64,000 nt of DNA, from positions 1 through 64,000 of the forward strand of contig CAMYIE010000012.1 in NCBI GenBank assembly GCA_947258405.1. Direction: 5' to 3'. Positions within the stretch are counted from its first letter, which is position 1, and every line of letters starts with the position of its first letter. The position numbers and the translations under genes were made by a program. The stretch is from an uncultured Eudoraea sp. Lineage in GTDB: Bacteria > Bacteroidota > Bacteroidia > Flavobacteriales > Flavobacteriaceae. Below the pieces are notes generated by a model. It was given only the letters and a program-made list of their open reading frames with translations, was not told where the DNA came from and searched no databases. This document shows, piece by piece, positions 1 to 64,000 of this stretch.

Positions 1-486
1 GAGGAAGATTTTCTAAAACTTCCATTAGCCAAGAGTAATATCGAAAACATCGAGGACAGATATGTAGATACCGGATATTTTATCAAACATAGTCGGGATT
101 TTTTCAGGAAGACTTTAACCGCCTTTATAAACCGTTCACTAAGTGAATCTGGTAAGGAAAACATCCTCGAATTAACAGGTCCTGATTTTGAAAGTTCAAT
201 GAAATCTGTTGCTTCGATCTACGAGGCTCAGAAAGAAACAAGGGAGGATGTATTGCAGGCTTATTTTAAAGGATTCTTTACCAAACAGACATCACCACCG
301 CTGAATGAAGATCAGCTGACCTGTGTTTTTATTGAGTCCATGAGAGATATGACCATCATGGGGTACAAAACCACCGAATATGTTGGTGAAAATGTATTGG
401 CCTATCAACCAATTCCGGGTGAGTATATTCCATGTGCAGATCTTGAAGAACTCACCGGTGGCAAGGCATATTCAATAGTATGGTGA
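1..486 (+). CDS. Gluconate 2-dehydrogenase subunit 3 family protein (5' partial)
   Basis: The reading frame is open from base 1 and ends with TGA at 484-486, so the start lies upstream and 161 residues are visible. The frame is continuous ahead of the first ATG at 199, so that ATG is internal. The visible part (YFKGFFTKQTSP, FIESMRDMTIMGYKTTEYVG, and an ending of the form NVLAYQPIPGEYIPCADL) matches the C-terminal half of the Gluconate_2-dh3 family, the small non-catalytic subunit that accompanies GMC-type flavin dehydrogenases in the periplasm. In Bacteroidota such genes usually follow a GMC oxidoreductase gene, which would lie left of the window. It is 3 bp from the exported isomerase downstream, so co-transcription is likely. 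Confidence 0.85.
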   Translation, partial: EEDFLKLPLAKSNIENIEDRYVDTGYFIKHSRDFFRKTLTAFINRSLSESGKENILELTGPDFESSMKSVASIYEAQKETREDVLQAYFKGFFTKQTSPPLNEDQLTCVFIESMRDMTIMGYKTTEYVGENVLAYQPIPGEYIPCADLEELTGGKAYSIVW

Positions 487-489
487 TCG

Positions 490-1401
490 ATGAAGAGAAG
501 AAATTTCATCAGGAATACTGCTATGGCAGGAGGTTTATTATCTGCCGGTGGAATTCAATCGATGGGTAAGCCTTTTTCTTCTCCTTCAAAATTCAATTTA
601 AACTATGCCCCTCATTTGGGGATGTTTGCTCATCACGCAGGTAATGACCCTCTGGCGCAATTGGAATTTATGGCCCAACAGGGTTTCAGGTCATTTGAAG
701 ACAACGAGATGCGTGGAAGGCCTCTGGAGGTACAACAAAAACTAGCCCGGGCTATGGAATCCCTGGACCTGCAAATGGGGGTATTTGTAGCGCACAAGAT
801 TTACTGGAATGAGCCCAATCTTAGCTCGGGTGATCTAGGAAAACTAAGAGAATTTCTGGATGATATAAAAACTTCTGTTGAGGTTGCCCGAAGGGTAAAT
901 GCAAAATGGATGACTGTGGTGCCCGGGCATCTGGATCTTAAAATGTCGATGGGTTATCAAACCGCTAATGTAGTTGAAGCATTAAAACAGGCCACATCCA
1001 TTCTTGAACCTCATGGTTTGGTGATGGTTTTGGAACCGCTCAACTTCAGGGATCATCCGGGACTTTTCCTCACAGGTTCGGCTCAGGCCTTTGAAATCTG
1101 TAAAGCAGTTGATTCTCCAGCTTGCAAGATCTTATTCGATATTTATCATCAGCAGATACAGGAGGGGAATCTTATTCCGAACATCGAAAATTGTTGGAAC
1201 GAAATTGAATACTTCCAAATAGGAGATAACCCGGGACGAAAGGAACCCACCACCGGTGAGATCAATTATAAAAATGTCCTCAAATTTATACACGACAAAG
1301 GTTACGACGGGATATTAGGTATGGAACATGGGAATTCCATTTCGGGAAGAGAGGGAGAAATCGCCCTTTTAAAGGCCTATCAAATGGTCGACGATTTCTG
1401 A
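490..1401 (+). CDS. Tat-exported TIM-barrel sugar isomerase-like protein (hydroxypyruvate isomerase family)
   Basis: The 303-residue product begins with a twin-arginine type leader (RRNFIRNT at residues 3-10, then a short Ala/Gly-rich hydrophobic stretch), as in many Bacteroidota sugar-modifying enzymes. The body is an AP-endonuclease-2-type TIM barrel. Likely metal or catalytic positions are the Glu in VLEPLN, the Asp and His in FDIYHQQ, and the Glu in GMEHGNS. This pattern fits the hydroxypyruvate isomerase/xylose isomerase-like family. Together with the upstream subunit 3 gene it suggests oxidation followed by isomerisation of a sugar in the periplasm, but the substrate cannot be read from the sequence. 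Confidence 0.85.
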   Translation: MKRRNFIRNTAMAGGLLSAGGIQSMGKPFSSPSKFNLNYAPHLGMFAHHAGNDPLAQLEFMAQQGFRSFEDNEMRGRPLEVQQKLARAMESLDLQMGVFVAHKIYWNEPNLSSGDLGKLREFLDDIKTSVEVARRVNAKWMTVVPGHLDLKMSMGYQTANVVEALKQATSILEPHGLVMVLEPLNFRDHPGLFLTGSAQAFEICKAVDSPACKILFDIYHQQIQEGNLIPNIENCWNEIEYFQIGDNPGRKEPTTGEINYKNVLKFIHDKGYDGILGMEHGNSISGREGEIALLKAYQMVDDF

Positions 1402-1587
1402 TTCTTATCAACTATTTTATTGCTGTTTAGCAACCCGAACTGACAATTCCTCCCAAACAGAACAGAGCAAATTATAATTTCAGCTTACTGGTTTTTTTTC
1501 AAAACTTTTTGATATTTTCTGTCAATACTGCAATCTAAATCTTAATTATTTGCGTATATAGAGAGTAAGAATAACAAATCCCATGCT

Positions 1588-1677
1588 ATGGATTACTATT
1601 TTATTCTACTTATTATCTATGCCGTCTTGCTGATCGTATCTGCTTTTCTCATTAAGCCGTTGTTGACTAAACGGTAA
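1588..1677 (+). CDS. Possible 29-residue single-span membrane micro-protein
   Basis: An ATG-started frame of 29 codons ends in TAA. It encodes a short acidic/aromatic N-terminus, about 20 hydrophobic residues (FILLIIYAVLLIVSAFLI) and a basic end (KPLLTKR), the layout of a small single-span inner-membrane protein with a cytoplasmic positive tail. There is no strong ribosome binding site and no recognised family. It lies alone between the isomerase and the nrdA terminator. A chance hydrophobic frame in AT-rich DNA is the main alternative. Confidence 0.3.
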   Translation: MDYYFILLIIYAVLLIVSAFLIKPLLTKR

Positions 1678-1761
1678 TTAGAACAATACGCTTCAGGCCC
1701 CTGATCTCCACCTCAGATACAGGTTGCTCCATCGACTTCATGATTCGGATAAAGAAATAAA

Positions 1762-1816
1762 ATACCCCGGGAAGTGTTTCCGACTTCAAGTCGGCGTTAT
1801 TCCGGGGTAATTTTTG
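1762..1816 (-). terminator. Nested hairpin terminator downstream of nrdA
   Basis: The outer arms TACCCCGG (1763-1770) and CCGGGGTA (1802-1809) pair perfectly. They enclose a second hairpin, CCGACTT (1780-1786) with AAGTCGG (1788-1794). Read on the minus strand the outer stem is followed by TTTTATTTCTTT, which is suitable for intrinsic termination of the nrdB-nrdA transcript. A shorter T-run on the plus side (TAATTTTTG) could give weak termination in the other direction. Confidence 0.7.
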
Positions 1817-1874
1817 ATCTAATAAACACTATACGCTAATTCAACTTAGCGCTGAACTTAGTCCGATGACTCAG

Positions 1875-4352
1875 CTAAGAACCACACATCAGGCAATCAT
1901 CGTCGGCCTGACCTTCTTTAGAACGGGCGATAAGCTCCTTCATTTCTGAAGGAGAAATCGGCTCTGTATCGATTTCCTGATTCCCCACAGGAGTAGCTTT
2001 TACATCGATCGCCTTGGCGGCTTCGGGCCTGGCTCCGGCAACTTCAGCCTCGGCAGCTACGCTAACGGGAACTTCTTTCTTTTTGGTATTATCCAGTGTA
2101 AACTTAATCGCATCTACAGCGGACTTGGTCCTTAAATAGTACATGCCAGTTTTGAGTCCGCTTTTCCAGGCATAAAAATGCATAGAGGTAAGCTTGGCAT
2201 AATTTGCGTTTTCCATAAAGAGATTCAATGACTGACTCTGATCTATAAAATAACCACGTTGCCGTGACATATCGATAATGTCTTTCATACTCAACTCCCA
2301 AACCGTTTTGTATAATTGCTTGATCTCATCAGGAATAGATTCGATATGTTGAATAGAGCCATTGGCACGCATGAGCTCCTGTTTCAATTCTTCATTCCAA
2401 AGCCCGAGTTTCACCAGGTCTTCCAGCAAGTGTTTATTCACCACGATGAATTCTCCTGAGAGTACTCGCCTGGTGTAAATATTGGAGGTATAGGGTTCAA
2501 AACACTCGTTGTTACCCAGTATCTGGGAAGTAGAAGCTGTAGGCATTGGTGCCACCAGCAAGGAGTTTCGCACGCCATGCTCTTTGATATTCTTCCTGAG
2601 TTTTGCCCAGTCCCATCTGCCCGACAATTCCTCATCCTTCATTCCCCAAAGGTTGTGTTGAAATTCACCTCTGGAAATTGGTGAGTCGCCATAGGAGGAA
2701 TAAGGACCTTCTTTCTTTGCTGCTTCCATTGAAGCTGTGGCTGCAGCGTAGTAGAGTGTTTCGAATATTTCCTGGTTCAATTTCTTTGCCCTGTCTGAAG
2801 TAAAGGGCAGTCTCATCAGGATAAATGCATCGGCCAGTCCCTGAACGCCCAATCCAATTGGACGGTGTCTCATATTCGAGTTTTCGGCTTCCTTGACCGG
2901 ATAGTAATTTCTATCGATCACACTGTTAAGGTTTTTTGTTACCCTTTTGGTGACCTTAAAAAGTTCCTTGTGGTCGAAGCTGCCATTTTTAACAAACATC
3001 GGCAATGCAATGGAAGCTAGATTACATACTGCAATTTCATCGGGTGAGGTATATTCCAGAATCTCCGTACACAGATTTGAGGATCTAATGGTTCCCAGGT
3101 TTTTCTGATTGCTCTTACGGTTTGCAGCATCTTTATAGAGCATATAAGGTGTCCCTGTCTCTATCTGAGACTCCAGGATCTTTTCCCATAATTCTCTGGC
3201 TCTGATCTTTTTTCTTCCTTTGCCTTCCGCTTCATATTTGGTATACAGCTCTTCGAATTCCTCACTGTGGGTGGTAAAGAGTCCTGGGCATTCATTTGGG
3301 CACATGAGTGTCCATTCTGCATCGGCTTCTACCCGTTTCATAAAAAGATCCGGGATCCACATGGCATAGAAGAGGTCTCTCGCCCGCATCTCTTCTTTCC
3401 CATGGTTCTTTTTGAGTTCCAGAAAATCGAATATATCTGCATGCCATGGTTCCACATAAATCGCAAAACTTCCCTTTCTTTTACCACCACCCTGGTCTAC
3501 ATATCTCGCGGTATCGTTAAATACCCGAAGCATCGGCACAATTCCATTGGAAGTACCATTGGTGCCTGCGATATATGATCCGGTTGCCCTGATGTTATGA
3601 ATAGAAAGCCCGATCCCCCCGGCCGATTGGGAAATCTTGGCTGTATGTTTCAGAGTATCGTAAATCCCATCGATACTATCATCTTTCATCGCGAGGAGAA
3701 AGCAAGAAGACATCTGAGGCTTTGGCGTACCCGCATTAAAAAGTGTTGGTGTTGCATGTGTAAAATATTTTTTTGACATCAACTCATATGTCTCAATAGC
3801 CGAATCCAGATCGTTTAAATGGATTCCTACGGCCACTCGCATGAGCATGTGCTGAGGTCGTTCTGCGATCTTACCATTGAGTTTTAGCAGATAGGAACGT
3901 TCCAATGTTTTAAATCCGAAATAGTCATAGCCAAAATCACGGTTATAGATTATGGTAGAATCGAGCTTTTCTGCATTCTCAGAGATCACATCATAAACTT
4001 CATCCGACAATAGAGGAGCTTTTTTGCCGGTTCTGGGGTTTACGTATTCATAAAGATCCTTCATGGTTTCCGAGAAGGATTTTTTGGTGTTCTTGTGCAG
4101 GTTCGAAACCGATATCCGAGCGGCCAGTTTAGCATAATCCGGATGCGCTGTGGTTAGCGTAGCTGCTATCTCCGCAGCCAGATTATCAAGTTCTGATGTG
4201 GTTACCCCATCATAAAGCCCTTCTATGACCCTCATGGCCACTTTTACCGGATCGACCAAATTACTGAGTCCGTAACACAATTTGCGAACTCGCGCCGTAA
4301 TCTTATCGAACATCATCGGTTCTTTCCGGCCATCTCTTTTTACTACATACAT
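1875..4352 (-). CDS. nrdA: Class Ia ribonucleoside-diphosphate reductase, alpha (catalytic) subunit
   Basis: The 825-residue catalytic subunit converts ribonucleoside diphosphates to deoxyribonucleotides. An N-terminal ATP-cone (about residues 1-90) indicates allosteric activity control. The reductive cysteine pair is C217 (SSCFLL) and C443 (AVCNLAS). The radical triad lies in SSNLCTEI with N426, C428 and E430. The C-terminal shuttle cysteines are in CLMCGS at 820-825. Length and motifs are normal for the family. The start [13 protein letters not shown] is the conventional one. The gene follows nrdB on the same strand with a 118-bp spacer that holds a weak terminator-like hairpin. A strong hairpin ends the unit. 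Confidence 0.98.
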
Positions 4353-4431
4353 GCTCCTCTGGTTGTTTTAAGTTAGTTTTTGGTTAGTGCAGGCCTATTA
4401 CTATAAACCTGCGAATTATAATGTACTCGTG

Positions 4432-4461
4432 AAAAACCCGGCAAACCAGGCTTATTCGGGT
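4432..4461 (-). terminator. Weak terminator-like hairpin between nrdB and nrdA
   Basis: Nine bases after the nrdB stop codon, the minus strand forms ACCCG (plus coordinates 4457-4461) paired with CGGGT (4436-4440) over a 16-nt loop, followed at once by a run of Ts (4432-4436). The stem is only 5 bp, so it may act as a partial attenuator or as a 3' end that protects nrdB mRNA rather than a full stop. A second short stem, GCAGG/CCTGC, lies nearer to nrdA at about 4391-4414. Confidence 0.35.
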
Positions 4462-4470
4462 AATGACTGT

Positions 4471-5457
4471 CTAAAAATCGGCGTCGAAACTGATCTTTTG
4501 CGACTCATTGTCCTTCTCCTTATTGAGAACACCGGCCTTTTGATATTCAGAAACACGTTTCTCGAAGAAATTGGTCTTTCCCTGTAATGAGATCATGTCC
4601 ATAAAGTCGAATGGATTGGTGGAGTTATAGACCTTTTCACATTCCAGTTCCACCAATAAACGGTCGGTGACAAATTCGAGATATTGTGTCATTAGTTTGG
4701 CATTCATCCCAATAAGGCTTACCGGAAGGGATTCGGTAATAAATTCCCGTTCTATGTTAAGTGCGTCGACCAGTATATCGGTGATCCGTTGTTTAGGAAC
4801 CTTATTGATAAGGTGTTTGTTATGAAGGTGAACCGCATAGTCGCAATGCATGCCCTCGTCTCGTGAAATCAGCTCGTTGGAAAAGGTGAGGCCGGGCATA
4901 AGACCTCTTTTCTTCAACCAGAAAATAGAGCAAAACGCCCCGGAGAAAAAGATGCCCTCTACAGCTGCAAAGGCGATAAGTCTCTCGGCAAAACTGGGAG
5001 AATCTATCCATTTAAGGGCCCAGTCGGCCTTTTTCTTGATCGCCGGAAAATTCTCGATCGCCTTAAAGAGAAGATTTTTTTCTTTTTCATCCTTCACATA
5101 GGTATCGATCAATAAGGAGTAGGTCTCGGAATGAATATTTTCCATCATGATCTGAAACCCGTAAAAGAATTTAGCTTCTGAATACTGAACTTCGTTCACA
5201 AAGTTCTCAGCCAGGTTTTCATTTACAATCCCGTCTGAGGCGGCAAAAAATGCCAGAATATGCTTTATAAAATAGCGCTCATCATCGTTGAGTTTGTTAT
5301 TCCAATCCGCTGGGTCCTGATGAAGATCAATTTCTTCTGCCGTCCAAAAACAGGCTTCGCATTTCTTGTACCATTCCCATAAATCGTGATGTTTGATGGG
5401 AAATATTACAAATCTGTCTTTATTCTCCTCTAAAATGGGCTCGACGGCTTCTGACAT
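4471..5457 (-). CDS. nrdB: Class Ia ribonucleoside-diphosphate reductase, beta (radical-generating) subunit
   Basis: The 328-residue subunit holds the diiron-tyrosyl radical cofactor. The ligands can be placed at D75, E106, H109, E167, E201 and H204. The radical tyrosine is Y113 in the E-x2-H-x3-Y motif (ENIHSETY), so this is a tyrosyl-radical enzyme rather than a Tyr-less class Ic type. The start [16 protein letters not shown] is typical. It is the first gene of the nrdB-nrdA unit. The 363-bp upstream region holds the terminator of the preceding gene. I could not find a convincing NrdR box or a full promoter. Confidence 0.98.
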
Positions 5458-5820
5458 AATAGTTTTGTTTTAAAAGTTGAAATTGGGATATAATTACCTC
5501 GCGGCAGGGACTTACAAAGATTGAAAAATGTTATCAAATTGTAAAGTCCGTTTAAGGGATTAGGGGTCAAAGTTTTTAACACGGCCTGTTGAAATGTAGG
5601 CTGGTAATAGATGTTTACTGCCTTGGGGGCCGAAGATATTATTAGCAACTTTTTAACAATAATTCAAACAAAAAAATAAACCAATAAGTACATTATTATA
5701 TACTTATTGGTTTCAAATTATTGTTGGAACCACTTCGAAATTACTAAGATAAATTACTCTATTTCAGGGTGTTGTGTAGTTGTTTTAAGTCTAATTACCC
5801 CAGGTTTGAACATAAATCGA
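5458..5820. other. Gene-free stretch upstream of nrdB
   Basis: This 363-bp AT-rich region separates the unknown gene at 5821 from nrdB, both on the minus strand. It contains the compound inverted repeat at 5655-5725. A weak -7-like match, TACAATTTG, can be read on the minus strand at about 5537-5545; its spacing from TAnnTTTG is one base too long. No coding frame with good features is visible. Confidence 0.6.
5655..5725 (-). terminator. Two-tier inverted repeat, probable terminator of the preceding minus-strand gene
   Basis: The inner arms AAACCAATAAGTA (5678-5690) and TACTTATTGGTTT (5701-5713) are perfectly complementary over 13 bp with a 10-nt loop. The outer arms AACAATAATT (5655-5664) and AATTATTGTT (5716-5725) are also perfect over 10 bp. 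On the minus strand the inner stem runs into TATTTTTTTG, a good U-tract. It lies about 110 bp after the stop of the gene at 5821-6783 and about 220 bp before nrdB. Its low GC makes it a weak stem, so a regulatory dyad is also possible. Confidence 0.55.
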
Positions 5821-6783
5821 TCACTCATACTTAAAGTAATATCTGGAATCAGAAGGCCTGGCGTCTACAACCGAATACGTTTTAAATTTCCACCTTGTTC
5901 TGCTCCCTATCGTATGATTGCCGTTTACTTCTATCTTAACCAAATTCCAGCCGGGTTTCAAATCCATATCTACAATTGTATATTGGTCTATAACTTTGCT
6001 AGTTTCCCCTTCATATACGGTTCTGTTTGTATCTTTCTTTTCAAATGTAGCGTGACATGAATCAGCAGAATATGCCCAATAGAGCAGGTATCCTTCATCA
6101 CCATATTTCATAGCTGATGGCGAAGCTAGATTATGGGTCGCTCGTTCTGAATTCCCTACATATATATGGCCCAAAACTTCCTCCCCGCGAATAACCTTAA
6201 ACCTGTAGCCCGACCATAAAAATGATACATCTGGGTTTGAGAATTGAACCTCGTTATTTAAGATCTCGTGCATTTGGGGAAATAATCCAGTTTTTATGAC
6301 CCTGTTGGTCTTCACTTGAGAAGGCAAATTCATCTGCACTGTCCCGGACTCTGTAACCTTTCCGACAATTACATATTCTTCGTATGGAACTCGGCCTGGG
6401 TTATAACCGCCTTCTCCATCCCAATAGGCGATTTCTGCAGTACCCCATTGCCAGTTTTCGAACACTCCCTGTCTATTGCTAGCCACCTTATTTCTCCAAT
6501 AGAAATCCTTAAGATGATCTTTAGCTGCGTCCTTTTGCTTTTTTTCCGCTTCAACTTGCCCGCGCATTTCCTCTTGTTTATATTCTTCTTCAGCGCCTTC
6601 CATCATTTTCATCGCCTCTTGAAATTGCGGATTATTTTCCATCATTTCCATTGCCTTTTTTTGGGCTTCTTCCGCATCTCTTTGCATTTCTTCCATTTTC
6701 TTTTGCTGGTCAGGAGTTTGTGATATTCCCTGAAGCACAAAAGTGAACGTAATAATCGTTACCAGAAATTTTAGAGTTCCCAT
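5821..6783 (-). CDS. Unrecognised exported protein with Met/Glu/Gln-rich helical N-terminus
   Basis: The 320-residue product has a signal peptide (hydrophobic residues about 4-20, cleavage near GISQ). Residues about 22-90 are strongly charged and helical, rich in Met, Glu, Gln and Lys (MEEMQRDAEEAQKKAMEMME). The rest is a beta-rich globular part with many Trp and Tyr residues (FENWQWGTAEIAYWDGEGGY), consistent with a jelly-roll or beta-sandwich. I do not recognise a family. The transcript probably ends at the inverted repeat 5655-5725. Export to the periplasm is the only reasonably firm inference. Confidence 0.75.
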   Translation of the reverse strand: MGTLKFLVTIITFTFVLQGISQTPDQQKKMEEMQRDAEEAQKKAMEMMENNPQFQEAMKMMEGAEEEYKQEEMRGQVEAEKKQKDAAKDHLKDFYWRNKVASNRQGVFENWQWGTAEIAYWDGEGGYNPGRVPYEEYVIVGKVTESGTVQMNLPSQVKTNRVIKTGLFPQMHEILNNEVQFSNPDVSFLWSGYRFKVIRGEEVLGHIYVGNSERATHNLASPSAMKYGDEGYLLYWAYSADSCHATFEKKDTNRTVYEGETSKVIDQYTIVDMDLKPGWNLVKIEVNGNHTIGSRTRWKFKTYSVVDARPSDSRYYFKYE

Positions 6784-7089
6784 TTAATGAAGAGTTTATG
6801 AATTATATCTTTGATTTGCAATGAATTAATAAATCAGAATTAAAGTATAATCAAACCTGGCGATCCCTCGATGAAACCAATCAAGTATAACTTGTTTTGG
6901 TACCGCTGCACCAGGTAGTTCCCCCGAAACCCGGAATTAGCAGTAACCAAACCCATTAATTTGGATTGGTTATCCAGTTCTTGATTCCATCTTCAGAACC
7001 GATTTATAGAACACTTTCGTGTTTAAAACCACGTTCCTTATAGGATCGCTATACTGGTTTGACAAAACAGTTTATGCATCATACAGGAA
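6784..7089. other. Intergenic region with one imperfect dyad
   Basis: These 306 bp lie between two minus-strand genes. The only structure seen is an imperfect dyad, TAACCAAACC (6944-6953) with GGATTGGTTA (6963-6972), one mismatch over 10 bp, with no adjoining T-run. It could be an operator for the gene at 5821-6783 or a chance dyad. No coding frame with support is visible. Confidence 0.4.
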
Positions 7090-7641
7090 TTACGGCTCCT
7101 GATATGTCACAAAGTTGCCTTCTATTTCAATGACTTCTCCAAGCGTATTGCCCAGTTCCATCTCCAGACTACCTAAAAGCAGTTGGTTATTCGCTTCCAC
7201 TAAACTTATTTTTCCCTGCCTGGAAAAGAAAGGAATCTCGCCGAACTGGTCGAGGTCTGCAAATCCAAACACCCCGTCGAAGTCCCTGAAAAGCCCTCTG
7301 ACATTCTCGGTTACGGTATAGGTGCCTCCCCTAAGCGGATAAGATAAATCGGGTGTAGCCAAAAAGACGTCGATAAAATTATTGTGTGTTGTTCCATCCC
7401 CTTTTAAGCGCAACCTGATTTCAGGATAACTTTTACCCTTGTCATTTACCCGACGTGTGGTGTCGAGCAATACACTACCAGTCAGATAGAGTTCATTTGT
7501 TCCGGATATTACCATTTCAAAATGGCCGGGCTCCGGATCAAATGTTAAAGGATAAGATTTCGAAGGGATATAAGAAATACACCAGAAGGTAATCGCAGTA
7601 AGCAATACAATGCCAAGAGGTAAAGCGTAATTTTTTCTCAT
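7090..7641 (-). CDS. Unrecognised membrane-anchored or exported protein
   Basis: The 183-residue product starts MRKNYALPLGIVLLTAITFWC, an uncleaved anchor or signal peptide. It is followed by about 160 mostly beta-type residues with motifs such as GTNELYLTGSVLLDTT, YPLRGGTYTV and ETEL-free strand-turn patterns, resembling small immunoglobulin-like or lipocalin-like exported domains. No family was recognised. It lies 45 bp downstream of the 50-residue secreted peptide gene on the same strand, so the two are probably one transcript, close to the divergent LytTR two-component pair. Confidence 0.75.
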   Translation of the reverse strand: MRKNYALPLGIVLLTAITFWCISYIPSKSYPLTFDPEPGHFEMVISGTNELYLTGSVLLDTTRRVNDKGKSYPEIRLRLKGDGTTHNNFIDVFLATPDLSYPLRGGTYTVTENVRGLFRDFDGVFGFADLDQFGEIPFFSRQGKISLVEANNQLLLGSLEMELGNTLGEVIEIEGNFVTYQEP

Positions 7642-7686
7642 GTGTCCTTTATTGAAGGACTTCCCCGAATAACAAGCGCCTGCCTG

Positions 7687-7839
7687 CTATCCACCACCGT
7701 GAGCCACAAGAATAACCTTTTCCGATTCGCCTTGAGAGACATCCTCGATCAGGTCAACCTGTTGTTCATCAGTACCGATTATTGCCGCTGCCATAACCGC
7801 CAGAACAAATAGTGCGAAGAATAATACGCATCTTTTCAC
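7687..7839 (-). CDS. Putative 50-residue secreted peptide, GTG start
   Basis: A 51-codon frame on the minus strand starts with GTG (plus 7837-7839) and ends with TAG (7687-7689). An in-frame TAA two codons upstream of the GTG excludes a longer form. Residues 1-21 are a basic start and a hydrophobic core (KRCVLFFALFVLAVM then AAAIIG), a good signal peptide or membrane anchor. The remaining 28 or so residues are acidic (DEQQVDLIEDV) and end in VILVAHGGG. It lies 45 bp ahead of the 183-residue membrane protein gene and is divergent from the LytTR/kinase genes. The family is not recognised; a signalling or stress peptide is speculation. An internal ATG at codon 16 would remove most of the leader, so GTG is preferred. 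Confidence 0.5.
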   Translation of the reverse strand: MKRCVLFFALFVLAVMAAAIIGTDEQQVDLIEDVSQGESEKVILVAHGGG

Positions 7840-8213
7840 GACTTAAATTTTTAGTTCTTATAAATCAGATCATGGTTCCCGGGGGAAATCAACAGGGCCA
7901 AATTAAGTGCTCAAGTCTTAGCTACCTCAACGATTTGTGTAGATGACATCAAATCGTGTATAAATGGTATAAAGTAAATCAACTCAAGCTAACTATGTTA
8001 CTCCTTGATTTTGAAACCATTATAAATTTGCTCATAAATAATAACAAATCGAAAGAATGACTATGATCGACCAAAAAAACCCTATAAAATGCCATTAACC
8101 AGTGATTTTGAACCGCTTATACGCATATCTGTTCTAACCATACATAATTTTCGAACCGCCGCTGAATATCCTGCTAATTTTGTTTAACTTTCACTTAATT
8201 ATATGGTTGATTT
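7840..8213. promoter_or_regulatory. Divergent control region with repeated CAAATCG motif
   Basis: This 374-bp region lies between the secreted peptide gene (minus) and the LytTR gene (plus). It contains ACGATTTG (7930-7937) facing CAAATCGT (7950-7957), perfect 8-bp arms with a 12-nt spacer. A third CAAATCG lies at 8045-8051. GAACCGC occurs twice, at 8110-8116 and 8153-8159, 43 bp apart and close to the promoter of the regulator gene. Such repeats suggest binding sites, perhaps for the LytTR regulator itself, but this is inference. Confidence 0.4.
8175..8182 (+). promoter_or_regulatory. Bacteroidota -7 element for the LytTR/kinase operon
   Basis: TAATTTTG matches the TAnnTTTG consensus and lies 31 bp before the ATG at 8214, giving a leader of roughly 25 nt. 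The -33 element is poor (TTTTCG at about 8147-8152, spacing slightly long). Confidence 0.45.
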
Positions 8214-8957
8214 ATGCAAACGAAGCTAGAAGCAGTATTGGTTGATGATGAAGATAAGGCGTTGCAGAGTCTTTCATGGGAATTAACCAACTTCAGTGAC
8301 GAAATAGATGTTGTAGCCTCTTTTACAGATCCTTTTAAAGCACTGACATACCTGGAGACTCACACCCCCGACTGTCTATTTCTCGATATTGAAATGCCAA
8401 CGATGGATGGCTTCCAGTTCATTCAGAAATTAAACAACAAAGATTTTCCGGTGGTGATCACCACTGCCTACAACCAGTATGCCATCAAAGCACTTAAAAA
8501 TGAGGCCATAGATTACCTTTTAAAACCTATCGATTCAGATGATCTGAAAGACACCATTGTTAAGATAAAGAAATTCAATTCCAAGATATATACAGCTGAA
8601 AAACTAGAAAAACTCCTGCTGAATTTCAATTCTAATTCCATCAATAAAAAGGTTACTTTCAGTACGGACGGCAAACTTGTATTCCTCGACAGTGAGGATA
8701 TCCTGTATGCGGAATCGGATGGTAATTATAGCACCATTTACCTGTCGGATGGTCAAAAGATTGTGCTGACCAAAAAACTAAAAGAAGTGAACGAACTCCT
8801 GCCCAGTGATACGTTTTTCAGAATACACAATTCCTATATCATCAACCTCTCAAAAATCAAGGAATTCCTAAAAACCGATGGTTACGTAATACTTAAATCT
8901 AATCATAAAATACCGGTTTCCCGTCAAAAGAAATCGGACTTCCTGGACCTCATTTAA
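8214..8957 (+). CDS. LytTR-type DNA-binding response regulator
   Basis: The 247-residue regulator has an N-terminal receiver domain (about 1-120) with acidic pocket DDED at 11-14, phospho-acceptor D58 (CLFLDIEMP) and conserved K104 (YLLKPID). The C-terminal half (about 150-247) is a LytTR domain, recognisable from DILYAESDGNYSTIYLSDG, the KLKEVNELLP segment and FRIHNSYIINLSKI, which binds DNA through beta-strands. It is 9 bp from a LytS-type kinase gene, so the two form a two-component system. The divergent secreted peptide gene is a plausible target or signal source, though nothing in the sequence proves it. Confidence 0.96.
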   Translation: MQTKLEAVLVDDEDKALQSLSWELTNFSDEIDVVASFTDPFKALTYLETHTPDCLFLDIEMPTMDGFQFIQKLNNKDFPVVITTAYNQYAIKALKNEAIDYLLKPIDSDDLKDTIVKIKKFNSKIYTAEKLEKLLLNFNSNSINKKVTFSTDGKLVFLDSEDILYAESDGNYSTIYLSDGQKIVLTKKLKEVNELLPSDTFFRIHNSYIINLSKIKEFLKTDGYVILKSNHKIPVSRQKKSDFLDLI

Positions 8958-8966
8958 AAATAGCCT

Positions 8967-10901
8967 ATGGTATTTACCAAGGTAAAATCTCCCCTACTTC
9001 TTTCAGCGCTGTTTATTTTTCAAGCCATTATCGGTCAGATTACTGATCCCGGTTTTGAAGCAGTGACCAAGGAGCTTATTGAAAATACATCGCAGTCGTA
9101 CAGCGAAATCGACCAGGCGATGAGGAAAAACAGATCTGATACGCTTCAGATGAAGTATTTCCTCGAACAATCTGCAAAAGAGAATTATTGGGACGGCACT
9201 TCATACGCCTATAATCAATTGGGAGTCTATTACAGGGATGTTTCAGACTTTTCAAATGCTGTAAAATTCCATGAAGCCGCATTGCAGGCAGCTGATCAGG
9301 CTAATAATATTGAACTACGGATCATGAGCCTTAATATGCTCGGTGCTGTATATCGTAAAAAAGATGGTATAAAAGCGGCGCTGGATTATTATCAGGAGGC
9401 GTTAAAACTGGCAGAGTCTATCGAGGAACCCAATGATTATATACAAAGCAGTATCAATAATGCGACCAACGGCATAGGAAATGTTTACAAATCATTAGGA
9501 CAATACGACCTTGCGATCAACTACTTTAGAAATTCCCTTGACTATGAATCCGATCTGGGCAATACCAGGGGGCTGGCTATAAATTATCAAAACATCGCTG
9601 AATGCAAGGAAGCCCAGGGACAATTGAAAGCGGCACTGGAGAACTATGAAGCTTCCTTGCGATTTAACGAAAAAGTGGGGTCTGAACGAATACGGGTGGT
9701 TAATAACTACGGTATAGCGCATGTTTATGTACACCTGGATATGATGGAAGAAGCCCTTGAAAAGCTTGAATCCATTCTCCCCGCGGCAGAGAAACTAGGG
9801 GACCCTGAAATCTTGTCTTCGGTATATATTCATATGGGGTGGACCCTCACCCGCCTTAAACAGTTAGATAAAGCAAAAGGCTATTTAGACAAGGGATTGG
9901 ACATTTCCAGGCAATATCAGTTGCTGGCCAACCTCGAACAGGTAAATTCCTTTCTTCACGACTTATGGCTGGAGCAAGGAGATTATGAAAAAGCCCTGAA
10001 CTACTATAAGGCTTCCAAATCAGCAGAGAGAGAAATTTCGAACGACCGCGACCGCCGTTATGTCTATGATGTTATCTCACGTTCGGAGGTAGAAAAACGC
10101 AGCAACCAGATCGAAATGCTCGCAAAAGAGAACGAGATCGTAAAACTCCGTCTTCGCCGGAATAAAAATACGCTATTGGTAAGTGCCCTTTTGCTCGCGT
10201 TATTTACCATCATCCTCTACATTCTATACCGGCAGTATCAGCTAAAAAGCGATAAAAAGTTGCTTACCCTGGAACAGAGCATGCTGAGAAGCCAGATGAA
10301 CCCTCATTTTTTGTTCAATTCGCTCAATTCAATCAAGCTGTACATTATTAATAACGAGACCAAAAACGCGGTCCATTACCTCAATAAATTCTCCAAATTG
10401 ATCCGTAAAATCCTGGAGGCTTCCTCACTTAAGGAAATTCCCCTGGCCGAAGAGCTGGAGACCGTGGAACTCTATATGAACATAGAGAATATTCGATTCT
10501 CCAATGAGATCGAATTTGATATCAAAGTCGATGAAGGGATCGATCCCCATATCGTTAAAATCCCATCCCTTATACTCCAGCCATTTTTGGAGAATGCCCT
10601 GTGGCACGGACTCTCATCAAAGGAAGGAGAAAAATCTGTGCTTGTACATGTTAAAAATGGAGAGAAAGGATTTATTCAGATAGCGATAACCGATAACGGC
10701 GTAGGCAGAGAAAAAGCCGCCGAACTAAAAGAGAGCAAAGTTCTTAAGAGAAAGTCGGTTGGTATCGACATTACCAAAGAGCGGCTCGATAATTTCTCCA
10801 AAGACTATCAGAATTCATTCGATGTGAAGATATTCGACCTATTTGACGATCAGGGTAAGGCATCAGGAACAAATGTCGTTTTACATATTCCGACGATCTG
10901 A
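8967..10901 (+). CDS. TPR-containing LytS/YehU-type sensor histidine kinase
   Basis: The 644-residue kinase has a signal peptide (about 1-24). A periplasmic array of tetratricopeptide repeats covers about 60-390, for example SAYAYNQLGVYYRD-like and NNATNGIGNVYKSLGQYD units. A transmembrane helix follows at about 403-423 (LLVSALLLALFTIILYILY), then a cytoplasmic His_kinase domain with the hallmark QMNPHFLFNSLNSIK near residue 445 and an ATP-binding N/G box (DNGVGREKA near 576). This layout fits the kinase partner of LytTR regulators. The TPR array probably senses a protein or peptide partner. Its last 21 bp overlap the convergent DUF3109 gene. Confidence 0.95.
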   Translation: MVFTKVKSPLLLSALFIFQAIIGQITDPGFEAVTKELIENTSQSYSEIDQAMRKNRSDTLQMKYFLEQSAKENYWDGTSYAYNQLGVYYRDVSDFSNAVKFHEAALQAADQANNIELRIMSLNMLGAVYRKKDGIKAALDYYQEALKLAESIEEPNDYIQSSINNATNGIGNVYKSLGQYDLAINYFRNSLDYESDLGNTRGLAINYQNIAECKEAQGQLKAALENYEASLRFNEKVGSERIRVVNNYGIAHVYVHLDMMEEALEKLESILPAAEKLGDPEILSSVYIHMGWTLTRLKQLDKAKGYLDKGLDISRQYQLLANLEQVNSFLHDLWLEQGDYEKALNYYKASKSAEREISNDRDRRYVYDVISRSEVEKRSNQIEMLAKENEIVKLRLRRNKNTLLVSALLLALFTIILYILYRQYQLKSDKKLLTLEQSMLRSQMNPHFLFNSLNSIKLYIINNETKNAVHYLNKFSKLIRKILEASSLKEIPLAEELETVELYMNIENIRFSNEIEFDIKVDEGIDPHIVKIPSLILQPFLENALWHGLSSKEGEKSVLVHVKNGEKGFIQIAITDNGVGREKAAELKESKVLKRKSVGIDITKERLDNFSKDYQNSFDVKIFDLFDDQGKASGTNVVLHIPTI

Positions 10902-11462
10902 AAGCGATTTCGCCACTGCCTCCAATTCGAGGTACCAGTCTTCCCCAAACTTTCGGATCAAAGCGGTTTTTACGAATTTGTAGATCGGTATTTCCAATTG
11001 GGCCCCTAGTGAACAGGCCGGATCGCATATTTGCCATCGATGATAATTAACGGCTGTTAGTTTGCTATATTCCCGGATGCGCACAGGGTATAAATGACAA
11101 GAAATGGGTTTTTGCCATGTTATTGCTTTGGCTCTGTGAGCCTTTTCTATCCCACATTCGGCCGTGCCATTTTTACTAAATACCGTATAGGCACATTCCT
11201 GGTTATCCACCAGCGGCGTTTCCCAATCACCATCAGAGCCTTTTACAAAAGTCCCCTGATCCCTAATCGCCTTCACCCCTTCCTTACGAAGATAGGGTAT
11301 GATATCTTCGATTATTTCATTCAGGATCTGGGTTTCTGCTTCTTCCAGCGGTGCACCTGCAGACCCATCCACACAACACGCCCCTTTACATGCATTCAGA
11401 TCGCAAACAAATTGATGATCAAGGATCTCTTCAGAAACCACTGTTTTTCCCAGTTCGAACAT
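10881..11462 (-). CDS. DUF3109 family Cys-rich protein
   Basis: From the ATG at 11462 the product has 193 residues, beginning MFELGKTVVSEEILDHQFVC. This matches the family start, so the in-frame ATG at 11522, which would add 20 residues, is less likely. The cysteine cluster CDLNACKGACC, the later ECAY and EC-G residues, and CHLYPVRI resemble the YkgJ-like/DUF3109 proteins, thought to bind Fe or Zn. Function is unknown. The gene ends inside the 3' end of the convergent kinase gene (21-bp overlap). Confidence 0.93.
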   Translation of the reverse strand: MFELGKTVVSEEILDHQFVCDLNACKGACCVDGSAGAPLEEAETQILNEIIEDIIPYLRKEGVKAIRDQGTFVKGSDGDWETPLVDNQECAYTVFSKNGTAECGIEKAHRAKAITWQKPISCHLYPVRIREYSKLTAVNYHRWQICDPACSLGAQLEIPIYKFVKTALIRKFGEDWYLELEAVAKSLSDRRNM

Positions 11463-11552
11463 AACTATGTGCAATTGATCAGTAAATATAATCCTATTAC
11501 CCAAGACCTGTTTTATTTTCAATTTTCATGCGGTCAAAATCGGTATTAAATG

Positions 11553-11560
11553 TACTTTTG
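11553..11560 (+). promoter_or_regulatory. Bacteroidota -7 element for marC
   Basis: TACTTTTG matches TAnnTTTG and lies 22 bp before the marC ATG, giving a short leader of about 15-18 nt. No clear TTG -33 element is visible. Confidence 0.4.
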
Positions 11561-11582
11561 CCGCCAATTTAAATGAAGCGTC

Positions 11583-12158
11583 ATGAATTTTAGTATCAAG
11601 GAGATCGCCACGACGACAATGGTTCTTTTTGCAGTGATAGATATTGTTGGCAATGTCCCTATTATTATCAGCCTGCGAAAAAAAGTTGGTCATATTCAAT
11701 CGGGTAAAGCATCTGTTGTAGCTGCCATTATTATGATCGCATTTTTATTTGTAGGGGATAAGATTCTGACCCTGATAGGTATCGATGTGAATTCCTTTGC
11801 AGTAGCAGGGTCTTTTGTATTGTTTTTTCTTGCTATCGAAATGATCCTGGGTATCGCGATTTACAAAGATGATGAGCCCGAAAGTGCTTCCATTGTGCCC
11901 ATAGCCTTCCCTCTTATAGCAGGAGCCGGCACCATGACTTCAATCCTGGCCCTAAGGGCCGAATTCTTCGTGGAAAACATCATTACTGCCATCATCATCA
12001 ATATTATTTTTGTGTATCTTGTCTTAAAGTCGTCTGCAAGGATCGAACGACTTTTGGGAAGAAGTGGTCTGAGTATTATCAGGAAGGTTTTCGGGGTAAT
12101 TCTACTTGCCATTGCCGTTAAACTATTTGCATCGAATATTCATCAACTATTTCAATGA
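11583..12158 (+). CDS. MarC family integral membrane protein
   Basis: The 191-residue product has about six hydrophobic helices. The family signatures VIDIVGNVPI near residue 20 and IVPIAFPLIAGAGTMT near residue 100 identify the MarC family. Despite the name, MarC proteins are not established multiple-antibiotic resistance factors and their substrate is unknown. The gene is divergent from the DUF3109 gene and is followed by a small two-helix membrane protein. Confidence 0.95.
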   Translation: MNFSIKEIATTTMVLFAVIDIVGNVPIIISLRKKVGHIQSGKASVVAAIIMIAFLFVGDKILTLIGIDVNSFAVAGSFVLFFLAIEMILGIAIYKDDEPESASIVPIAFPLIAGAGTMTSILALRAEFFVENIITAIIINIIFVYLVLKSSARIERLLGRSGLSIIRKVFGVILLAIAVKLFASNIHQLFQ

Positions 12159-12186
12159 TCAGATCGATCCAAACATTATAGAAACT

Positions 12187-12390
12187 ATGAACAAATCAAT
12201 TTATATTGTATTGATCATCCTGGCTATCCTGCTTATCGCCTATAATGCCACATTATTGGATTTCGATAATCTTTTAAGCGGTGATAGTACCATCGCCCTG
12301 ATAGGAATTGTTGCTGCACTTTGTGCCATAATTTTACTCTTAATCTTTATCACTTCGAAGAAAATAGAAAAGAAAGTAGGCAAAAAATAA
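12187..12390 (+). CDS. Small two-helix membrane protein
   Basis: The frame starting ATG AAC AAA encodes 67 residues: helix 1 (SIYIVLIILAILLIAYNATL), a short loop with LDFDNLLSGDS, helix 2 (TIALIGIVAALCAIILLLIF) and a very basic tail (KKIEKKVGKK). An upstream in-frame ATG at 12106 lies inside marC and would add unsupported residues. It lies 28 bp after marC and probably shares its transcript. Function is unknown. Confidence 0.75.
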   Translation: MNKSIYIVLIILAILLIAYNATLLDFDNLLSGDSTIALIGIVAALCAIILLLIFITSKKIEKKVGKK

Positions 12391-12446
12391 TTGAATTTTA
12401 AGATCCCATAGCTTAGTAAGTTTTTCGTTTTGAGTAAATTACTCTG

Positions 12447-13832
12447 ATGAAATTTTACCCTCTGTTTCTTTTATTTTCCTCTCTGATAACGGCTTGCCTT
12501 CAGGCACAACCCTATGAGAAAGGAGTCCTAAAAGACACTGTTCATCTGATAGGTACACCGGAGGAAAGTTTTGCCCTCTATTTACCCCAATCTTTTGATC
12601 CGAAATCTCCCTCCGCGGTGATTTTCGTATTCGACCCGGCTGGCAGGGGCAATGCTGGTGCCATGCCATTTATAGAAGCTGCAGAAACCTACGATATCAT
12701 AGTGGTCTGTTCTAACAACAGCAGAAATGCCGCATATGCAAAGAATTTTGATATTGCTCAGCGTTGGTTTGATGACGTATTTTCAAGATTTAATATAGAT
12801 CAGAATCTTATCTATGCAGCAGGTTTTTCGGGTGGTTCCCGACTGGCATCAGCCATTGGTGTAATCTCAGGAGCGTTTAAGGGTGTTATCGGTTGTGGCG
12901 CCTCTTTTTCGGGGAACCCCGGGCAGGTACCTTATAAAAGTGATCATTTTTACTACTACGGATTAGTAGGAACCCTCGATATGAATTATCAGGAAATGCT
13001 CAATGCGAAACAATGGTTGAACAGGATGAACCTGCCTAATCGAATTATGACTTTTGATGGTAAACACCACTGGCCCGATAGTCAAGAAATAAGCTCGGCC
13101 TTCCATTGGTTCCGCCTTCAGGACATCAATAATAACCGATCTCCAACAGACCAGGTTTTTTTAGAATCCTATCTAACGACCTGGCTGGACAAAGCCCATG
13201 ATATGATGAAAACACAAAACTTAATCGGGGCTGCAGAAAATTATGAGCACATTATAAATACACTAAACCCGCATTTCGATCTGGATAGTATTTCGGGACA
13301 TCTCAAACAAATACGAAAAACCAGGGAATATAAAAAGGCGGTGAGTGAGAGGGAGCGCATTTCCTCACTGGAAAACAGATGGACCGAAAAGCTGGTCGGC
13401 AGGATCAGCCTAGAGACAGAACAGGAAAGTCTGCCGGAAGACTTTAGATGGTGGCATAAAGAAATGGACCAGCTGCATCAGGATTATATCGATGCTGAAA
13501 AACCTGAAATGAAGGATATGGGGCTGCGTCTGCAGAGCATGATCACAGCGGTCGCCATCGAAAACCTGGAGTTGGCGGTTTCACAAAACAATAGTAAAGA
13601 TATCCTTTACTATGCTTTGCTGATGCATGCCAATTGGCCCAAAAACGCCTATATCCAATTCAGGATAGCAAGGGCATACGCTTTGCAAGGGAAGGATGAA
13701 GAATCACTAAGTCACCTAAAACAGGCAGTGAATAATGGGTGGACGAACAAAAGTTGGATTTTAAAAGAAAAGGCCTTCGAATCGCTTGCCGAAGACAAAG
13801 AGTTTCAATTGATCCTGGAACAAATACGGTGA
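12447..13832 (+). CDS. Exported alpha/beta-hydrolase with C-terminal TPR-like region
   Basis: The 461-residue product has a signal peptide (about 1-21; ITAC at 14-17 might be a lipobox). An alpha/beta-hydrolase domain of the esterase/PHB-depolymerase type follows. The nucleophile elbow is GFSGG with S128, and the likely catalytic His is in DGKHHWPD near residue 208. Residues after about 240 are helical and end in TPR-like segments (YIQFRIARAYALQGKDEESL). The fusion of a hydrolase to a helical repeat suggests a cell-envelope esterase that binds a partner. The substrate is unknown. It ends 10 bp from the convergent ctpA gene. Confidence 0.8.
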   Translation: MKFYPLFLLFSSLITACLQAQPYEKGVLKDTVHLIGTPEESFALYLPQSFDPKSPSAVIFVFDPAGRGNAGAMPFIEAAETYDIIVVCSNNSRNAAYAKNFDIAQRWFDDVFSRFNIDQNLIYAAGFSGGSRLASAIGVISGAFKGVIGCGASFSGNPGQVPYKSDHFYYYGLVGTLDMNYQEMLNAKQWLNRMNLPNRIMTFDGKHHWPDSQEISSAFHWFRLQDINNNRSPTDQVFLESYLTTWLDKAHDMMKTQNLIGAAENYEHIINTLNPHFDLDSISGHLKQIRKTREYKKAVSERERISSLENRWTEKLVGRISLETEQESLPEDFRWWHKEMDQLHQDYIDAEKPEMKDMGLRLQSMITAVAIENLELAVSQNNSKDILYYALLMHANWPKNAYIQFRIARAYALQGKDEESLSHLKQAVNNGWTNKSWILKEKAFESLAEDKEFQLILEQIR

Positions 13833-13842
13833 ATTTATCTCC

Positions 13843-15465
13843 CTATTTTTCCGAATGAATTTGTGAAGCCTCATCCTGGCTAATGGTAGGCCGGTCCAGT
13901 TCGATTACTTTTTGCAGCATAGGGTCGGAATCCCCTTTGATCTTCGCATGGAGGTTGGGCGAAAAGAGCTGTCCGGCAAGAGAGGCTTTTAAATAGCGTT
14001 TAATATCCTCTTCATAGTCATAGAAACTAAGTTTTATGGTGCTTGCCAGACAATAGTCGACAAATCTTTCAAACAGGATATCATCTACCCTGAAATCCTT
14101 TAGGAATTCATTCCTGCTGATCCCCTGGAATCGTGTTCTGTCTTCCTCAAGATGCTGGAATATAAAACGCGAAATAAAACCGAGACTATCCATACTTTCA
14201 ATGGCCTCAGATTCGTTACTTCCAATCGGTACGAAAACATCTGGTACAATACCCCCGCCGCCATAGACCACTTTGCCTTTGGGTGTGGTAAATCTTAGCG
14301 AATCTGTTACTTTGATGCTGTCTACAGAGACCAGTTCCCCATTGTGATACCGGTCTGTGAACTCCTGGTAGTAGTCGCTACTGCCATTCTGATAATCTCT
14401 CTGAATAGACCTTCCTGTGGGGGTATAGTATCTCGAAACGGTCAATCTCACTGCCGAACCATCGCCTAGCTCCATCTCCCTCTGCACCAATCCCTTCCCG
14501 AAGGATCTTCTTCCTACAATCGTCCCTACATCATTATCCTGTAATGCCCCTGCGATAATCTCGCTTGCCGAGGCCGATCGTTCATTGATCAACACATAGA
14601 CCGGCTTGTCCTCGAAGGCGCCTTTTTCTGAAGCAAAGCTCTTATCTACCTTGCCATTTTTATTTTGAGTGAATAATATGAGTTTCCCATCCGTGAGGAA
14701 TTCGTCGGCTAACTGCTCTGCGATATTAAGGTAGCCTCCTGGGTTATCCCTTAAATCGAGGGTGAGTTTTTTTGCACCTCTTGTCTGCAAAACGGAAAGC
14801 GCTCCTTTGAATTCCTGATAGGTCGATTCAGCAAAACGGTTGATTTTGATATACCCCATTTCTGGCGTAAGCATATAGAACGCTTCCACACTTCTGATCG
14901 GAATTCGATCTCTTTTGATGGTGACATCAAAAATACTGTCGTAGGATTTCCGGTAAACTTTTAAAATTACCGAAGATCCGCTCAAGCCTTTTAGTTTACT
15001 AACGATCAGATCACTGGGCATGTTCTTACCATGAAGGGTGTCTGAGTTTGCCTTAAGAATCCTGTCTCCCGGCAAAATACCTTTGGTATCACTCGGGCCG
15101 TTCTCCACCGCTCTAATTACCGTGATCGTGTCCCTGATCATATAAAACGTAACCCCTATACCTACAAAATCCCCTTTCATGTTCTCGGAAACACGATCCA
15201 TTTCACTTTTGGGGATATAGACCGAATGAGGATCGAGTTTATCAAGGATATTATTCACTGTAAGATCTACAATACTATCGGTATTGATGTCGTCTACATA
15301 TTCATAATCGATATAGTCTATAAGTCGATTGAGCTTGTCCTTTTTTGAATTGGTGGTGAAGAGCTTTTCGGGAGAATCATTAAAATGAAGCTTACCGCCC
15401 ACGAAAATCCCAAGGGCTAATGCCAAAGCAATGATGGTGGGCCATATGTAATAATGTTTCTTCAT
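13843..15465 (-). CDS. S41 family C-terminal processing peptidase (CtpA-like)
   Basis: The 540-residue protease has an N-terminal membrane anchor (about 7-24), a PDZ domain (about 85-175) and the S41 catalytic core with the Ser-containing SASASE motif at 297-302 and Lys K324 in SFGKG. It would cut C-terminal regions of periplasmic or membrane proteins. The substrate-strand motif LDLRDNPGG is at 236-244. A long C-terminal region is normal for Bacteroidota members. It follows the dCMP deaminase gene by 14 bp, so both are probably transcribed together. Confidence 0.95.
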   Translation of the reverse strand: MKKHYYIWPTIIALALALGIFVGGKLHFNDSPEKLFTTNSKKDKLNRLIDYIDYEYVDDINTDSIVDLTVNNILDKLDPHSVYIPKSEMDRVSENMKGDFVGIGVTFYMIRDTITVIRAVENGPSDTKGILPGDRILKANSDTLHGKNMPSDLIVSKLKGLSGSSVILKVYRKSYDSIFDVTIKRDRIPIRSVEAFYMLTPEMGYIKINRFAESTYQEFKGALSVLQTRGAKKLTLDLRDNPGGYLNIAEQLADEFLTDGKLILFTQNKNGKVDKSFASEKGAFEDKPVYVLINERSASASEIIAGALQDNDVGTIVGRRSFGKGLVQREMELGDGSAVRLTVSRYYTPTGRSIQRDYQNGSSDYYQEFTDRYHNGELVSVDSIKVTDSLRFTTPKGKVVYGGGGIVPDVFVPIGSNESEAIESMDSLGFISRFIFQHLEEDRTRFQGISRNEFLKDFRVDDILFERFVDYCLASTIKLSFYDYEEDIKRYLKASLAGQLFSPNLHAKIKGDSDPMLQKVIELDRPTISQDEASQIHSEK

Positions 15466-15479
15466 CTGTCCATTAGACT

Positions 15480-15917
15480 TCAGATTACGTTTTCTGTTAC
15501 AGGAAGATGTTTCAGCTCTACGCCGGCTCTCTTCAGGAACTGCAAGCCCGAATCATCTTTGTAGGCCTTTTGGTACACCACCCGCCTGATACCAGACTGA
15601 TGGATAAGTTTACTGCATTCCCGACACGGGGAGAGAGTTATGTATAAAGTCGCTCCAATGCTCGACTGGGTTGAGGAAGCCAGCTTTGAAAGTGCATTGG
15701 CTTCAGCGTGCAAGACATACCATTTTGTATATCCTTCATCGTCCTCACAGATATTTTCAAAACCGGTTGGCGTCCCGTTGTAACCATCAGATATAATCAT
15801 CCGGTCCTTAACCACAATAGCCCCTACCTGTCGTCTTTTGCAATAAGACAACTTCCCCCATTCATATGCCATCTTAAGATAAGCCTTGTCGTACTTTTGC
15901 TGTTTATCTGTCGCCAT
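15480..15917 (-). CDS. dCMP deaminase family protein
   Basis: The 145-residue zinc deaminase has the family motifs HAE (70-72, zinc ligand and catalytic Glu) and PCREC (97-101, two zinc-binding Cys). The extended motif HAEANAL and the spacing fit the deoxycytidylate deaminases (ComEB-like) that supply dUMP for thymidylate synthesis. It is upstream of the CtpA-type protease gene on the same strand. Confidence 0.92.
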   Translation of the reverse strand: MATDKQQKYDKAYLKMAYEWGKLSYCKRRQVGAIVVKDRMIISDGYNGTPTGFENICEDDEGYTKWYVLHAEANALSKLASSTQSSIGATLYITLSPCRECSKLIHQSGIRRVVYQKAYKDDSGLQFLKRAGVELKHLPVTENVI

Positions 15918-16058
15918 GTATAGCTTAAAGTAAATATCGGATAACCCGATGTATGTTGCTAAGATACCGGCTTTGCAAAAGCATTACAACCTTAATCGGT
16001 TAATTTTTAATTAAAATCGATCGATGGTATTATATACGGAAATATAGGGCTGGCTAAG

Positions 16059-16790
16059 TCAAAGGCCCCTTTCATTTTGGATTTGCTCATAGGCTTTTTG
16101 AACCTGTTTAAACTTTTCCTCAGCACCCTTTTTTATGGCTTCATTATCTGTAATCACCTTATCTGGATGGTATTTTTTGGCCATTTTGCGATAGGCTTTC
16201 TTCACTTCATCATCGGAAGCCGTCTTTTCGATTTCCAGTATCTTATAAGCATTATCGGCCGATTTGATGAACATGGCCTTGATACTTTCAAAATCATAGG
16301 CATTGATCCTGAAATAGCCGGCAATCTCGTGTAGTTTGTTTATTTCAGCCTGACTAACCGCTCCATCGGCCTGGGCTATTCCAAAAAGGAAATGCACCAG
16401 TTGCAAACGCACCTCATATCGGGTGCGTTGATTGAGGAAGGTACAAATGCGATAGGCAGAAATTTCACGTTTTTTATTGACTTCATTAAACGTTCTGAAA
16501 ATAGCATTGGCGCGTTCCTTTCCATAGGTCTGAAGAAAATAACGCCGTACATAATCCATTTCGCGCTGGCTTATCTGCCCATCTGCTTTAATGACAATCG
16601 AGCAAAGCGTCAATAGATTTAGTTCAAAATCGGCCGGTGATACCCGTTGCCTGGTGAGGTCCTCAAACAGGGAGCCACCGCTACCTGGCCTTCCCATATT
16701 GTCCATCAAACTCCCGATTACAAATCCGAGAAGTGCTCCGGGAAGCCTGAAAAACAAAAAACCGATGATGGCCGCAAACCATTTAATCAT
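16059..16790 (-). CDS. DjlA-like co-chaperone: TerB domain plus J domain
   Basis: The 243-residue product has an N-terminal Gly-rich hydrophobic segment (about 5-28), a TerB-like helical domain (about 57-165; paired KADGQIS and QADGAVS motifs near 68 and 140) and a C-terminal J domain (about 180-243) with HPD at 208-210. It therefore should stimulate an Hsp70 (DnaK) at the membrane. The order membrane segment, TerB, J is that of DjlA. Confidence 0.92.
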
Positions 16791-16883
16791 TCCTACTCAA
16801 AAATTTTCGCTAATATAGCCTATCGGCCAGATATAATGCATTACCGCCCGGTAAGTTAAAAAATATAAATCGTACAAATTAGT

Positions 16884-16891
16884 TATCTTTG
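16884..16891 (+). promoter_or_regulatory. Bacteroidota -7 element for the bacilliredoxin gene
   Basis: TATCTTTG is an exact TAnnTTTG match 30 bp before the ATG at 16922. The expected TTG -33 element is not clear. Confidence 0.45.
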
Positions 16892-16921
16892 TAGCTTATC
16901 TAAAACAAAAAAATTGAATCT

Positions 16922-17332
16922 ATGTATCCCGCAGAATTAGTAAAACCGATGAGAGAAGATCTGGCTATTGCCGGCTTCGAAGAATTATACACCGCGGAAG
17001 CTGTTGAAGAAGCGATCCAAAGCGATGGCACCACATTGGTTGTGGTGAACTCTGTTTGTGGTTGTGCAGCCGCCAATGCCCGGCCGGCCGCAAAATTGAG
17101 CTTGCAGAATAGCAAACGTCCTGAGCGACTGGTTACTGTATTCGCTGGTGTGGATACTGAGGCCGTTGATGCTGCACGTAACCTGATGATCCCTTTCCCG
17201 CCTTCTTCACCAAGCATGGCTCTGTTCAAAGATGGTGAGTTAGTGCATATGATCGAAAGACATCATATAGAAGGCAGGCCTGCCGAGATGATCGCTGAAA
17301 ATCTTACGGAAGCCTATAACGAACACTGCTAG
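16922..17332 (+). CDS. Bacilliredoxin (BrxA/BrxB family)
   Basis: The 136-residue thioredoxin-like protein carries the CGC motif at 46-48 ([10 protein letters not shown]), the mark of the YphP/YqiW family that removes bacillithiol from mixed disulfides. In organisms without bacillithiol the thiol partner may differ. Start, length and the closing segment ([17 protein letters not shown]) are typical. The gene is monocistronic: own -7 element and a strong intrinsic terminator. Confidence 0.95.
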
Positions 17333-17383
17333 AGAGGCTGTTAACGTCAACATCTCATGTTTTAATTATAGCCTGTAGAATAT

Positions 17384-17415
17384 AACCGCTCATGTTGGGC
17401 GGTTTTTTATTTTTG
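17384..17415 (+). terminator. Intrinsic terminator of the bacilliredoxin gene
   Basis: AACCGC (17384-17389) pairs with GCGGTT (17399-17404), loop 9 nt, followed by TTTTATTTTTG. It sits 52 bp after the stop codon. The T-run also contains a TATTTTTG promoter element for the next gene. Confidence 0.85.
17408..17415 (+). promoter_or_regulatory. Possible -7 element embedded in the terminator T-tract (plsC-like gene)
   Basis: TATTTTTG matches TAnnTTTG and ends 4 bp before the ATG at 17420. If used, transcription would begin at or next to the start codon, giving a leaderless mRNA. T-rich terminator tails match this consensus by chance, so confidence is modest. Confidence 0.3.
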
Positions 17416-17419
17416 TAGC

Positions 17420-18154
17420 ATGCAAAAATTACTGGCCTATCCGCTCACCGGTATTTATTTTATCTTCTTTGGGATCACCCTGGTTATCTTTCATCCTATT
17501 CAATGGATCTGTTTGAAATTATTTGGTTACCAGGCACACCATAAAAGCGTAGCTATTCTCAACCTGTGTATCATAAGATGTACCCATGTTCTGGGAACCC
17601 GATACAGCTTTAAAAATCCACATAAACTACCCAAAGGACGCCCACTGATTATTGTTTCCAATCATCAGAGCATGTACGATATTCCGCCTATTATCTGGTA
17701 TATGAGAGATCACCATCCAAAGTTTGTCAGCAAAATTGAGCTGGGCAAAGGGATTCCCAGTGTGTCGTTTAATCTAAGACATGGTGGATCGGTGCTGATC
17801 AATAGAAAAGACAGCAAGCAAGCCATAACCCAAATCGCCAGGTTGGGTAACTATATAGAAGAAAATAAAAGAAGTGCTGTGATATTCCCTGAGGGGACAA
17901 GAAGTAGAAACGGCCATCCTAAGAAATTCCAGCCTACAGGACTAAAAATGCTTATAAAAAAATCTCCTTCGGCATTGCTGGTCCCATTGAGCATCAACAA
18001 TAGCTGGAAAATATTGCGCTATGGTTCCTTTCCCTATGGCCTGGGTTGTCACCTGAAATTCCAGGTGCATGAGCCCATAGAGATCAGGGGTGAAGTAGAT
18101 GATCTAATACAGCAGGCGGAGGCTGTGGTTACCCAGGGTATAACAGCAAAATAA
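17420..18154 (+). CDS. 1-acyl-sn-glycerol-3-phosphate acyltransferase (PlsC family)
   Basis: The 244-residue product has a hydrophobic N-terminus (about 5-33), the acyltransferase motif HX4D at H82-D87 (NHQSMYD) and the glycerophosphate-binding FPEGTRS at 156-162. It would transfer an acyl chain to lysophosphatidic acid to make phosphatidic acid at the inner membrane. The stop overlaps the next gene's start (TAATG), so the two are translationally coupled. Confidence 0.93.
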   Translation: MQKLLAYPLTGIYFIFFGITLVIFHPIQWICLKLFGYQAHHKSVAILNLCIIRCTHVLGTRYSFKNPHKLPKGRPLIIVSNHQSMYDIPPIIWYMRDHHPKFVSKIELGKGIPSVSFNLRHGGSVLINRKDSKQAITQIARLGNYIEENKRSAVIFPEGTRSRNGHPKKFQPTGLKMLIKKSPSALLVPLSINNSWKILRYGSFPYGLGCHLKFQVHEPIEIRGEVDDLIQQAEAVVTQGITAK

Positions 18155-18813
18155 TGGATAAAAAAAGTTGTATTGAACTTACTGAGGCCTTTGTTAAAAA
18201 ACAACTGGAAGGGGCCGAAGCGGGTCATGATTGGTTTCATATACAACGGGTCTACAAAACCGCCATGTATATTGCCGAAAAGGAGAAGGTAAACACTTTT
18301 GTGGTGGCATTGGGTGCGCTGCTGCACGATATCGCTGATCCTAAATTCCATCATGGGGACGAGGAGCTAGGACCGACCATAGCTGCCGAATTCCTCGAAT
18401 CTATCGATCTCTCCTCAGAAGTTCAACAAATGGTAATCGATATAATCCGTAACAGCTCCTTTAAAAACTCACTTTCGGGCAAAACACCACCCACACCCTC
18501 TGTTGAGCTCCAGGTGGTTCAGGATGCCGACCGACTAGATGCGATCGGTGCCATTGGAATTGCCCGTGCTTTTCATTACGGAGGATTCAAAAACAGACTT
18601 CTTTACGATCCGGAAATCGCCCCTGATCTCCATATGGATAAGGAAACCTATAAACGATCAAAGAGTCCTACCATCAACCATTTCTACGAAAAACTCCTCT
18701 TGTTAAAAGACCGGATGAACACCGCCACCGGCAAATCACTGGCACAAAACAGACATGAGTATATGCAGGGGTTTCTCAATCGGTTTTATCGGGAATGGGA
18801 AGGGTCTTCCTAG
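18154..18813 (+). CDS. HD-domain phosphohydrolase
   Basis: The 219-residue product has the HD metal-binding pattern: H29 (DWFHI), H58-D59 (ALLHDIAD) and a distal Asp within VVQDADRLDAIG near residue 124. It resembles the YedJ-like single-domain HD family, whose members hydrolyse nucleotides or other phosphate esters. Substrate unknown. The gene is translationally coupled to the plsC-like gene. Confidence 0.88.
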   Translation: MDKKSCIELTEAFVKKQLEGAEAGHDWFHIQRVYKTAMYIAEKEKVNTFVVALGALLHDIADPKFHHGDEELGPTIAAEFLESIDLSSEVQQMVIDIIRNSSFKNSLSGKTPPTPSVELQVVQDADRLDAIGAIGIARAFHYGGFKNRLLYDPEIAPDLHMDKETYKRSKSPTINHFYEKLLLLKDRMNTATGKSLAQNRHEYMQGFLNRFYREWEGSS

Positions 18814-18871
18814 TAATTCCCTAAATCCGTGAAGTCAGCTATAAGGCGAAGAATTAAACTGTTTCTACTCA

Positions 18872-19945
18872 TCAAAACAGCCTCAATTGTCCGTCTTTGA
18901 AATCCTGGTGCATCGATCTGTTTAGTGAAGGAAAGGCTTTATCCTTAAAATACCTGTTTTTAGCCAATTTACCCAAATCGTTAATTTGTCTGGCTATTTG
19001 GCCTTCACCTTTGACACGCAGACCGAACCTGCTATCGTTTAGTTTACCACCGTGACAGGCAGCGATTAGGCCAAGTACCTTATCGGCTTTAGCGGGCATA
19101 GCTTTCCTAATCCAATCGGTAAAGATCTGTCCTATCGCACCATTAAGTCGTACTATAGTGAGTGCAAATGAAATGGCGCCGTTCTCTGAGGCCCTCCTGG
19201 CCAGATCCAGGATCTCATGACTATTGATTCCGGGGATTATTGGGGCCAGCATAGCGTTTACAGGTATATTTTTTTCGGAGAGTATCCGAATGGTCTCAAG
19301 ACGTTTTTTGATACTGGTTGTTCTGGGTTCTAATACCCTTCGGGTATTTTCATTAAGTGAAGTCAGTGAAATATGAACGCCGACCAAATTGTGTTGAGCG
19401 AGTTCCTCTATGAGGTCTATGTCGCGGAGCACAAGGGAATTTTTGGTGATAATACCTACCGGATGTCTGTATTTTAAAAACACCTCAAGACAGGCACGGG
19501 TGAGCTTAAATTTTTGTTCTGCTGGTTGATAGCAATCCGTATTACCGGAAAGCACTATTGTTTCTGCTTTCCAGCTCTTTTTTCTCAACTTCTGTTCCAA
19601 TAAAACAGGAGCTTCTTCCTTAACCAGGATCTGTTGCTCAAAATCAAGCCCGGCGCTATATCCCCAGAATTCATGCGTATTTCTGGCATAACAGTAAATG
19701 CACCCATGTTCACATCCCTGGTATGGATTCATCGAAAATTTCATGGGCACATCCGGACTATTAACAGGATTGATCACCGTTTTGGGATATACAGGTATAT
19801 ATTTGGTTTTGGGACTGCGAGCCACTTCCCCGTTTTTGGAGCAGTATTCCAAAAACTCATTCAGGGTTTCATGCTCAAGCTCGAGAAAACGATTTGAAGG
19901 ATTTCCCTGGGCCCCCCTTCCCTTTAAATAGGATTTGTTTTGCAC
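18872..19945 (-). CDS. PA0069/Rv2578c family radical SAM protein
   Basis: The 357-residue protein has the radical-SAM cluster CxxxCxxC at C78, C82 and C85 (NPYQGCEHGCIYCYARNTHE). This sequence context, with the N-terminal KGRGAQGNPSNRF, marks the PA0069 family, which is related to spore photoproduct lyase. The reaction is not established; DNA-linked repair roles have been suggested by similarity. Length is normal and it stands as a single gene on the minus strand. Confidence 0.93.
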   Translation of the reverse strand: MQNKSYLKGRGAQGNPSNRFLELEHETLNEFLEYCSKNGEVARSPKTKYIPVYPKTVINPVNSPDVPMKFSMNPYQGCEHGCIYCYARNTHEFWGYSAGLDFEQQILVKEEAPVLLEQKLRKKSWKAETIVLSGNTDCYQPAEQKFKLTRACLEVFLKYRHPVGIITKNSLVLRDIDLIEELAQHNLVGVHISLTSLNENTRRVLEPRTTSIKKRLETIRILSEKNIPVNAMLAPIIPGINSHEILDLARRASENGAISFALTIVRLNGAIGQIFTDWIRKAMPAKADKVLGLIAACHGGKLNDSRFGLRVKGEGQIARQINDLGKLAKNRYFKDKAFPSLNRSMHQDFKDGQLRLF

Positions 19946-20030
19946 ATTATGGATTTATTCCAAATATATGGAATATATCCATTTTATAAACTACTAATGA
20001 TCAAAGTTCTTGATTGGGATAAAGAAGTTT

Positions 20031-21584
20031 TTAGTTGATCGCAACGTTGACCAATTGCTTCTTTGTTCCGCGCTTTGCGTAGAACAACAAATGATCTTCT
20101 TGTGGATCCATCAAGGGTTTCGATACCATAAATGGTAGTCGGGCTTCCTGTGCGTCTATTACTTTTTCGTATTTGACTTTACCCTGGGCATTCAATTGAA
20201 TCACAAATACATTGCGATTACGGCTCAGTCCCTGCTTAAAAATCAACCTTTCGTCGTTAAGTAACTGTGGATTATCAGCCGCAGTGCAAATAAAGAAGTA
20301 GGTATTGCCTCCTTTGGTACATGAGCTATAGGAAGCATAGGCCCCATCGCCCTGAGTAACCTCAGATTTATTGATATTCCGCGCCCAGAGTATATCGCCT
20401 CTGGAATCTAATTTCGCACTTACAATATCGTTGTGGTGATATCGCTCTACCCTTAGTCGGCCTCCGCTCGAATTTGCCTGAACACTGCTGGTTACAAAAT
20501 ACTCCTCGGCATTGAACAACACAGATCCATCGTCAGTAAAACTTACATTTTTAAATACTAGGTTCTTAATCGGGTCTGTATCATCACGACCAAATTTGTC
20601 CTGCATAAATTCCTCGGTAAAAGGATTGTACTTTTTTACCTTTATCTCAAGGGATTTGGAATCCATTTTAAAGTATCCTATTCCATTATAGCGGTTATCT
20701 TTTCTATCGGCATAGAAACCAACACAAATAAGCTCACCTTTATGCAAAATGGGTTTTAGGGCTTCAGAATATTTCTCCGGACTGTCGAAGCTTCTGGTCT
20801 TGACACCTGCTTCAGACACCATGATCATCTCATACTGAAACTTGCGCTCCAATGCTTTGAATCGCTTCTTTTTAAAATAGGCCTTGGCTATGATATAGAC
20901 CCTTTTCTTGTCCTTTGACATAGCGATATTTTCAAAGGCATAATTTTTTTCCTCAATTTCTTTCGATAAATCCTGGTCGAACAGTTGTTCCAGGGCGGCG
21001 TTATAGATATAGATCCTGTGCTGATTATCTTTGCCTTTCCTGTAATGTACGCTCAAAATAAAGGCAGACTTATCTTCATTAAATAATGCGGTGGTTGTAA
21101 ATCCTGATTTAAAGTTTCGATTATAGTAATTGCGTTCTAGAGGATTTTCCACAGCCTGAGACGGAATGGATAGCAGCGCTTTTGTAGTAAAGTTAAAGTT
21201 GCTTATAGAACTGTTATGAACTATATAGTTGTATGTTGCACGCTCTTCGCTATACTCAAGCAAGAGCAGATATAGTTTGCCGTTGGCAACATAACCCTCC
21301 ACAAAATCACCACCACGATGTTTGTAATTATACTCTTCAATGAGCTCTAAATCCTTATTGTAGCGCTCTATATAATACCCTTTGGGCTTGAGGACTAAAC
21401 CAGTAAAATAAGAACGTACAAGCAGGTAACCGCCCATACCGTCCTCATTTATCGATAAAAGATTCGAGTATTTATACCGATCATTATATTTTTCTCCAAA
21501 ATGATAGTCGATCGGCATGACCTGCGCCTGTGCCGTTACTAGACCGAGAATCAAAAGCAATAGAATACTAAACCGTTTAGACAT
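20031..21584 (-). CDS. Unrecognised exported protein, beta-propeller-like
   Basis: The 517-residue product starts with a clear signal peptide (about 1-21, ending AQAQ). The rest has repeated strand-rich units with Asp/Asn turns and aromatic residues (for example KGYYIERYNKDLELIEEYNY, MSKDKKRVYIIAKAY, FTDDGSVLFNAEEYF and LDSRGDILWARNINK), which suggests a beta-propeller. No family was recognised. The stop lies 85 bp from the radical SAM gene's start. It probably follows the crotonase gene by 18 bp in one transcript. Confidence 0.75.
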   Translation of the reverse strand: MSKRFSILLLLILGLVTAQAQVMPIDYHFGEKYNDRYKYSNLLSINEDGMGGYLLVRSYFTGLVLKPKGYYIERYNKDLELIEEYNYKHRGGDFVEGYVANGKLYLLLLEYSEERATYNYIVHNSSISNFNFTTKALLSIPSQAVENPLERNYYNRNFKSGFTTTALFNEDKSAFILSVHYRKGKDNQHRIYIYNAALEQLFDQDLSKEIEEKNYAFENIAMSKDKKRVYIIAKAYFKKKRFKALERKFQYEMIMVSEAGVKTRSFDSPEKYSEALKPILHKGELICVGFYADRKDNRYNGIGYFKMDSKSLEIKVKKYNPFTEEFMQDKFGRDDTDPIKNLVFKNVSFTDDGSVLFNAEEYFVTSSVQANSSGGRLRVERYHHNDIVSAKLDSRGDILWARNINKSEVTQGDGAYASYSSCTKGGNTYFFICTAADNPQLLNDERLIFKQGLSRNRNVFVIQLNAQGKVKYEKVIDAQEARLPFMVSKPLMDPQEDHLLFYAKRGTKKQLVNVAIN

Positions 21585-21602
21585 ATACGATTATTAATTA
21601 GC

Positions 21603-22388
21603 TCATCGTGTCCCCGTAAATTTTGCTTTTCTTTTTTCGAGAAAAGCGGTGGTGCCCTCCCTGAAATCCTCGGTGCCAAAACAGGCCCCGAAAGATTCTA
21701 TTTCAGTGGCAAAGCCCAGTGCATTATTCTTAAAACCCGCATTTACCGCTTTTATTGCATAGCTTATGGCTACAGGCGAATTATTTGCAATCCTGCCAGC
21801 AATTTTAATAGACAAATCCAGAAGTTCTTCTACCGGTACAACACGATTAACCAGGTGGTAGCGTTCTGCCTCTTTTGCATCGATCATAGCACCGGTCACT
21901 ATCATTTCCATGGCCTTGCCCCTGCCAGCTAGCTGCGGCAGTCTCTGGGTTCCGCCATAGCCAGGGATAACCCCAAGGGATACTTCCGGCAAACCCAGCT
22001 TAGCATTATCCGATGCGATCCGAAAATGGCAGGATAGCGCCAATTCTAACCCGCCGCCGAGCGCAAATCCGTTAATGGCAGCAATAACAGGTGTTGACAG
22101 GTTTTCGACAAAGTTAAAGAGGAGCTCTTGCCCTTCCGATGCCAGTTGCTCGCCCTGAGCCGGTGAAAAGCCCGCGAATTCAGATATATCGGCCCCGGCA
22201 ACAAAAGCCTTTTCTCCAGACCCAGTAAGGATAATCACCCTTATTTCCCTGTCATTTTCCAATTGTGCAAAAGCCTTGTGTAACTCTGAAATCGTAATGC
22301 GATTAAGCGCATTTAGTTTTTTGGGGCGATCGATGGTTATAATCGCAATATATCCTTCTTTATCTATCAGAATATTTTCAAAATCCAT
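21603..22388 (-). CDS. Enoyl-CoA hydratase/isomerase (crotonase) family protein
   Basis: The 261-residue product shows the crotonase signatures: the oxyanion-hole segment AGADISEF and the glycine-rich NGFALGGGLELALSC, with both acid-base glutamates at E115 and E135 (PEVSLGVIPGYGGTQRL). It therefore should hydrate enoyl-CoA, as in fatty-acid or amino-acid breakdown. The gene lies 11 bp downstream of the sensor kinase gene on the same strand. Confidence 0.93.
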   Translation of the reverse strand: MDFENILIDKEGYIAIITIDRPKKLNALNRITISELHKAFAQLENDREIRVIILTGSGEKAFVAGADISEFAGFSPAQGEQLASEGQELLFNFVENLSTPVIAAINGFALGGGLELALSCHFRIASDNAKLGLPEVSLGVIPGYGGTQRLPQLAGRGKAMEMIVTGAMIDAKEAERYHLVNRVVPVEELLDLSIKIAGRIANNSPVAISYAIKAVNAGFKNNALGFATEIESFGACFGTEDFREGTTAFLEKRKAKFTGTR

Positions 22389-22399
22389 ATCTGTATTAT

Positions 22400-23851
22400 T
22401 TAAGCTGCTTTAGGAAATTTCACTGTAAATACTGTGCCTTTACCTTTTTGAGAGGTAAAATCTATCGTTCCCTCATAGGTCTCCACAATATTTCGCACCA
22501 TACCTAGGCCCAGGCCCATACCGCTGGTTTTAGTAGTGAACTTAGGTTCAAAAATCTTGTCTTTATAATCATCGGCTATACCAATTCCATTATCAGCTAT
22601 GGAAATTTTTACCTGGTTTCCCTCTGAGGCCACACTGACCAGTATCCTGGGCGAAGAAACATCGGGAACAGCCTGAATCGCATTCTTGACGAGGTTGGTC
22701 ACTATGCGAACCAATTGCGTACGATCTAATTTGGCGATTATCCTCTCCTCGTCGGCGATAAAGTGAATATAGTTCTCATTAAATATATCGAGTGCGAGTT
22801 TTACGGTCTGTACCACATTCAGTGTTTCATTTTGTTGTGCCGGCATATCGGCAAAACTCGAAAATGCCGATGCTATGCTACTCAGGGTGTCGATCTGCTG
22901 AATTATGGTCTTCGAGAACTCGGCCACCTTTATATCTACTTCAGGGTCCTTTGGATCGAATTTGCGCTCAAAGCTCTGAATACTCAACCGCATTGGGGTC
23001 AATGGGTTTTTGATCTCATGCGCTACCTGTTTCGCCATCTCCCTCCAGGCCTGTTCCCTTTCACTACGCGCCAGTTTTGCGGCACTCGCTTCGAGCTGAT
23101 CTATCATTCCGTTATAGGACTCGATAAGATTTCTGATTTCCGTACTGGGCTTTGCCAGTATTATCTTCTCATTGCGTTGAGTAAGTCGGGTTTGATTCAT
23201 TTTTTCCGAAATGGTTTGCAATGACCTTGTAATGTATTTGGATATAAAAAACGCCAGGCCGATAGCAATTCCGAGCATCACCAGATAAACCGCCCCCAAA
23301 CGCATCATGAACTCCCTCAGTTCCATATCGTTAAAGGTGTTATCCTCGTAATAGGGAATATTTAATATGCCAATTGGTTTAAATTTATTGTCGGTGATAT
23401 AACGATAGGAATCCTGGTATTTATCCCCCACTGCGGCGTTCTGTTCCACATACCTTTTTTCTACGCTGTTGGAAATTCTGGAAATGATTTCGGGTTTCAG
23501 CTGTGAGGAGATCGAATCGTATTTGAATTTGGGTCTGGAACTCTTTATCAATTGCCCTTTTAGATCATAGAGATTAAAATTTACGTTCTGAACATCGGCT
23601 ATCCTGTATATTTCATCTTTGAAGATCAGAGTGAGGTTTTCGGTAGTTACCGGATAGGTGGTGGCCTTTAGCGTATATTCCATGCTCTGAACTATCTGGG
23701 ATTCCTTACGTTCGAGCCTGTCGCGATGATAATCTTTAGATTGCTCCCTGTATTGGTAGACCGTAACCCCTGCAATGAGTACCGAAGCCGTTAAAACCAG
23801 CAAAATCATCCCGATAAAAATGCGGGATCTAAGTGAAAACTTTCTAAACAA
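22400..23851 (-). CDS. NtrY-like sensor histidine kinase
   Basis: The 483-residue protein has a first transmembrane helix (about 10-31), a periplasmic sensor region (about 35-182), a second helix (about 186-203), a HAMP linker (about 204-260), a HisKA domain with H278 in QVAHEIKNPLTPMRL, and a HATPase domain (DNGIGIAD and GMGLGLGMV). The H-box variant HEIKNPLTP is that of the NtrY/NtrB group. No response regulator gene is adjacent, so the partner is encoded elsewhere. It is followed by the crotonase gene. Confidence 0.95.
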   Translation of the reverse strand: MFRKFSLRSRIFIGMILLVLTASVLIAGVTVYQYREQSKDYHRDRLERKESQIVQSMEYTLKATTYPVTTENLTLIFKDEIYRIADVQNVNFNLYDLKGQLIKSSRPKFKYDSISSQLKPEIISRISNSVEKRYVEQNAAVGDKYQDSYRYITDNKFKPIGILNIPYYEDNTFNDMELREFMMRLGAVYLVMLGIAIGLAFFISKYITRSLQTISEKMNQTRLTQRNEKIILAKPSTEIRNLIESYNGMIDQLEASAAKLARSEREQAWREMAKQVAHEIKNPLTPMRLSIQSFERKFDPKDPEVDIKVAEFSKTIIQQIDTLSSIASAFSSFADMPAQQNETLNVVQTVKLALDIFNENYIHFIADEERIIAKLDRTQLVRIVTNLVKNAIQAVPDVSSPRILVSVASEGNQVKISIADNGIGIADDYKDKIFEPKFTTKTSGMGLGLGMVRNIVETYEGTIDFTSQKGKGTVFTVKFPKAA

Positions 23852-23938
23852 TCCTTTGAATTTTGCCTAAAGATAGCAATAATCGAACCAAAATATCTGA
23901 GCAAATATTATGCTGAAATCAGCGGGCAGTTTCGATTT

Positions 23939-24490
23939 TTAGGCATCAGGCCGCCGTTCTCTGAAACGCTTATACAGACGGATCCCCAGCATCAGAAGAA
24001 GTACCAGTACTACCATTCCGACTAATCCGAAAATCCAATTAAAAGCATTCTTCAATATGACAAGGAATGTGACCGCAAACAGAACGACGGTAGCCCCTTC
24101 ATTCCATATCCGCATAAAACTCGAGCTATAGCGAAATTTATCCTGCTGAAGCTCCCTGAACATTAAATGTGTTTTGAAGTGATAGGCAAAAAGTAAAACC
24201 ACAAATCCCAGTTTTACATGCATCCAGGCTTGTTCTATCCAGGAAGGCATGATCAACAGTAACCATAAAGCAAATACGGTGGACAATATCGCAGAAGGCC
24301 ATGTGATAATGTACCATAGCCTCTGGCTCATGATCTTCAACTGGCGCGAAAGTATCTCCTTATCAGGCGACTCCTTTTCCTGTGCTTCGATGTGGTAGAT
24401 AAAAAGTCGGGGGATATAGAACAGCCCTGCAAACCATGTAATTACAAAGATCAGATGTAAGGCCTTGATATAATTATAATACATCCCCAT
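23939..24490 (-). CDS. hemJ: Protoporphyrinogen IX oxidase HemJ
   Basis: The 183-residue membrane protein has four to five hydrophobic segments. The first, YIKALHLIFVITWFAGLFYI, followed by PRLFIYHIEA, is the HemJ signature with its conserved histidine. WMHVKLGFVVLLFAYH holds further conserved His. HemJ oxidises protoporphyrinogen IX to protoporphyrin IX, the penultimate step of the heme route completed by HemH at 34709. The family is sometimes labelled CopD-like, but the helix order and motifs fit HemJ. It follows the Asp-box protein gene by 1 bp, an unexpected coupling. Confidence 0.85.
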   Translation of the reverse strand: MGMYYNYIKALHLIFVITWFAGLFYIPRLFIYHIEAQEKESPDKEILSRQLKIMSQRLWYIITWPSAILSTVFALWLLLIMPSWIEQAWMHVKLGFVVLLFAYHFKTHLMFRELQQDKFRYSSSFMRIWNEGATVVLFAVTFLVILKNAFNWIFGLVGMVVLVLLLMLGIRLYKRFRERRPDA

Positions 24491-24491
24491 T

Positions 24492-27400
24492 TTAATCTAT
24501 CCTTAAAGCACCAATCCCTGCCTCCCAGAGTTCTTGGTTATAATCTGGTATGCTTTGTTTAATAAGGGTCCCGGCCCGTTGCTTGAGTCCGGCCCATTGC
24601 TTTTCCAGTTCTTCCCTGCGCTCCTTCGAACTATTATTCACCCTTGGGATAGCACTATTGGTCTGGTCGATCAGGAACATATATTCCGCAGTAAATTTAT
24701 TTGGAAAATTTTCTACATCGTCATAGGCCTTCGACTTGCGTTGCACCATTTCTTTATCCCACTGGTCTAGTTTTTCCATAAGGAGCTTTCCTTCCTTCAG
24801 CAATCTTTCATCCTGAAGGGTCCCCATAACGCTTTTTAACTGGCTCTGTACGTTGTAAAGACTGTTTATGGTCTGATGCATAGCCATGAGTTCATTCTCC
24901 GTTTCGCTCATAAAATCATCGTATTCCTTATGTTGAGCATCGCTGATCTCAACCCCGGGCGTATTTATGATTTTTCCGGTAGTCTCAACGGTCTGGCTAC
25001 CATAATTAAGCCTCACTTTATAACTGCCTGGGGCCGCCCTGTGTCCGGAGAAGTTTGTTTCAAAATAGACATTGGATACGCCCATCTTTGTCTGATGGTT
25101 AAGATCCCATACAAACCTGTTGAGGCCTGCTTTTTTAGCAAGTACAGGTTCTGCTGAAGGGCCTCCATCCCACTTTTTAAATGTGGTATCTTTTACAGAA
25201 CTGAATTGTCGGATCATTTTCCCATTCACATCCATGATCTCTAAGCGAAGATCCATCGAATCTGCCATTTTGGGAAGCTCGTAATAAAGCACCATTCCAT
25301 TGGCCGGGTTTACACCTTCGAAAGGATGTGTTCCTTTAAAACTATTATCGTTCTGGTTTAATTCACTATACCAGGAAGCGTAATAAGTATCTTCAGGAGC
25401 AAAGATCTTAAGACCTTTTTCAGCGCTCTTGAATTGAGAAAGCAGTGCCAGATCATCCAGGATCCAGAAGGCACGCCCCGAAGTAGCAACAATCAGATCA
25501 CCCTGGTTTACTTTAAGATCTGTAATTGGTGCCACCGGCAGGTTTAACTGCAATGACTCCCATTTAAGTCCTCCATTCCAAGAAATATATAGTCCTTTTT
25601 CGGTGCCAGCAAAGAGCAGGTCTTTGCGATCTTGGTCCTCCCTGACCACACGCGTAAAGGAACCATAAGGGATTCCCTTGCTGATGTTGGTCCAGCTCTG
25701 ACCGTAATTGGTCGTCTTATAAATAGCTGGAGTATAATCGTTGAATTTATATCTGGTAGTGGCGATGTAGGCCGTGGCAGGATCATGGGGAGATACCTCA
25801 ACTGCATTAACCAGGCATTCAGCCAGTCCTTTTGGTGTAACATTCTTCCAGTTCTCACCACCATCCCGTGTGAGATGAACAAAGCCGTCATCACTGGCTG
25901 TCCAGAAAACCCCTTTTTCATGGGGTGATTCTATCATATAAACAATGGTACCATAGTTTTCGGCTCCGACTGCTTCATTGGTATATGGTCCGCCGCCATT
26001 TCCCTGTTTGTCATCCATATTCCGGGTCAGGTCGGGTGAGATTTCTTCCCAGCTCAGTCCCATATCTCTTGTTCGCAATACTACCTGGGCACAGTGGTAA
26101 TAGGTGCCAGGTTCGTGTTTGGAACCAATTATTGGCGCATTCCAGTTATAAAGATATTTCATATCCCGTGCGGCTCTTCCCAAATACTGAATCGGAGCCG
26201 CCATGATTTTTGTCTCTTGTTTAGATTCCATATCGAGCACTTCAATCGTACCGAGATAATTTCCCCCAAGCACATATCTTGGATTATCCGGATCGAAAGC
26301 GGCGTAAGCACTTTCTCCCCCGGCAGCATATGTCCAGTCCTGTTCTGAGATCCCTCCCCGGCCCAGCGACATATACGGAATTCGTACAGAGCTGTTGTCC
26401 TGTTGCCCTCCATAGATGTTATAGGGGAATAAGTTATCGGTGTTGATCCGGTAGAACTGGGCTGTAGGCATATTATCCTGGGTAGACCAGCTCGTTCCAT
26501 AATTAAAACTAATGGCGGCTCCTCCATCGTTGGCAATGACCATATTTTTCGAATTATCAGGATTAATCCACAGATCGTGAAAGTCGCCGTGAGTACCACT
26601 CAGCCGTTCCCAGCTCTTGCCTCCGTCGATGGAGCGCAATGCGGGGGCACTCATCACATAAACCGTATTTTCATCGTTTGGATCGGGAAACACTTCAATA
26701 TAGTACCATGCTCTTTGCACTAATCTATTGTCGCCACTGACCATCTTCCAGTTGTTGCCGGCATCGTTGGAAACAAATAATCCGCCTTTATCCTTATCTG
26801 AATCACTTTCAATAAGGGCATAGACCTTATCGGAATTCGCAGCGCTGACGGCAATGGCCATTTTACCTTTTTCCTCAGGTAGTCCTTTATGTATTTTTTT
26901 CCAGCTAGTGCCACCGTCCATAGATTTGAAGAGACCGCTTCCCTCACCACCGCTGATCACCTTATGAGGTTTTCGTTGATGATGCCACATCGCCGCATAA
27001 AGAGTTTCGGGTGTATGAGGATCCATCGACAATTCTGAACAACCCGTAAGTTCGTTAACAAAGAGTGATTGATCCCAGGTTTTGCCACCATCGCTGGTCT
27101 TATAGATCCCTCTTTCTTTATTAGGTCCATACAAAGCCCCTTGTGCTGCCACATAGACGATATCAGGATTCGTAGGATGAATGCGTATCCTGGATATATG
27201 CTGGGTTGCTTCCAGACCAACTTTTGTCCACGTCTTACCTGCGTCGATTGACTTATAAACTCCATCGCCATAGGAAGTCATCACGCCTCTTGGAGCATGT
27301 TCCCCCATTCCGCAGTACAATATATTTGCATTGGATGCTGAAACCGCAATTGCCCCGACAGAACCTGTCTTAAAATATCCATCGGAAATATTTTCCCATT

Positions 27401-27617
27401 GCTGGCCGGCATCTGTGGTTTTCCAGAGCCCCCCACCGGTGGTCCCCATATAATAAGTAAAAGGGTCGCCAATTACACCAGTTGCGCAAACAGATCTTCC
27501 TCCTCGAAAGGGTCCTATGTTGCGGTACTTTACGGGCTTAAAATATTCTTCTGCATTTTGAGCACTTAATGTCACAGTTAGCATCAGCGCGATAATCAAA
27601 TGGATGGAAACTTTCAT
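24492..27617 (-). CDS. Exported Asp-box (VPS10/BNR-like) beta-propeller protein, copy 1
   Basis: The 1041-residue product has a signal peptide (about 1-19, ending LSAQ). Multiple Asp-box repeats of S-x-D-x-G-x-x-W type follow ([58 protein letters not shown]), forming one or two beta-propellers up to about residue 700. A beta-sandwich/FlgD-like segment ([14 protein letters not shown]) and a helical C-terminus (about 890-1041) complete it. Such proteins are usually labelled 'glycosyl hydrolase' or sortilin-like, but no catalytic glycosidase residues can be claimed. It is 17 bp from its paralogue and 1 bp before hemJ. Confidence 0.88.
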
Positions 27618-27634
27618 ATTGTAAATGGATATTA

Positions 27635-30600
27635 TTAGTCTTCTAGAAACAAATAGTCTAATTTCAATTGGTTAAAATCTTTGTTAAATGATTGTATCTC
27701 AGTATCCAAAAGATCGTTAAATGCGTTAAGTTGCTCATTGATCTTTTCGGTGAGTTCGTCTTTTACGGCAATATCCTGAGCGGTGGGTGGAAAATCATCT
27801 ATGGTAACCAAATTACTAAGGTGGCCTAGTTTATTGGTAAGCCTTATCGGAAAGTTTAAAGGATCCTGTCGGCTGCGATTTTTGGTTTGATAGAGCGCCT
27901 TTTCGACCTTCTCAAATCCTTCTTTCATTTTTTTTGCCCTTTCCACAAGGGTTTTGGTGGACTCCTGTCCTTCGTAACGCTTGGTGAATTCATCGAGTTG
28001 TTTAGAAATCTTGCGGATCCTTTTTATAGCCGAGTGGGCAGAATCGATGGTTCGATTTATTTCCGTGACAAAGCTGTACTGCTTTTGCATCTCTTCCCGG
28101 CTTACCTCCGCACGAGGATCGGCCAGGATGGTAAATTCTTCTGACTGATGATCGCCATTTATATCGAGATGAACTATATACCTGCCAGGTACAGCTCTAG
28201 GTCCATTGAGACTGGCCCCCCAGAGAATCATACCTTCAAGCTTTTCTGCGCCTTTGGCTTTTGTATCCCAGACATGCGTATTACCACCTTTTTCCACTTT
28301 GAGTTTGGTCTTCTTTTCCTTGTCTGAATTAGAAAAGGTCGCCAATGTATCTCCCTTTATAGTGGTATACGTAAGGACAATACTGTCTTTTGGATTGAGA
28401 TCTTTTAAATAGAAATGGGTAATAACCCCATTCGGATGATTGGCCCCGGCTGTTTTAGAAGGTTCTTCGGTAGTCCTGCCTTTGGTCCTGTATGAATCCT
28501 TGGGTTTAAATAGAATAGCAGGGGTATTTTTAGATTCGGAATTTAACTGGTGCAGTACAGTAAGGTCATCGAGAATCCACACCGATCGACCCTGAGTTGC
28601 GACCACCAGGTTCTGGTTTTTCACAACAAGGTCGGTGATAGGAACAACAGGTAAGTTTTGCTGGAAGGTTTGCCAATTTGCCCCGTCGTTAAAGCTGATA
28701 TACATTCCGGTCTCGGTTCCTGCATATAGCAGTCCCTTAAGATCCGGATCTTCCCTGAGGACTCTTGTGAAGTGTTCAGGATCAATCCCATTGGTGATCT
28801 GTTGCCAGCTGGCCCCGTAATCTGTGGTTTTATAAAGGAAAGGCCTGAAGTCGCCTAGTTTATAACGTGTTGCAGCGATATAACAGCTCCCTTCTTCAAA
28901 ATGCGACGGCTCAATGCTATTTATCATACTCCATTCGGGCAATTGAGGCGGTGTAACGTTTTGCCAGCTTGCTCCACCATCCCGGGTGATATGAACCAGT
29001 CCGTCATCGCTGCCAACCCACATCAATCCTTCCCTGATAGGGCTTTCATTAGCTGCAAAAATGGTGCAATAATACTCAACACCGGTGTTGTCCTGTGTGA
29101 TAGGCCCTCCGCTTGAAACCAATTTCTCAGGATCATTCCGGGTCAGATCTTCGCTTAATAATTCCCAGCTTTGCCCTTCATTGGTACTCATATGCACATG
29201 GTTAGAAAAGGTATACAGCTTGTCGGGATTGTGCCGGCTAAAGACGATCGGAAAATTCCACTGGAATCTGTATTTCATACCTTCAGCCCCATATCCCATT
29301 GGGTTGTCAGGCCATACGTTGATAGCTCTTTCGGTTTTAGTCCTGTGATTGACCCTGGTGAGATATCCGCCATAACTTCCGCCATAGACAATTTCGTTAT
29401 CTTCAGGATCTACTGCAATATGAGCCGATTCACCACCAGCTGTTGGTTCCCAATCGTCTTCATCGATAACACTGCCATCGCCGCGATGATTGATCCTGAC
29501 GGTGCTGTTATCCTGTTGTGCCACATAGATCCTGTAAGGAAAAGCATTGTCTGTTGTGACTCTGTAGAACTGTGCAGTGGGTTGATTGTAATAGGTGCTC
29601 CATGTAGTCCCGCCATCGTAAGAAATCTGTGCCCCTCCATCATCGCCTATGATCATTCGATCGGAGTTTTCGGGTGCTATCCAAAGATCGTGATGATCAC
29701 CGTGCGGTGCATTAAAGGTTTCAAAAGTCTTGCCTCCATCTTTCGATCTGTGATAGCGAACATTAAGCACATATACCAGGTCTTCGTCTTCGGTATCGGC
29801 ATAGACCCTGGAGTAGTACCAGGCTCTCTGTCTAAGTTTGCGTTCCTTATTAATATGCTCCCATGTACTGCCCCCATCATCGGAACGATAGAGTCCGCCT
29901 TTGTCTTTGTTTTCAATAATGGCCCAAACGCGTTGAGAGTTTTTAGGGGAAACAGTTACACCTATAATTCCTAAAGTGTCTTTTGGGAACCCTTCATTTT
30001 TGGAGATCTCTTGCCAACTATTTCCTCCATCAGTACTTTTCCATAAAGCAGAACCTGGTCCTCCACTGCTAAGACTATGTGGCGTTCGCTGTACTCTCCA
30101 TGTAGAAGCATATAGAATTCTAGGGTTGTTAGGGTCAATAACCAGGTCTACCGCCCCTGCTTGTTCATTCACAAATAAGGTCTGCTGCCATGTATTTCCA
30201 CCGTCTGTACTTTTATAAATTCCACGCTCTTTGGTTGGTTTGTAAATATTCCCGAGAACAGCAGCATATAGAATCTCATGGTCATTTGGGTGTACTTTAA
30301 GGCGTGGTATATGTCTGCTTTTTTCTAAACCGGCCTGCTTCCAGGTTTTGCCGGCATCGGTACTTTTCCATACACCATAGCCCGAAGATACATTTCCGCG
30401 TACGGTTTTCTCTCCTCCTCCTACATAGACAACGTTGGGGTCGCTTTTAGAAACTTCAACAGCTCCTATACTGCCACCAAAATACCCATCAGAGATATTT
30501 TCCCAACTGCGACCCCCATCGATAGTTTTCCAAACACCTCCTCCTGCACCACCAAAATAAAACAAGTTGGGATCTCCAGGGACTCCTGTAACGGTGGCCG

Positions 30601-30775
30601 AACGCCCACCCCTAAAAGGTCCCACCAAACGGTAATCCATACTCGAATATAGTTCTGCAGGATATTGAGTCGTGGCAGTCGATATTCCCTTTTTTCCTTT
30701 TTGTCCCTGAGAAGGGATTACAGTCATTATTAATAAAAACAGGAATAAACCTCCCCTGGTAATAGTATTGATCAT
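27635..30775 (-). CDS. Exported Asp-box (VPS10/BNR-like) beta-propeller protein, copy 2
   Basis: From the ATG at 30775 the product has 1046 residues and begins [20 protein letters not shown], a standard signal peptide. An upstream in-frame start at 30802 adds nine residues that would precede the leader. It shares the whole plan of its downstream neighbour: the opening [20 protein letters not shown], Asp-boxes ([48 protein letters not shown]), a central DDLTVLHQL segment and a helical C-terminus. The pair is a tandem duplication that has diverged. A role in binding or processing an extracellular polymer or peptide is inference. Confidence 0.88.
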
Positions 30776-31133
30776 TATCTCTAAAAGTTGAGTTAGCAGC
30801 ACTAAATGTAAGCAAAAAGAAGAGACCTGAAAACTAAAGCAGAATTAGAAAAGGACTAAAAATCCTACATGGGATTATAATAGTTGGTTGAAGTGAAAAT
30901 TACGCTAACCTATCATGCTCAGCACTTCACCTTTACTAACATAATGCTGGCCAATTATCAGGGGTAATCTTATAAGGCAAAGGCCGTATTGTAAGCTGAA
31001 AATCTAAGCCCTATGCCGCATCGGTATTTTGTTGTATTTTCAGGGCGTCACCTGGCCGGAGAACAGAATCTGGAGTTTTTGAAAGCTGCTGCCTGAGTGA
31101 AATCAGCACTGATCACTTACAAAATATAATATC
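30776..31133. other. Divergent intergenic region without recognised elements
   Basis: This 358-bp region lies between the Asp-box operon (minus) and the bestrophin gene (plus). It has a long-loop inverted repeat, CTGAAAAT (30996-31003) with ATTTTCAG (31036-31043), and no exact TAnnTTTG element close to either start. No coding frame with support is visible. Confidence 0.4.
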
Positions 31134-32018
31134 ATGATACTCAATAAGAGAATCCCCTTGAAGTACTGGCTAAATCTGGTAAAATGGGATTTTGCCATAG
31201 TCACCGTATTCTCATTTGTTATGTATTTCCTTCAGGACTTTCTCGTAAGGATCAATATCCCAATAACGGTAGGGGGATTTCTTGGTACGGCCATTGCCCT
31301 TTTACTGTCCTTTAAACTGGCTCAGTCTTATGACCGCTGGTGGGAAGCCAGAAAAATATGGGGTGCCATCGTTAACGATTCCAGAACACTGCTACTACAG
31401 GTAAAGCATTTTTTAGCTCCTGAGAATATCGCTGTTGTAAAAACAATCGGGAACCGGCAGATTGCCTGGTGTTATGCTACCTGTAGCCATTTGCGCGGCC
31501 AAGACACTCATAAGCTGGTTCAGCCATTGGTATCTGAAATGGAATGGGAAGAATTAAAACATAAGCCCCATATGCCCGTAGCGTTGCTTGATCTCAATAG
31601 CGGGGACATTTCTGCTCTGCATAAGAGTGGTGTAATCAATGATTTCCAGCACATACAGATCGACAATACGCTTGTCCGGTTAACTTCCTCCCTGGGGAAA
31701 GCAGAAAGGATTAAAAACACCGTATTTCCAACAACTTACAGAGTTATATTGCACTTCTTCATATATATTTTCCTGATTGTTCTTTCTATCCCTTTAGCCG
31801 AATTACTGGAGTTTGCCGAAATCCCACTACTAATTGGCATTTCGCTTCCCTTCTTCTTATTGGAGAAGATCGCCTTTACCATTCAGGACCCCTTTGATAA
31901 CCACCCTACTGATACTCCAATGACCGACATTTCACAGAATATAGAAAAAAATATTCGGCAGTTGCTCGACGAGGAAATTCCCGAATTTGAGAGTAAAGCC
32001 TCCTTCTATATCCTGTAA
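31134..32018 (+). CDS. Bestrophin-family ion channel
   Basis: The 294-residue membrane protein shows the bacterial bestrophin/UPF0187 plan: a first helix AIVTVFSFVMYFL, the conserved segment ALLLSFKLAQSYDRWWEARKIWG with the RWWEAR motif, paired C-terminal helices (FFIYIFLIVLSIPLAELLEF) and the pore-associated IQDPFDNHPTDTPM motif. Bacterial members form pentameric channels. It appears to be a single gene. Confidence 0.95.
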   Translation: MILNKRIPLKYWLNLVKWDFAIVTVFSFVMYFLQDFLVRINIPITVGGFLGTAIALLLSFKLAQSYDRWWEARKIWGAIVNDSRTLLLQVKHFLAPENIAVVKTIGNRQIAWCYATCSHLRGQDTHKLVQPLVSEMEWEELKHKPHMPVALLDLNSGDISALHKSGVINDFQHIQIDNTLVRLTSSLGKAERIKNTVFPTTYRVILHFFIYIFLIVLSIPLAELLEFAEIPLLIGISLPFFLLEKIAFTIQDPFDNHPTDTPMTDISQNIEKNIRQLLDEEIPEFESKASFYIL

Positions 32019-32073
32019 AGATTTTTCGGTATTTTTTTGGTTATCTTGTATCAACTAATATCGCTCCGGCCTA

Positions 32074-33210
32074 ATGGTAAAATTCATTTTGACCTCGGCG
32101 CTCGCCATTTTTAGCATTCATATCGCAATGTCGCAGGAAAAACGATTTAGAGACTATGGAATTGAAATCGGTGTGTTGCACCCGGGCCATTACAATGCTA
32201 TTTCAGATGTAGAGGGCGTACAGGTAGGCCATAAAACCCTGATCGAAGGTCAGGATATTCGGACGGGTGTGACCGCAATACTTCCGCATCAGGGTAATAT
32301 TTTTCAAGATAAAGTTCCTGCTGCGATATTTATTGGAAATGGTTTCGGCAAGCTGGCAGGATATAGCCAGGTGGAAGAATTGGGCAATCTGGAAACACCT
32401 ATTGTCCTCACCAATACTCTTAGTTTGCCCAAGGCCTCAGATGCTCTGATTAGCTATTCTCTTGGATTGACCGGCAACGAGAATATAAGGTCGGTTAACC
32501 CCCTGGTAGGAGAAACCAACGATGGTTATCTGAATGACATCAGAGCAAGGCGCATAAATGAGGAAGATGTTCACTACGCTATTAAAAATGCCAAAAGCGG
32601 GCCGGTTACAGAAGGTAATGTAGGTGCTGGAACAGGAACCGTTTGCTTTGGGTACAAAGGCGGCATTGGTACAGCATCGAGAATACTCCCCAAAGAAAGT
32701 GGCGCATTCACTTTGGGTGTTCTGGTCCAGACCAATTTTGGAGGTGTTCTTGAAATAAATGGTGTGCCTGTTGCCAGAGAAATGGGGGAATATCCGGACG
32801 CATATAAATACCAATCGGATGGATCCTGCATGATCGTTGTCGCAACCGACGCGCCATTAGGCCCGCGAAATCTGAAGCGCCTGGCCAAACGCGCATTTAT
32901 GGGACTGGCCAAAACAGGCGGCATCGCATCGAATGGAAGTGGTGATTATGTAATTGCCTTTTCTACCAACTCTAATGTCCGGATTCCCTATAATACCGAC
33001 AAGATCACTATTGAGGGTAAGTTTCTTAAAAACGAAGCGATGACCCCACTATTTCTGGCCGCAATTGAGGCTACCGAAGAGGCTATTTTGAATTCGCTGT
33101 TCGCTGCTAAAACCATGAGTGGCCATCAGGGTCATAAAGCAGAGGCATTACCCATAGAGGAGGTGATGACCATAATGAAGAAATATAACAGAATTAAACC
33201 GGAGAAATAG
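32074..33210 (+). CDS. Exported P1-family peptidase (DmpA/L-aminopeptidase-like)
   Basis: The 378-residue product has a signal peptide (about 1-20, ending AMSQ) and the N-terminal nucleophile fold of the P1/DmpA family (EGVQVGHKTL, the RTGVTAILPH block, and GTGTVCFGYKGGIGTASR). Autocatalytic cleavage is expected ahead of the Ser in ASNGSGDYVIAFS, which would become the N-terminal nucleophile. The enzymes release N-terminal residues from peptides. The stop lies 17 bp from the convergent MATE gene. Confidence 0.93.
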   Translation: MVKFILTSALAIFSIHIAMSQEKRFRDYGIEIGVLHPGHYNAISDVEGVQVGHKTLIEGQDIRTGVTAILPHQGNIFQDKVPAAIFIGNGFGKLAGYSQVEELGNLETPIVLTNTLSLPKASDALISYSLGLTGNENIRSVNPLVGETNDGYLNDIRARRINEEDVHYAIKNAKSGPVTEGNVGAGTGTVCFGYKGGIGTASRILPKESGAFTLGVLVQTNFGGVLEINGVPVAREMGEYPDAYKYQSDGSCMIVVATDAPLGPRNLKRLAKRAFMGLAKTGGIASNGSGDYVIAFSTNSNVRIPYNTDKITIEGKFLKNEAMTPLFLAAIEATEEAILNSLFAAKTMSGHQGHKAEALPIEEVMTIMKKYNRIKPEK

Positions 33211-33227
33211 GGATTATGGAGATCGGA

Positions 33228-34619
33228 TTATGATTTCGCCGTCGCAGAAAGTGACAGCCTGATTTCTTTCTGTAGATAAAAACCTGTTACCACAGTTGCC
33301 AGAATATCCGCTATCGGGAAAGATATCCAAACGCCCAATTCCCCTAAAAAAAGAGGTAAAATCAGAATCAGCGGTATAAAAAAGAACCCTTGCCGGGTGA
33401 GGGTAAGCAATAAAGCTGGTATCGCCTTTCCAACGGCCTGAAAATATGCGGCACCAATAAGTTGAATCGCAATTACGGGCGTGGCAACAAATACCCATCG
33501 CATCGCTGAGGGGGTATGTTGAAGAACAAACCGATTCATTTCCAGTTCCATTTCGGGCAAATCTGCTCTGTCGCTGAGAAACAAAGAAGTAATAGCTTCT
33601 GGAAAAACCATAAGTCCAATAAACACCAATGTAGCTACAAGAGCAGCATATTTAATGGCCGTGTAGATGCTTTCCTTTACTCTCGCATACTTCTGTGCTC
33701 CATAATTATAGCCTGCAATGGGCAAAAACCCCTGGGTTACACCAAAAACTGGGAAAAAGGCAAACATCAGCATTCTCCCGATTATGGCGTAAACCGCAAT
33801 AAGTGGTTCTCCTCCAAGGTTAAATAGAATATTATTCATCAGCAAATAGGTAATGCTGGTGACCGCCTGACGGGATAAGGTGACAAACCCTAAGGCTCCT
33901 ATTTCCCTGAGTATCCCTCGATCAAAATAAAAATCCGGCATGGTGATCTTCAACTCCGAATTCGGGGATCTGAAGTACCAAAAAATATATACAAAACAGA
34001 GCAAATAGCTTCCCGTGGTAGCCCAGGCCGCGCCATACATCCCCCAGTCAAAAACGTAGATGAATAAATAATCGAGCAATAGGTTCCCAACCGATGGGAT
34101 AATCATAGCAATCATGGCAAATCTGGGTTTGCCCTCTGCCCGGATCACGGTGTTGCCCATCATACACAGGGCCAGAAATGGAACACCGTACAAAACGATT
34201 GTATAATAGACCTTAGCTGGTTCGAAAATGGCTCCTTTGCCTCCGAATAAAGGTATCAGGCTATCTACGTAATAAAGCCCTAAGGAGGCCATCCCCAACG
34301 TCACCAGCACCGTCAATGTGATCTGATTTCCGAAGGTTTTGAGCGCCCGCTCTTTACTATCCGCGCCTAATGCCCTTGAGATAATGCTACTGCCGCCAAT
34401 GCCTATTGCCATACCCAGGGCAGCGATAAAAAAAGATACCGGCAGGACAACATTAATGGCTGCAATAGCGATCGATCCTATCCAGTTCCCCACAAAAATA
34501 GTATCGACCAAAATATTGAGACTCATCACCAGGATTCCAATAGAAGCCGGCACCGCCTGGCGTACCAGGAGTTTCCCGATAGGATCGGTTCCTAACTGAT
34601 CAGATAATATTTTAGCCAT
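33228..34619 (-). CDS. MATE-family efflux transporter
   Basis: The 463-residue membrane protein has about twelve hydrophobic helices in two halves, as in the MatE superfamily. Typical segments are VPASIGILVMSLNILVDTIF, GIGGSSIISRALGA near residue 72 and, in the second half, FGVTQGFLPIAGYNYGAQ near residue 300. It should export cationic compounds using a Na+ or H+ gradient. Substrate is unknown. It stands as a single gene. Confidence 0.95.
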   Translation of the reverse strand: MAKILSDQLGTDPIGKLLVRQAVPASIGILVMSLNILVDTIFVGNWIGSIAIAAINVVLPVSFFIAALGMAIGIGGSSIISRALGADSKERALKTFGNQITLTVLVTLGMASLGLYYVDSLIPLFGGKGAIFEPAKVYYTIVLYGVPFLALCMMGNTVIRAEGKPRFAMIAMIIPSVGNLLLDYLFIYVFDWGMYGAAWATTGSYLLCFVYIFWYFRSPNSELKITMPDFYFDRGILREIGALGFVTLSRQAVTSITYLLMNNILFNLGGEPLIAVYAIIGRMLMFAFFPVFGVTQGFLPIAGYNYGAQKYARVKESIYTAIKYAALVATLVFIGLMVFPEAITSLFLSDRADLPEMELEMNRFVLQHTPSAMRWVFVATPVIAIQLIGAAYFQAVGKAIPALLLTLTRQGFFFIPLILILPLFLGELGVWISFPIADILATVVTGFYLQKEIRLSLSATAKS

Positions 34620-34708
34620 ATTTCACTGGTTTTCCGCTCAACCGAGCTTGGAGAATTATAGCATTGGGACCTAAGTTTTGATGAAAATTCTATATCCTGC
34701 GACCCCTT

Positions 34709-35743
34709 TTAGATCGGTAATACTTCGTTTTGTTCCCAATGATCGATCCAGGAAGCCATAAGTTCCACCCATTCATCCCGGTCATTCAAACATGGGATAT
34801 GAATGTATTTTTTTCCTCCGGCATCTTCGAACTGTTCTTTTCCCTCCATCGCTATTTCCTCCAGAGTCTCCAGACAATCACTTACAAATGCCGGTGTAAT
34901 CACAGCCAAATTCTCCACACCTTCTTTGGCGAGTCTTTCGAATTCGTAATCGGTATAGGGTTTGAGCCAGGGATCTCCGGCCAACCTGCTTTGAAACGAA
35001 CTGCTTACTTTATCTACAGGTAAGTTCATTTCTTCAATTACACGCCTGGTGGTATCATAGCATTGATGTCTGTAACAGCTATGATGAGCTACAGAATTAA
35101 TACTGCAACAACGGTCGTCTATCTGGCAATGGTAGCGGGTAGGGTCCGATTTTCTGATATGACGTTCCGGAATACCATGGTAAGAGAACAATATGTGATC
35201 AAATGGAAATCCTTCCAGCTGTTCGGAAATCGAATGGGAAAGTACTTTGATGTATTCCGGATGGCTATAGAAAGCTGGCATGGTCACCAGATTTAATTCC
35301 GGGAAGTGTTCTTTTCGAATTTCCATCGTTTTTACTACCACCGTTTCATAGGAACTCATCGCATAGTGCGGATAGAGCGGCACAAGTAGCACTTGTTCTA
35401 CCCCCTGCTCGCGCAGTGATGCAAGGGCATCCTGAATACGCATCGATCCATATCGCATTCCCAGTGCAACCGGGAGCGTTGTTTTTGCCTGTACTTTTTC
35501 CTGAAAGCGTTTGGAGATCACGATCAAAGGTGAGCCTTCTTCCCACCAGATCTTTTTATAGGCTTTGGACGATTTTTTTGGACGTGTCCTGAGAATTATT
35601 CCCCGAACAATAATATTTCGCAACCAACGGGGTACATCAATCACCCTTTCGTCCATTAAAAATTCGTCGAGATATGGTTTTAGATCTTTAGGATCAGGAC
35701 TGTCAGGAGAGCCCAAATTCACCAATAAAACACCTTTTTTCAT
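34709..35743 (-). CDS. hemH: Ferrochelatase
   Basis: The 344-residue enzyme inserts ferrous iron into protoporphyrin IX to give protoheme. The catalytic His is H189 in SYHGIPERHI, followed by the conserved KSDPTRYHCQ. The downstream acidic metal-binding segment is VSDCLETLEEIAMEG near residue 290. N-terminal VLLVNLGSPDSP is the family start. The Cys cluster CCSINSVAHHSCYRHQC could bind an Fe-S cluster, which only some ferrochelatases have. The gene stands apart from the main hem block but belongs to the same pathway as the hemJ and hemA-B genes. Confidence 0.97.
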   Translation of the reverse strand: MKKGVLLVNLGSPDSPDPKDLKPYLDEFLMDERVIDVPRWLRNIIVRGIILRTRPKKSSKAYKKIWWEEGSPLIVISKRFQEKVQAKTTLPVALGMRYGSMRIQDALASLREQGVEQVLLVPLYPHYAMSSYETVVVKTMEIRKEHFPELNLVTMPAFYSHPEYIKVLSHSISEQLEGFPFDHILFSYHGIPERHIRKSDPTRYHCQIDDRCCSINSVAHHSCYRHQCYDTTRRVIEEMNLPVDKVSSSFQSRLAGDPWLKPYTDYEFERLAKEGVENLAVITPAFVSDCLETLEEIAMEGKEQFEDAGGKKYIHIPCLNDRDEWVELMASWIDHWEQNEVLPI

Positions 35744-35967
35744 AACAATTAAAGCCTTATTCGGACATCTCCGGACGTATATGTACGGATATTTTTTTTA
35801 ACAGCACTAAAATAATACATGCCTTTAAAAACCGTTAGTTTTAGACGTTACCTTTTTGTGATAAGCTTATAAGCAACTTCTATGGAGTAACCGCCCGGAA
35901 AGATTTATCCGCAAAAATACCAACGTCCAAGCCTGCTTAGGCGCGAGATCCCAAACGTAACCAAAAG

Positions 35968-38900
35968 ATGCGCTTAGCCTGCACCACAGTACTTCTATGC
36001 CTTTCATTTGTGCTAAAAGCACAAGACCGGAACAGTTTATTATGGGAGATCTCGGGAAATGGATTAGAGGAGTCTTCCTATCTCTACGGAACAATGCATG
36101 TGAGTAAGAAAATCGCTTTCAGGCTAGATGATGTGTTTTTCGAAGCCCTGGACAAAAGCGATATCATTGCATTAGAATCTGATCCGGATACATGGCTTGA
36201 TAATGAAATTCATCAAAGTCCGGATGGATATGGCTTCGGATATGGCCTGGACAGCAAAGGATTTTATCGGGATGCGTTCTTACTGGAATCTCCTCAGATC
36301 AAGGAAATTGCAGCCTACCTGGCTTTTGACGACCGATTGATCAATAATATTCTCTACCGAACCAACGAATACAACCAAAATTTTGAGGAAGAGACCTACC
36401 TGGATATGTTTATCTATCAGGCAGGTGCCAAGTATGGCAAGAACATCGTGGCTCTGGAAAATTTGGAGGAGTCCTCAACCCTGGTCGCCAGAGCCAGTAT
36501 GAACGCAATGAAAAATAAACCGGATGAATGGCTTCAAAAAAAGATGCAGGGGCAGGATCTGAATTACCTGATGCAAAACGCCTATCGGGAACGCAATATC
36601 GACCTGCTTGATTCGATAGACCGTGCGATGTATACCGATTACTATCGCAAAAATATGCTCTATATCCGCAATGAGAACATGACCGAAAGTCTCGATAGTG
36701 TTATGCAAAATGGTAAAGTGTTCGCAGGTATCGGGGCGGCCCACCTTCCCGGATCTCGCGGAGTATTACAATTACTTAGGGATAGGGGTTATTCTGTACT
36801 ACCATTGGTTTCGGGTTCTACGGATAAAGGCAGGCAATTGAAGCAAAAAATTGAGCAGAAAGTAAGGCCTACTCCTTTGAAAATGGAGTTTCCTGAAGAC
36901 CAAAGTTTTAAGCTTTTACTTCCAAACAAATTATATCCGGTAGCAGAAAACAAAACCACCATCTATGTTTCTCCGGATTTGGCCAATGGAAGCTACCTTA
37001 TGGTTAACAGGATCCCGACCTATTCGTTTCTCAGGGAAAATTCAATTACACTGAACGATATCGAAAGACTGCTATTTGAAAATATCCCCGGAGAGATCAT
37101 ACTCAATAAACGTGTCATGCAAAGCGGAGTAGAAGGGATCGATATAATCAATAAGCTAAAAAATGGAGACTTTCAACGGTATCAGATATTTGTCAAGCCC
37201 CTTGAAATCCTGATTTTTAAAATGTCGGGGGAAGGTGAGTATGTCGTTAAATTCTCAGATCAGATCTTTGATAGCCTAAGATTTAAATCTCCCGGTCGGG
37301 AAAGAGTGACTTTGCAATCGGCCTATGAAGATTTTAAGATTACCATGCCCGGTGAATATACATTTTATAACCCTTCGCGACTTGGTGTGCGTATGATTGA
37401 AGCATATCAACCTACATCAGATGCCTATTATTTTCTGAGGCGCGCCAGTCTTAGCGATATGAAATACCTGGAGGAAGATGAGTTTGAATTACTACAAATC
37501 CAAAAGCGTTTTTATCAGGAATTAGGGCTGGAATTCGAGAACGATACCTCCGCAGATAAATCGCAAAGATCGCAGGCGGTTTTCGACCATGAAGAGGGCA
37601 GGGTATTGTATCTGAAAGCTGTGCTGAATCGTGGCGATTACTACCTGCTCGGCGCCCTGAGCTGTCAAAAAACGGAGGCGGATACTTTTTTCGATTCTTT
37701 TTCTTTAAAAGACGAAGCCTATCCGGAAACTTTTAACAGAATCAGGGATACGGCCATGCTATTCACCACCATATCTCCTGTTAAACCCAAAAAGTTTGTT
37801 GAAAACAGCCAGGGATATTTTCGCAAGAAAGCCAAAAACAAATCGTATAATCCCTATACCAAAAAAACGCTTTATCAGAATAGAAATAGTGAGGCCATTT
37901 CAGTTGAATTCAATAAAGGGCACGACCTGCTGGCTTTTCCCAATATCGATTCCTTATGGTCGTTGAGAAAAAACCAGTATCGGAAAAAGAATTTTCAAAT
38001 AGTAGCTGAAGAAATAGTCGAGAAGAAAAACAATGTTCACCAACTGCAATTTATCGCCGCCGACTCGCTGAGCACCCGAGGTATACTGGTAAAAAACATC
38101 GTAAAAGGTGGTGTCCTTTATGAATTGAAGGCCATTGTAGATACCCAGGAAACTCCCAGTCAATTTGTCTCGGATTTCTTCAATAATTTTGAGCCTCTCG
38201 ACACTTTAGTGGGCAAGAGTCTTGTAAAAGATAAATCACTCGAGTTCTTTGATGCCTTACGCGATAAAGACAGCATCGTTTATAAGGGATATCGCTTCCC
38301 ATATTTTGATCGATCGCATATCGACTCGCTGGAATTTTATATTGACGGTTTTGAATATGATCTGGAAACAAGGCATATTCAGTCGCACTTGATCCAAAAA
38401 CTCGGAGATCTTGTGTCTGAAGGCAGCTGGGAGTTTTTTAGGGAATTCTATAAGCGCTCCTATGGAAATTCCATGGCCCAGGTTAAGATCCTTCAATCTT
38501 TATCCAAGAGCAGATCGGAAGACGCTTCTTTACTTCTTTTGGAGTTGATGGCTCAGGATTTACCACTGGTCTCGAACAGCAAGGAAATCAGTAGAATTTT
38601 TAAGCCTTATAGAAAAGACCTGGAGTCGGCGAGACTCCTATTTCCTGAACTCCTGTACTACAGCAATGTACATGAATACAAATTGGAGATCTTTTCACTA
38701 CTGGCCGACCTGAAATCCGAAAACCTGATCAAGGGCAATACTTATAAAAAATACGTCGATCAGCTGATTACCGATGCCCGGATACAGTTAAAGCGACATC
38801 TGGCGAGAGAGGCTAATGGCCAAATACAGCGTTCTTCTCAAAACCTTTCACGGCGGAATACTACTGCACTTATAGAAGACTACGCCATACTCCTGCATCC

Positions 38901-39489
38901 CTATATCAAAGCAAAAGAGGTACAACAGTTCTTTGCCCGACTAAAGGAGGTAAGATCACCCAATATCAGGGTCACTCTGGCCAGTCTGATGGTCTCTGAA
39001 GAAGAACAAATACCTCGACATCTAATAGACTCATTAGCTGGGGATATCAATAGCAGAATACTGCTTTTTGAACAGTTGAGGGCTAACGGCAAGACCCATC
39101 TTTTTCCAACCCTGTACCGGGTTCAGGAAGCTCTTGCCGAAAGTGCTATCTTCGAGGACAGGAATTTTATTGCCAGCAAGGACGAAGTGATATATCTGGG
39201 AGCGGAAAAACTAACCCTTCAAAATGATGTTTATTCCGGATATTATTTCAAGGTTAGGAGTAATCAGGACTTCGATAAGAATTACAAAGTATATCTGGTA
39301 GTTTACAAAAGTTCAGAGGAGATCCAGACTGAGTACTTTTACAAGAACGACGGGTACCGCATGAGCGATATGGACACAGACCAAAGTGCCATGGATTATC
39401 TTAGAGAGGAATTTGAGTTAAAAGACAGGGCACGGGCTATTGTCTTTCACCCTGAAGCGAATTCTTCCTACAGTCAGCTTGGATACTAA
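35968..39489 (+). CDS. Giant TraB/GumN family exported protein
   Basis: The 1173-residue product has a signal peptide (about 1-18). A TraB/GumN domain spans about 22-280 with the hallmark SSYLYGTMHVSKK (H44) near the start and GAAHLPG near residue 256, two His motifs implicated in metal binding or protease-like activity. Residues about 300-1173 form a large region without a recognised family: strand-rich blocks to about 760, then helical repeats, then a closing strand-rich domain. Ordinary TraB/GumN proteins have roughly 280-300 residues, so this one is four times longer. It is followed by a DUF1460 gene, 29 bp downstream. Confidence 0.88.
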   Translation: MRLACTTVLLCLSFVLKAQDRNSLLWEISGNGLEESSYLYGTMHVSKKIAFRLDDVFFEALDKSDIIALESDPDTWLDNEIHQSPDGYGFGYGLDSKGFYRDAFLLESPQIKEIAAYLAFDDRLINNILYRTNEYNQNFEEETYLDMFIYQAGAKYGKNIVALENLEESSTLVARASMNAMKNKPDEWLQKKMQGQDLNYLMQNAYRERNIDLLDSIDRAMYTDYYRKNMLYIRNENMTESLDSVMQNGKVFAGIGAAHLPGSRGVLQLLRDRGYSVLPLVSGSTDKGRQLKQKIEQKVRPTPLKMEFPEDQSFKLLLPNKLYPVAENKTTIYVSPDLANGSYLMVNRIPTYSFLRENSITLNDIERLLFENIPGEIILNKRVMQSGVEGIDIINKLKNGDFQRYQIFVKPLEILIFKMSGEGEYVVKFSDQIFDSLRFKSPGRERVTLQSAYEDFKITMPGEYTFYNPSRLGVRMIEAYQPTSDAYYFLRRASLSDMKYLEEDEFELLQIQKRFYQELGLEFENDTSADKSQRSQAVFDHEEGRVLYLKAVLNRGDYYLLGALSCQKTEADTFFDSFSLKDEAYPETFNRIRDTAMLFTTISPVKPKKFVENSQGYFRKKAKNKSYNPYTKKTLYQNRNSEAISVEFNKGHDLLAFPNIDSLWSLRKNQYRKKNFQIVAEEIVEKKNNVHQLQFIAADSLSTRGILVKNIVKGGVLYELKAIVDTQETPSQFVSDFFNNFEPLDTLVGKSLVKDKSLEFFDALRDKDSIVYKGYRFPYFDRSHIDSLEFYIDGFEYDLETRHIQSHLIQKLGDLVSEGSWEFFREFYKRSYGNSMAQVKILQSLSKSRSEDASLLLLELMAQDLPLVSNSKEISRIFKPYRKDLESARLLFPELLYYSNVHEYKLEIFSLLADLKSENLIKGNTYKKYVDQLITDARIQLKRHLAREANGQIQRSSQNLSRRNTTALIEDYAILLHPYIKAKEVQQFFARLKEVRSPNIRVTLASLMVSEEEQIPRHLIDSLAGDINSRILLFEQLRANGKTHLFPTLYRVQEALAESAIFEDRNFIASKDEVIYLGAEKLTLQNDVYSGYYFKVRSNQDFDKNYKVYLVVYKSSEEIQTEYFYKNDGYRMSDMDTDQSAMDYLREEFELKDRARAIVFHPEANSSYSQLGY

Positions 39490-39493
39490 TTTG

Positions 39494-39501
39494 TAGATTT
39501 G
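39494..39501 (+). promoter_or_regulatory. Possible -7 element before the DUF1460 gene
   Basis: TAGATTTG fits TAnnTTTG and lies 17 bp before the GTG start at 39519, within the short gap after the TraB/GumN gene. It may allow separate transcription. Confidence 0.25.
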
Positions 39502-39518
39502 CTTAAGAAACTTCGCAA

Positions 39519-40358
39519 GTGCGCATTATAATTATTTTATTCATATTTCTTTCTGCAACGTTTTCCACCACGGCACAGCATTTCAATTATTCCGATGAGG
39601 ATCTACAGGCATTTAAGAAGAAAGTTGAGCAAATAAAAAAGCTCGATCAGCCAAATATGGGTCGGACTGTAGTTGAAATAGGAAAGACTTTTGCCGGAAT
39701 GCCCTATGTTGGTAAAACCCTGGAAATTTACGAAGACGAAAAGCTGGTGATCAACCTCAGAGGTTTCGACTGTACCACTTATGTTGAAAATGTGCTGGCG
39801 TTCTCCTTACTGCTGAAAAAGGAGGCCGATGAGTTTGAAGCTTTTGGCAGTATCCTGAAAAATATCCGTTACAGGGACGGAGACCTGGAAGGATATTCCT
39901 CAAGACTCCATTATTTTTCAGAATGGCTTATTAACAATGAGGTGAAGGGGCTGGTGCGCAATATTACATGCGAACTGGGTGGGGTAAAGTTTAACAAGGA
40001 GATCAACTTCATGACCTCTCATAGAAAACTCTATCCTAGCTTGCAGGACAATAAGAGTTTCGAGGATGTGAGAATCACCGAAGAAAGACTTAGCGTGAGC
40101 GAGTTTTGCTACATCCCAAAAAGTAAAATCAGGGATGTGGAATCGAGTTTAGCGGATGGTGATATCATCGCACTGGCCACCTCTATCGAAGGACTGGACG
40201 TAACCCATACCGGCTTTGCCCACCGCAAAGCAGACGGGCGGATTTACCTGCTTCATGCTTCGGTTTCCGGGCAGGTTGAAATTTCCGAAAAACCGCTTAC
40301 CAAGTATCTTGAGGGTATTAAAAATAATATAGGAATCCTGGTAGCAAGGCCACTTTAG
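39519..40358 (+). CDS. DUF1460 family exported amidase-like protein, GTG start
   Basis: Translation most likely starts at GTG 39519 (first residues MRIIIILFIFLSATF form a signal peptide), as no ATG precedes the leader. The 279-residue protein has the DUF1460 pattern with C85 in RGFDCTTYVENVLAF and a His in DVTHTGFAHRK. These are the nucleophile and base of an NlpC/P60-like cysteine peptidase fold linked to N-acetylmuramoyl-L-alanine amidase activity, so a peptidoglycan role is plausible. It ends 16 bp from the convergent ThuA gene. Confidence 0.9.
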   Translation: MRIIIILFIFLSATFSTTAQHFNYSDEDLQAFKKKVEQIKKLDQPNMGRTVVEIGKTFAGMPYVGKTLEIYEDEKLVINLRGFDCTTYVENVLAFSLLLKKEADEFEAFGSILKNIRYRDGDLEGYSSRLHYFSEWLINNEVKGLVRNITCELGGVKFNKEINFMTSHRKLYPSLQDNKSFEDVRITEERLSVSEFCYIPKSKIRDVESSLADGDIIALATSIEGLDVTHTGFAHRKADGRIYLLHASVSGQVEISEKPLTKYLEGIKNNIGILVARPL

Positions 40359-40374
40359 CGGTTTGTTTATAGAA

Positions 40375-41196
40375 TTATTTACGCCTAAGGCAATACTCAA
40401 TTCCTCCTAGAAGGTGTTTTTGGAAGTCAATTTCGTCAAAGGAGGCTTCTGTATGACCGCCTCCTGTATAAAAAGAACGGCCCCCATCGAATTCATGATA
40501 CCATGCAATAGGATGAAAGCTCCCGTTGGTGCCTCCTACATAGGAAGTTTCATCGAGATTGAGTACCACCTGAATATCGGGATTTATACTTTTAAAATTA
40601 TACCATTCATCATTTCGCTGCCATAGCTCCTCCAAATGAGAAGTAGATGGATGTGATTCGTCGACCACTTCAATATCAGCTTCTCTAACATTCGGATTAC
40701 TGGGATGGCTCTCAAAATATGCGCCTACAAGTTTACCATACCAGGACCAGGCGTATTCCGTATCACTTGCTGCGTGGATCCCCATAAAGTTTCCTCCCTG
40801 ATTGATATAAGCTTTGAATGCACTTTCCTGATCTGGATCTAGAATATTCCTGGTAGTACTAAGAAAAATCACCAGATCGTATTCCTGCAAGCCTGTGGAA
40901 GAAAAAACCGATGCTTCCTCGGTATGGGTAATCTCAAAATCGTTTTCTTCACCGAGATTTCTCAATGTAGACACCCCTTTCTCTATCGATTGATGACGAA
41001 AACCTGCCGTTTTTGTAAAGACCAATATTTTGGCCGACTCCATGTTCTGGTCCGGATTTTCCTCTTCGTTCTGGACCGGGTTTTCCTCTTCGTTCTGGAC
41101 CAGGTTTTCCTCTTTACCTTCCGATTGCGGCTGGCATTGTAGCATAGTGAGGGAGAACAAAAGCAAGATTGCAAAACTCGAACAGGTCTGTCTCAT
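40375..41196 (-). CDS. ThuA-domain lipoprotein
   Basis: From the ATG at 41196 the product has 273 residues and starts with a lipoprotein leader ending LTMLQC. An in-frame ATG at 41229 would place eleven extra residues ahead of the leader. After an acidic linker made of eight-residue repeats (EENPVQNE-type) comes a ThuA/class-I glutamine amidotransferase-like domain (ILVFTKTAGFRHQSI, LVIFLSTT, GNFMGIHAASDTEYAW, FYTGGGHTEASF). ThuA-type domains occur in proteins linked to sugar use. The gene converges with the DUF1460 gene. Confidence 0.9.
   Translation of the reverse strand: MRQTCSSFAILLLFSLTMLQCQPQSEGKEENLVQNEEENPVQNEEENPDQNMESAKILVFTKTAGFRHQSIEKGVSTLRNLGEENDFEITHTEEASVFSSTGLQEYDLVIFLSTTRNILDPDQESAFKAYINQGGNFMGIHAASDTEYAWSWYGKLVGAYFESHPSNPNVREADIEVVDESHPSTSHLEELWQRNDEWYNFKSINPDIQVVLNLDETSYVGGTNGSFHPIAWYHEFDGGRSFYTGGGHTEASFDEIDFQKHLLGGIEYCLRRK
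41057..41118 (-). repeat. 24-bp in-frame tandem repeat in the ThuA lipoprotein linker
   Basis: Two consecutive 24-bp units, 41057-41080 and 41081-41104, differ at a single base (position 23: G versus A). They are flanked by partial copies at 41044-41056 and 41105-41118. They encode an eight-residue acidic repeat just after the lipidated cysteine. Because the unit is a multiple of 3, copy number changes would only lengthen or shorten the surface linker. Confidence 0.9.
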
Positions 41197-41235
41197 GATT
41201 AAATATTCTATAGGAAACTTTTTACACAAAAATAA

Positions 41236-42126
41236 TCAGGTATTGGTAAGGGACATCAGGTACTTCTTTGGCGTAGTGCCATATTTTTTCTTGAAGGCAG
41301 TGATAAAATGACTGGCGGTGCTATAGCCCACCCGGTGCCCAACTTCATTAACATTGTACTGACCCGATTCAAGCATTTTACGGGCATAATCCATTTTATA
41401 TTCGAATAGAAAAGTGTAGACCGGATCTCCATAGATTTGCTTAAACCCCTCTTTTAGCTTTTTCAATGGTAGCCCGATCTGCTGAGCTAATTCCTTTAAT
41501 GACGGGGGTTCTGACATCTGAGATATGATAATCTCTTTGGCCTGACGAATGCGCCGTACATTATCCTCGTCTACTAAAAAAGGACAATTTTCTGCATCTG
41601 CGTCCACATTGCGATTAAAATAGAGCGACATCAATTCATATACCTTGGCCCTTATATAAAGCTCCTTAACCGAAGGATGAAGGTTAAAATTGATTACCTG
41701 ACTTAGGATTATCGCCATAGCCGGACTAATATTTTCCTGTGCATAATATTTCTTATCGCGGTTCTCAGCAGTAAGAAAATGTATATAGTCGGCTTCTTTT
41801 GAGAAAAGTGCGTGAAAATTCCTGATGGTCATCACCACCGATACCAACCAGCTATCTGACTGTAATTCGAGGTTAAGTGGTAAATCGATCTGAGGATTAT
41901 ACAGTAATAATGAGTTTTCATCGTTTACTTCCAGCGCATAGCGCCCTTCATTGAAAACGAATTTTCCACTCCCTTTAAGGCAGAAATGAAATTGAATGAA
42001 CGAATTATCGATCTCACGCCTAACCCTTTGAATATCGGGACTTTCATTCTGTATTTTTAAAACGTAAAAGCCGTCATCCAATACTATTTCCTCGAACGAA
42101 CCTTGAGCGACATTTTTGAGTGCCAT
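41236..42126 (-). CDS. AraC-family transcriptional regulator, divergent from hemA
   Basis: The 296-residue regulator has an N-terminal sensing domain of cupin type (about 1-190; FHFCLKGSGKFVFNEGRY, then ENSLLLYNPQIDLPLN) and a C-terminal pair of AraC helix-turn-helix motifs (about 198-290; SLKELAQQIGLPLKKLKEGF and NVNEVGHRVGYSTASHFITAF). It is divergent from hemA across 198 bp that hold a palindrome and a 21-bp-spaced direct repeat, so control of the hem cluster is likely but not shown. Confidence 0.93.
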   Translation of the reverse strand: MALKNVAQGSFEEIVLDDGFYVLKIQNESPDIQRVRREIDNSFIQFHFCLKGSGKFVFNEGRYALEVNDENSLLLYNPQIDLPLNLELQSDSWLVSVVMTIRNFHALFSKEADYIHFLTAENRDKKYYAQENISPAMAIILSQVINFNLHPSVKELYIRAKVYELMSLYFNRNVDADAENCPFLVDEDNVRRIRQAKEIIISQMSEPPSLKELAQQIGLPLKKLKEGFKQIYGDPVYTFLFEYKMDYARKMLESGQYNVNEVGHRVGYSTASHFITAFKKKYGTTPKKYLMSLTNT

Positions 42127-42147
42127 GGCTATATTGGTTTAATTTTT

Positions 42148-42168
42148 TATTTAGAATCTTTCTAAATA
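42148..42168. promoter_or_regulatory. Perfect 21-bp dyad between the AraC gene and hemA
   Basis: TATTTAGAA (42148-42156), three spacer bases TCT, then TTCTAAATA (42160-42168): both arms are perfectly complementary. It lies 21 bp ahead of the AraC gene's ATG, so binding there would block or steer its transcription. The form resembles boxes used by Fur or DtxR/IdeR-type metal regulators, but a match to either consensus is only approximate. Confidence 0.5.
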
Positions 42169-42251
42169 GATAAGCTTTATACCCCTTTGTTTATCGCAAA
42201 TGTAGCGTATTTAGGGAAATTAGAGGTTTTTAATTATTTAAAAACTTAGAA

Positions 42252-42306
42252 CGTTATTAATTGTACCTACAGCGTTATTTTTGCCCGATTACTCCTTTTA
42301 TTTTTG
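42252..42306 (+). promoter_or_regulatory. hemA promoter region with CGTTATT direct repeat
   Basis: CGTTATT occurs at 42252-42258 and 42273-42279, 21 bp apart and on the same helix face, the usual geometry of AraC-family half-sites. The second copy overlaps a -7 element TATTTTTG (42276-42283). Another TATTTTTG lies at 42299-42306, 18 bp before the ATG of hemA. Confidence 0.45.
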
Positions 42307-42324
42307 TCTAGCTCAATTGAATAC

Positions 42325-43581
42325 ATGAAGGCATATCATATTTCCAGGCATCATTCTTTTTATACCATTGGTTTGAGCTATAAAAAAGCTAATGCCGATA
42401 TACGCGGAAAGTTCAGTCTGGAACCCGCCGCAATGGAGCGCTTGTTGGTGAAAGCCAGGGAAGAAGGGATCGATGGGCTTTTAATCATTTCCACCTGTAA
42501 TCGAACAGAACTTCACGGCTTTGCCCAGCATCCTTTTCAGCTTATAAAGCTCTTATGCGACCATACGGTGGGAACCGTTGAAGAATTTCAACAGGTGGCC
42601 TATGTGTTGAAAAATTACGACGCCATTGACCACCTGTTCAGAGTTGGCACCGGATTGGATAGTCAGATTCTGGGGGATTTTGAAATTATCGGTCAAATCA
42701 AAAACAGTTTCCATCGATCTAAAAATCACGGGCTTACCAATCACTTCCTGGAACGCTTATGTAATTCTATCATTCAGGCCAGCAAGAGGGTAAAAAACGA
42801 AACGCAGATTTCGAGTGGTGCTACTTCCGTAGCTTTTGCTTCGGTTCAGTACATACTGAAAAATATCGAAGACGTTTCTGAAAAGAATATCCTCTTATTC
42901 GGTACTGGCAAGATTGGCAGGAATACCTGTGAGAATCTGATAAAACACACCGGCAATCATCATATCACACTGATTAACCGCACAAAAAATAAAGCCGAGA
43001 AAGTTGCGGGTAAATTCCATTTAACGGTAAAAGACTATGGCGACCTGCAAGCCGAGATAAGGAAAGCCGATATATTGATTGTAGCTACCGCTGCGCACAC
43101 CCCTACGATTACCAGCGATCTTATACATTCCAAAAAGCCGCTGTTGATCCTTGATCTGTCCATTCCAAAAAACGTAGCCCCCGAAGTGGCCGAACTTTCC
43201 CAAGTATCGCTCCTTCACCTCGACCATCTCTCTCAGATAACCGACGAGACCCTGGAAAGACGTAAAGAACACATCCCTGAGGCCCAAAGAATCATCGATG
43301 AGGTGAGGACAGATTTCATACAATGGCTGGAGACCCGGAAATTTGCTCCGGTGATCAAAGCCCTGAAGAAAAAATTAAAGACGATGAAGGAAGAGGAAAT
43401 CGACTTCCAGTCTAAAAAAATAAACGATTTCAATGCTGAGCAAGCCGATTTAGTCTCCGATCGGATAATACATAAGATCACCAAACGCTTTGTAAACCAT
43501 CTTAAAGATTCGGACATCGATTCCGAAGACAGCCTTGAATTTATACAGAAGGTATTCCAACTTGAAGTGGAGTCTCCATGA
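42325..43581 (+). CDS. hemA: Glutamyl-tRNA reductase
   Basis: From the ATG at 42325 the enzyme has 418 residues (MKAYHISRHHSFYTIGLSYK). An in-frame TTG at 42304 would start inside a probable promoter element and is rejected. It reduces glutamyl-tRNA to glutamate-1-semialdehyde, the first committed step of C5-pathway tetrapyrrole synthesis. The catalytic Cys is C58 in ISTCNRTEL. The NADPH-binding region is LLFGTGKIGRNTCENL, followed by a helical dimerisation tail. Its stop overlaps hemC (ATGA). It is the first gene of the hem operon, divergent from the AraC gene. Confidence 0.97.
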   Translation: MKAYHISRHHSFYTIGLSYKKANADIRGKFSLEPAAMERLLVKAREEGIDGLLIISTCNRTELHGFAQHPFQLIKLLCDHTVGTVEEFQQVAYVLKNYDAIDHLFRVGTGLDSQILGDFEIIGQIKNSFHRSKNHGLTNHFLERLCNSIIQASKRVKNETQISSGATSVAFASVQYILKNIEDVSEKNILLFGTGKIGRNTCENLIKHTGNHHITLINRTKNKAEKVAGKFHLTVKDYGDLQAEIRKADILIVATAAHTPTITSDLIHSKKPLLILDLSIPKNVAPEVAELSQVSLLHLDHLSQITDETLERRKEHIPEAQRIIDEVRTDFIQWLETRKFAPVIKALKKKLKTMKEEEIDFQSKKINDFNAEQADLVSDRIIHKITKRFVNHLKDSDIDSEDSLEFIQKVFQLEVESP

Positions 43582-44492
43582 ACAGGATCATCCGGATAGG
43601 CAGCCGCGATAGTGATTTAGCACTATGGCAAGCCAATACGGTTAAGGATCGGCTGGAAGACCTGGGAGTTCGATCCGAAATCGTTCCTATTAAGTCTGAA
43701 GGCGACCTCAACACCGATGTGCCACTCTACGAACTAGGAATCATAGGAATTTTTACACGCTCATTAGACATCGCCCTGATTAAGGGAAAGATCGACATCG
43801 CCGTACATTCCATGAAAGATGTTCCCACTATGCTGCCTGAAGGGATTGTAAAAGCAGCCGTTCTGGAACGCGCCAACCCCTCTGATGTACTGATACATAA
43901 GGGACTTGATTTTTTAAATACCGAAGGTATTTTGGCCACAGGAAGTTTAAGAAGGAAAGCTCAATGGCTGCATCGCTATCCGCTGCACACAGTAGTTGAT
44001 CTTAGGGGAAATGTCCCTACCCGACTTAAAAAACTGGAAGAAGAGCCCTGGAACGCAGCGATATTTGCGACGGCCGGACTAGAGCGTCTCGATCTAAATA
44101 CTGAGAATGGAGTAGAATTGCAGTGGATGGTCCCGGCACCAGCGCAGGGAGCAATATTGGTGGTAGCACTTCATAAAGATGAGGAAATTATAGATGCTCT
44201 AAGACCAATTAATCATAATGATACAGATACCTGTACCGGTGTAGAGCGCGAATTCCTAAGGGAACTGGAAGGAGGCTGCTCCGCCCCTATCGGAGCTCTG
44301 GCCAAAATTGAAGGTGAAAAGATGCATTTTAAAGGTGTTCTTGGATCAATAGATGGCAGCAGATTATTGAGCGTTGAGAAAGAGGTCGAGACCAAAGATT
44401 TGGAAGGATTTGGCCGCCAGTGTGCAAAACATATCCTTTCTCAAGGAGGTGCCGAGATTCTAAAAACCATAAAATCTCGCGCCGGTTCATGA
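43578..44492 (+). CDS. hemC: Porphobilinogen deaminase (hydroxymethylbilane synthase)
   Basis: The 304-residue enzyme polymerises four porphobilinogens into hydroxymethylbilane. Signatures are the start IRIGSRDSDLALWQAN, VHSMKDVP near residue 77, GSLRRKAQW near 122 and the dipyrromethane attachment Cys C234 in ELEGGCSAPIGA. It overlaps hemA by 4 bp and hemD by 4 bp, so translation is coupled. Confidence 0.98.
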   Translation: MNRIIRIGSRDSDLALWQANTVKDRLEDLGVRSEIVPIKSEGDLNTDVPLYELGIIGIFTRSLDIALIKGKIDIAVHSMKDVPTMLPEGIVKAAVLERANPSDVLIHKGLDFLNTEGILATGSLRRKAQWLHRYPLHTVVDLRGNVPTRLKKLEEEPWNAAIFATAGLERLDLNTENGVELQWMVPAPAQGAILVVALHKDEEIIDALRPINHNDTDTCTGVEREFLRELEGGCSAPIGALAKIEGEKMHFKGVLGSIDGSRLLSVEKEVETKDLEGFGRQCAKHILSQGGAEILKTIKSRAGS

Positions 44493-45178
44493 AACAACTC
44501 CTGTCGACCAAAATTCTTTCCCCAAAGCAAAAAGAGATCATCCCATCCTCAGGGTTTCGGTTAACCGAATACAACGCAATAAATATTGAATACAGAGAGT
44601 TTAGTCTCCCAGGGGAATTCGATCACTATATATTCACCAGTCAAAATGCCGTAAGAGGTTTTCTCAGAGTATTAGATCATTTACAATTGCCAAAAAAACA
44701 CGCAGAGGTCTTGGCCCATAGTTGTTTTTGTGTCGGACAAAAAACATCATCACTTCTAATTGAAAATGGCTTTAAAATCACCAAAACAGTTCAAAAATCG
44801 CGCGATTTAGCCCATTTTATTGTAAAATCATACAAAAATGCCTCTTTTTTGTTTATTTGTGGAAATCTAAGAAGAGCTGAATTACCGGATATTCTTACTA
44901 AGCATACTGTTCGATATAAAGAAATCATCGCGTATAATACCGTATACAATACCCGTAAAATACCCGGAGTTTTTGACGGGGTACTATTCTTTAGTCCGAG
45001 TGGGGTACAAAGCTTTGTAGCTATGAACGAACTACAGGGCATCGAGGCTTTTTGTATAGGTGAAACCACTGCTGCGGAAGCCTCTTTATTTACTGCTAAA
45101 ATAGTAGTTGCAAAAAACCAGACCACAGAGAGTGTCATCCAAAGCGCATTGACATATTTTGTGAAAAAACATGAATAA
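44489..45178 (+). CDS. hemD: Uroporphyrinogen-III synthase
   Basis: The start overlaps the hemC stop (ATGA at 44489), giving 229 residues beginning [19 protein letters not shown]. An in-frame ATG at 44420 lies inside hemC and is not supported. The two-lobed HemD fold is weakly conserved, but the segments [11 protein letters not shown], the [10 protein letters not shown] block and [11 protein letters not shown], together with the position between hemC and hemE, support the call. It cyclises hydroxymethylbilane to uroporphyrinogen III. Confidence 0.92.
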
Positions 45179-46205
45179 TAGAATTATGAATGATTTGTTT
45201 TTAAAAGCTTTAAAAGGTGAGTCGGTTTCCAGACCACCGGTTTGGATGATGCGACAGGCAGGAAGATATCTGCCCGAGTTCATGGCCATCCGCGATAATT
45301 ACGACTTTTTTACAAGGTGCCAGACTCCTGAACTGGCTTCGGAGATCACCGTACAGCCCATTCGCCGGTTTGGGATGGATGCCGCTATACTATTTAGCGA
45401 TATCCTGGTAATACCTCAGGCGATGGGCATTGAAGTGCAGATGAAGCCAGATTTCGGGCCATATCTGCCTAATCCCATACGTAGCACCACTGATGTGGAG
45501 AATATAAAAGTCCCGGATGTAAATACAGAGCTTGACTATGTTATGAAGGCCATAGAAATGACATTGGAAAAACTGGATGGTGAAGTGCCACTGATCGGTT
45601 TTGCCGGGGCACCATGGACTATTCTCTGTTATTGTGTACAGGGACAAGGCAGCAAATCCTTCGATCAGGCCAAAACCTTTTGCTTTACCCATCCAAAGGC
45701 AGCACATATGTTGTTGCAGAAGATTACCGATACCACAATAGCCTATCTCAAAGCCAAGGTCAAAGCAGGGGTACATAGTGCGCAGTTATTTGATTCATGG
45801 GGAGGAATGCTATCACCAGTAGATTATGCAGAATTCTCCCTTCCTTATATCCGACAGATCGTACAGGCGCTTCAGCATGAGGCACCCGTTATAGTATTCG
45901 CAAAAGGGTGTTGGTTTGCATTAAAAGAATTGTCCCAGACCGGGGCCTCCGCACTGGGCGTAGACTGGACATGTTCCGCGATCAATGCCCGTTACCTCTC
46001 TGGGGGGCAGATCACCCTGCAGGGAAACCTGGATCCGGCACGCTTATTTTCACCTCCTGAAAAGATAAGGGATATGGTGAATACTATGATCCGTGAATTC
46101 GGGAAAGATCGGTATATAGTAAACCTGGGGCATGGCATTTTGCCCACCATTCCATTGGAAAATGTTTCGGCCTTTATAAATGCCGTCAAGGAATACCGGG
46201 AATAG
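45171..46205 (+). CDS. hemE: Uroporphyrinogen decarboxylase
   Basis: The 344-residue enzyme converts uroporphyrinogen III to coproporphyrinogen III. Signatures are [17 protein letters not shown] near residues 22-38, the conserved [13 protein letters not shown] and [11 protein letters not shown]. The start at 45171 overlaps hemD by 8 bp. An alternative ATG at 45186 would give [12 protein letters not shown], a common family start; the choice is uncertain. The gene directly abuts the DUF6973-like gene downstream. Confidence 0.97.
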
Positions 46206-46715
46206 ATGAGATTATGGGATTTTATCAGGACTCTAAAATGGAGACATATATACCGTCTGCTGATTCTTTGCCTTGGTAACCCATCCAGGCTTTGGCCTAC
46301 ATGGAAGGCCACGAAAAGGAGTGTATCGTTAGCCAATAAATACTATGGGTTGACACATCAGCGCAATACAGCTGCCAATGCATTTCGTCATGCATTGTGG
46401 AATTACCTGGTGGCCGAAGCCTGCTACAACGATAATTCAGATATTGAAAACACTTTGGTATGGACAAAAAAGATCACCGACATTCACGAAGAGCTTTATC
46501 CTAACCCTCCACTCTCTAAAGCTATGGACCTGCACAACAACGAAGTGGGAAGAGCCCTTTTTAAAAAAAATCGCCAGGGGAATCCAGAGGAAATCATTTC
46601 CTTGTTGAGGGCAAAAGCCCATGAGTCAATATTAATAAAATCGCTCGAAGATCTATCTAAAATTCCAGCTGATAATTTAGCACACATGATCAATGCAGAT
46701 AACAATGAAAGATAA
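46206..46715 (+). CDS. DUF6973-like protein inside the hem operon
   Basis: The 169-residue product begins directly after the hemE stop codon. Its conserved features are AANAFRHALWNYLVA near residue 56, HEELYPN near residue 93 and MDLHNNEVGRALF near residue 107, with His and Asn residues that may form a metal site. I take this to be the DUF6973 family, with no known function. It has no signal peptide; a hydrophobic stretch near residues 16-25 (YRLLILCLGN) could touch the membrane. Placement between hemE and hemF suggests a role tied to tetrapyrrole synthesis, not demonstrated. Confidence 0.75.
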   Translation: MRLWDFIRTLKWRHIYRLLILCLGNPSRLWPTWKATKRSVSLANKYYGLTHQRNTAANAFRHALWNYLVAEACYNDNSDIENTLVWTKKITDIHEELYPNPPLSKAMDLHNNEVGRALFKKNRQGNPEEIISLLRAKAHESILIKSLEDLSKIPADNLAHMINADNNER

Positions 46716-47607
46716 ATTTTACACCTACATTCAGAACCTTCAAAATCATATTTGTTCTGAACTTGAAAAAATAGATGGTAAAGGGATTTTTAAGGAAGAT
46801 CTTTGGAGCCGGCCAGAAGGAGGGGGAGGTTGTACTCGGGTAATTGAAAACGGGCAGGTTTTCGAAAAAGGGGGAGTAAATATCTCTGCAGTTCACGGAG
46901 CGCTGCCTGAAAGTATGCAACAATACTTTAAAGTGGGTCAGGCAGACTTTTTTGCCTGTGGTCTCAGCCTGGTAATTCACCCCATAAGTCCTAAAGTGCC
47001 CACAGTTCATGCGAACTGGAGATATTTCCAAATGTATAATCCGCAAGGGGAAATCACAGATCAATGGTTTGGTGGCGGACTGGATCTGACACCGTATTAT
47101 TTATTCGACGAAGATACCGTTCATTTTCACCAGGTCTGTAAAGATGTCTGTGATAAGCACGATCCTTCCTTTTATCCTGAATACAAAACGAAATGCGATA
47201 GCTATTTTAGAAATAACCATAGAAATGAAGGCAGGGGTATCGGTGGATTGTTTTTTGATTATCTGCGAGCTTCCGAGCAAAGACCTATGGATAAATGGTA
47301 TGATTTTGTGACAGACTCAGGGGATAGTTTTCTAGATGCTTATCTTCCCATCGTGAGGAAAAGAAAAGAGTTAGAGTACACCGATAAAGAACGTCAATGG
47401 CAGGAAATCAGAAGGGGGCGTTATGTGGAGTTCAACCTTGTTCACGATAAGGGAACTTTATTTGGCCTCAGAACCAATGGCAGGATCGAAAGTATCCTTA
47501 TGAGTCTGCCCCCAAGGGTTCAATGGCGCTATGATTTTCATCCGGAACCAGGCACTGAGGAAGAACGATTGGTAAAAGTGCTGCAATCGCCCAGGGATTG
47601 GGTATAA
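46705..47607 (+). CDS. hemF: Oxygen-dependent coproporphyrinogen III oxidase
   Basis: The start MKDKFYTYIQNLQNHICSEL at 46705 gives 300 residues (an in-frame ATG at 46693 adds four). The family sequence is clear: EDLWSRPEGGGGCTRVI near residue 34, FEKGGVNISAVHG and the active-site region VHANWRYFQMYN, then WFGGGLDLTPYYLF. It makes protoporphyrinogen IX with O2, so the cell uses an aerobic branch. It overlaps the DUF6973-like gene by 11 bp. Confidence 0.97.
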   Translation: MKDKFYTYIQNLQNHICSELEKIDGKGIFKEDLWSRPEGGGGCTRVIENGQVFEKGGVNISAVHGALPESMQQYFKVGQADFFACGLSLVIHPISPKVPTVHANWRYFQMYNPQGEITDQWFGGGLDLTPYYLFDEDTVHFHQVCKDVCDKHDPSFYPEYKTKCDSYFRNNHRNEGRGIGGLFFDYLRASEQRPMDKWYDFVTDSGDSFLDAYLPIVRKRKELEYTDKERQWQEIRRGRYVEFNLVHDKGTLFGLRTNGRIESILMSLPPRVQWRYDFHPEPGTEEERLVKVLQSPRDWV

Positions 47608-47620
47608 ATTATTTAAAGAA

Positions 47621-48409
47621 ATGAAACAAAAAATCTATCAGGTAGACGCTTTCGCCCAAAAGATATTCGAAGGTAATCCGGCTGCGGTTTGTATCATGAA
47701 ATTGTGGCCTGGGGAAGATTGGATGCAAAATGTAGCGATGGAGAACAATCTGGCTGAAACTGCTTTTGTGGTGCCTAATAATGAGGTATTTGAAATACGG
47801 TGGTTTACCCCTGAACTGGAAGTTGACCTTTGTGGCCACGCAACCCTGGCCTCGGCTTATGTGCTATTCCACCATGAGGGGGTAACTTCCGATAAAATCA
47901 ATTTCAATTCCCTTCGAAGCGGAGCTTTAAGTGTTGAAAAAAGTACAGATGGAAGACTTATTCTCGACTTTCCAGCGGACGTAGTTGCGCCTGTACCAAA
48001 AGATGAAACCCTTATTAGGGCCTTAGGCGCAGAGCCTATTGAAATGTTCAAAGGAAAGACAGATTATCTTCTGGTTTTCAATCGGCAGGAAGAAGTTGAG
48101 GCGATAAACCCTGATTTTCTATTATTGAGCAAAATTAACGCTCGCGGGGTTATTGTAACTGCTCCAGGAACGGAGATGGATTTTGTATCGCGTTTTTTTG
48201 CCCCACAATCGGGCGTTAACGAAGATCCGGTAACCGGATCGGCGCATACCACACTTACACCGTATTGGTCGGGAATATTGGGTAAGACGAAAATGAGTGC
48301 CCGACAGCTTTCAAAAAGAGGGGGAATTCTTCATTGTGAATACCTGCCCCCGAGGGTACAGATTGCTGGTAAGGCCGTACTGTACTTAATCGGTGAAATA
48401 GATGCTTAA
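47621..48409 (+). CDS. PhzF-family isomerase
   Basis: The 262-residue product has the PhzF/DapF-like fold with QVDAFAQKIFEGNPAAVC near the start, the catalytic Glu in MENNLAETAFV, DLCGHATLASAYV near residue 70 and GVNEDPVTGSAHTTL near residue 200. Actual substrates of PhzF-like proteins outside phenazine producers are unknown. It lies 13 bp after hemF and 40 bp before hemB, so it is embedded in the hem operon with no known link to it. Confidence 0.92.
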   Translation: MKQKIYQVDAFAQKIFEGNPAAVCIMKLWPGEDWMQNVAMENNLAETAFVVPNNEVFEIRWFTPELEVDLCGHATLASAYVLFHHEGVTSDKINFNSLRSGALSVEKSTDGRLILDFPADVVAPVPKDETLIRALGAEPIEMFKGKTDYLLVFNRQEEVEAINPDFLLLSKINARGVIVTAPGTEMDFVSRFFAPQSGVNEDPVTGSAHTTLTPYWSGILGKTKMSARQLSKRGGILHCEYLPPRVQIAGKAVLYLIGEIDA

Positions 48410-48449
48410 TTATGCCAAAAGTTCTAATTTTAACCAATAGTCTATCCAT

Positions 48450-49439
48450 ATGTATCCATTAAAAAGAAGCCGGAGGCTTCGTACCTCTGAAAGTATCAGA
48501 AGACTGGTAAGAGAAACCGCCCTGAGTGTGGATGATCTTTTAGTCCCCGTATTTGTTGTTGAAGGTAACGGCGTTCGTGAAGAAATCGCTTCCATGCCCG
48601 GATATTATCGCCTGAGCCTGGATAATCTTGTGAAGGAAGTAAAGGAACTCTGGAGGATGGGACTGCGTTCGGTCCTTTTGTTTGTAAAAGTCCCTGAAGA
48701 ACTCAAAGATAATACGGGTAAAGAAGCCCTGAATGAACACGGCCTTATGCAAAGGGCGGTAAAGGAGGTTAAGAACGCCTGTCCGGAAATGTTGGTGATG
48801 ACCGATGTAGCACTAGACCCCTATTCTTCCCTGGGCCATGATGGGATAGTAGCAAAAGGAGAGATCCTGAACGATGAAACCAGTGAAATACTGGCCGAAA
48901 TGAGTGTTTCTCATGCTCAGGCCGGTGCCGACTTTGTAGCGCCAAGTGATATGATGGATGGTCGGATCAAGGTGATTCGGGAAGCACTCGAAGATGATGA
49001 ATTGATCAATACCGGGATCATGGCCTATAGCGCTAAATATGCGAGTGCGTTCTATGGTCCGTTCCGTGATGCCCTGGATTCTGCTCCTGTTAGCGCGCAG
49101 GATGTCCCGGCAGATAAAAAGACCTACCAGATGGATTCCTCCAATAGGCTCGAAGCCGTTAAAGAAGCTAAGCTCGACATAGAAGAAGGCGCGGATATCA
49201 TCATGGTTAAACCCGGGTTGCCCTATCTTGATATTGTACGTGATCTGAGAAATGAAGTAAATGTTCCCATAGCGGTTTACCAGGTTTCAGGGGAATACGC
49301 TATGTTAAAAGCTGCAGCTGAAAGAGGATGGTTAGACCACGACCAGGCCATTCTGGAACAACTCCTGGCCATAAAAAGGGCAGGAGCCAATATAATAGTC
49401 ACCTATTTCGCAAAGGATTTGGTACGTATCATGGGATGA
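48450..49439 (+). CDS. hemB: Porphobilinogen synthase (delta-aminolevulinate dehydratase)
   Basis: The 329-residue enzyme condenses two aminolevulinates into porphobilinogen. The active-site lysines are K196 (MAYSAKYASAFYGPFR) and K254 (DIIMVKPGLPYLDI). The segment after MTDVALDP reads YSSLGHDG near 125-132, without the Cys-rich zinc site of E. coli and animal enzymes, so catalysis should not need active-site zinc and may use Mg2+. The stop overlaps the next gene. Confidence 0.97.
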   Translation: MYPLKRSRRLRTSESIRRLVRETALSVDDLLVPVFVVEGNGVREEIASMPGYYRLSLDNLVKEVKELWRMGLRSVLLFVKVPEELKDNTGKEALNEHGLMQRAVKEVKNACPEMLVMTDVALDPYSSLGHDGIVAKGEILNDETSEILAEMSVSHAQAGADFVAPSDMMDGRIKVIREALEDDELINTGIMAYSAKYASAFYGPFRDALDSAPVSAQDVPADKKTYQMDSSNRLEAVKEAKLDIEEGADIIMVKPGLPYLDIVRDLRNEVNVPIAVYQVSGEYAMLKAAAERGWLDHDQAILEQLLAIKRAGANIIVTYFAKDLVRIMG

Positions 49440-50827
49440 TGATCACCAACAGGGAATTAACTACCAAACTAGAGCATTTTCCCAGGGTACTCAGTTATAT
49501 TATTTTAATACTTTTCGGTATATTAGAGACTTCATCCCAGGAACTTGTAGGAAATTCAACTGAGGCACACAAAGAACTTTACAAAGCTCAGGCTTCAAAG
49601 GAAAATATTTACCGGAATTGGGATAATGATCTGTTAAACAAGAAGGTAGATTCTATTATAACAAATGGTATAAAAATGAATGCCTTTCCTGGCGCCCAGG
49701 TTCTGGTTGCTATAGACGGAGACATTATTTTCCATAAGACCTACGGATTTCACACCTACGAAAACGATCAAGCTGTTGGACCTACGGATTTATATGATAT
49801 TGCTTCAATAACCAAGATCATAGGACCCCTCCCGGCACTGATGAAGCTCTATGAGCAAGGCAAGATCGACCTGGATGAACCTTTTAGCACTTATTGGAAA
49901 CCATGGAAAAATATTTCTGATAAAAAAGATCTTACCTTAAGGGAGATTCTGGCTCATCAGGCAGGTTTAAAGCCTTATATCGTTTTCCTGAACCGTGTAT
50001 TAAAAAATGGCCGATTTAAGAAACGTTTTGTAAGCACTTTTCCCAGACCGACGTATCAAAAACAGGCTTACAGGAAGCTGTATATTAAAGATCGATTCCA
50101 AAACCAGATCTTTAAATCTATAGCCAAATCGGAGGTATCGGCCCAAAAGTCTTATCGGTATTCAGGTCTGGCATTCCTGTTGTTCCCCGAACTTATCTCT
50201 CAACTCAGTGGTCGCTCTTATGAATACTATCTTCAAAAGCACTTTTTCCTTCCTTTGGGGGCAACCGGCCTTGTCTTCAATCCTGAGGCGAAGAAACGTC
50301 CCAATCCTATTGTCCCCACCGAGATAGACAGTCTCTACCGAAAAGATACTGTCCGTGGATGGGTACACGACGAAAACGCATCGCTTTTTGGAGGTGTTTC
50401 GGGAAATGCAGGCCTTTTTGGTACCGCCAGAGACCTCTACCTCATGATGCAACTATATCTGAATTATGGTACTTTCAATGAACAGCAGTTCTTCAGGAAA
50501 GAAACCGTAAAAGAATTTACAGCCATCCAATATCCCACAAACGAGAATCGTCGTGGATTGGGTTTCGATAAACCACTTATCAATAACAATGATTATGAAT
50601 TAGATCAGGCCTATCCTGCACCTGAAGCAAGCCCGGCAAGTTTTGGACACGGAGGTTTTACAGGGACTTTTGTATGGGCTGATCCTGAATACCGTATGGT
50701 ATATATTTTCTTATCGAACCGTGTTTATCCCAGTCGCTCACATCGGCAGCTTTATGAACTTAATATCCGTACGGCCGTTCAGCAAGTTTTTTACCAGGCT
50801 ATCACCAATGAGTTAAGTTTTAATTAA
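49436..50827 (+). CDS. Serine hydrolase (beta-lactamase/penicillin-binding type), exported
   Basis: The start ATGATG overlaps the hemB stop. Using the first ATG gives 463 residues. An in-frame ATG at 49328 lies within hemB and is rejected. A hydrophobic leader (about 19-32: VLSYIILILFGILE) suggests export. The class C/AmpH-like fold shows the nucleophile motif SITK (DIASITKIIG), YSG (SYRYSGLAFLL) in the position of the YxN motif, and HGGFTG near the end. It is likely a peptidoglycan-active or ester-cleaving hydrolase; substrate not known. Confidence 0.88.
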   Translation: MMITNRELTTKLEHFPRVLSYIILILFGILETSSQELVGNSTEAHKELYKAQASKENIYRNWDNDLLNKKVDSIITNGIKMNAFPGAQVLVAIDGDIIFHKTYGFHTYENDQAVGPTDLYDIASITKIIGPLPALMKLYEQGKIDLDEPFSTYWKPWKNISDKKDLTLREILAHQAGLKPYIVFLNRVLKNGRFKKRFVSTFPRPTYQKQAYRKLYIKDRFQNQIFKSIAKSEVSAQKSYRYSGLAFLLFPELISQLSGRSYEYYLQKHFFLPLGATGLVFNPEAKKRPNPIVPTEIDSLYRKDTVRGWVHDENASLFGGVSGNAGLFGTARDLYLMMQLYLNYGTFNEQQFFRKETVKEFTAIQYPTNENRRGLGFDKPLINNNDYELDQAYPAPEASPASFGHGGFTGTFVWADPEYRMVYIFLSNRVYPSRSHRQLYELNIRTAVQQVFYQAITNELSFN

Positions 50828-50856
50828 TTGCTACCTTTATACCATATTTCTCATCC

Positions 50857-51960
50857 ATGGGATTACTATTTTTTTACGCCTTCATTTCTATTTTCTTTTC
50901 TTTTCTTTGCTCTATTCTCGAGGCAGTACTTCTGAGTGTTACCCCGACCTTCGTCAATGTTAAAAAAAGTGAGGGGAAAGCCTTTGCCACTAAATTGGAA
51001 GCCCTTAAGAAAGATGTCGACAAACCGCTGATAGCCATACTTACCCTGAATACTATCGCGCATACGGTCGGAGCTATCCTTGTTGGGGTACAGGCCAAAA
51101 ATGCCTATACCGAAGCTTATGGCAATACAACGCGATATATATTCGGTTTTGAATTCACCGAACAGGCTATGGTAGGGATTGTCTCTGCTATTATGACAAT
51201 ACTCATTTTAGTAGCTTCAGAAATCATCCCTAAAACTATTGGTGCAACCTATTGGAAGAAGCTGGCACGTTTTTCTACCAAAGTCCTCAGGGGCATGGTT
51301 TGGATCATGAAATGGACAGGTTTAATGTGGCTCTTACAACTTTTTACCCGTCTGATCGGTAAGAAGGGGGAGCACGGAAGCGTCTTGAGTAAGGAGGAGT
51401 TTACTGCAATGGCGGATATGGCCCATGAAGAAGGGGTTTTCCAGGAATCTGAATCCAAAGTGATCAAAAACCTGTTGAAATTCCATGAAGTACTCACAAA
51501 AGATATCATGACCCCTCGTGCCGTTATGAAGGTTGCCCAGGAAAACATGTCGATTAAAGATTTTTTTAAGGACAATCCACGGCTGCGATTTTCGAGGATC
51601 CCTATTTATGGGGAACGAGAGGATATTATTACCGGCTATGTGCTGAAGGACAATGTCCTGGAAGAAATTATAGAAGAAAAAGGAGACGTACCCTTGTCAG
51701 AGATCAGGCGAGATATTCTTGTCACACGCCGTGACACGCCAATTCCTCAGCTATTTGAAACCCTGATCGCCAAAAGAGAGCATATCGCACTGGTAGTGGA
51801 CGAATATGGCTCTGTAAGCGGGATCGTAACCATGGAAGACGTTATCGAGACGCTGCTGGGTCTTGAAATTATGGATGAGAGCGATAATGTAGAAGATCTT
51901 CAGATGCTGGCCAGGAAAAAATGGGAGGCCCGTGCCAAGCGAACCGGTATCATAGAATAG
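50857..51960 (+). CDS. CNNM/CorB-like membrane protein with CBS pair
   Basis: The 367-residue product has the DUF21/CNNM transmembrane domain (about 1-190; start FFYAFISIFFSFLCSILEA, then IAILTLNTIAHTVGAILVG) and a CBS domain pair (about 200-340; IMTPRAVMKVAQ and GSVSGIVTMEDVIETLLG). The usual C-terminal CorC_HlyC domain is absent: the protein stops about 30 residues after the second CBS. Family members are linked to Mg2+ transport. The ogt-like gene starts 2 bp after the stop. Confidence 0.92.
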   Translation: MGLLFFYAFISIFFSFLCSILEAVLLSVTPTFVNVKKSEGKAFATKLEALKKDVDKPLIAILTLNTIAHTVGAILVGVQAKNAYTEAYGNTTRYIFGFEFTEQAMVGIVSAIMTILILVASEIIPKTIGATYWKKLARFSTKVLRGMVWIMKWTGLMWLLQLFTRLIGKKGEHGSVLSKEEFTAMADMAHEEGVFQESESKVIKNLLKFHEVLTKDIMTPRAVMKVAQENMSIKDFFKDNPRLRFSRIPIYGEREDIITGYVLKDNVLEEIIEEKGDVPLSEIRRDILVTRRDTPIPQLFETLIAKREHIALVVDEYGSVSGIVTMEDVIETLLGLEIMDESDNVEDLQMLARKKWEARAKRTGIIE

Positions 51961-51962
51961 CC

Positions 51963-52442
51963 ATGCAAGAATATTTTTTCGAAACCCCTCTGGGAATAGC
52001 CCATATAAAAGGTGACAGCGACGGGATCCAATCCATTTCTGTCCTCGAAAATGGAGAACTATCTATGGATCAGGTGCCGGAAGAGCTCAGAGCAGCGACA
52101 GAGCAGCTTCGGGAATATTTTGAAGGAAACCTAAAAGAGTTTGATATTAAAACCAATCCGAAGGGTACCGATTTCCAGCTAAAAGTCTGGAAAAGCCTTT
52201 TGGAGATCCCCTATGGCAAAACATTATCCTATCTCAATCTTTCCAGGAGATTAGGGGATGTAAAAGCCATTAGAGCTGTAGCTGCAGCTAATGCAAAGAA
52301 CCCTCTATGGATCGTAATTCCTTGTCACAGGGTTATCGGCTCAGATGGATCACTAACAGGTTATGCCGGTGGTTTGCACCGCAAAAAATGGCTGTTGGAC
52401 CATGAAGGTCCTGTGAAGCAACATAGTCTCTTCCCTGATTGA
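51963..52442 (+). CDS. ogt: Methylated-DNA--[protein]-cysteine S-methyltransferase
   Basis: The ATG at 51963 gives 159 residues; an in-frame ATG at 51921 lies inside the upstream gene. The active-site motif is IPCHRV with acceptor C121, followed by GSDGSLTGYAGGL. The helix-turn-helix segment ALRDVKAIRAVAAAN-like (GDVKAIRAVAAANAKNPL) is also present. The protein removes O6-methylguanine damage in a suicide reaction. It sits 2 bp after the CNNM gene. Confidence 0.96.
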   Translation: MQEYFFETPLGIAHIKGDSDGIQSISVLENGELSMDQVPEELRAATEQLREYFEGNLKEFDIKTNPKGTDFQLKVWKSLLEIPYGKTLSYLNLSRRLGDVKAIRAVAAANAKNPLWIVIPCHRVIGSDGSLTGYAGGLHRKKWLLDHEGPVKQHSLFPD

Positions 52443-52597
52443 CCGACTAACCGGTTTGCCAGAGTGAGTTTTGGCCTTATATTATATCAGAATATGGCCC
52501 CTTGACCGAGAAATCAGTAGTTCTGTCGGGCCATAGTGAAATTGATACACTCCATTTCAATATAGAAAACAAACCATGTAGTCAAAAAGCGTAAAAA

Positions 52598-53719
52598 TCA
52601 GTTTTTGATGAAATATGTGGGTGCTACCGGTAGTTCGAGGGTCTCGATGAGGGTCCCATCTTCCGCAATAATGATGATTCCCCCGTTAAAGGTTCCATTG
52701 GGAATCGTTTTGGCAAAACCCATTAAAAAATTTCTTCCTTTTTCATCAAATCCAAAGGAAGTAGGGATAAAATTCTGGCCGATTTGCTCAATAACTGTTT
52801 CCCGAATAGTGAGAATATCGATGACTCGATTCTCAGTGTTGTCAAAATTATAGACTGCAGGGGTGTAAGATAGGGGAGCTGGTTGAACCAGGGCGCTTTG
52901 ATAATACAATTTATTCCCTGTCAGGTAGGCATTTAATGGGCCGGGTTCCAGGAATTCGTTGAGCTGGAAAGGATCAGACATCAGCAGATCCATATTTTCC
53001 AGTGAATAGACCTCTTTGCTGAATACTCCCTGACGCCCTCTTAAGAGAACTAAATTACCCGTCTCATCTATAAGGAAAGCCGGAATCTGATCCCCAAAAT
53101 CGAAGCTGCGTATTATTAAGAAGTCAGCGGTACTAAAGACAACTAAATGATACCGATCGTTATTATCCAGGTAAGAGGCAAAAAGCCTTTGATTGAAATA
53201 AAGGGGCTCGAGCGTGTCGAAGACGTTGGAAGCCAGCGGTGTATCTACAAAATCTCCGGTGCCAATATCCAGAACTCTAACACCAAATTCACCCGAACCC
53301 GGCGGGCTGTAGTACCCCACCAGGATCTGGGTTTCTGTATTGGCACCCCAGATCACAGATCGCTCCCCAGTTATAGAAATAAAGTTCTCGGTGGTGGAGC
53401 TACTATTGTTTTGAATATTTTTCTGAAAAAGTGAAAAATTACCCTGGAACAGACTAAAAAAAGAAAGGACATCATCAACTTGTCTCAATGTGATATAAAA
53501 CCTATCCAGGTTGTCTTCCGCAGTAAGATTCAATGAAGTTAACAACTCCTGTTCTGAGTCGTAATTATACCAATAAATGCTATCCTCGTCTTCGCCTATG
53601 AATTGAAAACGGGCAGCGTTTTGTTCGTTTACCATTTCCTGTTCCCCAGCTTCATCCTTGGAACAACTCCATATAAACAAACAAAGGAACACCGACCAAT
53701 AAACTATCCTGGGGTTCAT
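52598..53719 (-). CDS. Unrecognised lipoprotein, probably beta-propeller
   Basis: The 373-residue product has a lipoprotein leader with the lipidated Cys in LFIWSCSKDEAGEQ (Cys at residue 19). The mature part is strand-rich with repeated hydrophobic and Gly/Asp turns (for example GYYSPPGSGEFGVRVLDIGT, ENRVIDILTIRE and GGIIIIAEDGTLIETLEL). Propeller lipoproteins of this size that resemble 6-bladed DUF4221-like proteins occur in Bacteroidota, but no family can be claimed. Gene-free flanks of 155 and 164 bp. Confidence 0.75.
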   Translation of the reverse strand: MNPRIVYWSVFLCLFIWSCSKDEAGEQEMVNEQNAARFQFIGEDEDSIYWYNYDSEQELLTSLNLTAEDNLDRFYITLRQVDDVLSFFSLFQGNFSLFQKNIQNNSSSTTENFISITGERSVIWGANTETQILVGYYSPPGSGEFGVRVLDIGTGDFVDTPLASNVFDTLEPLYFNQRLFASYLDNNDRYHLVVFSTADFLIIRSFDFGDQIPAFLIDETGNLVLLRGRQGVFSKEVYSLENMDLLMSDPFQLNEFLEPGPLNAYLTGNKLYYQSALVQPAPLSYTPAVYNFDNTENRVIDILTIRETVIEQIGQNFIPTSFGFDEKGRNFLMGFAKTIPNGTFNGGIIIIAEDGTLIETLELPVAPTYFIKN

Positions 53720-53840
53720 GCAACTTTTTTTCTAAAGATACATAAATCCTGCCTTGTTGTTAAATGACCATGACTCATGGCCATAAGCGAATTGTTTGTA
53801 TATTGATTTTCTCATGAACTGTTCTTTCATCGGAGCATAC

Positions 53841-53848
53841 TATTTTTG
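53841..53848 (+). promoter_or_regulatory. Bacteroidota -7 element for the exonuclease gene
   Basis: TATTTTTG matches TAnnTTTG 35 bp before the ATG at 53884. No clear -33 TTG at the standard distance. Confidence 0.4.
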
Positions 53849-53883
53849 TTAATACAGCTTTTCGTACTAAATACTCTGCACAG

Positions 53884-54600
53884 ATGTTGTACAAATTAAA
53901 ACTCGAAGACATATTATTTCTGGATATTGAAACAGTTCCGGAATCAGGGGAATACTCTAGCCTCGAAGAGGTGAAAAAAGAATTATGGGAACAAAAATCT
54001 CAATATCAGCGGAAGGAAGAATTTACTGCTGAAGAGTTCTATGAAAAGGCAGGGATCTGGGCAGAATTCGGTAAAGTAGTATGTATTTCGGCAGGCTTTT
54101 TTAATGTAACAGCAAATCTCAGGAACTTGAGGATTAAATCCTTTCACGGAGAGGAGGAAATTATACTCAAAGAGTTTAAATCACTTTTGAACGAGCATTT
54201 CAGTGGCCCTAAAAAATTACTTTGCGCTCATAACGGTAAGGAATTCGATTTTCCATATCTCGCCCGAAGAATGATTATCCATGGGATAAAACTACCGTAC
54301 AAACTAGATCTTTTTGGAAAAAAGCCATGGGAGGTTCCCCATTTGGATACAATGGAACTATGGAAGTTTGGTGATTATAAGCACTACACCTCCCTGAAGC
54401 TACTGGCGCATGTATTAGGGATTCCTTCACCTAAGGAAGATATGGATGGTAGCATGGTTCGCGAGGTGTACTATAAAGACAAAGATATCGATCGGATAGT
54501 AGCCTATTGCGAACTGGATGTGATTACCCTGGCTCAGGTGTTTCTAAAAATGAGAAGCGAAGACCTCTTGAAAGAAGATGAATTAACAAAGGTACTGTAG
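53884..54600 (+). CDS. Predicted 3'-5' exonuclease, PolB-like DEDDy family
   Basis: The 238-residue protein carries the DEDDy exonuclease motifs: D14 and E16 (FLDIETVP), D122 (AHNGKEFDFPYL) and Y208...D212 (VAYCELDVITL). The long gap between the first and second motifs fits the predicted PolB-like exonuclease group. It would trim 3' ends of DNA or RNA during repair or processing. It stands as a single gene, convergent with the EEP-fold gene. Confidence 0.92.
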   Translation: MLYKLKLEDILFLDIETVPESGEYSSLEEVKKELWEQKSQYQRKEEFTAEEFYEKAGIWAEFGKVVCISAGFFNVTANLRNLRIKSFHGEEEIILKEFKSLLNEHFSGPKKLLCAHNGKEFDFPYLARRMIIHGIKLPYKLDLFGKKPWEVPHLDTMELWKFGDYKHYTSLKLLAHVLGIPSPKEDMDGSMVREVYYKDKDIDRIVAYCELDVITLAQVFLKMRSEDLLKEDELTKVL

Positions 54601-54629
54601 GTAATGTTTCACCACCTTCTCATTATGAG

Positions 54630-55607
54630 CTATGGTGTATTGAGTTTTAGTTGGATGTAGACCGGAAAATGATCGCTATATCCTCCTTTGTATTTGCGCC
54701 CTACATAGGTGCGGAATGGATTTCCCCGGTATTTCCCCTTCCATTCGGTCAGGAAATATTCATCAAAAATGTTGGCATGAGCGAAACTATGGGTGCCTTT
54801 TTTAAAGTCGAAGAAACTATGTGATACTATTATCTGATCGAATAAAGACCAGCTTCTTTTATAGTTTGCACTGCCCCTGTCGGGAGTAATTAATTTTTCC
54901 ATGGGGTTGTATAGGTCTTTGGACTCCACCAGATGCTTAATACTTCTGTCCTCCGGTCCATCGTTAAAATCGCCCATTACGATGTAGTTGAGTTGCTCAT
55001 GTTCTTTTTCCAATCCCGACATATACGAAATTATAGTATCTGCAGCACTAAGTCGCTTGGAGGATGTTAGTTCTTCACCTGCTCTTCTCGACGGCCAGTG
55101 ATTCACAAAAAGATGTACCGCCTCCCCGTTCAGCATCCCATAGACATAAAGAATGTCGCGGGTCATATCCCTTTCGCCTTCCTTATTCTCAATAAATAGT
55201 GGAATAGGCTCGGAAAATAGTGGCTTAAAATGCTCTTTATGGTAAATCAGTGCGGTGTCGATACCTCGTTCGTCAGGTGAATCAAAATGAATATAGTCGT
55301 ACGGTATTTTCTTTAACGGGCCGCATTGTAACAGCTCCTGAACTACCCTCTTATTCTCAACCTCAGCAACTCCAACCAGTGCAGGTGGCAAGGCCGACTC
55401 TTTTCTTCCCAGCTGATCTATAGTTTTAGACAGTTTAGAGAGTTTCCGTTTATATCGCTTGTTAGACCATTTCTTTGCTCCTTCCGGGGTGAAATCATCA
55501 TCGAGGGAAAAGGAATCATCCTCGGTATCGAAGAGATTCTCAAGATTATAAAATGCGGCAGTAAAAAGGTGTTTCCTTTTTTTTCGCTTAAAAAATGGGA
55601 AGGCCAT
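54630..55607 (-). CDS. Endonuclease/exonuclease/phosphatase (EEP) family protein
   Basis: The ATG at 55607 gives 325 residues starting MAFPFFKRKKRKHLFTAAFY; an in-frame ATG at 55637 adds ten unsupported residues. The EEP motifs are YNLENLFD, VGVAEVEN, VNHWPSRR, GDFNDGP and YSDHFPV, which match the metal-binding Glu, the catalytic His/Asp and the Asn in this superfamily. No signal peptide is apparent. Substrate could be DNA or a phosphoester. Confidence 0.9.
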   Translation of the reverse strand: MAFPFFKRKKRKHLFTAAFYNLENLFDTEDDSFSLDDDFTPEGAKKWSNKRYKRKLSKLSKTIDQLGRKESALPPALVGVAEVENKRVVQELLQCGPLKKIPYDYIHFDSPDERGIDTALIYHKEHFKPLFSEPIPLFIENKEGERDMTRDILYVYGMLNGEAVHLFVNHWPSRRAGEELTSSKRLSAADTIISYMSGLEKEHEQLNYIVMGDFNDGPEDRSIKHLVESKDLYNPMEKLITPDRGSANYKRSWSLFDQIIVSHSFFDFKKGTHSFAHANIFDEYFLTEWKGKYRGNPFRTYVGRKYKGGYSDHFPVYIQLKLNTP

Positions 55608-55661
55608 TGAGATGAGTATTGAAATATAAATGTACAAAAAGCACCTATTGGTCTTATTGAT

Positions 55662-55669
55662 TAGTTTTG
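55662..55669 (+). promoter_or_regulatory. Bacteroidota -7 element for hflX
   Basis: TAGTTTTG matches TAnnTTTG and lies 16 bp before the hflX ATG, giving a short leader. Confidence 0.4.
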
Positions 55670-55685
55670 TATTCTAAGACATACC

Positions 55686-56897
55686 ATGCTCGAAAAGAAA
55701 AAGAACGAATACGAAAAAGCTGTCCTTATCGGTGTGATCAACCGCAAACAGGAAGAGAAAAAAGTCAAAGAATACCTCGATGAACTCGAATTCCTCACCT
55801 TTACAGCCGGTGGTGAAGTGGTGAAGCGCTTTGTTCAAAGGGTGGAAGTTCCTAATCCAAAAACTTATATAGGTAGTGGAAAGATGATAGAGGTTGAGGA
55901 ATTTGTCAAAGAACATGAGATAGGGAGTGTGATTTTTGATGATGAACTCAGTCCGGTGCAACAGCGGAATATCGAGAAGCAATTACGTTGTAAGATCCTC
56001 GATCGTACCGGACTTATCTTAGATATTTTTGCCCAACGGGCCAAAACAAGCTATGCAAGAACACAGGTAGAGCTGGCTCAGTATGAATATCTGCTTCCCC
56101 GGCTTACGGGTTTATGGACCCACCTCGAACGCCAGAGGGGTGGTATAGGCATGAGAGGACCCGGGGAACGCGAAATAGAAACCGACCGGCGAATTGTACG
56201 CGACAGGATTGCCTTGCTCAAGACGAAATTAACCAAGATCGACAAGCAGATGGAAACCCAGCGTGGCAATCGTGGGGCGTTGGTCCGCGTTGCCCTGGTA
56301 GGGTATACCAATGTTGGTAAATCGACATTGATGAATGTGATCAGCAAGAGTGATGTTTTTGCCGAGAACAAGCTGTTTGCCACCCTTGATACTACCGTGC
56401 GAAAGGTTGTATTGGGAAATCTTCCTTTTCTGCTTAGCGATACCGTTGGTTTTATAAGAAAACTGCCTACTCAGCTCGTTGAGAGCTTTAAAAGTACCCT
56501 CGACGAAGTGCGGGAAGCCGATATGTTGATACATGTGGTAGATATCTCTCACCCCAATTTCGAAGACCACATCAGTTCGGTGAATCTAATCCTTAAGGAA
56601 ATAGGCTGCGACGGTAAGAAGACGATCATGGTTTTCAACAAAATCGATCAGTATGTACCTGAAATCATCGAAGATGATGATATCGTAACAGTAAAGACCT
56701 CAAAGCACTTTACCATCGAAGAATGGAAAAAGACCTGGATGCAGCAATTAAAGAAAGATGTGGTGTTTATTTCAGCGCTGAACAAGGAAAACCTTGAGGA
56801 ATTCAAAAAGATGGTATATCATACCGTTCGGGAAATCCATATCAGCCGTTTCCCTTACAATAACTTCCTTTACCCTGAAAACCTGGACGGCTACTAA
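55686..56897 (+). CDS. hflX: GTPase HflX
   Basis: The 403-residue GTPase has an N-terminal HflX domain with the signature RGPGEREIETDRR at 157-169 and the G domain with P-loop GYTNVGKS at 206-213, DTVGFI and NKID. HflX splits stalled or hibernating ribosomes after stress. Length is typical. It stands alone in a single transcript that ends at the hairpin 57153-57182. Confidence 0.97.
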   Translation: MLEKKKNEYEKAVLIGVINRKQEEKKVKEYLDELEFLTFTAGGEVVKRFVQRVEVPNPKTYIGSGKMIEVEEFVKEHEIGSVIFDDELSPVQQRNIEKQLRCKILDRTGLILDIFAQRAKTSYARTQVELAQYEYLLPRLTGLWTHLERQRGGIGMRGPGEREIETDRRIVRDRIALLKTKLTKIDKQMETQRGNRGALVRVALVGYTNVGKSTLMNVISKSDVFAENKLFATLDTTVRKVVLGNLPFLLSDTVGFIRKLPTQLVESFKSTLDEVREADMLIHVVDISHPNFEDHISSVNLILKEIGCDGKKTIMVFNKIDQYVPEIIEDDDIVTVKTSKHFTIEEWKKTWMQQLKKDVVFISALNKENLEEFKKMVYHTVREIHISRFPYNNFLYPENLDGY

Positions 56898-57208
56898 AAA
56901 TATTCAACGGGCACTACTCTTTATCGATGAAAATGAGCCCTTTATATTTTTCACAACATCCTGAGACTGGTTGACAACAAAAATTTAGTCAGAAGATATC
57001 CTCGCCATATATTTACCCTGTAAACAAGTGAAATGCCCGATTAGTAGACGGGACCCCAAATCTACCTGAACTTAATTTCAAGTGCCTTCCCCAAATCTGG
57101 CACTTAACCGAAAAAGCTAAAATACCTAACCAAATTTTGCAAACCTGCTTAGAAAAAGCCCTGAAGAAATTCAGGGCTTTTTATTTACTATAATAAGTAC
57201 AGAAGCTG
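56898..57208. other. Convergent intergenic region with several small structures
   Basis: This 311-bp region between hflX (plus) and the DUF3078 gene (minus) contains the strong hairpin at 57153-57182, a perfect 7-bp hairpin AAGTGCC/GGCACTT (57080-57086 and 57099-57105) and the 10-bp direct repeat CCCCAAATCT (57054-57063 and 57089-57098). No coding frame with support is visible. Confidence 0.6.
57153..57182. terminator. Bidirectional intrinsic terminator, 13-bp stem with GAAA loop
   Basis: AAAAAGCCCTGAA (57153-57165) and TTCAGGGCTTTTT (57170-57182) are perfectly complementary over 13 bp with a GAAA tetraloop (57166-57169). The arms end in an A-run and a T-run, so it would terminate both the hflX transcript and the suf/DUF3078 transcript. 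Confidence 0.9.
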
Positions 57209-58135
57209 TTAGAACGCGTAACTAAGCCCCAATGTCCAATAAGTCTGAAGCTTGTTATCTATATTATCGAAAGTGGCACCGGTATTCCCCAGCGTGTTAA
57301 TCTCATAATTAAGGGCTTCCTGCTTGTTGTCACGTAGACCGAAATCGAAACCAAGACCTATCCCCTTCCAGATGGTATAGGCAAATGAATTGGTCCAGGT
57401 CCAGTTGCTCAGGTTGCCACTCTTGTAGCTCATAAAAGCAGAAAGATTGGTTTTTAGTTTGACCGGACCGATACTTTTGATATAATCTGCCACAATTTTA
57501 GCACCAAAAGACGACTCAAATATGGTATCATCACTGCTGAATACAAAATTGTAGTTCGCAGGGTGAATCACCACCACCAGATCTGTGATAGGTGTCCAGG
57601 TTCCACCCACACCAACGTCGAGATAACCCGGATCGTTGAAATTATTGATAAGTGTGGTCCTGTACTCCACCAATCCTGAAACTGCGAATTTTTCGCTTAA
57701 TTTCCGGCCGTAAAGCGTGGAAATATTAAAGACGTCTGTTGTGGCCCTGAATCCGGACTCATCCGCAGGATCATCCTTGTCATTGAGCTTTACCCATTTC
57801 AGGTTCAGATTCGCCGAATTCCTCCAGAAAAACTTTTCCTGCAATAAATTGGCATAGGAATTCACCGTAAACCCAATATTTCCAGCGGAGTTATTAGGAA
57901 TCCCCTGGGCATACCAGTTGTTGAATTCTGAAAGATCAACCCCAATAGTTCCCAATGCCCCGATCTTCCAACCGGGTAATGCGTCAATCTGCGCCTGAAT
58001 GGCGTCGGCCCTGCCCTGAATGGCCCCGATCGAATCTTCCTTTACCTTTTTATCGGCCAGGAGTTCTTCCTTGGTTTGCGCAGAAATAATAATAGGGCAA
58101 ATAAGTAAACCTAGAATTAAAACAACTCTTTTCAT
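57209..58135 (-). CDS. DUF3078 family outer-membrane-like protein
   Basis: The ATG at 58135 gives 308 residues starting MKRVVLILGLLICPIIISAQ, a signal peptide; an ATG at 58165 would put ten residues before it. A short helical segment (KEELLADKKVKEDSIGAIQG) is followed by a strand-rich body ending in YWTLGLSYAF, whose closing Phe fits a beta-barrel protein. DUF3078 has no known role, and the gene regularly follows the suf genes in Flavobacteriaceae. Downstream hairpin ends the unit. Confidence 0.92.
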   Translation of the reverse strand: MKRVVLILGLLICPIIISAQTKEELLADKKVKEDSIGAIQGRADAIQAQIDALPGWKIGALGTIGVDLSEFNNWYAQGIPNNSAGNIGFTVNSYANLLQEKFFWRNSANLNLKWVKLNDKDDPADESGFRATTDVFNISTLYGRKLSEKFAVSGLVEYRTTLINNFNDPGYLDVGVGGTWTPITDLVVVIHPANYNFVFSSDDTIFESSFGAKIVADYIKSIGPVKLKTNLSAFMSYKSGNLSNWTWTNSFAYTIWKGIGLGFDFGLRDNKQEALNYEINTLGNTGATFDNIDNKLQTYWTLGLSYAF

Positions 58136-58203
58136 AGTATAAAATGTTAGTGTTATCAACCGCAAATGTAATGATTGTTAATAAATATGGGGGGTTATTA
58201 ACA

Positions 58204-58707
58204 CTATTTCCTTTTATAAATAGGGACTGAGGAACAGGCTTCGCCGTACATCACACTCCTTGCCACCGACTGTATCTTTTCGGTAGCCCAGGCGTAGGCA
58301 TTAAGAGGGACCGGTTTATTGCTGCATCCTTTAATAATAACCGGTTTGTTCTGGTAAGAGGAGAGATCTATTCGATCGATTACTTCTTTGTATAAATGGG
58401 TCTCAAGATCGTTGAGATCCCCAACGACAATAGCGGAAGCAAAGGGTTGTAACCTTGTAGTTATCAACATATAAGCCCAGGCAGGTACAATAGCATCTGT
58501 TGAACAATTAATGGCCACGAAATTATCCCTGTAAATGTCCCATGAGTGTTCCGCGACATGCTTTCTGAATTCTTTTTCCTTCAGGATTATCCCTTGGAAC
58601 AGCCATGGACTAATATCGAACAACACACGCTTGCCCTCAGGATAATATTCTTCGAGGTCTAAAGTAATTATACTGCTCTGAGAGACTCGATTTACAATTT
58701 CAGACAT
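58204..58707 (-). CDS. DUF2480 family protein
   Basis: The 167-residue product begins MSEIVNRVSQSSIITLDLEE and has FDISPWLFQGIILKEKEFR and YRDNFVAINCSTDAIVPAWA, which fit the DUF2480 family. Function is unknown; the family appears with the suf operon in Bacteroidota, so a role in iron-sulfur assembly is plausible. It lies 95 bp after the sufT-like gene. Confidence 0.93.
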   Translation of the reverse strand: MSEIVNRVSQSSIITLDLEEYYPEGKRVLFDISPWLFQGIILKEKEFRKHVAEHSWDIYRDNFVAINCSTDAIVPAWAYMLITTRLQPFASAIVVGDLNDLETHLYKEVIDRIDLSSYQNKPVIIKGCSNKPVPLNAYAWATEKIQSVARSVMYGEACSSVPIYKRK

Positions 58708-58802
58708 TGTGTTTATTTAAGTTAGAAGTCAGAAGTGGGAAGATGAATAGAAGTCGCCCAATATCCTACCTGCATTCTTCATCATCCATTTTCCATTCTC
58801 AA

Positions 58803-59135
58803 TTATAAGAGTCCCAATTCGAGTTTTGCCTCCTCGCTCATAAGTTCCTGGGACCACGGTGGGTCGAAGGTAATCTCCACAAAGGCATTTTTAACGAGAT
58901 CAAGTGACTTCACCCGTTCCTCTACTTCTACCGGAAGTGTTTCGGCCACCGGACAATTAGGAGAGGTCAAGGTCATCAGGATTTTTACCTCCCTGTCTTC
59001 ATTTACGAAAACATCGTAGATCAAACCCAACTCATAAATGTCAACAGGAATCTCAGGGTCATAGACTGTTTTTAGAACTCTCACTATTTTCTCCCCTAAT
59101 TCCTGGTTGTCGATCACCGGTGTTTCATCACTCAT
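58803..59135 (-). CDS. SUF-system Fe-S assembly protein (SufT/DUF59, MIP18 family)
   Basis: The 110-residue MIP18-type protein has DPEIPVDIYELGLIYD near 29-44 and TLTSPNCPVAETLP, with the conserved Cys (LTSPNCP). Such proteins help maturation or transfer of Fe-S clusters. Position after sufE in the same orientation supports the call. Confidence 0.93.
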   Translation of the reverse strand: MSDETPVIDNQELGEKIVRVLKTVYDPEIPVDIYELGLIYDVFVNEDREVKILMTLTSPNCPVAETLPVEVEERVKSLDLVKNAFVEITFDPPWSQELMSEEAKLELGLL

Positions 59136-59165
59136 AATACGTATCTAATATATTTTCTCTGATTA

Positions 59166-59588
59166 TCAATTCAATTGGGTCTGGTAGGCCACAGCATAAA
59201 GTTTTAGCTGTTTAATCATACTTACCAGTCCGTTCGCCCTGGTGGGAGAAAGGTGTTCCTTTAGCCCTATTTCATCTATAAATCCGGTATCAGCATCGAT
59301 GATATCCTGAGGTTTCTGGCCGCTAAAAGCTCGAATTAATATGGCGATGATTCCCTTTGTGATGATCGCATCGCTATCTGCGGTAAACCCAAGTTTATCC
59401 CCTTCCAGCTCTGCATGCACCCATACCTTACTCTGACATCCTTTTATGATATTGTCCTCCGTTTTATATTGTTCATCGATAAGCGGTAAAGACTTGCCTA
59501 GTTCAATCATATACTCATAGCGCTGCATCCAGTCATCGAACATCGCAAATTCGTCTACAATTTCTTCCTGGATTTCCTGAATTTTCAT
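59166..59588 (-). CDS. sufE: Sulfur acceptor protein SufE
   Basis: The 140-residue protein has the conserved sulfur-accepting Cys C51 (IIKGCQSKVWV) and the SufE fold (MIELGKSLPLIDEQY). It receives persulfide from SufS and passes it to the scaffold. It lies 74 bp downstream of sufS and 30 bp before the sufT-like gene. Confidence 0.97.
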   Translation of the reverse strand: MKIQEIQEEIVDEFAMFDDWMQRYEYMIELGKSLPLIDEQYKTEDNIIKGCQSKVWVHAELEGDKLGFTADSDAIITKGIIAILIRAFSGQKPQDIIDADTGFIDEIGLKEHLSPTRANGLVSMIKQLKLYAVAYQTQLN

Positions 59589-59662
59589 TGGCTTGATTTT
59601 AGGTAAAAATACGATAAGTATGCTTGCTTTTCAATGGTTTAGGAAAATGATAACACCCTCTA

Positions 59663-60889
59663 TTATGAGAGCATCGCCACTGCCTTCTTTATGCCCTCCA
59701 CCAGTATATCCACCTCTTCCCTGGTATTGTAGAAACTAAAACTGGCTCTTATAGTGCCCGGAATCTGGTAAAAGTCCATTATTGGCTGAGCACAATGGTG
59801 ACCGGTACGGACAGCGATCCCCAGTTTATCCAGAATAGTTCCGATATCGTAAGGGTGCAGATTCCCCACATTAAAAGAAATAACGGATGTTTTATGGCGG
59901 GCAGTCCCATAGATCTTTAGCCCTTCTATTTTAAGTAGTTGTTCCGTGGCATAGTTCAACAGTTCATCTTCATATTGGGCTATAGCTTCAAAGCCAATAC
60001 TTTGCAAATAGTCCAGTGCAGCACCAAAGGCTATACCTCCACAGATATTTGGAGTTCCGGCTTCAAATTTATGAGGGAGATCCGCATAGGTTGTTTTTTC
60101 AAAGGTGACCTCAGCGATCATTTCCCCGCCCCCCTGATAAGGTGGCAGTTGCTTTAACCATGATTCTTTACCATAGAGTATCCCAACTCCTGTTGGGCCG
60201 CACATTTTATGTGCAGAAGCTGTATAGAAATCCACATCGAGTGCCTGCAGATCGGCCACTAGATGTGCTGCAGCCTGCGCCCCGTCGATCAATACTGCGG
60301 CGCCAACAGCATGGGCCTTAGCTATGATTTCTTCAATCGGGTTGATCGTTCCCAGCGCATTCGAGACATGGTTGCAGAATACCAGCTTGGTACGTTCGTT
60401 AAGCAGTTGTTCGTACTTATCCATAAGCAAATCCCCAGATTCGTCCATGGGAATCACTCTGAGTACTGCCCCGGTCTTTTCAGAAAGCATTTGCCACGGT
60501 ACGATATTACTATGGTGCTCCATGGCCGAAACCAGGATTTCATCGCCTTCTTCCAGGATCGAAGCAAAGCCGTTGGCTACAAGATTTATACTATGGGTTG
60601 TGCCTGAGGTAAAAATGATCTCATGGATTTTAGCCACATTGAAATGCAGCTGCAGCTTAGCCCGGGCCTGTTCGTAAGCATCGGTTGCCTCCTGTGACAA
60701 GGCATGAACGCCTCTGTGAATATTCGAATTATATCGGGAGTAGTAATCTACTATGGTATCTATAACCGCTTTGGGTGTCTGAGAAGTCGCCGCGTTATCG
60801 AGATAAACCAAAGGGTGGCCATTTACCTTCCTAGCGAGAATAGGAAAATCTTTGCGGATGGTTGCTATGTCTAATGTGGTTTGAATCAT
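59663..60889 (-). CDS. sufS: Cysteine desulfurase SufS
   Basis: The 408-residue PLP enzyme provides sulfur from cysteine. K228 in TASAHKMCGPTG carries PLP; the active-site Cys is C366 in RTGHHCAQPI. This and the DNAATSQTPK start (near 31-40) place it in group II NifS/SufS-type desulfurases. It lies 29 bp downstream of sufD. Confidence 0.98.
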   Translation of the reverse strand: MIQTTLDIATIRKDFPILARKVNGHPLVYLDNAATSQTPKAVIDTIVDYYSRYNSNIHRGVHALSQEATDAYEQARAKLQLHFNVAKIHEIIFTSGTTHSINLVANGFASILEEGDEILVSAMEHHSNIVPWQMLSEKTGAVLRVIPMDESGDLLMDKYEQLLNERTKLVFCNHVSNALGTINPIEEIIAKAHAVGAAVLIDGAQAAAHLVADLQALDVDFYTASAHKMCGPTGVGILYGKESWLKQLPPYQGGGEMIAEVTFEKTTYADLPHKFEAGTPNICGGIAFGAALDYLQSIGFEAIAQYEDELLNYATEQLLKIEGLKIYGTARHKTSVISFNVGNLHPYDIGTILDKLGIAVRTGHHCAQPIMDFYQIPGTIRASFSFYNTREEVDILVEGIKKAVAMLS

Positions 60890-60918
60890 ACAAACAAAAG
60901 CATAATTAGGAAGGTAAA

Positions 60919-62259
60919 CTAGAGATCAAATCCCAGGTGTACACCAAGTTTCTCAGCGATAAGCTTATTTATCCTCAATTTCAGTTCGGGAATACGCACA
61001 CTTTCCAGCACATTGTTGGCAAAAGCATACATCAACAAGGCTTGCGCTTCTTTTCTAGGTATGCCCCTTGCCCTCAGATAAAAGAGCGCTTCCTCATCTA
61101 GCTGACCGATCGTACAGCCGTGTGAACACTTTACATCATCGGCAAAGATCTCGAGCTGAGGTTTGGTATTGATCGTGGCATCATCACTTATCAGTATGTT
61201 ATTATTCTGCTGAAAGGCATTGGTTTTCTGAGCCACCTCATCAACAATGATCTTCCCGTTAAATACACCCGTGGCCTTATCCGCATAGATCCCCTTGTAA
61301 TCCTGATGGCTCTCGCAATTCGGTTGCTGGTGATGTACTAGCGTATGATGATCCACGTGTTGCTTATTATTGAGAATGGTTACTCCTTTAAGCGTGGAAT
61401 CTATTCGCTCTCCGTCCTGATAGAAGTTCAGATTATTACGGGTGATATTACCCCCGAAAGAAAAGGTATGCACATGAACAGCACTGCCTTGTTTCTGTGA
61501 TATATAAGTATTGTCTATCAGGGAGGCATTGCTCGAGTCGTTCTGTACCTTATAATAATCTACTATAGAATTTTTGGCGGCAAATATTTCGGTCACGGCA
61601 TTGGTAAGCACATCATTAGAGGTGAGACTCTGATGACGCTCGATAATCTGAAGCTCCGCATTTTCTTCGGCAATGATGAGATTGCGGGGCTGGAGCATCA
61701 ACGATGATTCTTTACCAGTGGCAAAATGAATGATCTCGATAGGCTTTATCGGGGCTTTACTCTTTGGAATATAAATATAGGCCCCTTCCTTGCTAAAGGC
61801 GGTATTGAGACTTGTAAGCGAATCTTCTCCCTTGGCCGCTTTATTAAAATACAATTCGATAATAGGTTCGTAAATCGGTTTAGTCAATGCAGCGCTCATC
61901 AAGCAAATATCTACGCCGTCGTGAGTGGTTTCAGAGAGATAGGAACTGTAAATACCATCGATAAATACAATTTTATAGGTATCCATCTCATGGAGGAAAT
62001 ACTGCTTCACATCACTGTATTCCAAAGCATTAACCTTTTTAGGAAAAATACTAAAGTCTATTTTTTGAAGTTTTCCAAGTGAGGTATATTTCCAGGCCTC
62101 TTCCTTCCGGTTGGGAAATCCTTTGATCTCAAAATTCCGGATTGCTTCAGATCGGATATCGTGGACAGGATGATCCACATCCACGTGGCTCTGAAATGCC
62201 AGAAAAGACGAAACCAACTTTTCTCTGAGGTCAATATTTTCGGTGTGCTTGCTTCCCAT
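60919..62259 (-). CDS. sufD: Fe-S assembly scaffold protein SufD
   Basis: The 446-residue protein has the SufB/SufD beta-helix core with VDHHTLVHHQQPNCESHQDYK near residue 315 and the C-terminal KCSHGCTIGQLDEEALFYL. It forms the SufBCD complex with SufB and SufC. The order and 11-bp gap from sufC support the operon. Confidence 0.97.
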   Translation of the reverse strand: MGSKHTENIDLREKLVSSFLAFQSHVDVDHPVHDIRSEAIRNFEIKGFPNRKEEAWKYTSLGKLQKIDFSIFPKKVNALEYSDVKQYFLHEMDTYKIVFIDGIYSSYLSETTHDGVDICLMSAALTKPIYEPIIELYFNKAAKGEDSLTSLNTAFSKEGAYIYIPKSKAPIKPIEIIHFATGKESSLMLQPRNLIIAEENAELQIIERHQSLTSNDVLTNAVTEIFAAKNSIVDYYKVQNDSSNASLIDNTYISQKQGSAVHVHTFSFGGNITRNNLNFYQDGERIDSTLKGVTILNNKQHVDHHTLVHHQQPNCESHQDYKGIYADKATGVFNGKIIVDEVAQKTNAFQQNNNILISDDATINTKPQLEIFADDVKCSHGCTIGQLDEEALFYLRARGIPRKEAQALLMYAFANNVLESVRIPELKLRINKLIAEKLGVHLGFDL

Positions 62260-62270
62260 ATCTCTTCCGT

Positions 62271-63026
62271 TTACTGAGGAACAACTTCATCTTTTAACCA
62301 GTCATAGCCCTTATCTTCCAGCTCGAGTGCCAAATCTTTGGATCCCGATTTTACTATTTTACCCTCCTGAAGTACATGTACAAAATCTGGAATAATATAA
62401 TCCAGTAACCGCTGATAATGCGTGATCACAATCACTGCATTATCCTTGCTGCGTAATTTATTCACCCCATGGGCAACAATACGCAGGGCATCGATATCCA
62501 AGCCGGAATCGGTCTCATCGAGAATGGCTAGTTTTGGTTCGAGCATTGCCATCTGAAAGATCTCGTTCCTTTTTTTCTCGCCACCTGAAAATCCCTGATT
62601 CAATGACCTGGACAGGAACTTTCTGTCTATTTCGAGCAATTCTGATTTTTCCCGTATCAGCTTTAGCATTTTATTGGCCGGCATTTCTTCCTCACCTCTT
62701 GCCTTACGCGATTCGTTAATTGCGGTCTTGATAAAATTGGTCACCGAAACACCAGGTATCTCAACAGGGTACTGGAAGGACATAAATATTCCCTTATGCG
62801 CCCTTTCCTCAGGTGCTGCATCCTCCAGATCTTCTCCTTCGAATTCTATGTGCCCTTCGCTGATCTCGAATTCTTCCTTTCCGGCGATCACCGCTGCCAA
62901 AGTGCTTTTTCCTGAACCGTTAGGCCCCATTATAGCGTGAACTTCTCCCGGATTTACCTCAAGGTTTATCCCGTTGAGAATCTCATTCTCTTCTACGCCT
63001 GCGTGTAAATTTTTAATCTTTAACAT
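62271..63026 (-). CDS. sufC: Fe-S assembly ATPase SufC
   Basis: The 251-residue ABC-type ATPase has Walker A GPNGSGKST at 34-42, the signature FSGGEKKR and Walker B-like AILDETDSGLD. SufC powers the SufBCD scaffold. It is separated from sufB by the metallo-beta-lactamase gene, which lies upstream by 14 bp. Confidence 0.98.
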   Translation of the reverse strand: MLKIKNLHAGVEENEILNGINLEVNPGEVHAIMGPNGSGKSTLAAVIAGKEEFEISEGHIEFEGEDLEDAAPEERAHKGIFMSFQYPVEIPGVSVTNFIKTAINESRKARGEEEMPANKMLKLIREKSELLEIDRKFLSRSLNQGFSGGEKKRNEIFQMAMLEPKLAILDETDSGLDIDALRIVAHGVNKLRSKDNAVIVITHYQRLLDYIIPDFVHVLQEGKIVKSGSKDLALELEDKGYDWLKDEVVPQ

Positions 63027-63040
63027 CTCTGTCTTTGTCT

Positions 63041-63919
63041 TTATTTTAAATACTCAGGTGCCTCAGGCATACTGAGAAAGTCCTCTTTTTGGTGTTGTAA
63101 ATAAACCTTAGCGTTCTTTTCCTCTGCAAAAGCTTCAAACAGACTCATACTCCTCCTTGTCTGTTCGAGGTCGTAATTGAAAATCGGAATCCTTTTGAAT
63201 TCCCTGTTCTCTGAAAAATGATAGAGGTCTCCCGAAAGCAAAACTGGTCCGTGCTTTTTGAGATCGAGAAAAAGGACCTGATGCCCGGGTGTATGTCCCG
63301 GCATATATTTTAAGACTACCGTGCCATCTCCAAAGACATCGTGATCTCCATTGACGATCTTTATTTTGCTAAGGTCCTTTATCGCATTGTAACTATCTGG
63401 GTTCTGCTTTCGAACCTCATCGCCGGTTACCCATTTATATTCGTCTTCCTGAACAAGCCAGGTTGCACTCTTGAGTGCCGAAGCATGTCCTACATGGTCG
63501 AAGTGAGTATGGGAGAGGGCGATATATTTAAAGTCGTCTGTGGTTAATCCGATCTTCGCCAACTGGTGATGAAGCGAATCTTTCCTGGATACCGTAAAAG
63601 CACCTTCCGGGGTAGTAAAGGGTTCGTCCATTCCAACAAGAGCTTCAGGGAGGCCTGCATCCCACATAAGATTTCCATCAGGGTGCTGCACTACGTAAAA
63701 GGCATTGGCAAATTCCTTACTCTGCCCTTTATAGGTATCGTCTTGTGCAAAAAATCCCAGAGCATTTACCATCACCGTACCCCCGTCGAAGGTATATAAG
63801 CGTAAAGTGGCCCGGCCTTCGGAAGATTCCAGGTTGGCCTCCGCTATTGGCTTGGGTGCTTCTTTGCAACCACTAAGCGAGAGGATGGCGATAAACAGTA
63901 TTGCAATTGTTCTCATCAT
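63041..63919 (-). CDS. Metallo-beta-lactamase-fold lipoprotein inside the suf operon
   Basis: The 292-residue protein has a lipoprotein leader (SLSGC, Cys at 18) and a metallo-beta-lactamase fold. The dinuclear zinc motif is HTHFDH at 137-142; a later His is in MPGHTPGH near 208 and SGDLYHF near 230. It resembles N-acyl-homoserine lactonase-like enzymes of the AttM/AiiA group, but the substrate is unknown. It starts 1 bp after the sufB stop (ATGATG after TAG) and ends 14 bp before sufC. Its location between sufB and sufC is unusual. Confidence 0.9.
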   Translation of the reverse strand: MMRTIAILFIAILSLSGCKEAPKPIAEANLESSEGRATLRLYTFDGGTVMVNALGFFAQDDTYKGQSKEFANAFYVVQHPDGNLMWDAGLPEALVGMDEPFTTPEGAFTVSRKDSLHHQLAKIGLTTDDFKYIALSHTHFDHVGHASALKSATWLVQEDEYKWVTGDEVRKQNPDSYNAIKDLSKIKIVNGDHDVFGDGTVVLKYMPGHTPGHQVLFLDLKKHGPVLLSGDLYHFSENREFKRIPIFNYDLEQTRRSMSLFEAFAEEKNAKVYLQHQKEDFLSMPEAPEYLK

Positions 63920-63920
63920 G

Positions 63921-64000
63921 CTATCCTACTGAGCCTTCCAGGCTTATTTCCAATAGTTTTTGAGCTTCAACCGCAAACTCCATCGGGAGCTTATTGAGAA
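63921..64000 (-). CDS. sufB: Fe-S assembly protein SufB (partial, C-terminus)
   Basis: Only the final 26 codons fall in the window, ending with TAG (plus 63921-63923). The visible sequence LNKLPMEFAVEAQKLLEISL then EGSVG is the standard SufB C-terminus. The 5' part lies beyond the right edge. Confidence 0.92.
   Translation of the reverse strand, partial: LNKLPMEFAVEAQKLLEISLEGSVG

Follow-up and report, generated by a model that had tools for sequence, protein, structure and literature searches.

A conserved one-helix small protein beside a LytTR/TPR-kinase pair in Flavobacteriaceae and a tandem promoter repeat that follows the presence of the pair

The window, that is, the whole stretch of 64,000 nucleotides of Eudoraea DNA analyzed here, holds on its minus strand, from position 7839 down to 7687, a frame of 50 codons with a GTG start at 7839 and a stop codon ending at 7687. 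It encodes the peptide MKRCVLFFALFVLAVMAAAIIGTDEQQVDLIEDVSQGESEKVILVAHGGG, and stops interrupt plus-strand frame 1 across the same interval (7687–7839). As originally predicted, an in-frame TAA is found two codons upstream of the GTG, and the start of the frame is fixed because of it. Family comparison defines the product as a small protein of 50 residues with an M[KR][KR]C start, one hydrophobic helix, and a variable acidic tail. The gene ends 45 bp ahead of a second minus-strand ORF (7090–7641), coding for a protein of 183 residues without a Pfam family, with which it is probably co-transcribed. On the other side, it is divergent from two plus-strand genes whose products were confirmed with Pfam: a LytTR response regulator (8214–8957), with Response_reg and LytTR domains, and a histidine kinase (8967–10901) with a signal-peptide-like start, a TPR array, and a His_kinase domain. 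One later membrane helix was read by eye in the kinase, and its TPR sensor should face the periplasm. Both neighborhoods are as the original prediction had described them, and the frame, its GTG start, and the gene order are all kept in the sister genome (G001). Together with the low pN/pS of the helix codons described below, this confirms that the 50-codon frame is a real gene.

The structure model of the 183-residue protein combines an N-terminal helix with beta strands (mean pLDDT 82.8). A fold search with this model returned no match among solved structures at E ≤ 0.001, and no Pfam match was obtained in 23 members of its family. These members derive from a search in which 31 of 249 genomes were matched at E ≤ 0.01, the best 23 of the 31 matches (down to E 2.5e-5) being taken as real. 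At all 23 loci, that of the window included, one small frame of the peptide kind lies upstream of the gene. Starting from the peptide, the 183-residue protein is encoded directly 3' at only 51 of 83 loci and is absent at the remaining 32. A secreted-looking protein of 320 residues, whose N-terminal part is charged and for which Pfam gave nothing above the cut-off, is encoded at 5821–6783 on the minus strand; it is present at the sister locus (76% identity) and was found at none of the other 21 loci compared.

Used alone as a query in 60 relatives, the 50-residue peptide gave one clear match, in the sister genome, plus several weak ones, among which those in G012, G033, and G019 were recognized as true members by a later profile and the others were rejected by the positions of the profile hits. 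This profile, named A2 and built from the small frames at the 23 loci of the 183-residue protein, detects the peptide in 65 of 397 Flavobacteriaceae genomes at E ≤ 2.4e-5, with at most one strong match per genome; in one of the 65 (G356), a stop lies inside the matched stretch as scored. Matches of around E 3e-5 and weaker were discarded as noise, being mostly long frames away from the locus in the 18–20 loci inspected. The carriers include Robiginitalea, Eudoraea, Muriicola, Maribacter, Saonia, Poritiphilus, Pseudozobellia, and Euzebyella. No NCBIfam match was found for 23 peptide members at E 0.01, and Pfam gave a single weak match among them (DUF6724, E 0.0016) and none above the curated cut-off.

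Close orthologues of the LytTR regulator (at least 73% identity, with six candidates scored per genome) are present in 63 of the same 397 genomes, and in 59 of these 63 the peptide is divergent from the orthologue, so that both homologues and kept synteny were found where the original prediction had proposed to look for them. The spacing between the two matches is 226–473 bp in 57 genomes, and 671 and 1624 bp in the other two. The peptide is located elsewhere, away from the LytTR orthologue, in G104 and G312, and neither a peptide match nor the tandem site described below was found in G199 and G293, which hold the regulator. Four further genomes from two genera (G149, G338, G205, and G377) keep the peptide and give no regulator match at E ≤ 1e-60.

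The coding constraint on the peptide is concentrated in its N-terminal part. Over 15 chosen pairs of related peptides, pN and pS were 0.09 and 0.45 for codons 1–22, and 0.24 and 0.57 for the tail. The substitution pattern by codon position that a real gene had been expected to exhibit is thus visible in helix and tail over these pairs, but not in the tail of the window/sister pair, where a pS of 0.16 and a pN of 0.18 indicate no constraint; the helix of the same pair holds four synonymous changes and one nonsynonymous change. A start of the type M[KRQN][KR][CS] is present in 82 of the 83 distinct peptides, which were collected from genomes and named loci together. Among residues 4–22, the lowest entropies correspond to F8, C4, L15, A18, and L11, and the entropy is periodic along the sequence, with a maximum at 100 degrees per residue (p 0.0009 by permutation over residues 4–22 and 0.0033 over residues 5–21). 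As read from the aligned sequences, conservation is on one face of the predicted N-terminal hydrophobic helix, comprising C4, F8, L11, L15, and A18. Position 22 is acidic (E or D) in 62 of the 83 peptides. When the first 22 codons of the peptide were compared with those of the kinase in 12 pairs, the peptide exhibited a pN of 0.08 and a pS of 0.41, versus 0.21 and 0.39 for the kinase, whose starts lack an ATG and are approximate at L069, L133, and L137; the peptide helix had changed more than the kinase start in only two of these pairs.

The tail follows a different pattern from the helix, as it varies in sequence. It is net negative in 72 of 82 peptides, and the GG ending is restricted to the window and the sister among these 82, with VAQFGG in the sister where the window has VAHGGG. 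A secreted mature peptide as the conserved portion is not supported: the conserved portion is the helix. For a signal-peptidase site after residue 18, 67 of 82 peptides agree with a loose rule and 23 of 82 with a strict one, so that cleavage may still occur. A retained one-helix membrane protein is more likely than a secreted peptide.

Upstream of the peptide gene, word counts in 75 distinct intergenic regions pointed to ACCATTTATACA. The window holds on the minus strand a first copy of this direct repeat at 7957–7968, ACCATTTATACA, agreeing with the consensus at 12 of 12 positions, and a weak second copy at 7936–7947, GTCATCTACACA (8 of 12), 21 bp from the first. A -7-like element, TAATTTGG, is located at 7898–7905 on the same strand, with its TTTG at an offset of 66 nt, counted from where the first repeat begins. 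At the same place, the sister genome has repeat copies scored as 11 and 9-like. Two copies with a period of 21 bp score at least 18 of 24 in 70 of the 75 intergenic regions, compared with only 2 to 13 of the 75 for the other periods between 13 and 33, and 0 of 375 base shuffles. In addition, TTWG, with which the Bacteroidota -7 box ends, has an offset of 66 or 67 nt, counted in the same way, in 49 of 74 sites; none of the remaining offsets between 40 and 99 occurs in more than 6.

In the window's own genome, the peptide promoter is the only site with 0 mismatches to the relaxed pattern, and six further sites have 2 mismatches, versus 3 for the reversed control. The 2-mismatch sites L161–L165 were set aside for lacking a -7 box, and L222 and L223 look like chance. 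In 31 chosen genomes, 15 exact matches were obtained, 12 of them at peptide promoters, and the controls gave 0; the exact pattern matched 13 of the 31 genomes, as many peptide promoters do not fit it. The four system-less genomes have no exact match. A second tandem site, common to two genera, was observed at L207 (G250:C1:1010088) and L217 (G259:C1:877585), upstream of a hairpin-rich stretch and with its -7 box off the usual offset.

The presence of the site follows that of the two-component system. When the 250 bp upstream of the 83 distinct peptides were scored alike with the threshold of 18 of 24, 75 of the 78 system-bearing loci reached the threshold, and none of the four where the peptide is kept without the system did; shuffles reach it in 2 of 332. 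The three system-bearing loci below threshold are L109 (17), L128 (17), and L123 (11), the last having its best site, with a score of 22, 1464 bp upstream of the peptide; the four system-less loci score 17 (L061), 16, 14, and 13. L080 (score 15) stands outside these presence counts, as its short contig hides whether the system is present. In G104 and G312, the site is found at the moved peptide (23 and 19) and not upstream of the LytTR gene (15 and 15). These counts do not represent independent events because the loci are related, and the losses are few, covering two genera for the peptide.

The original prediction had considered the peptide as either a signal or a target of the pair. The second part is supported at the transcriptional level, as the promoter repeats go with the system across the compared genomes. 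The first part, a signal for the kinase, is unlikely as the only role of the peptide: the gene does not depend on the kinase, given that four genomes keep it without a regulator match. In the absence of the system, the peptide is still under purifying selection (helix pN/pS of 0.06/0.59 and 0.08/0.44), and for this reason it is regarded as an output that has its own role.

The same site is also associated with structured RNAs. A second clade of the regulator comprises 62 loci with identities of 43–71%, in which the site precedes the LytTR gene in the same orientation, scoring at least 18 at 13 of 16 loci; among 12 further loci that the RNA model does not match, 9 also reach this score. In this clade, the peptide is replaced by a three-hairpin RNA with a terminator, located between the LytTR gene and nrdB (L170–L180 and L193), in which 8 of 22 pairs have a change on both sides. 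The model of this RNA matches 32 genomes at E ≤ 1e-6, none of which, by eye, is among the 65 peptide genomes, although four peptide genomes gave weak matches (E 3e-4 to 8e-3). At 32 of the 62 loci, RNA and regulator point away from each other, 128–269 bp apart. The tandem score reaches 18 at 12 of 12 loci with the system, a set that is biased because this RNA was discovered through its position next to the site, and at none of the five loci without it, which come from the model search; shuffles reach it in 1 of 340. At L187–L191, the RNA is kept, with system and site both absent. A conserved TTAGTTAGTTTAGTTAATTATTGGG stretch with a terminator hairpin was also observed downstream of this RNA at 10 loci (L170–L177, L179, and L185).

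A second RNA was reached via the 2-mismatch site L160 in the window's own genome. It is found there at G000:C5:58121-58222 (L160, L242) as well as at L243–L270, away from the regulator gene, and holds a hairpin with a CUCCCG loop and changes on both sides in 6 of 15 pairs. Its model, which excludes the repeats, matches 75 of 319 genomes at E ≤ 0.001. Thirty loci were fetched, 29 of them scorable (L271 lacks an anchor). The site scores at least 18 at 22 of 26 loci with the system, eight of the 26 being seeds of the model, and the other four score 17, 16, 14, and 14; none of the three loci without the system reaches 18 (12, 13, and 14), and with 200 single shuffles each, the maximum score is 15 to 18. 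Rfam gave nothing at the gathering score in the 12 + 6 loci tried, and one match in window positions 7000–8300, below the cut-off, was dismissed as chance. A similar TTAGTTTAGTT stretch followed by a terminator occurs after the second RNA in the window's genus (L160/L221).

The product of the gene is, fairly probably, a small bitopic protein of the inner membrane, with its N-terminus inside and its acidic tail outside; it would be a direct transcriptional output of the LytTR/TPR-kinase pair and would act through one helix face on a membrane partner. This proposal builds on what the sequences show of the gene and how it is conserved, of the conserved helix face, of the geometry of the promoter, and of the co-occurrence of site and system, and it further presumes binding by this particular regulator, activation rather than repression, the topology, and the function of the protein. 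The kinase would sense the envelope via its presumably periplasmic TPR domain; once active, it would lead the regulator to bind the direct repeat with a 21-bp period and turn the promoter on, as the geometry suggests. The face formed by C4, F8, L11, L15, and A18, followed by the acid at position 22, may then contact the partner, and the small protein would be the effector of an envelope adjustment, perhaps also exerting feedback on the kinase.

Such feedback as the main role, with the microprotein acting on its own kinase through the tail at the periplasmic TPR sensor or from helix to helix, is rather unlikely, and it may coexist with the effector role. MgrB, which reportedly damps or boosts PhoQ by contact, provides a model for it, and both the site at the peptide promoter and the divergent linkage in 59 of 63 genomes agree with it, as does the membrane side that the tail and the TPR domain should share. 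Purifying selection on the peptide in the four genomes without a regulator match, however, speaks against feedback as the only role, and in the sister clade this promoter is held by an RNA. Considerably less probable is a secreted autoinducing signal, in which a signal peptide would be cleaved and the variable tail would be the pheromone read by the TPR sensor. Some pheromone precursors have a conserved start and a variable tail, as this family does; the loose cleavage motif after residue 18 and the autoinduction-like position of the site point in the same direction. Yet the helix is under stronger constraint than the neighboring signal-peptide region and is conserved on one face, the peptide is kept without the pair, and no exporter or processing gene was recognized among the neighbors when the window genes were used as queries.

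The two other explanations have very little probability. Type I toxins are small and have a single helix, and in size and helix the peptide is comparable; a membrane-acting toxin of this kind nevertheless fits poorly with at most one strong match per genome, a fixed place, and strong constraint, which makes it very improbable. Even slightly less credible is a leader frame that merely tunes the translation of the 183-residue protein: the gap of 45 bp and the pairing at 51 of 83 loci would suit it, but the downstream gene is missing at the other 32, and the constraint acts at the amino-acid level on one helix face.

Several known systems resemble parts of this arrangement. LytTR-type regulators such as AgrA, ComE, AlgR, and YpdB have sites made of two direct repeats, spaced by about two turns of the helix and placed upstream of a promoter. 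The site described here is alike in this arrangement, and differs in that the repeat is ACCATTTATACA and precedes a Bacteroidota -7 box, and in that either a one-helix protein or an RNA serves as output. MgrB and SafA are small membrane proteins of about 40–70 residues with a single helix, controlled by two-component systems; the peptide shares with them the single helix, the size range, and the (here predicted) control, although there is no common sequence family and, in some genomes, the peptide persists where its system is gone. AgrD and ComC, precursors of quorum-sensing signals of LytTR systems, are also encoded by short genes beside a regulator and a kinase. The likeness extends to a variable C-terminal part and to a (here putative) regulator site at the promoter, whereas in the present family the constraint lies on the helix, the gene is kept without the kinase, and the sensor is a TPR array.

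A literature search of limited depth returned no description of this peptide, site, or regulon, nor of any target of a LytTR/TPR-kinase pair of this kind in Bacteroidota. The Rfp1-89 small RNAs of Flavobacterium psychrophilum are structured and conserved in the family, Rfp18 having at least three stem-loops (PMC9723704). The two RNAs described here are alike as structured, family-conserved RNAs, and may be among those of F. psychrophilum. As for a possible phenotype, Table 2 of PMC10197871 covers five F. johnsoniae lines that evolved together with a rival producing an antibiotic: each is mutated in FJOH_RS09515 or FJOH_RS09520, and none of the monoculture lines is. These adjacent genes code for a LytTR regulator and a histidine kinase, respectively, and constitute a phenotype lead as a candidate counterpart of the window's pair.

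What has been gained is a defined site, a small target protein carried by 65 of 397 genomes, and natural losses by which site and system are linked. In a broader and more tentative reading, the pair could be a family-wide regulator of the envelope state in Flavobacteriaceae in which the output at the fixed place is exchanged between the one-helix protein of the window's clade and the three-hairpin RNA of the sister clade, the second RNA stays under the same site in both clades, and both kinds of output outlive the system in some lineages. Protein and RNA would then solve one regulatory task in two ways, and if such an exchange of protein for RNA at one promoter is true, whether a microprotein and a small RNA do the same job becomes testable.
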